Shown here: piece by piece, positions 1-36,385 of the stretch
How positions within the stretch are numbered: position 1 is the stretch's first letter
How the letters are laid out: every line of letters begins with the position of its first letter
From: a virus
IMG/VR virus record: IMGVR_UViG_3300047300_000373
Coordinates: 1 to 36,385 of that record
Length of the DNA: 36,385 bases
Direction: 5' to 3' (one strand)
Notes under the pieces: model-generated
Told to the model about the DNA's origin: nothing
What the model saw: only the letters and a program-made list of their open reading frames with translations
Databases searched by the model: none
Program-made: the position numbers and the translations under genes

Positions 1-56
1 GTAAAGTTATATACTTGTAATACACTTACATCAAGTATGTATTGAAAGGAATTGAA

Positions 57-296
57 ATGACTTATTTTAACAGACCCGAAAAGGTTACTGTGGACTTTGA
101 AAATCTCTTTGAACAAAAACCAAAGCACAGAAACTGTCACATGCACATTGCCACCAGTCTTAAGAATTCAAATTATAGAGGATTATATTGTTCCAATCAT
201 CACAGTTGGTTAATGTGGATTAATCCACAACAAGAAAAGTTCCTTAATGATCTTGGAATTACAGAGGAGGTAAGCCCGCATGACTTATACTCCTAA
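57..296 (+). CDS. Small Cys/His-containing phage protein
   Basis: Codes for 79 residues. The ATG at 57 follows the strong site GAAAGGAATTGAA; an in-frame TTG at 42 lies inside that ribosome-binding region and is not chosen. The middle of the protein carries the run C-x-M-H followed later by Y-C-S-x-H-H-S-W-L-x-W-I, a Cys/His spacing that could hold a metal ion. Short phage proteins of this look are common but I cannot assign a function. Its last 17 bases overlap the start of the polymerase-like gene at 280, so the two are probably translated together. The window begins just upstream, so its promoter may lie outside; a 7-bp inverted repeat (11-17 with 32-38) precedes it. Confidence 0.75.
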   Translation: MTYFNRPEKVTVDFENLFEQKPKHRNCHMHIATSLKNSNYRGLYCSNHHSWLMWINPQQEKFLNDLGITEEVSPHDLYS

Positions 297-1449
297 TCTG
301 CGAGATCCTCGCATTCAAAAACGCATTCAAACTGCATATGGCTTTGCCCGCGGTGTGTTAAGTTCTACTGAAGCACACGCCTGGAGCACACGCTACATAG
401 ACCGATACTTTGGTCAACAACAAAATCCATTAAGCACTTGGCTTAGAGAACAACTGCTAATCTGCACCAATGACCGTTATAACAAAGACGCTGGACTAAC
501 CAAACAGTATTTGTTAAATGAATCTGGCTCCAACTACATCCGTGATGTATTGGCAGGTTACACAGACACCATTGAAAATCATGCCAGCGAATTTCCGCCC
601 AATGAACTAGATATCCTAGCAGAATCCAATCGCCGCATGTTTGATGAGCAATGTGTTGCTCGCTGGATCATGCGTGAATATGGGGAGGATCTGGCAAACC
701 GAAGTTTTACCTACGAAGACAAAAGCAATCGCTTGTGGCACCCATTGCAAAGTGTCAAACGCATGTATAAGAAACCCATGTTAGCACAAGCAGGATTGAA
801 ATATCACTATGACATTCAATGTGCGGCTCCTACACTAATACATCAACATGCACAACAACAACAAGACCCAATGGACCTGTGGTTGTTTGCACTTCGCAAA
901 TACATTACCAATAGAACAGAAGTTCGCAATGAACTGGCACAAGCACTTGAAGTAGATTCAAAGACAGCCAAAGTTCTAATCAATGCACTTTTTTGTGGTG
1001 CTCGCATTGGCAATAACCCAGACTTTGCACTAAGTCAGTTATTGAGAAATGACCCAGCCAAAATTGAATATCTCAAACAAGACAAGTTCATCTCTGAACT
1101 TCGTGAGGACATCAAGACCTGTTGGGAATACATAACTCCATCAATGAGTAGACGAGCCATAGTTGATAAGAACAACAGAACTCGTATGTTACCAATTAGC
1201 AGTCGAGAGAAGTGGACTCGTTATTTTGAATTAGAAAGACAAGTGCTAAATCAAGTAGTTGATTATATGAGATCAAACTCAATGAGTTACTTCTTAGAAC
1301 ATGATGGTTGGGCAAGTGACAGTGAAATAGATCTCAATGAACTAAGTGACTATGTGTTTGAGAACTCAGGTTTTAGAGTTATATTTGAAAGAGAACTAGT
1401 TATAACTAGAAATGAGAGAATGAGTTCTCTAAGAGAACTGGTAGAATGA
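280..1449 (+). CDS. Putative single-subunit polymerase-like (palm-domain) protein
   Basis: 389 residues, ATG at 280 with GGAGG-type site upstream (AGAGGAGG). Three blocks in the right order resemble the palm motifs of family A DNA polymerases and single-subunit RNA polymerases. A motif A-like block is at 175-186 (Y-H-Y-D-I-x-x-A-A-P-T-L, Asp178). A motif B-like block is at 231-244 (K-x-L-I-N-A-L-F-C-G-A-R-I-G, Lys231). A motif C-like block is at 340-345 (E-H-D-G-W-A, His341-Asp342). No exonuclease domain is visible and the protein is much shorter than T7 RNA polymerase or DNA polymerase I. It is followed by the tandem 65-bp repeats. A role in replication or transcription is an inference from motifs only; it could be another palm-fold enzyme. 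Confidence 0.55.
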   Translation: MTYTPNLRDPRIQKRIQTAYGFARGVLSSTEAHAWSTRYIDRYFGQQQNPLSTWLREQLLICTNDRYNKDAGLTKQYLLNESGSNYIRDVLAGYTDTIENHASEFPPNELDILAESNRRMFDEQCVARWIMREYGEDLANRSFTYEDKSNRLWHPLQSVKRMYKKPMLAQAGLKYHYDIQCAAPTLIHQHAQQQQDPMDLWLFALRKYITNRTEVRNELAQALEVDSKTAKVLINALFCGARIGNNPDFALSQLLRNDPAKIEYLKQDKFISELREDIKTCWEYITPSMSRRAIVDKNNRTRMLPISSREKWTRYFELERQVLNQVVDYMRSNSMSYFLEHDGWASDSEIDLNELSDYVFENSGFRVIFERELVITRNERMSSLRELVE

Positions 1450-1574
1450 TACTAAACTACAACTACTAAACTATACCCTAGTGTATTACTTCTTTTTTGA
1501 GTAATCCAAATTGATACTAAACTACAACTACTAAACTATACCCTAGTGTATTACTTCTTTTTTGAGTAGTCCAA
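1447..1574 (+). repeat. Tandem 65-bp direct repeat (two copies)
   Basis: The segments 1447-1509 and 1512-1574 are identical over 63 positions except for one A/G difference (1504 versus 1569); the period is 65. The first copy starts on the stop codon of the gene at 280. Each copy holds two CTAAACTA words, a weak TATAC-CCTA-GTGTA hairpin, and a C-T-T-C-T6 run flanked by TTACT and AGTAA. Together with the promoter region this is a gene-free stretch of about 200 bases (1450-1656). Possible roles are tandem weak terminators, protein-binding sites or a replication-related repeat; the sequence alone does not decide. Confidence 0.9.
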
Positions 1575-1607
1575 CATACCTAAAAAAGAGCCTAAAAACA
1601 ACTGATC

Positions 1608-1635
1608 TTGACAAAGATAACTAAATAACTATAAT
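1608..1635 (+). promoter_or_regulatory. Consensus sigma70 promoter
   Basis: TTGACA (1608-1613), a 16-base spacer and TATAAT (1630-1635) match the bacterial housekeeping consensus at all twelve positions. The start codon of the downstream gene is at 1657 with GAAAGGAA at 1641-1648, so the predicted transcript start near 1642 would fall very close to the ribosome-binding site. A T4-type late motif overlaps the same bases. Confidence 0.7.
1620..1633 (+). promoter_or_regulatory. T4-type late promoter-like motif
   Basis: ACTAAATAACTATA, with TAAATA at 1622-1627, five bases, then A at 1633 as predicted start. It is the same core as at 16079 and as on the minus strand at 35480. It overlaps the -10 region of the sigma70 promoter, suggesting the operon at 1657 can be read both by the host enzyme and by a phage-modified one. 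Confidence 0.55.
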
Positions 1636-1656
1636 AGAATAGAAAGGAACTGAAAA

Positions 1657-2046
1657 ATGGCAAGTGAAAATTTTGTATTACAAAGAGTAACATCTAGTCC
1701 AGGTCGCGGATCAACTACTTGTTGGAGATGGCGTTGGGTAGGAGTAGAAGAAGGCGAAGTGCTGGAAACTACCACAGACAGCACAATGCGTAATTGGGTC
1801 ACTAAAGGATGGAAAGCACTCAGTGAAGATCCGCGTCCATGGGGTGTTTACACAAACATACATGCAAGTGGTCGCAAAACAAATCAAGGTGTGCAGGTTG
1901 CAAATGCAGACCATCGTGCAGTAATTGAACATCGCTTTGATGATCAAGATGCCGCAAAGCAAGCAGTTGATTGGATCAAGAAGTCTCTAAAACCCAAATC
2001 AGACAACACTAACTTTGACAATTTGTTTTACGGGGATGATGAATGA
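1657..2046 (+). CDS. Hypothetical protein, 129 aa
   Basis: ATG at 1657 behind GAAAGGAACTGAAAA. The protein starts with a Trp/Arg-rich stretch (C-W-R-W-R-W-V around residues 22-28) and ends with an Asp-rich tail. I do not recognise the family. It is the first gene after the dual promoter, and its stop overlaps the ATG of the glycosyltransferase gene (ATGA at 2043-2046), so translation is likely coupled and it may serve the same surface-modification pathway. No membrane segment or signal peptide is seen. Confidence 0.7.
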   Translation: MASENFVLQRVTSSPGRGSTTCWRWRWVGVEEGEVLETTTDSTMRNWVTKGWKALSEDPRPWGVYTNIHASGRKTNQGVQVANADHRAVIEHRFDDQDAAKQAVDWIKKSLKPKSDNTNFDNLFYGDDE

Positions 2047-3698
2047 GATTTCACATATTTGGATTACCACACACAAAAACAAACCAAGACTATACCGCTT
2101 GTGCTTACACAGCCAAAGTCCTAAAGTTTGGTAAGATGATGACTGATCGCGGACACACAGTTATACACTATGGACACCCAGACAGCAACTTACAATGCAC
2201 AGAACATGTGGATGTTATCAGTCGTGAAACATATGATCGTGTTTACGGAGCACATGACTTCCACAGCAAGTTCTTTACATACAACACCGGAGATGCGGCC
2301 TACCAAGAGTTTTATCGCCGTGCTATTGAGGAAGTGGGTAAGCGTAAACAGCCAAATGACTTCTTGTTGCCATTTTGGGGTGCGGGGCATAGACCTATTT
2401 GTGATGCACATCCTGATCTAATCACAGTTGAACCTGGTGCAGGTTATGCAGGCGGTTACTGGGCCCGTTGGAAAGTGTTTGAATCGTATGCACTATACCA
2501 CGCTTATTATGGCCTAAAGGCTGTGGGCAACTGTATGCAGGACAACTATGATGTGGTTATCCCAAACTATTTTGATCACGAGGACTTTACCTACAGTCCT
2601 GTCAAAGACGATTACCTGTTGTTTATTGGCCGCATTTACTCGGGCAAAGGACTAGATATTGCCATACAAGTAGCCAAGGAAACAGGCTATAGATTGGTCA
2701 TTGCCGGACAAGGCAGTTTAGCAGAAGCAGGCTATGATCCCATTCCAGATCATGTGGACTACATTGGATATGCAGATCGCGAAACACGCAGAACCATCAT
2801 GAGCCGTGCTCGTGCTACTATTGTGGCAAGTCAATACCTAGAGCCATTTGGTGGCACACAAGTTGAAAGCCTATTCTCAGGCACACCCATTATTACATCA
2901 GACTGGGGCGCCATGAGCGAAGTAAACATTCACGGAGTTACCGGATATCGTTGCCGTAACTTTGAACAATACTGCTGGGCTGTGCGTAACATTGATGCAA
3001 TTGATCCTGCGGTATGTAGAGCATACGCACTTAACAACTATGCTCTAGAAGCCATTGCACCCAAGTATGAAGAGTTCTTTCAACAGATCCTGGATGTGCA
3101 TACCGGCAAGGGTTGGTATCAAACACACAACATTCAGCAAATACACTTGCCCAACCGTTATATTCCTGCTACTGACAATAGTATTGACTTTGCGGAAATT
3201 GATACGGAAGAACTGCCTCAGGCCCAACGACTAGCCACATGGATCAATAGCAACTTAAAACCCCAATCGGTATTGGACATTGGTTGTGGACCCGGCATTT
3301 ACACAGAACAATTACAAGAACTAGGCATTTCGGCACAAGGACTAGATCCAGACGCCCGCACACGCCACACACACTATAGTTTGTTGGACCCAGCCACAAG
3401 ATCAGCGGAACTAGTTATATGCTTAGAAGTGCTGGAACACATTGATCCACAAGACACCATCACAGCACTACAAAACCTGCGTGACCACGCAACCAAGACC
3501 TTAATCTTCACAGCCGCGAGACCCGGACAAGGTGGCACAGGACATATTAATTGCCGTCATCGTGATCAGTGGATTACGTTATTAGAATCAGTGGGATTTG
3601 TTTACGATGCTGAGCAAACTCAAGCAGTTCGGGACTACATGCAGTTGGGTTTACATATGGGATGGTTTGTGAACAATGTGATAGTATGTAAGGTGTAG
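2043..3698 (+). CDS. Glycosyltransferase (GT4-like) fused to SAM methyltransferase
   Basis: 551 residues in two enzymes. The N-terminal part (about 1-365) ends in a GT-B group 1 donor-binding region: F-I-G-R-I-Y-S-G-K-G at 194-203 and E-P-F-G-G-T-Q-V-E-S at 267-276, the E-x7-E type nucleotide-sugar motif. The C-terminal part (about 390-551) is a class I methyltransferase with V-L-D-I-G-C-G-P-G at 410-418, L-E-V-L-E-H-I at 461-467 and a G-H-I-N-C-R-H-R-D-Q-W block at 500-510. No signal peptide, so it is cytoplasmic. A fused pair suggests a sugar that is transferred and then methylated. The acceptor could be host polysaccharide, a virion protein or DNA; the sequence does not say. It shares the operon with the gene at 1657. 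Confidence 0.88.
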   Translation: MRFHIFGLPHTKTNQDYTACAYTAKVLKFGKMMTDRGHTVIHYGHPDSNLQCTEHVDVISRETYDRVYGAHDFHSKFFTYNTGDAAYQEFYRRAIEEVGKRKQPNDFLLPFWGAGHRPICDAHPDLITVEPGAGYAGGYWARWKVFESYALYHAYYGLKAVGNCMQDNYDVVIPNYFDHEDFTYSPVKDDYLLFIGRIYSGKGLDIAIQVAKETGYRLVIAGQGSLAEAGYDPIPDHVDYIGYADRETRRTIMSRARATIVASQYLEPFGGTQVESLFSGTPIITSDWGAMSEVNIHGVTGYRCRNFEQYCWAVRNIDAIDPAVCRAYALNNYALEAIAPKYEEFFQQILDVHTGKGWYQTHNIQQIHLPNRYIPATDNSIDFAEIDTEELPQAQRLATWINSNLKPQSVLDIGCGPGIYTEQLQELGISAQGLDPDARTRHTHYSLLDPATRSAELVICLEVLEHIDPQDTITALQNLRDHATKTLIFTAARPGQGGTGHINCRHRDQWITLLESVGFVYDAEQTQAVRDYMQLGLHMGWFVNNVIVCKV

Positions 3699-3756
3699 AG
3701 CCTGTTATTATGTATTATTAGGAAAAATAGGGCATGGCTTGCCCAACAGGCTCTAC
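3695..3756 (+). promoter_or_regulatory. Long interrupted stem-loop between genes
   Basis: GTAGAGCCTGTT (3695-3706) is exactly complementary to AACAGGCTCTAC (3745-3756), a perfect 12-bp stem starting on the stop codon of the glycosyltransferase gene. Inside, GGGCA (3730-3734) pairs with TGCCC (3740-3744) as a second hairpin stacked on the outer stem, leaving a 23-base one-sided loop (3707-3729) that holds an AGGA site. The upstream in-frame ATG (3734) lies in the inner hairpin. There is no U-tract after it, so it is not a standard terminator. Confidence 0.7.
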
Positions 3757-3786
3757 TCAAATATTTAGTGACCAAGTCCATAGCAT

Positions 3787-3800
3787 TTTAAATATGACTA
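3787..3800 (+). promoter_or_regulatory. T4-type late promoter-like motif at a leaderless start
   Basis: TAAATA at 3789-3794, five bases, then the ATG at 3800. The spacing is the same as at 5928 and 16090. The preceding bases are TT rather than the usual C-rich context, so it is a weaker match. Confidence 0.45.
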
Positions 3801-4222
3801 TGGATAAGAAAACAGACAACAGACGCCGAGGATTGGGAAGCCGGGGGCCATATCAAAAAGGTGATAGCGGTCCCCCATTGCCCTTGCCAGAATACATTCG
3901 ACTACCTGATGGCAGAACATTTCTGTTATCGGAATTAATGAAGTTTCGCCCAGACCGTAAACACTACAATCTTTTGAGCAAAAGCCGACAAACACGACCA
4001 CCAAGTGTTGGGCGTCCTACAAAATACACAATGGAAGATCGTGAATGGCAAGCACAAGCATCCACAGAAGAGATCATGGCCAAATACAATATGAATCGTG
4101 GTGTAGCCCGCACAGTTAAATCTTATGCCCGCCGCTTAGTGGAAATTATGAATCAACACGGAGAAGACATAGTAATCAATGACTACACAAAAAAAGCCCA
4201 GCCCGGCACTGACCCAGGTTAA
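3800..4222 (+). CDS. Possible helix-turn-helix DNA-binding protein
   Basis: 140 residues from the ATG at 3800. In-frame ATGs also exist at 3794 (142 aa) and 3734 (162 aa, with an AGGA site 12 bases upstream). I chose 3800 because a late promoter motif is placed exactly five bases before it. The N-terminus is basic and disordered (R-R-R-G-L-G-S-R-G). Residues about 91-119 (S-T-E-E-I-M-A-K-Y-N-M-N-R-G-V-A-R-T-V) look like a helix-turn-helix followed by a basic helix, as in small terminase-like or regulator proteins. The next gene starts inside its 3' end, a 44-base overlap. Function is not established. Confidence 0.65.
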   Translation: MDKKTDNRRRGLGSRGPYQKGDSGPPLPLPEYIRLPDGRTFLLSELMKFRPDRKHYNLLSKSRQTRPPSVGRPTKYTMEDREWQAQASTEEIMAKYNMNRGVARTVKSYARRLVEIMNQHGEDIVINDYTKKAQPGTDPG

Positions 4223-4403
4223 ACAACTATACACAGAATTCACCGGCACAGAGATCAGCCAAGCCATTGCACAAGTGCGTCAAGAACTCACAGCACAACA
4301 AGCATATCTCAACAGCACAGAAAGTGTGCAGACATTTCGCTATAGATTAGACATCCAGGAAATATTGGACAAACTGCCAGTAGACACGCCAGCAGAAGAG
4401 TAA
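4179..4403 (+). CDS. Hypothetical protein, 74 aa
   Basis: ATG at 4179 within the end of the preceding gene, with GGAGAAG upstream at a long spacing. The protein is Gln/Thr-rich and mostly helical in appearance (Q-V-R-Q-E-L-T-A-Q-Q-A-Y-L, then R-L-D-I-Q-E-I-L-D-K-L), with no membrane segment. It looks like the small head-completion-type proteins that many phages carry before packaging genes, but that comparison is weak. It is the last gene before the terminator at 4446. Confidence 0.65.
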   Translation: MTTQKKPSPALTQVKQLYTEFTGTEISQAIAQVRQELTAQQAYLNSTESVQTFRYRLDIQEILDKLPVDTPAEE

Positions 4404-4445
4404 TACAATACATACAAGAAATTTGTCATATTTCCTAATTCCTTT

Positions 4446-4472
4446 AAGTCCCCTTGATTGGGGACTTTTTTT
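4446..4472 (+). terminator. Rho-independent terminator
   Basis: AAGTCCCC (4446-4453) and GGGGACTT (4460-4467) form a perfect 8-bp stem with a 6-base loop TTGATT, followed directly by a run of T to 4472. It ends the operon that contains the glycosyltransferase and insulates the sigma70-driven cassette downstream. Confidence 0.92.
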
Positions 4473-4499
4473 GACTGTTGTTTTTATGCAACACGCTAT

Positions 4500-4528
4500 T
4501 TGGCCTGAAAAGACATTTATTGTATAAT
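4500..4528 (+). promoter_or_regulatory. Sigma70-type promoter of the three-gene cassette
   Basis: TTGGCC (4500-4505), a 17-base spacer and a perfect TATAAT (4523-4528), about 30 bases before the ATG at 4559 with an AGGAG site between. It sits right after a terminator, as expected for an independently transcribed unit. Confidence 0.7.
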
Positions 4529-4558
4529 ATACATATATTAAGCAAATAGGAGAAACAA

Positions 4559-4762
4559 ATGCTTTTTAATGGTCGTGTAGTTGTGCAACGCAGTTTGGAA
4601 CTTGAAGGTGTTGATCGCAGAGATTACCCGGACTTTTGCGATGCATACTTCTCCTATGCAGAGTATGAAGATGGCACCCCGCTTAACGACGAAGAACTAG
4701 AAGAACTCACAGAAGAATACGACTATGTGCTAAATGAAATGGCACATGACAGCCTACACTAA
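4559..4762 (+). CDS. Small acidic phage protein
   Basis: 67 residues, ATG at 4559 after TAGGAGAAACAA. Very acidic in the second half (D-E-E-L-E-E-L-T-E-E-Y). The arrangement F-x-D-A-Y-x-x-Y-A-E-Y-x-D-G-T-x-L-x-D-E-E-L looks like a recurring small phage protein, function unknown to me. First gene of a unit that has its own sigma70 promoter and is bounded by terminators on both sides, so it is probably made early or constitutively, unlike the late genes around it. Confidence 0.75.
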   Translation: MLFNGRVVVQRSLELEGVDRRDYPDFCDAYFSYAEYEDGTPLNDEELEELTEEYDYVLNEMAHDSLH

Positions 4763-4773
4763 GGAATTAAACA

Positions 4774-4965
4774 ATGAACACAATTTTCAGCATTATCAGG
4801 CGTTTGTATATGGTTACAGTGGCCGCAGTCATGTGCATGGGCGTGGCTTTTGCTATTTTCAGTAAAACAGACACAGCGTTGGCTTTGTTTAATGCACTAG
4901 TAACCATTCCCATTGGTGCTTATGTATTGCTGAGAATTACCCGTTATGTGAGCCAAGGACAATGA
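4774..4965 (+). CDS. Small two-TM inner-membrane protein
   Basis: 63 residues, ATG at 4774 with AAGGA eight bases upstream. Two hydrophobic segments (about 11-29 and 36-54) are separated by a short turn with K-T-D; basic residues at 9-10 and 55-58 place both ends probably in the cytoplasm. Size and topology fit a holin, but the position between an acidic protein and a secreted protein in a sigma70-driven cassette fits a membrane-modifying or exclusion role as well. Its stop overlaps the ATG of the next gene (ATGA at 4962-4965). Confidence 0.7.
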   Translation: MNTIFSIIRRLYMVTVAAVMCMGVAFAIFSKTDTALALFNALVTIPIGAYVLLRITRYVSQGQ

Positions 4966-5324
4966 AACCACTACTACTAACTCTACTGCTAGTCACAGGC
5001 ACAGCCCATGCTGGTGATTGGATTATCTATGCCCGGGACCCGGACAATACTGTTTATAAGTATGAACCCAAATTAATCACACATCATGATAATCGCGGTA
5101 AAGCCATAATGGTTTGGGAAAGATATATAAGTCCCGCAGAAGTCACAGTAACAACCAAATATGAACTGCATTGCCCCAGTCACAGTTATAGAATACACTA
5201 CCAAACTATGATAGGCGCCACATCCAAATATCAAAATGTTACCCCAGACACACAGTGGTATTATGCAGTCCCAGACAGCACACAAATGGCACTAATACAG
5301 TTGATCTGCACTGAATACGAATAA
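4962..5324 (+). CDS. Secreted Adhesin_E-like protein
   Basis: 120 residues with a classic signal peptide: positive Lys2, a hydrophobic Leu-rich core and A-H-A before the likely cleavage after residue 17. The mature part begins G-D-W-I-I-Y and has cysteines at 71 and 116 that could form a disulfide. It also has a Y-Y-A-V-P-D-S block near the end, a pattern I associate with the bacterial surface-adhesin E family of Gram-negative bacteria. There is no lipobox cysteine. It is therefore exported to the periplasm or cell surface of the host. Such a gene in a phage suggests host envelope modification or superinfection exclusion; this is inference from family resemblance and cassette structure. Confidence 0.7.
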   Translation: MKPLLLTLLLVTGTAHAGDWIIYARDPDNTVYKYEPKLITHHDNRGKAIMVWERYISPAEVTVTTKYELHCPSHSYRIHYQTMIGATSKYQNVTPDTQWYYAVPDSTQMALIQLICTEYE

Positions 5325-5347
5325 GTATTTGTCTATTAGCATAGGCA

Positions 5348-5404
5348 CAAGACTTTACATGCAGTCTTGGGAAAACAGCACTACACAGGGTAGTGCTTTT
5401 TTTT
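5348..5404 (+). terminator. Double hairpin with rho-independent terminator
   Basis: A first hairpin pairs CAAGACT (5348-5354) with AGTCTTG (5363-5369). The second pairs AGCACTAC (5377-5384) with GTAGTGCT (5390-5397) around ACAGG and runs into eight T (5397-5404). It closes the cassette that starts at 4500. The next gene begins only 18 bases after the T-run. Confidence 0.9.
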
Positions 5405-5422
5405 GGATAGAAAGGAACATAA

Positions 5423-5866
5423 ATGGAAGCATTTGTATATAGATGGCGACACACTGAATCGGGTATGTGGTATATTGGATTCCACAAAGGCACAGCCGAT
5501 GATGGTTATATTTGTAGTAGCAAAACACTTAGGCCAATGATCCAATCTAATCCCAGCAAATGGACACGCAAGATTTTGCGATATGGCACTCGAACAGAAA
5601 TGGTAAAATTAGAACATCGATTGCTAAAAAAATTAAAAGCCACTCAAAACCCCAACAGTTATAATAAAAGCCTAGGATTTCCAGTATTCAGTTTAAATCC
5701 AGGTCGTAAGAAGGGATCAATCGATAATCCTTTACATCCTGATCTACACTCTAGAGAACTTGTTAAACTTAAAGAAGAGGAAATAGTAGATAAACTGATT
5801 AATGAAACTGTGCCCGAAAGACGATTTCTTATACATAAATTCCTCTTTAAGAGAATATACGCCTAA
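5423..5866 (+). CDS. GIY-YIG-type homing endonuclease-like protein
   Basis: 147 residues, ATG at 5423 after GAAAGGAACATAA. The N-terminus has the divided GIY-YIG signature as seen in phage Seg-like nucleases: F-V-Y-R-W at 4-8 and M-W-Y-I-G-F-H-K-G at 15-23, followed by D-D-G-Y-I-C-S-S. A glutamate in L-E-H-R-L-L (about 73) could be the metal-binding acid of the family. The C-terminal half is basic and probably recognises DNA. It stands alone directly behind a terminator with no promoter visible between them, as is common for inserted selfish nucleases that rely on read-through. Confidence 0.75.
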   Translation: MEAFVYRWRHTESGMWYIGFHKGTADDGYICSSKTLRPMIQSNPSKWTRKILRYGTRTEMVKLEHRLLKKLKATQNPNSYNKSLGFPVFSLNPGRKKGSIDNPLHPDLHSRELVKLKEEEIVDKLINETVPERRFLIHKFLFKRIYA

Positions 5867-5914
5867 GGGGCTCTCACGGAAAAGGTTTCAACTCAACCCG
5901 TAAGATTTTCTAAC

Positions 5915-5928
5915 CATAAATAAAGTTA
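5915..5928 (+). promoter_or_regulatory. T4-type late promoter-like motif at a leaderless start
   Basis: CATAAATAAAGTTA: TAAATA at 5917-5922, five bases, then the A of the ATG at 5928. No Shine-Dalgarno sequence lies upstream of that ATG, which fits a leaderless mRNA. Confidence 0.6.
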
Positions 5929-6272
5929 TGGAACAGAAAAGATACTCAAAACCAAACCCCAACCGTGGTGGTGCTAGAGCCGGCGCAGGTCGCCCCAAAG
6001 GTTCTACAAATAAGATCACCATGGAAAGTCTCTTGACCAGCCTTGATTCAAAACTTGGCGTAAGTTATGCCGATCAAATTGCCACAAACTATGTTTCAGC
6101 AATCAATAGAGAAGATTGGTCAGGCGTTAGAGATTACGATAGATTCTTGTTAGGCAAGATTGTTGCCGACAAATTAGAAGTAGAGACTGTAGAAGGTGAT
6201 GACGCTGTTCAGGCTAAAGCAGAAGCCTTTGCAGAAGCGTTGCAGGCCTTGGTCCAAACAGGAAAGAAATAA
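5928..6272 (+). CDS. Small basic-then-acidic protein with GAGRPKGSTNK tail motif
   Basis: 114 residues. The N-terminus has G-G-A-R-A-G-A-G-R-P-K-G-S-T-N-K at about 14-29, an AT-hook-like basic motif that is frequent at the N-terminus of phage small terminase subunits and other DNA-binding phage proteins. The remainder is helical and acidic at the end. It could therefore be the small terminase subunit, although it lies 3.2 kb before the large subunit; the gene at 8904 is the other candidate. The ATG at 5928 has no usual ribosome-binding site and coincides with the predicted +1 of the late promoter. The stop TAA overlaps the next ATG. Confidence 0.65.
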   Translation: MEQKRYSKPNPNRGGARAGAGRPKGSTNKITMESLLTSLDSKLGVSYADQIATNYVSAINREDWSGVRDYDRFLLGKIVADKLEVETVEGDDAVQAKAEAFAEALQALVQTGKK

Positions 6273-6505
6273 TGGCACAAGTTAAACCCACTGGTATTCT
6301 AAACCACAGCAGTCGTTCCGCAGAACGCAGTGATCATTATCACAACAAAATCATTGGCCAACCTAAGCCGTTTAACAACAGTGGGTTGCCTACAGTCAAA
6401 GCAAGAGATCCAAAAGCCCGTGAACGAATTAAAACTGATCGTGAACAGCAAAAAATGCAATCGACACGCCCTGGCCTGACTGCACAGCGTGGACTAGGTG
6501 GTTAA
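6272..6505 (+). CDS. Hypothetical basic protein with HSSxSAxRSxHYH motif
   Basis: 77 residues, ATG overlapping the previous stop (TAATG at 6270-6274). The protein is basic and probably disordered. Residues about 12-28 (H-S-S-R-S-A-E-R-S-D-H-Y-H-N-K-I-I) are closely matched in the product of the gene at 6539, so the two share a short peptide module. No known domain recognised. Its place in a run of small basic genes before the packaging genes suggests a minor virion or DNA-associated role, which is unproven. Confidence 0.7.
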   Translation: MAQVKPTGILNHSSRSAERSDHYHNKIIGQPKPFNNSGLPTVKARDPKARERIKTDREQQKMQSTRPGLTAQRGLGG

Positions 6506-6511
6506 AAGCCT

Positions 6512-6525
6512 GCTAAATAAAAGAA
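6512..6525 (+). promoter_or_regulatory. T4-type late promoter-like motif
   Basis: GCTAAATAAAAGAA: TAAATA at 6514-6519, predicted start A6525. A leader of 14 bases with AAGGA at 6529-6533 precedes the ATG at 6539, so here a normal ribosome-binding site is kept. Confidence 0.55.
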
Positions 6526-6538
6526 TACAAGGACCATT

Positions 6539-6814
6539 ATGCCACTGATTAAAAGCAAGTCGAAAGGTGCTTTTGCACACAATGTAAAAGCCGAGATAGC
6601 CGCAGGCAAGCCTCCAAAACAGGCCGTTGCCATTGCGTATGAAACCAAACGATCAGCAGGTGGCCGTGATCCTGAATCTCATTCTAGCCATAGTGCCAAG
6701 CGTAGCAAACACTATCATGAAAAGGTAGTTGCCACCAAGGTATATCGTGGTCCAACAATGATGACACAAGCCCGTAGTCAAAAACTACAGAACAACGAGG
6801 ATTGGACAGAGTGA
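6539..6814 (+). CDS. Conserved short phage protein (MPLIKSKSK type)
   Basis: 91 residues, ATG at 6539 with AAGGA upstream. The beginning M-P-L-I-K-S-K-S-K followed by N-V-K-A-E-I-A-A-G-K-P-P-K-Q-A-V-A-I-A-Y is a pattern I have seen in many tailed-phage genomes near head genes; its function is unknown. Residues about 45-61 (H-S-S-H-S-A-K-R-S-K-H-Y-H-E-K-V-V) repeat the motif of the gene at 6272. The last bases GTGA overlap the start of the next small gene. Confidence 0.78.
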   Translation: MPLIKSKSKGAFAHNVKAEIAAGKPPKQAVAIAYETKRSAGGRDPESHSSHSAKRSKHYHEKVVATKVYRGPTMMTQARSQKLQNNEDWTE

Positions 6815-6975
6815 GAACAAGTAAGAATTCAATTGCCCCAGAGAAAGGCGTTTATCGACTAAACCCAACTCGAATGGTAATGAAAGCAGGTTCGGCTCAG
6901 GCACGCCGTGCAGTAACAAGTAATGTGCCAGGATTTAAAAAGATTAAGCCACCAAAGGCTATTAAAGGAAAATAA
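6811..6975 (+). CDS. Small basic protein with GTG start, 54 aa
   Basis: A short open frame fills the gap between two genes. GTG at 6811 overlaps the preceding stop (GTGA), and TAA at 6973-6975 ends one base before the next ATG. The product is strongly basic, with R-L-N-P-T-R-M-V-M-K-A-G near residue 19 and a Lys/Pro-rich end (K-K-I-K-P-P-K-A-I-K-G-K). The tight fit on both sides, with translational coupling, and the composition like its neighbours support it as a real gene. Function unknown. Confidence 0.65.
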   Translation: MRTSKNSIAPEKGVYRLNPTRMVMKAGSAQARRAVTSNVPGFKKIKPPKAIKGK

Positions 6976-6976
6976 A

Positions 6977-7279
6977 ATGAAAAATAAAGCATTAGATGCT
7001 AACTTAGATTTTGACGGTATGGCCGGTGATGGTGTTAATCGTTCTGGAAACAGATACGCTGGTAACCAAAGCGGTTTAACTGCCAAAGAAAATTATGGTC
7101 GCGGTCCTGTAAAAGGCAACGCCAGTGACTCAGGTAATGAGCGTGGCATTGGTCCAAGCGTAACAAAAGACAAGCAAAAGCAAACTATTGCTACTGCCAG
7201 TCAAGGTGGTAAGATCAATGGTGGTGCCACAGTAAAGTCATTTGCTGGTAGCCCTGACAAAATTAATGTAGGGAAGTAA
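6977..7279 (+). CDS. Gly/Asn/Lys-rich low-complexity protein
   Basis: 100 residues from ATG 6977, preceded by AAAGGA at 6964-6969; an in-frame GTG at 6923 is inside the previous gene and less likely. The protein is rich in Gly, Asn, Ser and Lys, with no hydrophobic core, and ends S-P-D-K-I-N-V-G-K. It looks disordered. Seen in a row of small basic genes that precede the packaging genes, it may be a minor virion or DNA-binding protein, but no family was recognised. Confidence 0.68.
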   Translation: MKNKALDANLDFDGMAGDGVNRSGNRYAGNQSGLTAKENYGRGPVKGNASDSGNERGIGPSVTKDKQKQTIATASQGGKINGGATVKSFAGSPDKINVGK

Positions 7280-7281
7280 TC

Positions 7282-7581
7282 ATGGCCGCATTTATCGCAG
7301 AATTTGACATGGTTAATGTGCATTCTAGCACAACACTAAGCAATGTGGCTATTCCAACTTCAGGTCCTGCTACTGTATTAGTAACTAATACTGGTAGCAA
7401 TGGTGTTATCGTTGGTTTAACACAAGGTGGTGCTCCAACTGGTAATGTTGTGATCCCCGGTGGTTGGCCAATGGTTCTACAATGTCCTAATCCAGAACGC
7501 ACTCCAGGCACAGTTTATGTTTGGGTAACTGCATTGGCAGGCACTCCAGAAGTTTATGTAAGTTCAGGATTTGAAGTTTAA
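7282..7581 (+). CDS. Small beta-rich protein, possible decoration or fibre-associated protein
   Basis: 99 residues, ATG at 7282 after AGGGAAG. Composition is Thr/Val/Gly/Pro-rich with alternating hydrophobic residues (A-T-V-L-V-T-N-T-G, then V-V-I-P-G-G-W-P-M-V-L, then V-Y-V-W-V-T-A-L-A-G-T-P). This suggests a compact beta-sandwich or jelly-roll of the kind used as capsid decoration or tail accessory proteins. There is no signal peptide. It is the only clearly globular product among its small disordered neighbours. Assignment as a virion protein is inference. Confidence 0.7.
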   Translation: MAAFIAEFDMVNVHSSTTLSNVAIPTSGPATVLVTNTGSNGVIVGLTQGGAPTGNVVIPGGWPMVLQCPNPERTPGTVYVWVTALAGTPEVYVSSGFEV

Positions 7582-7592
7582 AGGAAAACGAA

Positions 7593-7898
7593 ATGAAAAA
7601 TGATCCACGCTTCAGTCAAGAAGTTAAAATCGCTAAAGACAAGGCCGCAAGTTGGTCATGCACTAATCTACACCATGTAGATAATGTAAACCAAGCACAA
7701 GGTCCACGCACTGGTAATCACGAAAGCCAAGGCAAACGCAATGAGTTCAAGGCCGAAAAAGCCAGCCGTGCTCCATTGGCCAAGGTTATTCAAGATGCTT
7801 ATGCCAAACGCCAACATGAGTATCAAGATTTTGAATACACCAATGGTGGTAGCATCATGGACACGGTTAACGAAGGTCCTCGTCGCAAGCGTAAATAA
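7593..7898 (+). CDS. Hypothetical basic hydrophilic protein
   Basis: 101 residues, ATG at 7593 after AAAGGAAAACGAA. Highly hydrophilic, rich in Lys, Arg, Gln and Asn, ending in E-G-P-R-R-K-R-K. No domain recognised. Its final codons and stop contain a GTAAATA late promoter core (7892-7897), so the end of this gene carries the promoter for the structured leader and the packaging genes. Confidence 0.68.
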   Translation: MKNDPRFSQEVKIAKDKAASWSCTNLHHVDNVNQAQGPRTGNHESQGKRNEFKAEKASRAPLAKVIQDAYAKRQHEYQDFEYTNGGSIMDTVNEGPRRKRK

Positions 7899-7903
7899 TA
7901 TTA
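7890..7903 (+). promoter_or_regulatory. T4-type late promoter-like motif before the structured leader
   Basis: TAAATA at 7892-7897 overlapping the stop codon, followed by five bases and A7903 as predicted start. It is placed at the upstream edge of the only 200-base gene-free stretch in this part of the genome. Confidence 0.5.
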
Positions 7904-8101
7904 TCTAATGCTTGTGTCAAAAGTATAGATAAACGGTTAAGGAGTTGTCCGTAAACAACTCCAACCAATTACCATAAGTATTCTTGTCCGGTGAGTTAAC
8001 AGCACAGACAAGGATGCAATTTGTAGGTTTTTGCTGTTTCTCTACAAACATAGTAAACAGCCCAATTGTCCACTGGACACTTATTTGAAAAGGAAAATGA
8101 A
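7903..8101 (+). promoter_or_regulatory. Structured leader RNA with H-type pseudoknot
   Basis: The 199 bases before the ATG at 8102 contain a chain of strong complementary segments. Hairpin 1: GGTT (7935-7938) plus GGAGTTGT (7941-7948) pair with ACAACTCC (7955-7962) plus AACC (7963-7966), with a two-base bulge. Hairpin 2: CTTGTC and GTG (7983-7988, 7991-7993) pair with CAC and GACAAG (8003-8005, 8007-8012). Pseudoknot: TTTGTAG (8020-8026) pairs with CTACAAA (8042-8048), and GCTGTTT in its loop (8033-8039) pairs with AAACAGC (8055-8061). A palindrome TGTCCA-C-TGGACA (8067-8079) follows, then AAAAGGA (8088-8094). The hairpin 2 loop (AACAGC, 7998-8003) can compete for the same GCTGTT. A regulatory leader, a processed small RNA or a packaging site are all possible. 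Confidence 0.7.
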
Positions 8102-8902
8102 ATGAATAAGAAAACACAAAACAAATCACCATGGGATGACTCAATTGACACAGAAGAAACTGTTGAGGCCGCGCCCGAAGTAACTAAAGAAACCACTAAG
8201 CCAGTTAAGGCCGCTAGAAAGACCGAAATGGAACCTATCATGGAACCAATGTTCGACTTGGAAGGCTTGATGACCGACTTCCCAACAGCCAAAGAACTAG
8301 AACAGTTTGTATATGATCGCACTGGCATTGTATTAAACTTGAAAGGCCGCTCTAACAAGTTCAAGTATCAGACTGCTATGGATGTGTTGAATGGCGCTGA
8401 ACCAGATCCAAGTCTAATTGGCAATGAAAACCCTTACCTAAGCAAAGCAGACCTAGTGCCTGTGGATCCATTGAAAACTGAATTCCCTCGTGACCCTAGC
8501 ATTGCAAACTTTGGTCCCGAAGTTAACATCTTTGACACCAACTTATTCCCGCACCCAGATCCAGAACTAAAAGCACAAAGTCAGAACTGTCAGGTAACAT
8601 TCCGCAAGTATGCCAATGGCGCTATTACCTACGAGATCCTGGGTCCTATCACCCAACGAGCAGTTGGTGAGCGTATCAACAAATATGGTCAGCGTGTGCC
8701 AGAAAAGTTTGTGTGGGTTGATCCACGCACAGGCGAACAAGTTATTGTTCGCGGCGATGGTTCATTAACTCCAATGGGCACCAAGATTCGTGCCTTCATG
8801 CGCCGTCAGCGTATGAATAACTCAAACATGTGGGATGTGTGGGTTGACCGTGACTTCATTGTTAAAGATGAATTGATCAGCGATAACCCATGGGCAGTCT
8901 AA
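8102..8902 (+). CDS. Conserved packaging-region protein, 266 aa
   Basis: ATG at 8102 follows AAAAGGAAAATGA; a TTG at 8066 in the same frame falls in a stem of the leader and is rejected as start. The N-terminal 45 residues are acidic and Lys-rich, probably disordered. The rest is globular with R-K-Y-A-N-G-A-I-T-Y-E-I-L-G-P near residue 160 and a basic stretch (R-A-F-M-R-R-Q-R-M-N-N) near 235. I do not recognise the family. Its position directly before the presumed small and large terminase genes, on the transcript with the structured leader, suggests a packaging or head function. Confidence 0.72.
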   Translation: MNKKTQNKSPWDDSIDTEETVEAAPEVTKETTKPVKAARKTEMEPIMEPMFDLEGLMTDFPTAKELEQFVYDRTGIVLNLKGRSNKFKYQTAMDVLNGAEPDPSLIGNENPYLSKADLVPVDPLKTEFPRDPSIANFGPEVNIFDTNLFPHPDPELKAQSQNCQVTFRKYANGAITYEILGPITQRAVGERINKYGQRVPEKFVWVDPRTGEQVIVRGDGSLTPMGTKIRAFMRRQRMNNSNMWDVWVDRDFIVKDELISDNPWAV

Positions 8903-8903
8903 C

Positions 8904-9173
8904 ATGGATCGACAAAAGTTAGCACAAGAACAACTTGCTGACACTAGGATACTTCAAAAAGTAAACGCAGTTCATCGTAGTGCTTTTACTGAGAAGTATC
9001 CAGGACAGGTCGAGCATTGTCTTCGTTTAACAATGGAACGCTTGCAAGCCGGTCTTGACAAGCGTGATGCAGTGGACATTGCTAATCCTGAGACATGGAA
9101 GATGTCCAGCGTAGAAATACAAGAACTTGCACACACAGCATATTTGTTAAATGAAATCCGAAAGGGTTTCTAA
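8904..9173 (+). CDS. Small helical protein preceding TerL (small terminase candidate)
   Basis: 89 residues, ATG one base after the previous stop and stop directly followed by the ATG of the terminase large subunit. The protein looks wholly alpha-helical (Q-E-Q-L-A-D-T-R-I-L-Q, then H-C-L-R-L-T-M-E-R-L-Q-A-G-L). Small terminase subunits are usually helical and lie directly upstream of TerL, so this is a candidate; the GRPKG-containing product at 5928 is the rival. No recognisable helix-turn-helix. Confidence 0.65.
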   Translation: MDRQKLAQEQLADTRILQKVNAVHRSAFTEKYPGQVEHCLRLTMERLQAGLDKRDAVDIANPETWKMSSVEIQELAHTAYLLNEIRKGF

Positions 9174-10802
9174 ATGATTGACTCAGCACTACTAATGCGT
9201 AGGGCATTACGCTATGTTTGTGAACAGCATGGCTTGGATCCCAACAATCTAGCACACATGCCATTTGACGCAAAGACCAAGTTGCAGGACTTGGTTATTG
9301 CATTGGCAGACGACATGAAGTATAATCAGATAAAATACTTCAGACCTTTTGATCATCAATTACGATTCTTCGCTACTGGAGAATTTGAACGCCGCGGCAT
9401 CCTGGCTGCTAACCGTATTGGTAAAACTGTTTCAACTTGCTTTGAAACTGCTTGTCATTTAACTGGACGCTATCCAGCGTGGTGGCCCAAGGATGGCAAA
9501 CGATTCAATAAGCCCGTTACAGTTATGTGTGCTGGTGAAGGTTGGCAACAGGTTGCTATGGTTCTACAAAATGAATTATTGGGAACTCAGGACATCAAGA
9601 TCACCGAACAAGTTGGCACTGGCATGATTCCGCGTGACTCCATTGTGTTTGAAACAATGCGTAATGATGGCGCTAACTGTATGGGTGTTGAGATCAAGCA
9701 TAAGAGTGGTGCAAACAGTTATTTGGTATTTGCCAACTACACACAAGAAGTTCGACAAATGCAGGGTTTCAAATTAAACATTGCTGTGTTTGATGAACAA
9801 CCACCTGATGACTTCTTTAGTGAAATTGTTACGCGAACTGCAACCACACAAGGTCAAGTGTTGTGTTCGTTCACGCCACTAAAAGGTCTTAACGGACTTG
9901 TGTCAAAGTTCTGGCATCGTGAAGAAGGCTATGAACACATTCGTGTGTCATGGGATGATGTGCCCGAATATGATCCATGGCACGAACCATTCTTATTACA
10001 GTCAACTAGACAACAGTTGGAGCGAGACTACTTGCCACATGAGCGTGATGCTCGTCGTAATGGTGTTCCAGTTATGGGTAAGGGTGCTGTGTTCCAATTG
10101 CGTAGTTGGCCCACATATAAGAATGGCGATTACGATTTCCGCAACACAGCAGGACTTGAACGCATCATTGCACTTGACTTGGGCTTGGTTAATGACAAGA
10201 CTGTTATTAGTCTTATGTATTGGCACCCAGAAGATCAAGAAGCGTGGTTGCATACACAAATTGTAGTCAAGGGCACTGAAGAAGCCAACCCAATGAACTA
10301 TATTAATCACTTAATGCGTCCTGAAGTATTTGGCACTCCTATTGTGTTGCCCCCGGACGCAAACACACAAGGTCGCTATACCATGAGCAGTCAGAGTATT
10401 CGTGAACTATTCGAACAGTATGGACTCAATGTGCATCCAGATTCTATTACCAATCCCCCTGACGACCAGGGACGACGAACGAACCACAAATCCTTTGGTA
10501 TTAACATTATGCGACAAATGCTGGAATTAGGCACATTGCATGTAAATGAGAACTGTGTGGAATTCTTACGCGAAGCACAAAACTATTATGCCGATGAAAA
10601 AGGCCGCTTTAGTGACCCCGATGACTGTATTGATAGTGCTCGCTATGCACTAATAGGTTGTTTACAAGGCATTTGTGCCCGCTGGGATGGTCGTAGCCCT
10701 AAACAAAAGTTCCGTGATGCCCGTAATCAATATCGCCAGGTTGATGATTCCGCTAAACCTGAATGGAAGCGAACATGGAGCCCAAGTGGCGGATTAGTTT
10801 GA
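9174..10802 (+). CDS. terL: Terminase large subunit (ATPase and nuclease)
   Basis: 542 residues, the DNA-packaging motor. The ATPase domain shows a Walker A-type loop A-A-N-R-I-G-K-T at 78-85, Walker B I-A-V-F-D-E at 203-208 with catalytic Glu208, and a coupling motif S-F-T-P at 232-235. The nuclease domain shows A-L-D-L-G-L at 333-338 (Asp335), L-P-P-D-A-N at 392-397 (Asp395) and D-D-C-I-D-S-A-R-Y-A at 483-492, the usual three-acid RNase H-like set. Length is normal. ATG at 9174 abuts the preceding stop. It cuts and translocates DNA into the portal encoded next. Confidence 0.95.
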   Translation: MIDSALLMRRALRYVCEQHGLDPNNLAHMPFDAKTKLQDLVIALADDMKYNQIKYFRPFDHQLRFFATGEFERRGILAANRIGKTVSTCFETACHLTGRYPAWWPKDGKRFNKPVTVMCAGEGWQQVAMVLQNELLGTQDIKITEQVGTGMIPRDSIVFETMRNDGANCMGVEIKHKSGANSYLVFANYTQEVRQMQGFKLNIAVFDEQPPDDFFSEIVTRTATTQGQVLCSFTPLKGLNGLVSKFWHREEGYEHIRVSWDDVPEYDPWHEPFLLQSTRQQLERDYLPHERDARRNGVPVMGKGAVFQLRSWPTYKNGDYDFRNTAGLERIIALDLGLVNDKTVISLMYWHPEDQEAWLHTQIVVKGTEEANPMNYINHLMRPEVFGTPIVLPPDANTQGRYTMSSQSIRELFEQYGLNVHPDSITNPPDDQGRRTNHKSFGINIMRQMLELGTLHVNENCVEFLREAQNYYADEKGRFSDPDDCIDSARYALIGCLQGICARWDGRSPKQKFRDARNQYRQVDDSAKPEWKRTWSPSGGLV

Positions 10803-10803
10803 T

Positions 10804-10817
10804 ACTAAATAACAATA
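10804..10817 (+). promoter_or_regulatory. T4-type late promoter-like motif before the portal gene
   Basis: ACTAAATAACAATA: TAAATA at 10806-10811, predicted start A10817, ATG at 10840. The leader has only a weak GGGAA ribosome-binding site. Confidence 0.55.
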
Positions 10818-10839
10818 TAACTATTGGGAACCCATCTTT

Positions 10840-13119
10840 ATGTTAGATTTGAAAAATGTTGTGGTCAGCAACTTAAACAACTTAACTGGCACAATGGCCC
10901 GTTTCGTAAAAATGAAAAGTTTGCTGGACGCAAAGTGTGCCGCGAACTTGCGTTTGCTAGCCACTAAGAATAACCTAAACAGAGCAAGTGACTATCACTA
11001 TCTAGTATTGCCTGTTGCACAAAGCACAGACCCTGTAAACGGTCTAGACTATATCCATCCCGTTGTAAAACCAGTTGTTGATTATTCCACTGCTGTTATC
11101 ACAAAAGGTCTTGCCCCAAATGGCGAAATCAATTTTGAGTTTGTGCCGGACAATGAAGCAGATGCCGCTGCCGCAAGACAAGCAACTAACATGGTTCACA
11201 AACTGTTGAATGCCAATAATGATCCGCACTTTATCCTACAACACTGGGTAATGGATGCTTGCTTGCACAAGAACGGTGAAATGATGGTAAGCCCAATGCG
11301 TGAAAGTTTTGTGCGTTATGTAACCACACAAGGCACGCTAGATCAACTAGCCGCATTTGAACAACAAGCCCGTGACGCCGGCCTAACACCATTACGCCAG
11401 AAGCGCCGTAAGGTAAAAGTTGAACTTGAACAGGTAATGAAAGAAACACAAGAGTATGTGAACTCACTTCCTGATCAACAACGCGAAGCAACACTACAAC
11501 ATCACATTGACATGGCTCAAGCAGGCATGGGTGGTGATTTTGAATCCGCTGGCGAAGATGTGCCTAATGTTGAGTTGCGTGATGCCGAAGATGAAATTAA
11601 CGCCAGTATTAGTCGTAACACAATCTATGAAGCCAAATATAAATTAACTGGCTATTCTGTTAATGTTAAATTCCGTCCAATTGGTCAGCACTATTGGATG
11701 TGTGACCCAACAGTAATTGAAATTCAAGAACAACCATTCTGCGGCTACTACAAGCCAATGAGCATTCAGGAAGCAACAGAAATTTATCCTGACATTGATC
11801 TTGAACAATTTAAAGTTTATGCAGAATATTCAAATGTTGGTGCGTATCAGGCTGGTAGTTTGTTAAACAACTTAGCACTTCATGCCCGTGACTCTGTCCC
11901 TATCAATGGACTTCCAGCCCAGGGCTATGCGGCCCAAGAACCAGAAGCAAGACAAGTTACCGTGCTTACCGTTTATAATCGTTATGATATTGACGGTGAT
12001 GGGGAATTAGAACTAATTGAATTGATCTATTCTGGTCAGTATGTTATCTCTGCTCGTGAAGTAGAATTTATCCCAGTTGCTAACATGTGTCCAAAGCCAT
12101 TGGCACAAAACTTCTATGGTATGAGTATTGCTGAGTCAGTTATTCCAATGCAGGAATATGCCACTAGCGGACACCGTGCTGAAATCCAATTAGGTTTGCT
12201 AACTGCAACACCTCGTATTGGTGCTAAACCAGACCGCCTTGATTTTGAACAGTTACAAGATAACGAAGCCGCTATCTTTATTTTGGATAGTAAGTTTGAT
12301 CCAGCAAAGGACATCTATCCTATTCCAGCGCCAGCAGGTAACTTACAGTTTATTGATGTGGCATTGAATCGTCTACAGCAAGACACAATGAGCATGGTTG
12401 GTATGACTACACCTGCCGACACATTCAATCCAGAAGTTATGAGTCCTGGTAATTCAGGCGCTAAACTGCAATTGGCAATGGGTCCAAATCAAATTATTCA
12501 AGACAACACAATTAAGAACTGTGCCGAAGGCTTGAAAGATGCTATTTGGTTGATTTGGCGCACCCTAGTGCAATATGGTGATGATTATGGTGTGCGTAAA
12601 CTAGCACAAGAGTTCCACCCACAAGGCAAAGCCGAATTCATGGACTACGAAAACTTTGATGACATGAACTTCTGTGATCGCAAGACAATTCACATAGAGT
12701 TGGGCCTAGGTATGCGTAGTGAAGAAAACGCAATCCAGCGTAACCAAATTATCAAACAAGCACAAACTGGCTTGTATCAGGAAGTTGCCGCAATGGTAGC
12801 ACAAGGCACTCTGACTCCAGCAGTATTTGGTAAGATTAAAAAGCCATATGCTGATACACTTTATACCTTAGGTGTTAAGGACTGTGATGCTTATTTGCCT
12901 AGCGACGAAGAAGTCATGGAAATGATCAAGCAAGCAGAAGCCGCACAAAAGAACAAACAACCTAGCCCAGATGATCAGAAGAAGATTGCTGATGCTAAGT
13001 TGGCAAGTGCAAAAGCCGATGAAATCAATGCTGAAGTTGCTGGTAACACAGCAAGCAAGCAATTGGAAGGTTATGCTTTGTTGCACGATCATAAAGCCCG
13101 TGCTTATGGTGATGCATAA
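10840..13119 (+). CDS. Portal protein
   Basis: 759 residues directly after TerL, the expected size and place of a podovirus-type portal. The N-terminal part has D-Y-I-H-P-V-V-K-P-V-V-D-Y (about 67-79). The middle has repeated beta/helix regions and an aspartate-rich loop (Y-D-I-D-G-D-G-E-L-E-L). The last 90 residues are a long charged helix rich in Ala, Lys and Glu, as in portal barrel or crown regions. It should form the dodecameric ring at the capsid vertex through which DNA passes. The identification rests on gene order, size and overall pattern; no single catalytic motif exists for this family. Confidence 0.85.
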   Translation: MLDLKNVVVSNLNNLTGTMARFVKMKSLLDAKCAANLRLLATKNNLNRASDYHYLVLPVAQSTDPVNGLDYIHPVVKPVVDYSTAVITKGLAPNGEINFEFVPDNEADAAAARQATNMVHKLLNANNDPHFILQHWVMDACLHKNGEMMVSPMRESFVRYVTTQGTLDQLAAFEQQARDAGLTPLRQKRRKVKVELEQVMKETQEYVNSLPDQQREATLQHHIDMAQAGMGGDFESAGEDVPNVELRDAEDEINASISRNTIYEAKYKLTGYSVNVKFRPIGQHYWMCDPTVIEIQEQPFCGYYKPMSIQEATEIYPDIDLEQFKVYAEYSNVGAYQAGSLLNNLALHARDSVPINGLPAQGYAAQEPEARQVTVLTVYNRYDIDGDGELELIELIYSGQYVISAREVEFIPVANMCPKPLAQNFYGMSIAESVIPMQEYATSGHRAEIQLGLLTATPRIGAKPDRLDFEQLQDNEAAIFILDSKFDPAKDIYPIPAPAGNLQFIDVALNRLQQDTMSMVGMTTPADTFNPEVMSPGNSGAKLQLAMGPNQIIQDNTIKNCAEGLKDAIWLIWRTLVQYGDDYGVRKLAQEFHPQGKAEFMDYENFDDMNFCDRKTIHIELGLGMRSEENAIQRNQIIKQAQTGLYQEVAAMVAQGTLTPAVFGKIKKPYADTLYTLGVKDCDAYLPSDEEVMEMIKQAEAAQKNKQPSPDDQKKIADAKLASAKADEINAEVAGNTASKQLEGYALLHDHKARAYGDA

Positions 13120-13128
13120 ATAAACTTA
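13115..13128 (+). promoter_or_regulatory. T4-type late promoter-like motif overlapping the portal stop
   Basis: CATAAATAAACTTA: TAAATA at 13117-13122 begins on the portal TAA; predicted start A13128, ATG at 13144 with TTGGAATTGAA upstream. It would boost head-assembly genes. Confidence 0.55.
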
Positions 13129-13143
13129 TAAATTGGAATTGAA

Positions 13144-13503
13144 ATGTTGTTTAACGAAGATATTGTAGAGGCTTTCTCTAACCGCTTGGTAAGTTTAACG
13201 GACTTAAAGAAAATGAGTCCCAGCCAACTAGATAGAGTTAAAGCCCTTGGAACTGCCGCAGAGAATTTACTGAAGAACAAAGACTTTGTGTTATTTGTTC
13301 GTCAATTTCAGTTAGAAAGTGTTGATGCTCTAACTGAATTGAAAAGTCACTCTGTTGATGACAATGCACAGCGTATTGCTGTAAGTAATCAACTAGGTGG
13401 TATAGACAACTTTATAGGCTTGTTAAAGCGTCAAGTCTATTTAAAGAATCGTGTTGTTGAGAATCAGTCTCAGCAACAAAACGCTGAACAGGTAACCCCG
13501 TAA
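13144..13503 (+). CDS. Hypothetical helical protein between portal and scaffold
   Basis: 119 residues, ATG at 13144. Predicted largely helical (L-K-K-M-S-P-S-Q-L-D-R-V-K-A-L-G, then F-V-L-F-V-R-Q-F-Q-L-E-S-V), ending in a Gln-rich tail. No known domain. Being encoded between portal and scaffold, and behind its own late promoter, it may be a head-assembly or minor capsid factor; this is a context inference. Confidence 0.7.
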   Translation: MLFNEDIVEAFSNRLVSLTDLKKMSPSQLDRVKALGTAAENLLKNKDFVLFVRQFQLESVDALTELKSHSVDDNAQRIAVSNQLGGIDNFIGLLKRQVYLKNRVVENQSQQQNAEQVTP

Positions 13504-13530
13504 GGGCCCTGTATATTATTAGGAGAAAAC

Positions 13531-14712
13531 ATGGATGCAATAGTCCAGGACAAACCTAATCTCAATGTTGAGACGGTCCCTGTCCAAGAAGCCAGCACTG
13601 GGTTGGATGCTATAGCCAGCAAAATGGCCGCAATGAAAGAACAAACATTGCGTAACCAAATGAAGGCTACCGAACAGTCTGGAACGGGTGAATCTAAAGT
13701 GGCAACTGAAGAAACCCCCGTGGCCCCGGAAGACATTGTCAATGACAATGATGCCGAATTGAGTGAGCCAGAAGTTGCTGAACCAGAAGCATATGATGCT
13801 GAAGGCCACGATGAAGAAGAAACCCCTGACACTGAGGTGGAGGTAAGTGAATCGGATTCGAGTAATGCAGAGATTATTGATTTCTTGGAGTTTGCTGAAC
13901 AGCACCCCAATGCCAAGTTTAAATTTAAACGCAATGGCAAGGAAATTGAAATTGATGCAAAGAAGGCTGCAAGTATCTTAGGTCAAGGTGCCGCAATTAG
14001 TGAAGATGCAAGACAATTAAAGATTGAAAAGGCAGAGTTTGATGAGTATCTACAAAACAAACGAGCCGAAACTGAAGGTCTTTATTTGGCAATGGAATTT
14101 ACGGTCGCACCGCAGTTACGAAAAGCCTACGATGAGATCATAAAGACACAAGGTTACCAGACTACCTTCCAACAGCAACTGGCGAATACGCAGGATCCTG
14201 CTGTAAGAGCAAGAATCCAAGCAGGCATTGAGCAGAATGAGAAATACATTGCTCAGCAAGCAGGCTTAATCAATCAACTGAAACCCAATGTGGATCAGTT
14301 TAAAGAAGTGCGTAAGAAGCAAGTTCAGGAAGTTATCGAAAATACTCGCAAGAGTTTTCAAGATAAAGAGTTGCGTAATCAATATGTGTTTAATGAGATC
14401 CGTGAGAAAGTAACTAAGGATTGGGCTGGTGCTAAAACACAATTAGTGCCAGGCATTGACAACATTGATTTGATTTGTTCTGATGAACACATTCTATCAC
14501 TTGTTAGAGATGGCTTAAAGTATCGTGATAGACCAAAGGCTCGAGCAGCCGGCGGGTCGATTGCGGCACTTACAAATCGTAAAGGTTCAGCGTCAATTAG
14601 TCCTCCAAAAGATCAGATGTCTGCACTTCAGGAAAAAGCCAGAGCGGGCGATAAGAAAGCCCAAGATAACCTTTTAGTAGCAAAATTGAATGCACTAAGA
14701 GGTCGTAGATAA
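13531..14712 (+). CDS. Scaffolding protein
   Basis: 393 residues, ATG at 13531 after TTAGGAGAAAAC. The first 125 residues are very acidic and low in complexity (many Glu, Asp, Thr, Ser). The middle (about 150-290) has heptad-like charged helices (K-A-E-F-D-E-Y-L, then Q-F-K-E-V-R-K-K-Q-V-Q-E-V). The C-terminus is strongly basic and ends A-L-R-G-R-R, typical of the capsid-binding tail of scaffolds. It lies directly before the major capsid gene, the usual place. It should guide procapsid assembly and leave the head afterwards. Confidence 0.83.
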   Translation: MDAIVQDKPNLNVETVPVQEASTGLDAIASKMAAMKEQTLRNQMKATEQSGTGESKVATEETPVAPEDIVNDNDAELSEPEVAEPEAYDAEGHDEEETPDTEVEVSESDSSNAEIIDFLEFAEQHPNAKFKFKRNGKEIEIDAKKAASILGQGAAISEDARQLKIEKAEFDEYLQNKRAETEGLYLAMEFTVAPQLRKAYDEIIKTQGYQTTFQQQLANTQDPAVRARIQAGIEQNEKYIAQQAGLINQLKPNVDQFKEVRKKQVQEVIENTRKSFQDKELRNQYVFNEIREKVTKDWAGAKTQLVPGIDNIDLICSDEHILSLVRDGLKYRDRPKARAAGGSIAALTNRKGSASISPPKDQMSALQEKARAGDKKAQDNLLVAKLNALRGRR

Positions 14713-14735
14713 GCCAATAATTAAGGAGATTTAAA

Positions 14736-16019
14736 ATGGCATATAATTCAACAACCACTCTAGGCAACGGAACTGGTGCGTATCAAACCGATATCGTTGT
14801 TAAAGACCTTGACCTAGATGTAAGCAACCGTGTTAAAGACGATACACCTGTTCTAAACATGTGTATGGCTAAAAAGCGTAAAGTAGTTTCTACTTTGCCA
14901 CTATGGACTAACGATGTGTATCGCACTCCAGCCGCACAGGCAAACCAAGAAGGTGCCGCAGTAAGTTCTGCTAATGTGGAATCTAACAGCCGTGCTAACT
15001 TGGGTAACTACACTCAGATTTTCAGCACAGTTGTTGGTGCAACTGGAACTGCTCGTGCAGTTGAACAATCTGGTGGTGATCCACAAGCATACCAAGAAGT
15101 TAAGCAACTTATCGAATTGATGTTCGATGTGGAAGCACAATTGGTTCGTAACGACCAGATCGGCACAAAGTATAGCGGCCAAAGCGGCACAGCAATCACT
15201 AACCCTGGCACAGCCATCACTGGCGGCCGTCGTATGGGTTCGTTGAACAGTTTCGCGGCAACACACAGTTTCAGTGCTGGTGACGGCACAGGTAACTTGG
15301 CAGTTTCCGGTAACCAAATTCGCACTAACTTCAACTTAGAAGGTAGCGATACTGTTGGTTATCAAAACTTGTCTAGCGGTTCTACTGCTTTCATTATCGG
15401 CGGAACAGCAAGTGCTAGCGGTTCTACAACTATCACTAACAATGGTGAAGGCCTAGGTAGTTCTTACTACACATACACAGCAAACTTACAACAGTTCGCT
15501 CCTAGCCTATACAAGCAATTGGTTACAACTGCTGAACAACGCTTCAACGCTAAGATTCGCACAGTTGTTTGCCCAACAAGCCTACGCACACACTTGAGCG
15601 ATACATTCCCAACATCGCGTGGTATCAACCGTGTAAACAGCGAGCGTGGTGACACTATTGCTACATACGAAGGCGACTTCAACTACACTTACGAAATTTT
15701 CGATTCTTGGATCATGGACCAGGTTGGTGCTTCTAACCAGATCTACTTCTTGAACGAAGAAGTTCTACAGTGGGGTTCATTGCGTGATCTAGGTCCTAAC
15801 AACGAAGTATTCAGCAATGCTGACGCTTCTTTAGACCAGTTCATCATGGAAGGAACATTGATTGTTCGTAACCCAGCCGGTGTTGCTGCCTTGCACGACA
15901 TCAGTGCTAGCGGTTCGTTCGTTGGTGTTTCTGGTTCTGGCGCAACAACTAATGTCGGCGCACTACGCCCATCAGTATATGTCCAACGCTTGAACGCATG
16001 GGATGCTCAATCATTCTAA
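14736..16019 (+). CDS. Major capsid protein (SU10/DUF5309-like)
   Basis: 427 residues, ATG at 14736 after AAGGAGATTTAAA, the best ribosome-binding site in the window, as suits the most abundant protein. Sequence blocks T-P-V-L-N-M, L-P-L-W-T-N-D-V-Y, E-G-A-A-V-S-S, N-Y-T-Q-I-F and R-R-M-G-S-L follow the order I know from the SU10-like capsid family (DUF5309, HK97 fold). Codon use here is more selective than in neighbours (many AAC, GGT, CGT), consistent with high expression. A terminator-like hairpin follows at 16048. Confidence 0.9.
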   Translation: MAYNSTTTLGNGTGAYQTDIVVKDLDLDVSNRVKDDTPVLNMCMAKKRKVVSTLPLWTNDVYRTPAAQANQEGAAVSSANVESNSRANLGNYTQIFSTVVGATGTARAVEQSGGDPQAYQEVKQLIELMFDVEAQLVRNDQIGTKYSGQSGTAITNPGTAITGGRRMGSLNSFAATHSFSAGDGTGNLAVSGNQIRTNFNLEGSDTVGYQNLSSGSTAFIIGGTASASGSTTITNNGEGLGSSYYTYTANLQQFAPSLYKQLVTTAEQRFNAKIRTVVCPTSLRTHLSDTFPTSRGINRVNSERGDTIATYEGDFNYTYEIFDSWIMDQVGASNQIYFLNEEVLQWGSLRDLGPNNEVFSNADASLDQFIMEGTLIVRNPAGVAALHDISASGSFVGVSGSGATTNVGALRPSVYVQRLNAWDAQSF

Positions 16020-16047
16020 TCTAAACAATTAGGATATTTTGAACGGG

Positions 16048-16068
16048 AAGGGCCTTAAGGGCCCTTTT
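16048..16068 (+). terminator. Rho-independent terminator after the capsid gene
   Basis: AAGGGCC (16048-16054) pairs with GGCCCTT (16060-16066) around a five-base loop, followed by a short T-run to 16068. It separates capsid mRNA from the next late unit, whose promoter motif starts nine bases downstream. Confidence 0.8.
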
Positions 16069-16076
16069 CTCATGAT

Positions 16077-16090
16077 GCTAAATAACTATA
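16077..16090 (+). promoter_or_regulatory. T4-type late promoter-like motif at a leaderless start
   Basis: GCTAAATAACTATA: TAAATA at 16079-16084, five bases, then the A of the ATG at 16090. It lies between a terminator and a gene with no Shine-Dalgarno site, the clearest case of a predicted leaderless late mRNA. Confidence 0.65.
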
Positions 16091-16698
16091 TGAGCGAATT
16101 TGACAACTACAACGACAAAAGTTATCTAAGCGACGAAGATCCCGAACACAATGCGGATCAATACCGCATGGACAAGGGTGGCTTAGTAACACAAGACAAC
16201 GGTATTGCTGATAGATTGCTGAAAAATGATGCACTATACAATCATTTAAAAGGCGACTGGACAAACCAATACTGGAACAAATCAAAAAACATTAAAACTA
16301 CCACAGGTCGCGAAGATGGTAAAATGTTTATCAAACGCGAGCAGATGAATGTGGAGTATATCCGCCAGCAATGCTTGGAATATCGCAAGCGAGCAGAGAA
16401 TGGATATATCGATCCTTTAGCGCCATTAATGCCAGATGGCACCATTGGTTACAAATGGATTGAATTGCCAGAAGTTATTGCACAAGACATTGGTAACAAA
16501 TACTTCGGTGGTATGAGTTGGCACACAATCAAGCGTGATAAGTCGCTTAAGGCACAGTTCTATCGTGTGGTGCAACAAGAGTTTAATGACTTTGTTTGCT
16601 ACCCTGGCGGCAAGTTGCCAATACCTATCGAAGTCCCATATCCAGCCGCAGTGGGACAGAAAGCATTCTTCGCTGGTGCAAACTTTGCCGGCAAATAA
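16090..16698 (+). CDS. Conserved hypothetical protein between capsid and connector
   Basis: 202 residues from the ATG at 16090. ATGs at 16072 and 16075 are in frame but have no ribosome-binding site and precede the promoter motif; a TTG at 16039 lies before the terminator hairpin, so both are rejected. The N-terminus is acidic and Asn-rich; the central region has basic helices (R-Q-Q-C-L-E-Y-R-K-R-A) and a G-Y-K-W-I-E-L-P segment. No family recognised. The place between capsid and adaptor suggests a head or neck protein. Confidence 0.72.
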   Translation: MSEFDNYNDKSYLSDEDPEHNADQYRMDKGGLVTQDNGIADRLLKNDALYNHLKGDWTNQYWNKSKNIKTTTGREDGKMFIKREQMNVEYIRQQCLEYRKRAENGYIDPLAPLMPDGTIGYKWIELPEVIAQDIGNKYFGGMSWHTIKRDKSLKAQFYRVVQQEFNDFVCYPGGKLPIPIEVPYPAAVGQKAFFAGANFAGK

Positions 16699-16710
16699 GG
16701 AAACAAACGC

Positions 16711-17460
16711 ATGTCTACAATGATCCCAAACGCAGATGCACTGGTAACTTACATTAAAGATTTCACAGGCTCAACAGACAACGAAGAAATCAAACAATGT
16801 ATTTTCCTTGCAGAACTAATGATGCGTAACATTGAGTTACCAGCATTAAGAACAGACCCATACGCAACCATTGGTGTTGCTGACGATCAAGGTTATGTTG
16901 CTATCCCACCGGATATGAACAGACCTATTATCTTCTTTAATCAAGGAACTCCAAGTGCAACAAGCAATCCAGCACAACCAGGCACATTTGCCGGTCCATG
17001 GATTGTTTATGATCGTATTGGCGATCGTGACATGATTGCCGCACAGTTAATCGAGAACTTATACTTGAACCCAGTTAACATTCCACAAGTTATGCGTGGT
17101 AAGTTTAGTGAAGTTGGACAAGTATATCAATTCTTACCTAACCCCGGTGCTGGCGCACAAATCAATTTGTATTACTTCAAGACATGGCCACACCTATTCA
17201 GCACTGAAACTGATGGTGTAACTGAAGTAGACAATAATGTGGTATTGCAATCATTCCCAGAAGGTTATGTATATGCAACACTACACAACTATTACTACAA
17301 GCGTAAGATGGCAGAGGATGCTGACAAGTGGTTAGCAAAGTATAACCTAGCCTATGATACCGTCTTGGATCAGAATAACAAAGGTAAGTGGAGTGGTGGT
17401 CATAACCGTATGACAAGCATTTTCCAACCTCGTCAGAATAGACGATTCAGCACACGATAA
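16711..17460 (+). CDS. Head-tail adaptor/connector protein
   Basis: 249 residues, ATG at 16711 after AAGGAAACAAACGC. The N-terminal helices (T-Y-I-K-D-F-T-G-S-T-D-N-E-E-I-K-Q-C-I) followed by L-P-A-L-R and a beta region with Y-V-A-I-P-P-D-M-N-R-P-I match the layout of SU10-type adaptor proteins. The C-terminal helices contain A-T-L-H-N-Y-Y-Y-K-R-K-M-A-E-D-A, as in connector proteins that extend the portal ring. It should join the portal to the nozzle (21851). Confidence comes from pattern, size and gene order. Confidence 0.78.
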   Translation: MSTMIPNADALVTYIKDFTGSTDNEEIKQCIFLAELMMRNIELPALRTDPYATIGVADDQGYVAIPPDMNRPIIFFNQGTPSATSNPAQPGTFAGPWIVYDRIGDRDMIAAQLIENLYLNPVNIPQVMRGKFSEVGQVYQFLPNPGAGAQINLYYFKTWPHLFSTETDGVTEVDNNVVLQSFPEGYVYATLHNYYYKRKMAEDADKWLAKYNLAYDTVLDQNNKGKWSGGHNRMTSIFQPRQNRRFSTR

Positions 17461-17475
17461 TTAAGGAATAAGAAT

Positions 17476-20375
<2,900 letters not shown>

Positions 20376-20376
<1 letters not shown>

Positions 20377-21788
20377 TGTCTTTAGGTTCACAAAAACAAC
20401 AGTGGGCTGATAGTATAACCAGTGGGTCAGTAACAACTGGCCCTTACTGGATTACTGCCGAACCAAGTCAACTTAATTATGTGGTTAACCTAAACACTGG
20501 TCCCACAGCCAATATTACTACAGCCGGTTGGTTACAAAATTCGTCGGCTAATTCCAGCAGAACCGTTGTAACCACAATATCTAATGTAAGTGCTAAATTA
20601 TGGTCGGTAAGAGTTGATGGTAGTTACAATATTAACTCATATCTATTAGGCGGACTTGCATCAGAGACTAGTGGCAATGTATTTGCATCAGGTATATTTT
20701 ATGCCAATTCTACAAATGACTACGGACATGTGTCAAAATTTGATAGTAATGGTAATTTCTTGTGGGGTAAGAATTTTAAAGATACTACCGGTGCAGGTAA
20801 AACAGTATTTGATTCTACTTTTAACAATATTGGATTTTCCTCAAGTGGCAATTTAATTGTTGCTGGATATACTAATTGGAATCCATCATTTCCAAGCATA
20901 ACTAATGTGGCTCTACTTGCAAGGATTAACCCATCAACCGGAGCACTGATTTGGTCTAAGAATATCGACAATGGAACTGCATCAGGCGGAACAAATTATT
21001 TTGATGGTTTAGCATTTGATTCTGTTGATAACATTTATGTTAGATCAACAATGGGTAGCAATGGTATTTTGAAATTTGATAGCGGGGGCAATCTTCAATG
21101 GCAAAATTATGGATGGAGTAATTCAGGCGGACCCGATGGGGCAAGCACTTCATATATTTGGACATTTGGTGTAGATAAATCAGACCGTGTATGGATTGGC
21201 GCACAAGAAACCTTTAGTGGCACCAGTGGTTGTATGTTGTTGGTGCAAACTGATAGTTCGGGCACCATTAATTGGGCCAACAAATATTGGCATCCTGGAT
21301 ACGATCGCATTCAACCGCAGGCAATGACATTTGATGTTGATGATAATGCGTATGTATTGGCAGATATATATGTTAATAATTCTCAGTCTACTAGTTTTGA
21401 TATGGTAATTGTTAAATTAAACTCTGCTGGTAGTATTATCTGGTCAAAGTTAATTTACAATGCGTCTGCTACTGTCAATGATATACCAGCATCTATTGGT
21501 ATTAATTCAGAAGGACATTTAATTGTTACAGGTTGGAGTAATCCAAGTAGCACCGGCTTGGTTATGAGTTTCCCTAGAGATGGCTCGGATTCAGGAACAT
21601 ACACTATTACCAGTGATGTAACTATAACTTATGCAAATACAACTGCTTTTACTAGTAACACAAGTAATGCGGCATTTAAAAGTTATTCCGTTGGTCCAGT
21701 AACATCTACCGGTGTATTAACAACTCAATCTCCAAATTGGGTTCCTGCATATCCATACCTAGTTACCAAGTATCTACCAGGGTCCTAA
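20376..21788 (+). CDS. Beta-propeller-like tail protein
   Basis: 470 residues; the ATG overlaps the stop of the collagen gene (TAATG). From about 90 on, the sequence repeats a blade-like pattern in which a lysine-led strand K-x-D-S-x-G-N-x-x-W (F-D-S-N-G-N-F-L-W, F-D-S-G-G-N-L-Q-W, L-N-S-A-G-S-I-I-W) alternates with G-N-x-x-V-x-G-Y type strands. This resembles SBBP/PQQ-type bacterial beta-propellers. The last 70 residues are Thr/Ser-rich strands. Encoded right after the collagen fibre, it may be its tip or a chaperone-like partner, binding the host surface. Function is inference. Confidence 0.75.
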
Positions 21789-21800
21789 TGACCCAAACTA

Positions 21801-21830
21801 AAATTGCAATAAATAATAATATTGCAATTT
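21801..21830 (+). repeat. Perfect 11-bp AT-rich inverted repeat
   Basis: AAATTGCAATA (21801-21811) and TATTGCAATTT (21820-21830) are exact reverse complements around an 8-base loop, in the 62-base gap between two tail genes. The T-run after the stem is only three bases, so it is a poor terminator. A TAAATA late-promoter core lies inside it. Confidence 0.85.
21808..21821 (+). promoter_or_regulatory. T4-type late promoter-like motif inside an inverted repeat
   Basis: CAATAAATAATAATA: TAAATA at 21810-21815 with predicted start A21821, ATG at 21851. The core sits in the loop side of the 11-bp inverted repeat. Confidence 0.45.
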
Positions 21831-21850
21831 AAAATAAACAGGATAAAGCG

Positions 21851-23461
21851 ATGGCAGTTAACCCAGTCAAAACACCTTTTACAAATATGAGTTTCACTCC
21901 TGATGTGCCATCGAGTGCATTAGCCGCGACTGAATACAACAGCGGCCTGAATATTGAAACCAATGTTAGAGGTGTTAATAGTGTTGCCGGTGATGAATAC
22001 ATTCTAAGCACCATTCCCGGTAAAATCATTTATGTTACAGGTGGGTTCCGTTCGGGAACCATTTGGTATTATGTTGTGGCCACAGATGCTGGCAAATGGT
22101 ATGCGATTGATGATGCAGGTTACACAGATGTAACTCCAGTTGCAGGATTTGATGGAACAGGATACAACAACGCAACCAGTATCACAGAAGCATGGAACGG
22201 CACAGTCTTGTTCATTAACGACCAGATCAACCCTCCAATGTATTTGTTACCTAGTGATGTGCCACAAGGCGCTCATTTCCGCTTGTATGATCACACATAC
22301 CTGGATCAGAATCCAAACACTTATGTGTGGAACTACAATACAGATTGGAGTAAACTAACTGCTGGCTTCATGCGTCTATATAGTGCTCCTAATGTGGGTT
22401 CTATTCTTATTGCTGGTAATTTAACTGCTGATGTTATTTCAACTGGCACAACAAGTCACTTCCCAACAACGGTTCGTTGGTCACAATCATTCGGACAAAA
22501 CTCAGGTCCAACAACTTGGGCACCAACACTAACCAACATTGCCAACGAATTAGAAGTTCCTGTTCGTGGTCCTGTCATTGATGGTTTCCCACTAAATGGC
22601 AACTTCTATGTATGTTCATATTGGGACACAGTTGTGTTTAGTCCAATTGCTTATACAACAACAAGTGCGCCAGTGTTTGGTATCAAGTTACTAAATCAAG
22701 GTCGTGGTTTATTAAATGAAAACTGCTGGGCCAATGTGGATAACACCGTTTATGGGGTTGATGCTCGTGACATCTGGAGTTTTGATGGTGGCACATTCAA
22801 GCCAATTGGTAATCAGCGAGTTAAAGACTATTTCTTTGCTAATTTAAATCCCAACTATACTGGACAAGTGTTTATGGAACACAACAGTTCCAAGTATCAG
22901 ATTGAGTTATACTATCCGGATTTAAATTCCACAGGCGAATGTAATGCAATGTTAGCATACCGCTATGACTTGGATGTTTGGCAACCACCTCGCCAACTAA
23001 GCAATGCTACCATGTCAACAGAAGGTCCTGTTTGGACTGGGACACAATTTAATCTAGCAAGTCGCACAATGGTTTACGGCCAATTCAAATCAAATGTGGC
23101 ACTTGTGCAAAAAGATGTCGGAACAAGTTTCTTGGGCAACACAATCCCAACAGTATTCCGAAGAGACAATATTACTTTTGGACAACCATATAGTGCTAAA
23201 GTTCAAGTGCATCGTGTGTTGCCAGAAATCTATGGAACTGGAAATGTAGAAATATCAGTAGGCGGAGCAAGTAGTGTTGCACAAGCACCAACCTTTAAGC
23301 CAACTGTTGAATATGAAATCAGCACAGACAACCCTTGGGTTCAGATCAATCAAAACGACAGTCGCGTAGTCACATTAGAAGTTCAGAGTAATAGTGCCGT
23401 GAATTCATGGCAAATGACTGCCGCAAATTGGCAAGTAACCAAAGTGGAAGATACAAGATAA
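21851..23461 (+). CDS. Tail nozzle / stabilisation-type protein
   Basis: 536 residues, ATG at 21851 after ACAGGATAAAGCG. The protein is beta-rich with repeated strands and turns. It holds the block L-L-N-Q-G-R-G-L-L-N-E-N-C-W followed by V-Y-G-V-D-A-R-D-I-W-S-F-D-G-G and then P-I-G-N-Q-R-V-K-D-Y-F-F. I associate this arrangement with podovirus tubular or nozzle proteins built on a beta-propeller (T7 gp12-like, P22 gp10-like). It should close the tail under the adaptor and contact the fibres. The stop overlaps the ATG of the next fibre gene. Assignment is by pattern and order. Confidence 0.78.
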   Translation: MAVNPVKTPFTNMSFTPDVPSSALAATEYNSGLNIETNVRGVNSVAGDEYILSTIPGKIIYVTGGFRSGTIWYYVVATDAGKWYAIDDAGYTDVTPVAGFDGTGYNNATSITEAWNGTVLFINDQINPPMYLLPSDVPQGAHFRLYDHTYLDQNPNTYVWNYNTDWSKLTAGFMRLYSAPNVGSILIAGNLTADVISTGTTSHFPTTVRWSQSFGQNSGPTTWAPTLTNIANELEVPVRGPVIDGFPLNGNFYVCSYWDTVVFSPIAYTTTSAPVFGIKLLNQGRGLLNENCWANVDNTVYGVDARDIWSFDGGTFKPIGNQRVKDYFFANLNPNYTGQVFMEHNSSKYQIELYYPDLNSTGECNAMLAYRYDLDVWQPPRQLSNATMSTEGPVWTGTQFNLASRTMVYGQFKSNVALVQKDVGTSFLGNTIPTVFRRDNITFGQPYSAKVQVHRVLPEIYGTGNVEISVGGASSVAQAPTFKPTVEYEISTDNPWVQINQNDSRVVTLEVQSNSAVNSWQMTAANWQVTKVEDTR

Positions 23462-26400
23462 TGAGCAACTTTGCACTAGACACAAATAGTAGTGCCGGCG
23501 ATATTATCAGCAGTTTAAACTATGCCTTATCAAACTTAGGTGGTAACGCAAATGCGATAACTGTAGATCAAGCAACCGGCCAAGTGGTTTACCCACCAGG
23601 AACTCCTACAGGTAATGTCAACATAGGAACAGGTTCAGTTGCTAGTTACATTAATCAATATCTTGATGTAAAGTATGCCAACAATGCAACAGGTAGTGAC
23701 AGTTTCAGTAGCGTCCCAACAAACAAACGATACTTTGGTGTTTACAATACAGCAAGCACCACAATCAGTAGTAATCCTGTTGACTACATCTGGACAGAAG
23801 TAACTAATGGCTTTGGCACAACCAAGCAGTTGTGGTATCAAACCATTGGTGGTCGACAAATTAACTTCTTTGCTGGTAATGCGGCTCCGTCACAGACATT
23901 TGTGCCTGTGCCCGCAATGCCATTGCCAACCAGTGCTCCGATCAATTTGGATGTGCTTACTGGTGTAGAAAACAACCTGGCAATCAATGTCAATGCGTTT
24001 TATCAAGCAAACACAGCGCCAGCAACCCCATCAGGTGGTTACTATAATTTCCCAACATTAAGTTTAACTCCTCCTGTAGGTTGGAGTTCAACCATTCCTT
24101 CATTTGTAGCAAACACTAGCATCTATGTTTCTACTGCGGCATTCGTTGGTAACATCAACGCCAATGTGCCACCAAGCACAAACTGGACAAGTCCTGTTGT
24201 GTATGTTAGCCAGTTTAACGGTAATACAGGTGCTCAAGGTGCTCGTGGTTTCGTTCCACTAGGTTTTGTTGTTTGTGCAAGTGATCCGACAACATATGGT
24301 GATGTAGATTTTACAAATGCGTTCTCTGCAAGTCGTAGCAATGCAAGTCCCCCAATTGGTCTCGGTTACACACCAATTACAGGTGATACTGCACAGTTCT
24401 TCTATGCCAATGTCTTTAATCCAAACAATGATGTAACACTAACAAAGAGTTACAACAGCAACACAAGTCCACAGTGGTCTACTGTTACTAGTCAAGTTGT
24501 ATCTGGTGGATTGATTGTTCCTGGCACTATTACTGCCAACACACTAAATGCCAACCAGGTTTATGCAATTACTGTGCAGTCTACTAATGCAACTATTGGT
24601 GACAACAACAGCCCAGGTTACTGGTTCCAGGCCAACACAGGCAATGCTCGTGTTGGTGGCGCACTAAGCATTGGTAACTTCTTAACTGTTGGTGCCGGTG
24701 CAAGATTTGGTAGCAACTTGGTTGTAGGTGACAGCGCCGGCATTGGTAACAACTTAATCGTTGGCACAAATGCGTTGATTGGTAACAATGCTACAATACA
24801 AAACAATTTAACTGTAGGTCAAAATGCACAGATAGGTGCTAACCTAAACATTGGTAATAGTGCTACAATTGGCAATAACTTAACAGTAGGCACTGGTGCC
24901 AATATCGGTGGAGTTATTATTGCTGGTTCGTTAGCCGCTGGCACAGTTGGTAACCTACAACTACAAACAAACTTGAATGGTGGTGTAATTGCCGCTAACA
25001 CCATTGTTGGCACAGCCATTGTTACTGGCAGTATCACTGCTGACAAACTTGCGGCCAATGTATTGATTGTTGGTAACATCACTTCCTTTGGTTCTACTAT
25101 TGAAGTTCCAAGTGGAACAGGTTACTGGTTAGACTACACTAATGGTAATGTATACTTTGGTGGTAACACCGTAGTTGGTAACAACTTGCGTGTGGGAACC
25201 AATGCACAGATTGGTAATAACTTAACCGTCGGGACTAACGCTACAATCGGTGGTGTAATTATTGGTGGCGCTATTGCTACAGGACAAGTTGGTAATGTTC
25301 AATTACAAAGCAACTTGGATGGTAGCAAACTTGCAAACAACAGCGTGCCTGGTGCAACTATTGTAAGCCTAAATGGTAGCAAGATTGATGCAGGTAGTAT
25401 TACCACAACACAAATTGGTAACAATGCTATTGCCGCCGCACAAATTCAAGCCAATGCTGTTGTAGCAGGCAAGATCGCGGCTAACGCTGTTACTGCTGGA
25501 ACTGTAGCCGCTAATGCCATTACAGCAGGTGCTATTGCGGCTGATGCTGTTACAGCAACCGCTATTGCGGCTAATGCTGTTACTGCTGGTAAGATCGCGG
25601 CAGATGCAGTTACGGCTACAACTATCGCGGCCAACGCAGTCACAGCAGGTAAGATTGCCGCTAATGCAGTCACAGCAACTACCATTGCGGCTGATGCCGT
25701 AACTGCTACAGCCATCGCGGCTGGCACCATCACTGGTGATAAGATTGCCGCTAATACCATTACCGGCACACAAATTGCCGCACAAACAATTACTGGTAAT
25801 AACATTGGTGCCAATACTGTTACCACAACAAACTTAATTTTTAACTCTGCTACTGGTTCAGCAAGCAAAGGTCCAAACTACCCTGGATCTTACAATGTGC
25901 CATTTATCAACAACGGTGTTACAAATCCAACAGCACCTAACTACATGTGGCCACAAAATACTCGTGGTTACGCCATTGATGGTGGTTTGAGTTATGTGCC
26001 AAACACCAACGGTAATAGTGTTGATAACACTCGTTTGGTTGTTGTCTATAGTGGATATGTATTCAGTGCCAATGCCGCAACTGTAGTTGAATTATGGAAG
26101 TCGGGTGGTAGTGCATACTACAGCGAAAGTTACAACAACATTCTAAGTGTTCCACCTAACCCGGCCAGCACAATTGGATCTAATGATACATTCTATGTTG
26201 TTGGTGCTAACGGCTATTATGGTTATAGTTACGATGGGACTAATTGGGTCACTGCTCGTTCTGCATACAGTCCAAATGGATTGTTTGAATGTGTTGCTGG
26301 CTATACTTCAAGTAGTGCTATCAACTCTGGTTTATACAACATTATGTTGGCTGATGGATCTATCTTGTATGCAACAGGCAACAATCAACCATCCAACAGT

Positions 26401-27369
26401 TTTATTACATCAAAGCCAGCCGCAACATATGGCACAACACCATTGTTCCTTGGACAAACTTATAGTTGGGAACTTTGCGTTGGTGCCAATGGATTAATCT
26501 GGCACGGTGCATTGGCCGCGTTTGGTAGTGGCACAACAAATGAATCAAGTCCAACTACACAATCTTTATATGGCGTTGCAACAAACTATGCACCATCTAC
26601 TACAGTAAGTTCAAATGTGGTTGCTGTGGCAGTTGGTTCAAACGGAACTGTATTACGAAACACCTATACATATAGTTCAGGTAGTTTGGTAGTCACTGGT
26701 TGGGAAACAAAGAGTTCTACTGTTATTACAGACCTATATGCTGTAGCAAGTAACTGGTCTAATTACACATCAAATACTGCGGCCACATTATGGTGTGCTG
26801 TTGGTGAGAATGGCGTAATCTTAACTAGCCCAGATGGTAACACTTGGACACAAAGAACTAGCCCAACTACGCAAACATTGTATGGCGTAACATATGGTAA
26901 TGGTTACTGGTGTGCAGTTGGTGCCCAGTCTACTATTTGCTATTCAACTGATGGTATTAACTGGACTGCAACACAAGGTCCTATTGGTAACGACAGCCAA
27001 TACAGAACATTAACATCTGTAACTTACGGTTGGAGAATCAATAGATTCGTTGCAACAGGACAAGCCATTATGGTTAAATCGTCATCTAGCAACCCAACAT
27101 CATGGATTAAAACATATGATGCTGGTGTAAGTGTTGCAAGTTCATATACTCGTTTAGCATCATGGGGCAGTGATGGATCTAACATTGCCAATGTGACTGT
27201 GCCTTCAGCAAATCAACAGTTGGGTAGCCAAGCGGTTTCGGGCAGTTATACAGACTACAACTATTCAGCCAATGTGGCAGTTACTTACTATTTGGTTATG
27301 GGTAACTTAACAGGTAATGCTGTCCAAACTAACTCAGCAACACTACAAGTTACGGAGTTTAAGCGATAA
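23461..27369 (+). CDS. Large tail fibre / host-recognition protein
   Basis: 1302 residues from ATG 23461, overlapping the previous stop (TAATG). The first 390 residues are globular. Two hexapeptide-like beta-helix stretches follow (about 393-486 and 563-600) with repeats such as I-G-N-N-L-T-V-G-T-N-A. Then come about twelve imperfect 10-residue repeats (about 656-776) of type I-A-A-N-A-V-T-A-G-K, a slender stalk known from phage fibre and tail-tip proteins. The C-terminal part (about 1010-1206) has BNR-like blades W-C-A-V-G-E-N-G-V-I-L-T-S-P-D-G-N-T-W. It probably forms a trimeric fibre whose propeller-like head binds the host surface. Confidence 0.85.
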   Translation: MSNFALDTNSSAGDIISSLNYALSNLGGNANAITVDQATGQVVYPPGTPTGNVNIGTGSVASYINQYLDVKYANNATGSDSFSSVPTNKRYFGVYNTASTTISSNPVDYIWTEVTNGFGTTKQLWYQTIGGRQINFFAGNAAPSQTFVPVPAMPLPTSAPINLDVLTGVENNLAINVNAFYQANTAPATPSGGYYNFPTLSLTPPVGWSSTIPSFVANTSIYVSTAAFVGNINANVPPSTNWTSPVVYVSQFNGNTGAQGARGFVPLGFVVCASDPTTYGDVDFTNAFSASRSNASPPIGLGYTPITGDTAQFFYANVFNPNNDVTLTKSYNSNTSPQWSTVTSQVVSGGLIVPGTITANTLNANQVYAITVQSTNATIGDNNSPGYWFQANTGNARVGGALSIGNFLTVGAGARFGSNLVVGDSAGIGNNLIVGTNALIGNNATIQNNLTVGQNAQIGANLNIGNSATIGNNLTVGTGANIGGVIIAGSLAAGTVGNLQLQTNLNGGVIAANTIVGTAIVTGSITADKLAANVLIVGNITSFGSTIEVPSGTGYWLDYTNGNVYFGGNTVVGNNLRVGTNAQIGNNLTVGTNATIGGVIIGGAIATGQVGNVQLQSNLDGSKLANNSVPGATIVSLNGSKIDAGSITTTQIGNNAIAAAQIQANAVVAGKIAANAVTAGTVAANAITAGAIAADAVTATAIAANAVTAGKIAADAVTATTIAANAVTAGKIAANAVTATTIAADAVTATAIAAGTITGDKIAANTITGTQIAAQTITGNNIGANTVTTTNLIFNSATGSASKGPNYPGSYNVPFINNGVTNPTAPNYMWPQNTRGYAIDGGLSYVPNTNGNSVDNTRLVVVYSGYVFSANAATVVELWKSGGSAYYSESYNNILSVPPNPASTIGSNDTFYVVGANGYYGYSYDGTNWVTARSAYSPNGLFECVAGYTSSSAINSGLYNIMLADGSILYATGNNQPSNSFITSKPAATYGTTPLFLGQTYSWELCVGANGLIWHGALAAFGSGTTNESSPTTQSLYGVATNYAPSTTVSSNVVAVAVGSNGTVLRNTYTYSSGSLVVTGWETKSSTVITDLYAVASNWSNYTSNTAATLWCAVGENGVILTSPDGNTWTQRTSPTTQTLYGVTYGNGYWCAVGAQSTICYSTDGINWTATQGPIGNDSQYRTLTSVTYGWRINRFVATGQAIMVKSSSSNPTSWIKTYDAGVSVASSYTRLASWGSDGSNIANVTVPSANQQLGSQAVSGSYTDYNYSANVAVTYYLVMGNLTGNAVQTNSATLQVTEFKR
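25430..25790 (+). repeat. Tandem 30-bp coding repeats in the fibre gene
   Basis: About twelve imperfect copies of a 30-base unit encode A-I-A-A-N-A-V-T-A-G-like decapeptides. The copies differ mainly at third codon positions, as if recombination is limited by codon divergence. Confidence 0.75.
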
Positions 27370-27386
27370 ATGGCTTTTTATACTCA

Positions 27387-27400
27387 ACTAAATATTATTA
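27387..27400 (+). promoter_or_regulatory. T4-type late promoter-like motif before ejection genes
   Basis: AACTAAATATTATTA: TAAATA at 27389-27394, predicted start A27400. It opens the ejection-protein operon. Confidence 0.55.
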
Positions 27401-27420
27401 TGATAAAAGGATTATTCTAA
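27400..27420 (+). other. Six-codon upstream mini-frame
   Basis: ATG-ATA-AAA-GGA-TTA-TTC-TAA begins at the predicted transcript start, contains the AAAGGA ribosome-binding site of the next gene as codons 3-4, and ends by overlapping its ATG (TAATG). It may be chance, or a leaderless coupling peptide. Confidence 0.25.
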
Positions 27421-29057
27421 TGGGCGGCGTAGTAAATGTAATTTCTGATGTAGTAAGCGGAGTCGGTGATGTTATCGGCGGCGCTGTTGAGGGCGTCGTT
27501 CATGCTGTAGAAGATGTTGGGAGCGCCATTGATGATGCTGTTCATGATATTATTCCCGGTGGTTGGGCCACACTAGGTGCTGCCGCCTTAATGGCTGCTG
27601 GCATTTATGATCCAGAGTTACTACTTGCGGCCGAAGAAGGAACATTAACTACTGAAGCAGTTACAGCCGCAGGTTATGATGCCACGGCTGTTGCTAGTGA
27701 AGTAAGCACAGCGGCTGCTGAAGCAGGTTTTGCAGATGTTGCAACTTATGATGCCGCAACTGCCGCAGGCTTTTCTGATGCTGCAACTTATGATCTTGCC
27801 ACAAGTTCTGGCTTTACTAATGCCGCGACTTATGATGCCGCAACTGCCGCAGGCTTTACCGATGCATCAACTTATGCAAATGCAACATTAAATGGATTCA
27901 CCACAGCCAGTGAATATGAAACTGCATCTGCATTGGGTTATCCAAATGCCGCAGAATTTACTGCTGGTGAAGCAGGTGGTTTTGCTGATGCAACAGAATA
28001 CACACAGGCCGCAAGTCACGGCTTCGATACACAAGCCGGGTGGCAAGCCGCAAGTGAAGAAGCAGGTTTCACTAATACTGCAACTTACAACAATGCTCTT
28101 AATGCAGGCTTTACAGATGCATCAACATATACTACTGCAACAGATTTAGGTTATGGTAGTGCAGGTGATTATGCCGCAGGTCAGGCAGGTGGATATGCTA
28201 ATGCCGCTGAATGGCAAGCAGGTTCAGGTGCTGGATTTGAAAATGCCGCACAATACAATACTGCCACAGCAAATGGTTATGGCACATTCGATGAATACAG
28301 CCAAGCCGCACAACGCATGGGCTTTGAAAACCTAGAGAATTTCCAAACTGCTCTTGATGCTGGATTTGGTGCCGCAGGCGAAGAAGCAGGTAATGCCTGG
28401 CTAAGTGCTATTCAATCTGGCATCGACACATATGGTGGTTATGCCGCGGCCGCGGCCGCTGGTTTGATCCTTCCACAGATTCTAAATCCAAATGCTCCTG
28501 CGGGACAATATGGATATTACTATGCTGGACAAAGTCCATGGCATTGGGGAACTGCTGAAGCACCCAAGATTGGTGGTGTTAACCCAGGTTTCATTGCTGG
28601 ACAAGTTACTCCACATTATGAAACAACTAGTCCAGATCAAGCACAATATTACTGGGGTGCTCACACTCCGTTGACCAGCAACAAAGATGTTAATGCTCAA
28701 TGGAACAATGTGCCCAATGCTCCACAAACACCTTGGGGAGAAGCAACAAGTGCAGTAGGCGGAACAGAACATTTGGATATTCCAACATTCATTGCTCAAA
28801 CAATCACTCCGCAATCCAGAGCCGCTGCCGCAGGGGAAAGTTTGCAATATCCAAATGCCCCAGCAACAGCCGCTACAGGAGGAGGCCCAGCACCAGCACC
28901 GGTGATGCCTGCTCCGTTTGTATTACCAGAAGAATATACAACATTAGTCAATCAGCCAGTCCAACCAATTGCCACACAATTTGGCGGCCCAGGCGTTAGC
29001 CCCATACAGATCAACACTGGTTACACACCAGTAGTTCCAGTAGGGTTAAATACATAA
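27420..29057 (+). CDS. Virion/ejection protein with 14-residue repeats
   Basis: 545 residues, ATG at 27420 with AAAGGA upstream. The N-terminal 60 residues are an amphipathic Val/Gly-rich stretch (V-V-S-G-V-G-D-V-I-G-G-A-V-E-G-V-V) and A-A-A-L-M-A-A-G, likely membrane-active. Residues about 103-318 are fifteen full copies and one partial copy of a 14-residue unit with consensus G-[FY]-x-x-A-x-x-[YFW]-x-x-A-x-x-x; two copies have one extra residue. The C-terminal third is Gly/Pro/Tyr-rich. This should be a helical repeat solenoid in an internal or ejected virion protein. I do not recognise a named family. It starts the ejection operon (27420-33277). Confidence 0.78.
   Translation: MGGVVNVISDVVSGVGDVIGGAVEGVVHAVEDVGSAIDDAVHDIIPGGWATLGAAALMAAGIYDPELLLAAEEGTLTTEAVTAAGYDATAVASEVSTAAAEAGFADVATYDAATAAGFSDAATYDLATSSGFTNAATYDAATAAGFTDASTYANATLNGFTTASEYETASALGYPNAAEFTAGEAGGFADATEYTQAASHGFDTQAGWQAASEEAGFTNTATYNNALNAGFTDASTYTTATDLGYGSAGDYAAGQAGGYANAAEWQAGSGAGFENAAQYNTATANGYGTFDEYSQAAQRMGFENLENFQTALDAGFGAAGEEAGNAWLSAIQSGIDTYGGYAAAAAAGLILPQILNPNAPAGQYGYYYAGQSPWHWGTAEAPKIGGVNPGFIAGQVTPHYETTSPDQAQYYWGAHTPLTSNKDVNAQWNNVPNAPQTPWGEATSAVGGTEHLDIPTFIAQTITPQSRAAAAGESLQYPNAPATAATGGGPAPAPVMPAPFVLPEEYTTLVNQPVQPIATQFGGPGVSPIQINTGYTPVVPVGLNT
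27727..28370 (+). repeat. Tandem 42-bp repeats coding a 14-residue unit
   Basis: About fifteen diverged 42-base units; the closest copies encode G-F-A-D-V-A-T-Y-D-A-A-T-A-A, G-F-S-D-A-A-T-Y-D-L-A-T-S-S and G-F-T-N-A-A-T-Y-D-A-A-T-A-A near 27727-27850, which look like recent duplications. Confidence 0.8.
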
Positions 29058-29058
29058 A
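29045..29058 (+). promoter_or_regulatory. Possible T4-type late promoter-like motif
   Basis: TAAATA at 29047-29052 overlaps the stop of the repeat protein; predicted start A29058, ATG at 29082. The upstream bases GGGT do not match the usual C-T, so it is weaker. Confidence 0.35.
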
Positions 29059-29081
29059 GTGAAAGATATCGGAGAAATTAA

Positions 29082-29804
29082 ATGAGTTTTGGAAAAGGCA
29101 GTGGATCGACAACAATGATCCCATCATTAAGCCCAGAGCAGAACGCAATGATTGCGGCTCAAACAGGCTTATTCACAGGCACAGTTGGCCCTGCTTACCA
29201 GCAAGCAGTTACAGGCGCTACTAACCTATATAATTCAACTGCAACTGGTTTGACCAATGCGGCACAGAATTTAGCAGGCACAGCAGGTCAAGCACAAAAT
29301 GCTTTAGGCTCTACAGGTGAAAGTGCATTACGCACTGGCATTAGTGGACTAGAAAACTTGTTTACACCTGAATACGAACAGCAACAATTACAGGCCGCAT
29401 TGCAACCTGCACAAGCACAATACATGCAAAACCTAGCAGGTCAGAACATGGGCTTTGGTGCAACTGGTCAATTAGGTAGTGCTCGTCAAGCATTGGCTAA
29501 CACACAGTTGGCAGGCATGACACAAGCATCACAAATGCAAGCAGCCGCAAATGTAGAAAATCAAATTGCTCAACAAAGAGCCGCTGCCGCAAGCAACTTG
29601 GCACAATTAGGTCAAGGCGGCATTGGACAAGCAATGGGTGCAGCCGGTCAAGGTATCACAGCCGCTATGGCACCACAACAACTATACAACCAATACGCAA
29701 GTGTATTGTTCGGAACACCACAAGGATCATGGAATCCTAACTTTGCTGGCACACAAGGTCAGACACAAACTTCGAACAGCACCAAGTTTGGTATCAGCAT
29801 TTAA
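29082..29804 (+). CDS. Ala/Gln/Gly-rich internal virion protein
   Basis: 240 residues, ATG at 29082 after CGGAGAAATTAA. The composition is dominated by Ala, Gln, Gly and Thr with long helices lacking charge (A-N-V-E-N-Q-I-A-Q-Q-R-A-A-A-A-S-N-L-A-Q). This is typical of ejection proteins of short-tailed phages. A short aromatic block Y-N-Q-Y-A-S-V-L-F-G lies near the C-terminus. It is encoded between the repeat protein and the large ejection protein and is presumably packaged in the head or neck. No enzymatic motif is visible. Confidence 0.75.
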   Translation: MSFGKGSGSTTMIPSLSPEQNAMIAAQTGLFTGTVGPAYQQAVTGATNLYNSTATGLTNAAQNLAGTAGQAQNALGSTGESALRTGISGLENLFTPEYEQQQLQAALQPAQAQYMQNLAGQNMGFGATGQLGSARQALANTQLAGMTQASQMQAAANVENQIAQQRAAAASNLAQLGQGGIGQAMGAAGQGITAAMAPQQLYNQYASVLFGTPQGSWNPNFAGTQGQTQTSNSTKFGISI

Positions 29805-29813
29805 GGATATAAC

Positions 29814-32360
29814 ATGGCAATTGATTTCGGAGACTTAGCAAGTCGCTATGCACAGAATCGTTGGGACCAAGCGACTCAGCCATTCACTGATCCTGAAGGA
29901 TACTTAAATCGTCGTATCGAAAACGATTACGGTATTGACATGAATGGTAATGTCAAACCAAAATCAACTACTATCAACTACAACGATGATGGTAGCAAGA
30001 GCATCACGACCAAACATGAAGTTCCTGCTGAACCTGCTGTTCCACAACAAACTGTTCAACAGCCACAGCCACAAGCAGTTGCTCAACCTGCTCCTGCTGT
30101 CCCACAACAAGCAATAGCACAACCACAGCCACAACCGGTTCCACAAACTGGCCCGGCAGTTCCACAAGCACCAATGGTTCAAACTGCGGCTCCAGCACCA
30201 ATGCCACAAGGCGGTATGAATCGTGCTCCAGATGGTTCTTGGAATGATTATCAAGATCAAACTCAATTACCACCAGAACAAAGAATGCCAACAGAGCGTC
30301 CAGCACCTGTTCAAGCAGTAGCACCTGCGGCGCCAGCAGAAGTTGCTCCAGTAGCACCTGCAGGTCAAATGGTTCCAGCGGCAATCAAAACTCCTCAGAC
30401 ACAACCACAACCTGTTGTTCCGGCAGCAGAAGCGGCAGCACCTGCAGAAGTTGCGCCACCTCCAGCAGTTAAAACTGATTGGCAAACTTCTTTGGAAAAT
30501 GCTAAAGGTGATGAACGCAAGTATGCGGCATTGATTGCTAACGAAAACACTCCAGAAGAAATTCGTAAACTAGCAAGCGAAAGAATGCACCGCGATGCAA
30601 CTCTACGCTTGGAAGGCAAGAAAGTCGAAGATGTGCTACGCCGTGTTGCTGAAAATGATCCGCGAGCAACTAATGATCTAGTTCGTTATCAGAAATCACA
30701 AAAAGAAGACGGCAGTATTCTACGAGCCGTTCTATATGCACGCCTAGGCTTAAATGATTTAGCCCGTGAAGAACAAGGCAAACTAAGTGGTGGTAATATC
30801 GAAAACCTAGCACTTGGTAACCAATACTATACAGTAGTTCGTGATGCACGAGGCGGCATCAGCAAGGCATTTGACGCTGAAGGTAAGACAGTAGATGATG
30901 CAACAGTTGCTAAATTAAATGCAGAAGCATTTGCACTTAAAGGCGCACAAACTGGTCAGACAATGGGCAAGGATGCCAAGGGCAATGTTATTAGCCACAC
31001 AATCCTACCTAACGGTCGTGGCGTTGTTTGGAAGAACGAAACAACTGGCGAAACATTAAAAGGTGCTCCAGAAGGCTACCACTCAATGAGTAGCAAGACT
31101 GCTGAAGAAATTGCTGACATTAAGGGTATTGGAACAGCCGCACAAATTGAAACCAAGATGCGTAAAGCAAACACTGATGCTGTTGCATTAGGCTTGCCAG
31201 TTCCATACAGCGAGGAAGCGATTGCTAACGAAAAGGCAAAAGTATCTAAGGTTGCACAAGGCACAGCGGCTGCTGGCGCACCTACACCAGGTAAAGCACC
31301 AGCACCTGCCGCAGGCGAAGCACCTGCCGCAACTACAGCACCTGCTACTACAGGCGCAGTTCGCAACAACAATCCAGGTAACATCCGCTATGGCGACTTT
31401 GCCAAGTCCATGGGTGCAACTGGTAAAGACGAACGCGGCTTTGCAATATTCCCAGACATGACTGTTGGCGATACTGCACAGCAAAAGTTACTAAGTGGCG
31501 ATGCTTACAAGAACATGACTCTAAGTCAAATTGTCAGCAAGTGGGCACCTAACACAGATCGAAACAATCCAGCACAGTATGCCAAGTCAATGAAGCAAAT
31601 GACGGGCCTAGATATGGACAAGACTTACAATGAGTTGACTCCAGAAGAACAGAAGAAATTCCGCGAAGCACAAACCAAGATTGAACATGGCGTATCTGCA
31701 ACAGCACCTAGTGCGGCTGCTCCATACAAGTCAAGTTCTAGTGTTGCTGAAAAGATTGCAAACTACGAAATGAAACCACCTGCAAGCCGTAGTGCTCAGT
31801 ATGGTCCATTGATGCAAGAAGTTGCTAAGATCAATCCTAACTATGATGAAACCAAGTTCGCAACAGTTCAACAGGCTCGCAAGAACTTTACTACTGGCAA
31901 GCAAGGCGATTCAGTTCGCTCAATGAATGTGGCTATTGACCACTTAGATACATTGCGTGAAGCAGGACAAGCATTGCAAAATGGCAACTTGCCAATCTTC
32001 AACAAGATTGCTAACGAATACACCAAGAACACTGGTGACAATCGCTTAACTGACTTTAATGGTATCAAATCCATTGTTGGTAGTGAAGTTGCTAAAGCAG
32101 TTGCTGGTGGTCAAATGGCACTTGCAGACCGTGAAGAAATCCGCAAGGAACTTGATGCCGCTAACAGCCCACAACAGTTGGCTGGTGTTATCAAGCGTAT
32201 GCAACAACTACTTGGTGGTCAGTTGAAGGGTCTTAAGACACAGTATGAAGATGCTGGCTTACGCGACTTTGATAAGAAACTAACTCCAAGAACTAAATCA
32301 GTATTGGGCGGAATGGCCGAAGAGAAAAAGAATACTAACAACACAAGGAGCAATTGGTAA
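29814..32360 (+). CDS. Large ejection protein with murein-hydrolase-like domain
   Basis: 848 residues, ATG at 29814 after AAGGATATAAC. Residues about 66-215 are a Pro/Gln/Ala-rich linker. The middle and end are charged helices. Between about 515 and 625 sits R-N-N-N-P-G-N-I-R-Y-G, followed by G-A-T-G-K-D-E-R-G-F-A-I-F-P-D, then K-W-A-P-N-T-D-R-N-N-P and Y-A-K-S-M. This is a lysozyme/transglycosylase-like module that I know from virion-associated phage proteins. The protein likely enters the cell envelope first and opens the peptidoglycan for DNA delivery. No separate endolysin is seen in the window. Confidence 0.82.
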   Translation: MAIDFGDLASRYAQNRWDQATQPFTDPEGYLNRRIENDYGIDMNGNVKPKSTTINYNDDGSKSITTKHEVPAEPAVPQQTVQQPQPQAVAQPAPAVPQQAIAQPQPQPVPQTGPAVPQAPMVQTAAPAPMPQGGMNRAPDGSWNDYQDQTQLPPEQRMPTERPAPVQAVAPAAPAEVAPVAPAGQMVPAAIKTPQTQPQPVVPAAEAAAPAEVAPPPAVKTDWQTSLENAKGDERKYAALIANENTPEEIRKLASERMHRDATLRLEGKKVEDVLRRVAENDPRATNDLVRYQKSQKEDGSILRAVLYARLGLNDLAREEQGKLSGGNIENLALGNQYYTVVRDARGGISKAFDAEGKTVDDATVAKLNAEAFALKGAQTGQTMGKDAKGNVISHTILPNGRGVVWKNETTGETLKGAPEGYHSMSSKTAEEIADIKGIGTAAQIETKMRKANTDAVALGLPVPYSEEAIANEKAKVSKVAQGTAAAGAPTPGKAPAPAAGEAPAATTAPATTGAVRNNNPGNIRYGDFAKSMGATGKDERGFAIFPDMTVGDTAQQKLLSGDAYKNMTLSQIVSKWAPNTDRNNPAQYAKSMKQMTGLDMDKTYNELTPEEQKKFREAQTKIEHGVSATAPSAAAPYKSSSSVAEKIANYEMKPPASRSAQYGPLMQEVAKINPNYDETKFATVQQARKNFTTGKQGDSVRSMNVAIDHLDTLREAGQALQNGNLPIFNKIANEYTKNTGDNRLTDFNGIKSIVGSEVAKAVAGGQMALADREEIRKELDAANSPQQLAGVIKRMQQLLGGQLKGLKTQYEDAGLRDFDKKLTPRTKSVLGGMAEEKKNTNNTRSNW

Positions 32361-33277
32361 TGGCAACATTTACAGTCAACTTCGATGATGGCACTAGCCA
32401 CACCTATGACAATGTGCCAGACGGTGTAACTGAAGAACAAGTTAATGCTCGTGCGGCAAATGAGTTCAGTGATAAAGGCATCACTGGAGTTACTGCTGGC
32501 GAAGCACCTGCTCCTGCTGTTCCCGAAGAACATTTTAAAGAACCAACGCTAGGTGAAAAAGCAGTTGGTGCCGCACAAACAGCATTTAATGTTGCCGCAG
32601 AACATCCACTATTAACTGGTGGTGCCGCACTAGGTGCTGCCAAGTATAACACTATTAAAAATGTAGTGGGACAAGGTCTTGAATCTGTTAATGCCAATAC
32701 CATGGCCAAGAACGCACAAGCACTAAGCCAAATGGAACACCAAGCACGCCAATATATCAAAGCAGGCCAAACAGTTCCACAAGGATTGCAAACCACTATT
32801 GATGCGTTGCGTAATAAAGTTGCTGGTGGTCCAGTTCCGGCCCCAGGTGCACCTGCAGGTCCAGTAGCGCCGGGCGCGGCTCCTACCACAGGCCCAGCGG
32901 CTCCACAGGCTGCACAACAAGCCGCAAAGACAGCACAAATTGCCGCAACACAAGGTCCTGCCGCAGTTGAAGGCGCAAGTTTTGTTGAGAACATCAGCAA
33001 GAAGTTTGCTCCAATGGCAGCAAAGGTTGCTCCAATATTAAACAACCCAGTTGTGCAAGGTGCAGGTCGTGTGCTATCAAGTCCAATTACATTAGGTGCT
33101 CAGTTAATGGCACACAGTCCATCTACAGGTCCAGCAGTTCCATCCACAGGTCGCTTGCGTGGTAGTGAGATTAATCCACTAACAAACCGTCCATGGACTC
33201 CAAATGAAATTGCCGCTTACGAAAAGAACTATCAAATGTTTGATCAACAGTTGCCACAACCACAATTACCAAGATAA
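32360..33277 (+). CDS. Ejection/internal virion protein, 305 aa
   Basis: ATG at 32360 overlaps the previous stop (TAATG) and has AAGGAG nine bases before it. An in-frame TTG two codons earlier is less likely. The first 45 residues (T-F-T-V-N-F-D-D-G-T followed by V-P-D-G-V-T-E-E-Q-V-N-A-R-A) form a small beta-alpha module that starts many phage ejection proteins. The rest is Ala/Pro-rich with low-complexity linkers and predicted helices, ending in a conserved-looking R-P-W-T-P-N-E-I-A-A-Y segment. It closes the ejection operon. Confidence 0.75.
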   Translation: MATFTVNFDDGTSHTYDNVPDGVTEEQVNARAANEFSDKGITGVTAGEAPAPAVPEEHFKEPTLGEKAVGAAQTAFNVAAEHPLLTGGAALGAAKYNTIKNVVGQGLESVNANTMAKNAQALSQMEHQARQYIKAGQTVPQGLQTTIDALRNKVAGGPVPAPGAPAGPVAPGAAPTTGPAAPQAAQQAAKTAQIAATQGPAAVEGASFVENISKKFAPMAAKVAPILNNPVVQGAGRVLSSPITLGAQLMAHSPSTGPAVPSTGRLRGSEINPLTNRPWTPNEIAAYEKNYQMFDQQLPQPQLPR

Positions 33278-33290
33278 GGAATAGAATAGA

Positions 33291-33740
33291 ATGGAACACT
33301 TACAATTAGTATTAGAAGAGACTTTTAGTGCGAACTTCATTGCCTACTACCGTAGTCATGTTGCACATGTAAACACAGTTGGTCGTCACTTTTACAGTGA
33401 CCACAAATTGTTGCAAAAAGTATATGAATACTTCCAAGACAACATTGATACCATTGCGGAAAAACTACGCACAGTTCGTGGCACCATGCCCGACAGTCTA
33501 ACTTCCATTATTGCTATTAGTCGTATTGCTGACACACCAGTATATGGCGACAGCGATGAACTATTGCGTTTAGTTGATGAGTCCTTGGAATCCATGATTG
33601 ATCAATACCACGAACTCAACGATGCGGCTGAAGCAGTTAGATATATCGATATCAGTAATTTTGCACAAGACCAAATTGGTCAAATTGCAAAACTACGCTG
33701 GATGATTGAAGCAACATTAGATGAGAGAGTGGAAGAATGA
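33291..33740 (+). CDS. Dps-family ferritin-like protein
   Basis: 149 residues, ATG at 33291 after AAGGAATAGAATAGA. The length and four-helix pattern fit Dps. The intersubunit ferroxidase ligands of the family, spaced as H, H+12, D+27 and E+31, are all present as His26, His38, Asp53 and Glu57. They lie within A-H-V-N-T-V-G-R-H-F-Y-S-D-H and D-T-I-A-E-K-L, which align with the family's H-W-N-V-K-G and D-T-I-A-E-R-L. It should form a 12-subunit cage that oxidises Fe(II) and may bind DNA. There is no Lys-rich N-terminal tail. Its stop overlaps the next ATG. The role in the phage (oxidative protection, iron, or DNA condensation) is not known. Confidence 0.83.
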   Translation: MEHLQLVLEETFSANFIAYYRSHVAHVNTVGRHFYSDHKLLQKVYEYFQDNIDTIAEKLRTVRGTMPDSLTSIIAISRIADTPVYGDSDELLRLVDESLESMIDQYHELNDAAEAVRYIDISNFAQDQIGQIAKLRWMIEATLDERVEE

Positions 33741-34012
33741 GCAACGAGTTAATTGCTAGCCTTCCACAGGAAAGCACAGACCTAAGTCTGCATGTGCAAC
33801 TCTGTGAACAAAGATACATTCAATTGATTAACAAATTTGATCGCGTAGATAGTAAATTTGAAAAACTAGAAACAATGCTAGTTGAAATTAAAAATACCAT
33901 CAAAAGCGAAGAAAAAGAAAACACCAACCGCTACTTAAAGTGGGCTGGTGCTATTATTGGTGTATTGTCCAGCCTATCTATAGGCATGGCATTACACTTG
34001 TGGTTCAAGTAA
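33737..34012 (+). CDS. Coiled-coil plus C-terminal TM protein, holin-like
   Basis: 91 residues, ATG overlapping the Dps stop (ATGA). Residues about 23-62 form a charged coiled coil (F-D-R-V-D-S-K-F-E-K-L-E). A single hydrophobic segment at about 70-90 ends the protein (G-A-I-I-G-V-L-S-S-L-S-I-G-M-A-L). This is the layout of XhlA-type proteins and some single-TM phage holins. It is the last plus-strand gene before the opposing operon, the two stop codons touching (TAATCA). The lysis role is a family-level inference. Confidence 0.68.
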   Translation: MSNELIASLPQESTDLSLHVQLCEQRYIQLINKFDRVDSKFEKLETMLVEIKNTIKSEEKENTNRYLKWAGAIIGVLSSLSIGMALHLWFK

Positions 34013-34216
34013 TCAATAATTGTCGTTATAGAATTTTAGCACATGGAGCATAAACTGGTCCATGCTAAATTCTGCACCTTCAACTCTATCACCTTCATCA
34101 TCTAACATGTAAATCCATACATGGTTAGAATCATACGGATCAGTAACAATCTCAAGTTTTTGTCTTAATTGCACATCGTTCATACGATCTGTGTCGCTGT
34201 GATCTAAGTGGCTCAT
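34013..34216 (-). CDS. Hypothetical acidic protein, 67 aa
   Basis: Read on the minus strand from the ATG at 34216, overlapping the end of the GroES-like gene by four bases. Acidic, with H-V-W-I-Y-M-L-D-D-E-G-D-R-V-E-G in the centre, suggesting a small beta hairpin domain, and a Tyr/Asn end. No family recognised. It is the last gene of the minus-strand operon; its stop touches the stop of the converging gene. Confidence 0.65.
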   Translation of the reverse strand: MSHLDHSDTDRMNDVQLRQKLEIVTDPYDSNHVWIYMLDDEGDRVEGAEFSMDQFMLHVLKFYNDNY

Positions 34217-34476
34217 GATCTGTCTGCCGCTAAAATGTTGCTAACATCAGTAACATAAGTGTTGTCATCTTTGTCAAATGTTAATTGGAATGTATAACGC
34301 CAATCAATAAACACCACATCACCAACCTTAATATTGCTTTTAACATCTGGTCCCACACTTTGCACAATGCCTTGTGGGTTCGGATTATCTTCGTGTTGTA
34401 AAACAATACCACCTGCTGAGGTGCGTTCTTTGTGTAATCGTTTAATAGTTACTTTTGTATTCAATGCTTCAATCAT
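34213..34476 (-). CDS. GroES-like co-chaperonin
   Basis: 87 residues (E. coli GroES has 97). The start L-N-T-K-V-T-I-K-R matches the first strand of GroES. Residues 20-26 are S-A-G-G-I-V-L, identical to the GroEL-binding mobile-loop core of E. coli GroES. It continues with G-I-V-Q-S-V-G-P (36-43) and K-V-G-D-V-V-F-I (50-57), and ends with D-V-S-N-I-L-A, the expected last strand. Phage GroES-like proteins (T4 gp31 type) work with host GroEL to fold capsid protein. The roof loop is shortened. The gene overlaps both neighbours in a tightly coupled operon. Confidence 0.88.
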   Translation of the reverse strand: MIEALNTKVTIKRLHKERTSAGGIVLQHEDNPNPQGIVQSVGPDVKSNIKVGDVVFIDWRYTFQLTFDKDDNTYVTDVSNILAADRS

Positions 34477-34672
34477 TTCTTATTTCCTTTGTAAAATTTC
34501 TTCCCCACGGATATGCTCTATAGTCCGGGTCTAGTTGTGCCACTCTGGCTTCCAACATATTGGCCCAATCTTGTAATCGTTCCAGTTGGCTCTTTAACCC
34601 AATGGTGTTTTGCCATTGAATCATACTTTCGTCTGTTAAAGACATAGGTGTCTGTTTGTTTTTATTTTTCAC
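34469..34672 (-). CDS. Hypothetical helical protein, 67 aa
   Basis: Minus strand from ATG 34672, overlapping its upstream neighbour by 11 bases and the GroES-like gene by 8. Basic N-terminus, then a helix L-K-S-Q-L-E-R-L-Q-D-W-A-N-M-L-E-A-R-V-A-Q-L with heptad spacing, and a C-terminal Y-P-W-G-R. A short coiled-coil protein of unknown function. No membrane segment. Confidence 0.65.
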   Translation of the reverse strand: MKNKNKQTPMSLTDESMIQWQNTIGLKSQLERLQDWANMLEARVAQLDPDYRAYPWGRNFTKEIRND

Positions 34673-34934
34673 TGTATTTTAATATGAATGCTGTTTTTTC
34701 TGCTGTGTCTTCTGGAAACACTTTGTTAACGAAATCTTGAAAGTCCATGTGTATCCCATTAAACATCCACTTAGGTGCAGTCCATGGTCCTGAATTATAT
34801 GCCCCTTGGCTCATATAACCTCCATATGCTTGCTGTTGTGCAGATGTATAATTGTTTGATGCTTGTTGCGCCAAACCCATAGATCCAAGGCCCGATGCTA
34901 TTCCTGAACCCATCATGTTATTGAGCCAGTTCAT
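34662..34934 (-). CDS. Gly/Gln-rich small protein, possibly virion-associated
   Basis: 90 residues on the minus strand. The N-terminal half resembles ejection-type sequences (M-G-S-G-I-A-S-G-L-G-S-M-G-L-A-Q-Q-A, then Q-Q-Q-A-Y-G-G-Y). The C-terminal half is globular and charged (D-F-Q-D-F-V-N-K-V-F-P-E-D-T-A-E-K). Start overlaps the end of the GNAT-like gene by 17 bases. It may be a minor virion component; not recognised as a family. Confidence 0.65.
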   Translation of the reverse strand: MNWLNNMMGSGIASGLGSMGLAQQASNNYTSAQQQAYGGYMSQGAYNSGPWTAPKWMFNGIHMDFQDFVNKVFPEDTAEKTAFILKYSEK

Positions 34935-35454
34935 CTGTGACCTTCAAATAAGCAAAACTTCCTTTACGACTAAAACCATAATGATCATGCAATCTCATAA
35001 AGCCACTTTGATCATCTCTAATGCTGGTGCTACACAGCACAGGAATTTCATGTAACGCACACCAAGCAATCCATTGATCGAATAGTTGTCCCATTAGGCG
35101 CATTCTTGTGCGAACCGGCAATGACAAATCTGTGTGTGCAAATTCAGCAACTGCCATTTCTTCATTGGCATAAACTGTAAACTTACCACGCACTACCCAA
35201 CCCCATGCTAGGATCTTTCGTGTGCCCTTTTCGCGGGCGATGCTTAACAGTTCTGCATTGGGTTTATATACTTGTTCCAAAATGGCCTTTTGCAAATGGT
35301 AAGTCATCTTGGTTCTGTTGGGAGTGAGGATATGTTCAATCTCACTTTGATAGTTTTGTTCAACCAAGTTGAGAATGTCCAACACATCATTCTGAACTGC
35401 TTTGTTCCAAGTCCAGTTGTCTGTGTCTTTATAAGATAATGCTTCTCTATTCAT
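34918..35454 (-). CDS. GNAT-like acetyltransferase family protein
   Basis: 178 residues, first gene of the minus-strand operon, ATG at 35454 behind AAAGGAATTGAA. The order of strands and helices fits a GNAT fold: K-I-L-A-W-G-W-V (strand), then A-V-A-E-F-A-H-T-D-L-S-L-P, a helix starting V-R-T-R-M-R-L-M-G at the acetyl-CoA pyrophosphate position, I-P-V-L-C-S-T-S-I, and H-D-H-Y-G-F-S-R-K-G at the end. The usual Q/R-x-x-G-x-G/A signature is degenerate, so it may bind acyl-CoA weakly or be structural. Similar proteins occur in podovirus late regions. The substrate is unknown. Confidence 0.68.
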   Translation of the reverse strand: MNREALSYKDTDNWTWNKAVQNDVLDILNLVEQNYQSEIEHILTPNRTKMTYHLQKAILEQVYKPNAELLSIAREKGTRKILAWGWVVRGKFTVYANEEMAVAEFAHTDLSLPVRTRMRLMGQLFDQWIAWCALHEIPVLCSTSIRDDQSGFMRLHDHYGFSRKGSFAYLKVTDELAQ

Positions 35455-35468
35455 TTCAATTCCTTTGC

Positions 35469-35482
35469 TATAGTTATTTACC
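35469..35482 (-). promoter_or_regulatory. T4-type late promoter-like motif, minus strand
   Basis: Read on the minus strand: GGTAAATAACTATA, with TAAATA at 35480-35475 and predicted start at 35469, before the ATG at 35454. The core TAAATAACTATA equals that at 16079 and 1622, showing that the motif is used on both strands. Confidence 0.6.
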
Positions 35483-35498
35483 TATATTGTTAATTTAT

Positions 35499-35512
35499 GC
35501 TAAATAATATAG
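35499..35512 (+). promoter_or_regulatory. T4-type late promoter-like motif before the HNH gene
   Basis: GCTAAATAATATAG: TAAATA at 35501-35506, predicted start G35512, ATG at 35532 with AAGGAAATGCA between. Divergent from the minus-strand promoter 20 bases away. Confidence 0.5.
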
Positions 35513-35531
35513 AGAAATACAAGGAAATGCA

Positions 35532-36071
35532 ATGAAACCGAGCACAAGAGCGAAATACAAACAAGTTGGTAACATGCTTTACAAAGAGGAACGATTAACC
35601 AGCGATGTAAAAATTGAAAACACAACGGATTGTCATGTCTGGCAAGGTGCGTCACATAGACAAGGTTATGGTATGATGGGCTATATAGATGCTACTACAG
35701 AAAAGTCTCATATGAATGTGGTGCATAGAATCGCAATGACAGATCATTTAAATCGTGAATTAGATTCCAGCGAAATGGTTATCCACAAATGTCACAATTT
35801 GAAATGTATCAATCCAGCACATTTAACATTAGGCAATGCCAGCCAGCGTTATGCTAATATGGTTGCAAAAGGTAACCAAGTGCCCCGCACAGGACTTAAA
35901 GTGCGTGGCGTGGATGTTAAACAGAATCGCAACTACAAATACACTGAACAAGAAATATTATGGGTTCGCCAAGCAACTCCAAAAGAGATTGCCGAGCGTT
36001 ATAATATTGACAAAACCAAGGCCGCAAACTTACGCTGGGGTATGCGTAAGGGATTTAAGTGGCTGAAATAA
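35532..36071 (+). CDS. HNH homing endonuclease
   Basis: 179 residues, ATG at 35532. The nuclease core has V-V-H-R-I-A-M-T-D-H (about 74-83), then V-I-H-K-C-H-N-L-K-C-I-N-P-A-H-L (about 94-109), the His-Asn-His/metal layout of phage HNH_3 nucleases. It is followed by N-A-S-Q-R-Y-A-N-M. The C-terminal part has a helix-turn-helix-like segment (T-P-K-E-I-A-E-R-Y-N-I-D-K-T-K-A) for DNA recognition. A freestanding selfish element at an operon junction, probably nicking or cutting related phages that lack it. Confidence 0.85.
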   Translation: MKPSTRAKYKQVGNMLYKEERLTSDVKIENTTDCHVWQGASHRQGYGMMGYIDATTEKSHMNVVHRIAMTDHLNRELDSSEMVIHKCHNLKCINPAHLTLGNASQRYANMVAKGNQVPRTGLKVRGVDVKQNRNYKYTEQEILWVRQATPKEIAERYNIDKTKAANLRWGMRKGFKWLK

Positions 36072-36084
36072 AAGAGGAAGAAAC

Positions 36085-36348
36085 ATGAGTGATTTACCTA
36101 AAAAAAGTATGCTATTGGACCTAGAAAACGCGGTTTTGGCCGTCGAACAAGCCGGTTTTGATGAGCATAGTATCTTTGCCTTCGTTAACATGATTTTGAA
36201 GGGTTTTGTGACAAACGGCACATGGACTCCAGAATATTTAGAAGCGGCTGCAAAAGCCTTACAAGAGCGTCAGCAAGCACTAACTACACGCACAATCGAC
36301 ACACCACCATTTATGGTTGATCAAAATGGCAACCCTTTGTCTAAATAA
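36085..36348 (+). CDS. Hypothetical protein, 87 aa
   Basis: ATG at 36085 after AGAGGAAGAAAC. Acidic-to-neutral, helical N-terminal half (M-L-L-D-L-E-N-A-V-L-A-V-E-Q-A-G-F) and an end M-V-D-Q-N-G-N-P. No domain recognised. It follows the HNH gene by 13 bases and may be cotranscribed. The remaining 37 bases of the window show no further gene. Confidence 0.65.
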   Translation: MSDLPKKSMLLDLENAVLAVEQAGFDEHSIFAFVNMILKGFVTNGTWTPEYLEAAAKALQERQQALTTRTIDTPPFMVDQNGNPLSK

Positions 36349-36385
36349 GTGTATGTATCGAGATCCATTGAAAACCACTGTTAAA

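Follow-up and report, generated by a model that had tools for sequence, protein, structure and literature searches.

The gap at 7899-8101 of the IMG/VR virus record IMGVR_UViG_3300047300_000373 raises the question of what purpose a densely structured stretch immediately ahead of phage packaging genes might serve. We analysed the entire record of 36,385 bases (hereafter the window), which encodes portal and capsid genes as well as a TerL whose protein sequence matches the TerL of P22/LUZ24-related phages. The gap has a 101-aa gene on its 5' side and a 266-aa gene (8102-8902) on its 3' side, the latter being the first of a cluster that continues with an 89-aa gene and TerL; the features of the gap described below and this 266-aa gene all lie on the + strand. 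Two scans with the 8102 protein yielded 91 distinct leaders from relatives. Across these loci the 8102 gene is kept in 91/91, the 89-aa gene in 88/91, TerL in 83/91 and the 101-aa gene in 74/91. A search with the 7593 protein returned L002 as the sole match. No relative of the 8102 protein was found among bacterial and archaeal genome contigs, while phage records contained one distant relative, MW202484.

At the upstream edge of the gap, a putative phage promoter motif (TAAATA-atat-TAT, 7892-7904) overlaps the stop codon of the preceding gene, with which its TAAATA core (7892-7897) shares bases. The motif is also present in L002. Over the whole window, TAAATAN4TAT has 9 copies on the + strand, where 0.22 would be expected, and none on the - strand; 5/9 copies are located no more than 70 nt from a gene start. 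A sequence-only reading of this DNA had proposed a late promoter here; position and enrichment speak for a promoter-like motif, and the copy at 7892 is probably a promoter, albeit a putative one. Folding of 7903-8101 gives -54.8 kcal/mol compared with -38.0 ± 4.4 kcal/mol for shuffles (z -3.8), and this excess stability is mostly due to 7903-7970, which reaches z -5.3 when folded alone. Both hairpins named in the sequence-only reading (7903-7930 and 7978-8017) are recovered by fold prediction. The H-type pseudoknot (8020-8026/8042-8048 and 8033-8039/8055-8061) and the palindrome at 8067-8079 that it described are likewise present in the sequence, and its overall picture holds, namely that the packaging genes are preceded by a leader that is structured, is probably transcribed and contains an H-type pseudoknot. 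The gap is not the sole one of 200 nt in this genome, as had been stated, given that 1450-1656 spans 207 nt.

That second gap, located before the gene at 1657, has features of its own: a ~62-nt unit (GATACTAAACTACAACTACTAAACTATACCC...) is tandemly duplicated, almost unchanged, at 1449-1574, and is followed by a TTGACA-16-TATAAT promoter-like site containing TAAATA. Elsewhere in the window, a 30-nt palindrome with 11-bp arms (21801-21830) holds a TAAATA promoter-like motif mid-way and lies 20 nt before a gene start. Back-to-back TAAATA motifs, at 35480 on the - strand and 35501 on the + strand, occur within 35455-35531, with a leftward gene group on one side and a rightward HNH endonuclease gene on the other, resembling a divergent promoter pair.

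Inspection of the relatives reveals a leader anatomy common to most of them. In 76 of the 91 leaders the start codon is preceded, at a distance of 16-40 nt, by the end of a strong stem whose sequence differs between leaders; the linker in between has a median length of 27 nt and an A+T content of 74%. A Shine-Dalgarno sequence, AAGGA (8090-8094 in the window) or a near variant, is similarly placed in nearly all relatives. The loop is complementary to the bases immediately preceding the stem (AAGG..CCTT, AGGG..CCCT, AAGT..ACTT, GGC..GCC, AACGC..GCGTT, GCAGT..ACTGC, ACAG..CTGT and ACACT..AGTGT), and this flank-loop complementarity in combination with the stem amounts to an H-type pseudoknot. The layout of the knot is S1, a short L1 beginning with UU, S2, S1', an L3 with an A at its end, and S2'. 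In the main group, the UU-starting L1 faces near-invariant UGU/ACA pairs of S2, which suggests that L1 may form triples with U-A pairs of S2. In relatives the element lies just 16-40 nt ahead of the start codon, so that the free-standing small RNA entertained by the sequence-only reading is unnecessary.

The reality of this knot was assessed in several ways. With stems picked blind to S1, flank-loop complementarity amounted to 7.66 as compared with 5.03 ± 0.38 when loops were swapped between loci, a value reached in 0/2000 swaps. Covariation was evaluated on 20 leaders whose loops are 5 nt long, aligned with MAFFT, where 91.4% of cells in both helices are paired (70.6% when shuffled) and both-side changes number 54 against 15.7 shuffled, or 10 against 2.6 for S1 alone; since the sequences are related rather than independent, such shuffle counts overstate significance and are not probabilities. 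When three hand-picked leaders (L010, L034 and L226) were added, the counts became 64 versus 18.9, with S1 alone at 14 versus 3.5, and the 10 sequences of the window's own clade gave 25 versus 6.4. In all slid controls the pairing signal collapses. An unguided pseudoknot scan of each locus places the leader knot top in 45/91 cases where ~2 would be expected, some of the loci being near-duplicates. Among imperfect core pairs, G-U outnumbers A-C by 13 to 3, which favours a sense-strand RNA over DNA or antisense. On the strength of these comparisons, the leader pseudoknot is very probably a real RNA element conserved in this phage group. In agreement with the earlier remark that no known riboswitch class was recognised, neither the window nor 20 related loci reached an Rfam gathering threshold, and Rfam covariance models at E up to 10 gave chance-level matches only. 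Very probably, this is an RNA control element that had not been catalogued before.

Not all relatives have the knot, as indicated by a more distant clade (L050-L081) that has a plain hairpin only at the leader position, and by the MW202484 record, where the 8102-type gene is present and the leader gap is absent, suggesting that some phages can do without the element. The leaders of L072 and L073 (2910-3000 in each) contain two tandem hairpins of different sequence before the homologous gene; tandem leader elements therefore also occur elsewhere in the family. A variant with a long L3 (19-50 nt) is seen in L028, L036, L220, L238 and L249, most with an S2 near GCCACCAG/CTGGTGGC, and S1 pairs again (CTACACC/GGTGTAG, TACGCTG/CAGCGTA, TCACAG/CTGTGA), although the knot fit of these leaders was sought post hoc and constitutes weaker evidence.

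In the window, the conserved knot corresponds to PK1 (7933-7962), the second-best pseudoknot of the window with a stacking energy of -23.1 kcal/mol. It comprises S1 at 7933-7936/7949-7952 (ACGG/CCGT), L1 at 7937-7940, S2 at 7941-7948/7955-7962 (GGAGTTGT/ACAACTCC) and L3 at 7953-7954. Immediately upstream, hairpin 1 of the same module (ATCTaATGCTTgtgtcaaaAGTATAGAT, 7903-7930) appears in both the MFE and the centroid fold, and its motif TAATGCTTGTGTCA is common to L003 and L203 and in part to L002. The complete module (7903-7962) aligns to L002, L003 and L203, where S1 reads ACAG/CTGT, a compensatory change, and the S2 stems differ. A covariation check on homologues of the 8102 gene, as the sequence-only reading had advised, does find covarying helices; these belong to PK1, which is supported by relatives and was absent from that reading, and not to the knot it had described.

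The latter knot, PK2 (8020-8061), occurs in the window only. It consists of S1 (8020-8026/8042-8048), L1 (8027-8032, GTTTTT), S2 (8033-8039/8055-8061), L2 (8040-8041) and L3 (8049-8054), with a stacking energy of -21.3 kcal/mol and the same topology as the knots of relatives. In terms of plain secondary structure, 8016-8066 alone is unexceptional (z -1.1). Pseudoknots of 7+7 bp are expected 0.09 times per 36 kb under a first-order Markov null and three were found on the + strand, indicating the null is too lenient. PK2 is part of the ~115 nt following PK1 that is absent from L002 and L003 and was found in no relative. This segment also contains hairpin 1' (7978-8017; predicted fold, z -3.1), for which no homologous insert was found, and the small palindrome TGTCCactGGACA (8067-8079), likewise confined to the window and possibly due to chance. 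Exact-pattern scans of viral_contigs for the window-specific segment gave 0 matches, and a looser pseudoknot pattern gave at least 119 chance matches, among which the fourth strand held in the window alone. We nevertheless consider PK2 a plausible knot, with the odds moderately in its favour. Its L1 (GUUUUU) faces the U-A-rich end of S2 (UUU/AAA), an arrangement that would allow U.A-U triples. The stretch CATAAGTATTCTTGT (7973-7987), at the 5' arm of hairpin 1', is a near match to arms of hairpin 1 in other relatives (CATAAGTATTATTGT in L207, CATAAGTATT in L203). On the basis of position, topology and this one short match, we infer that 7978-8061 may be a second, tandem hairpin-plus-knot module beside the ribosome site, arisen via insertion or duplication. 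GCTGTT is indeed complementary to both 7998-8003 and 8055-8061; the two-state switch built on this double complementarity in the sequence-only reading concerns one genome, lacks a homologue and is unsupported.

What might such a leader do? The reading we favour, at a probability of roughly 45%, is that of a cis-acting leader RNA that sets how strongly the head gene of the packaging operon is translated (or how stable its 5' end is). Transcription would start near 7903 from the TAAATA-type promoter, and the packaging-gene mRNA would have the gap as its 5' leader, with a cis-acting H-type pseudoknot that a large group of uncultured podophages has in common. Shape would be the feature by which the knot near the 5' end is recognised, and its partner would be either the ribosome or a phage protein, perhaps a packaging protein such as the 8102 product. 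Recognition would tune ribosome loading on the downstream A+U-rich region, in effect a translational operator at the head of the packaging operon, and a stable 5'-end knot would also slow mRNA decay. In the window, two tandem hairpin-plus-knot modules would be involved, the conserved one at 7903-7962 and the extra one at 7978-8061 near the ribosome-binding site. The operator reading is suggested by the leader position beside an A+U-rich ribosome site, by retention of shape over sequence and by the location at the head of the packaging cluster. Against it, PK1 is 139 nt away from the start codon at 8102, and no RNA-binding fold is recognised in the candidate binder, the 8102 product, which is an acidic protein overall. 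A structure model of this protein, derived from 68 sequences (pLDDT 81), gave no clear fold match beyond its own family with Foldseek, VIA-align or BFVD, and a family search with the product gave no match; the nearest fold match is a phage protein with 37% identity, itself probably a relative.

The closest known parallel is the translational operator of T4/RB69 gene 32, in which a 5' pseudoknot of ~28 nt precedes an A+U-rich ribosome site that is unstructured (PMC535899, PMC3014915). As in the T4/T2/RB69 gene 32 leader, the phage mRNA leader described here has an H-type knot of ~28-30 nt, upstream of the Shine-Dalgarno sequence and before an A+U-rich, presumably open ribosome-binding region. 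Gene 32 encodes a ssDNA-binding protein that binds this operator and represses translation; the gene here belongs to a packaging cluster, and its product is not recognisable as a single-strand binding protein and matches no solved fold clearly. The stem sequences, moreover, vary widely among relatives, and the phage group is a different one. We infer that the leader element may work like the T4 gene 32 pseudoknot operators while standing outside that class. The STAXI motif also consists of tandem pseudoknot repeats, with frequent UUCG tetraloops, found near ssDNA-binding, topoisomerase and antirestriction genes (PMC2864571). The pseudoknots of the window are similarly tandem; however, relatives are mostly single-knot and there is no Rfam match. 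In the E. coli rpsO (S15) leader, a pseudoknot serves as translational operator of its own downstream gene (PMC3014915), akin to the role proposed here, although for a host ribosomal-protein gene. The autogenous T4 gene 43 operator is a leader hairpin with a conserved loop sequence (PMC3014915); it resembles the leader of the hairpin-only clade and, unlike the knot clade, has no pseudoknot.

The main rival to an operator is a 5'-end stabiliser, whereby knot or hairpin binds no regulator and merely shields the long late transcript against 5'-dependent decay. We regard this as somewhat unlikely. In the knotless clade a strong hairpin starts few bases from TAAATA (TAAATAC|AAGAGAGGC.. in L077) and would be 5'-terminal, and the free variation of stem sequence fits a mere physical block. 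However, a plain hairpin would suffice for that purpose, yet the knot clade keeps S1, the UU-starting L1 and the A of L3, and many of its members are without TAAATA just upstream.

Certain leader RNA structures, such as HK022 put, act on RNA polymerase and promote terminator read-through in cis. By analogy, the leader RNA could load onto RNA polymerase so that the long late operon is read through, as an antitermination or processivity signal. This would fit the one or two leader elements that directly follow a putative promoter ahead of the packaging and structural genes, and the tandem arrangement seen both in the window and in L072/L073. Such a signal would not need to sit at a short and constant distance from the start codon, and we consider it improbable.

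We give very little credence to a DNA packaging site (pac/cos) by the terminase genes, which the sequence-only reading had also raised. The gap does lie two genes upstream of a TerL of P22/LUZ24-related type, but its sequence diverges strongly even where gene products are 77-86% identical, while pseudoknot complementarity is kept; S1 would be unnecessary for DNA recognition, and pseudoknot-type covariation with the 13 to 3 excess of G-U over A-C fits poorly with a DNA site. Equally remote is a metabolite riboswitch or intrinsic terminator: compact H-type knots with an A-containing L3 are known among riboswitches and a stem ahead of a gene could recall a terminator, yet strong conservation of a ligand-pocket sequence is lacking, the knot does not include the Shine-Dalgarno, Rfam gives no match, and PK1 is followed by AACCAATT and not by the T-tract of the genome's own terminator-like hairpins. 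A terminator scan gave a weak + match at 8067-8079, at chance level. Two strong terminator-like hairpins with long T-tracts are located in the early part of the window, at 4446-4475 and 5377-5405.

Returning to the operator reading, we tentatively raise a broader and rather doubtful possibility, namely a new phage family of shape-recognised pseudoknot operators through which translation of the packaging operon responds to how much of a packaging protein is present, with the window as a two-knot cooperative version. If true, stem sequences turn over freely in this family while shape is retained, and a second knot module was gained in the window. The relatives offer dozens of natural compensatory variants of a phage leader pseudoknot that is widespread before the packaging genes of unisolated phages, and they make the structure, the possible triple-helix contacts and recognition by a regulator directly testable. 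The element would also mark where an otherwise uncharacterised late operon is controlled. Among the other genes of the window, a single 551-aa protein (2043-3698) fuses glycosyltransferase and methyltransferase domains.
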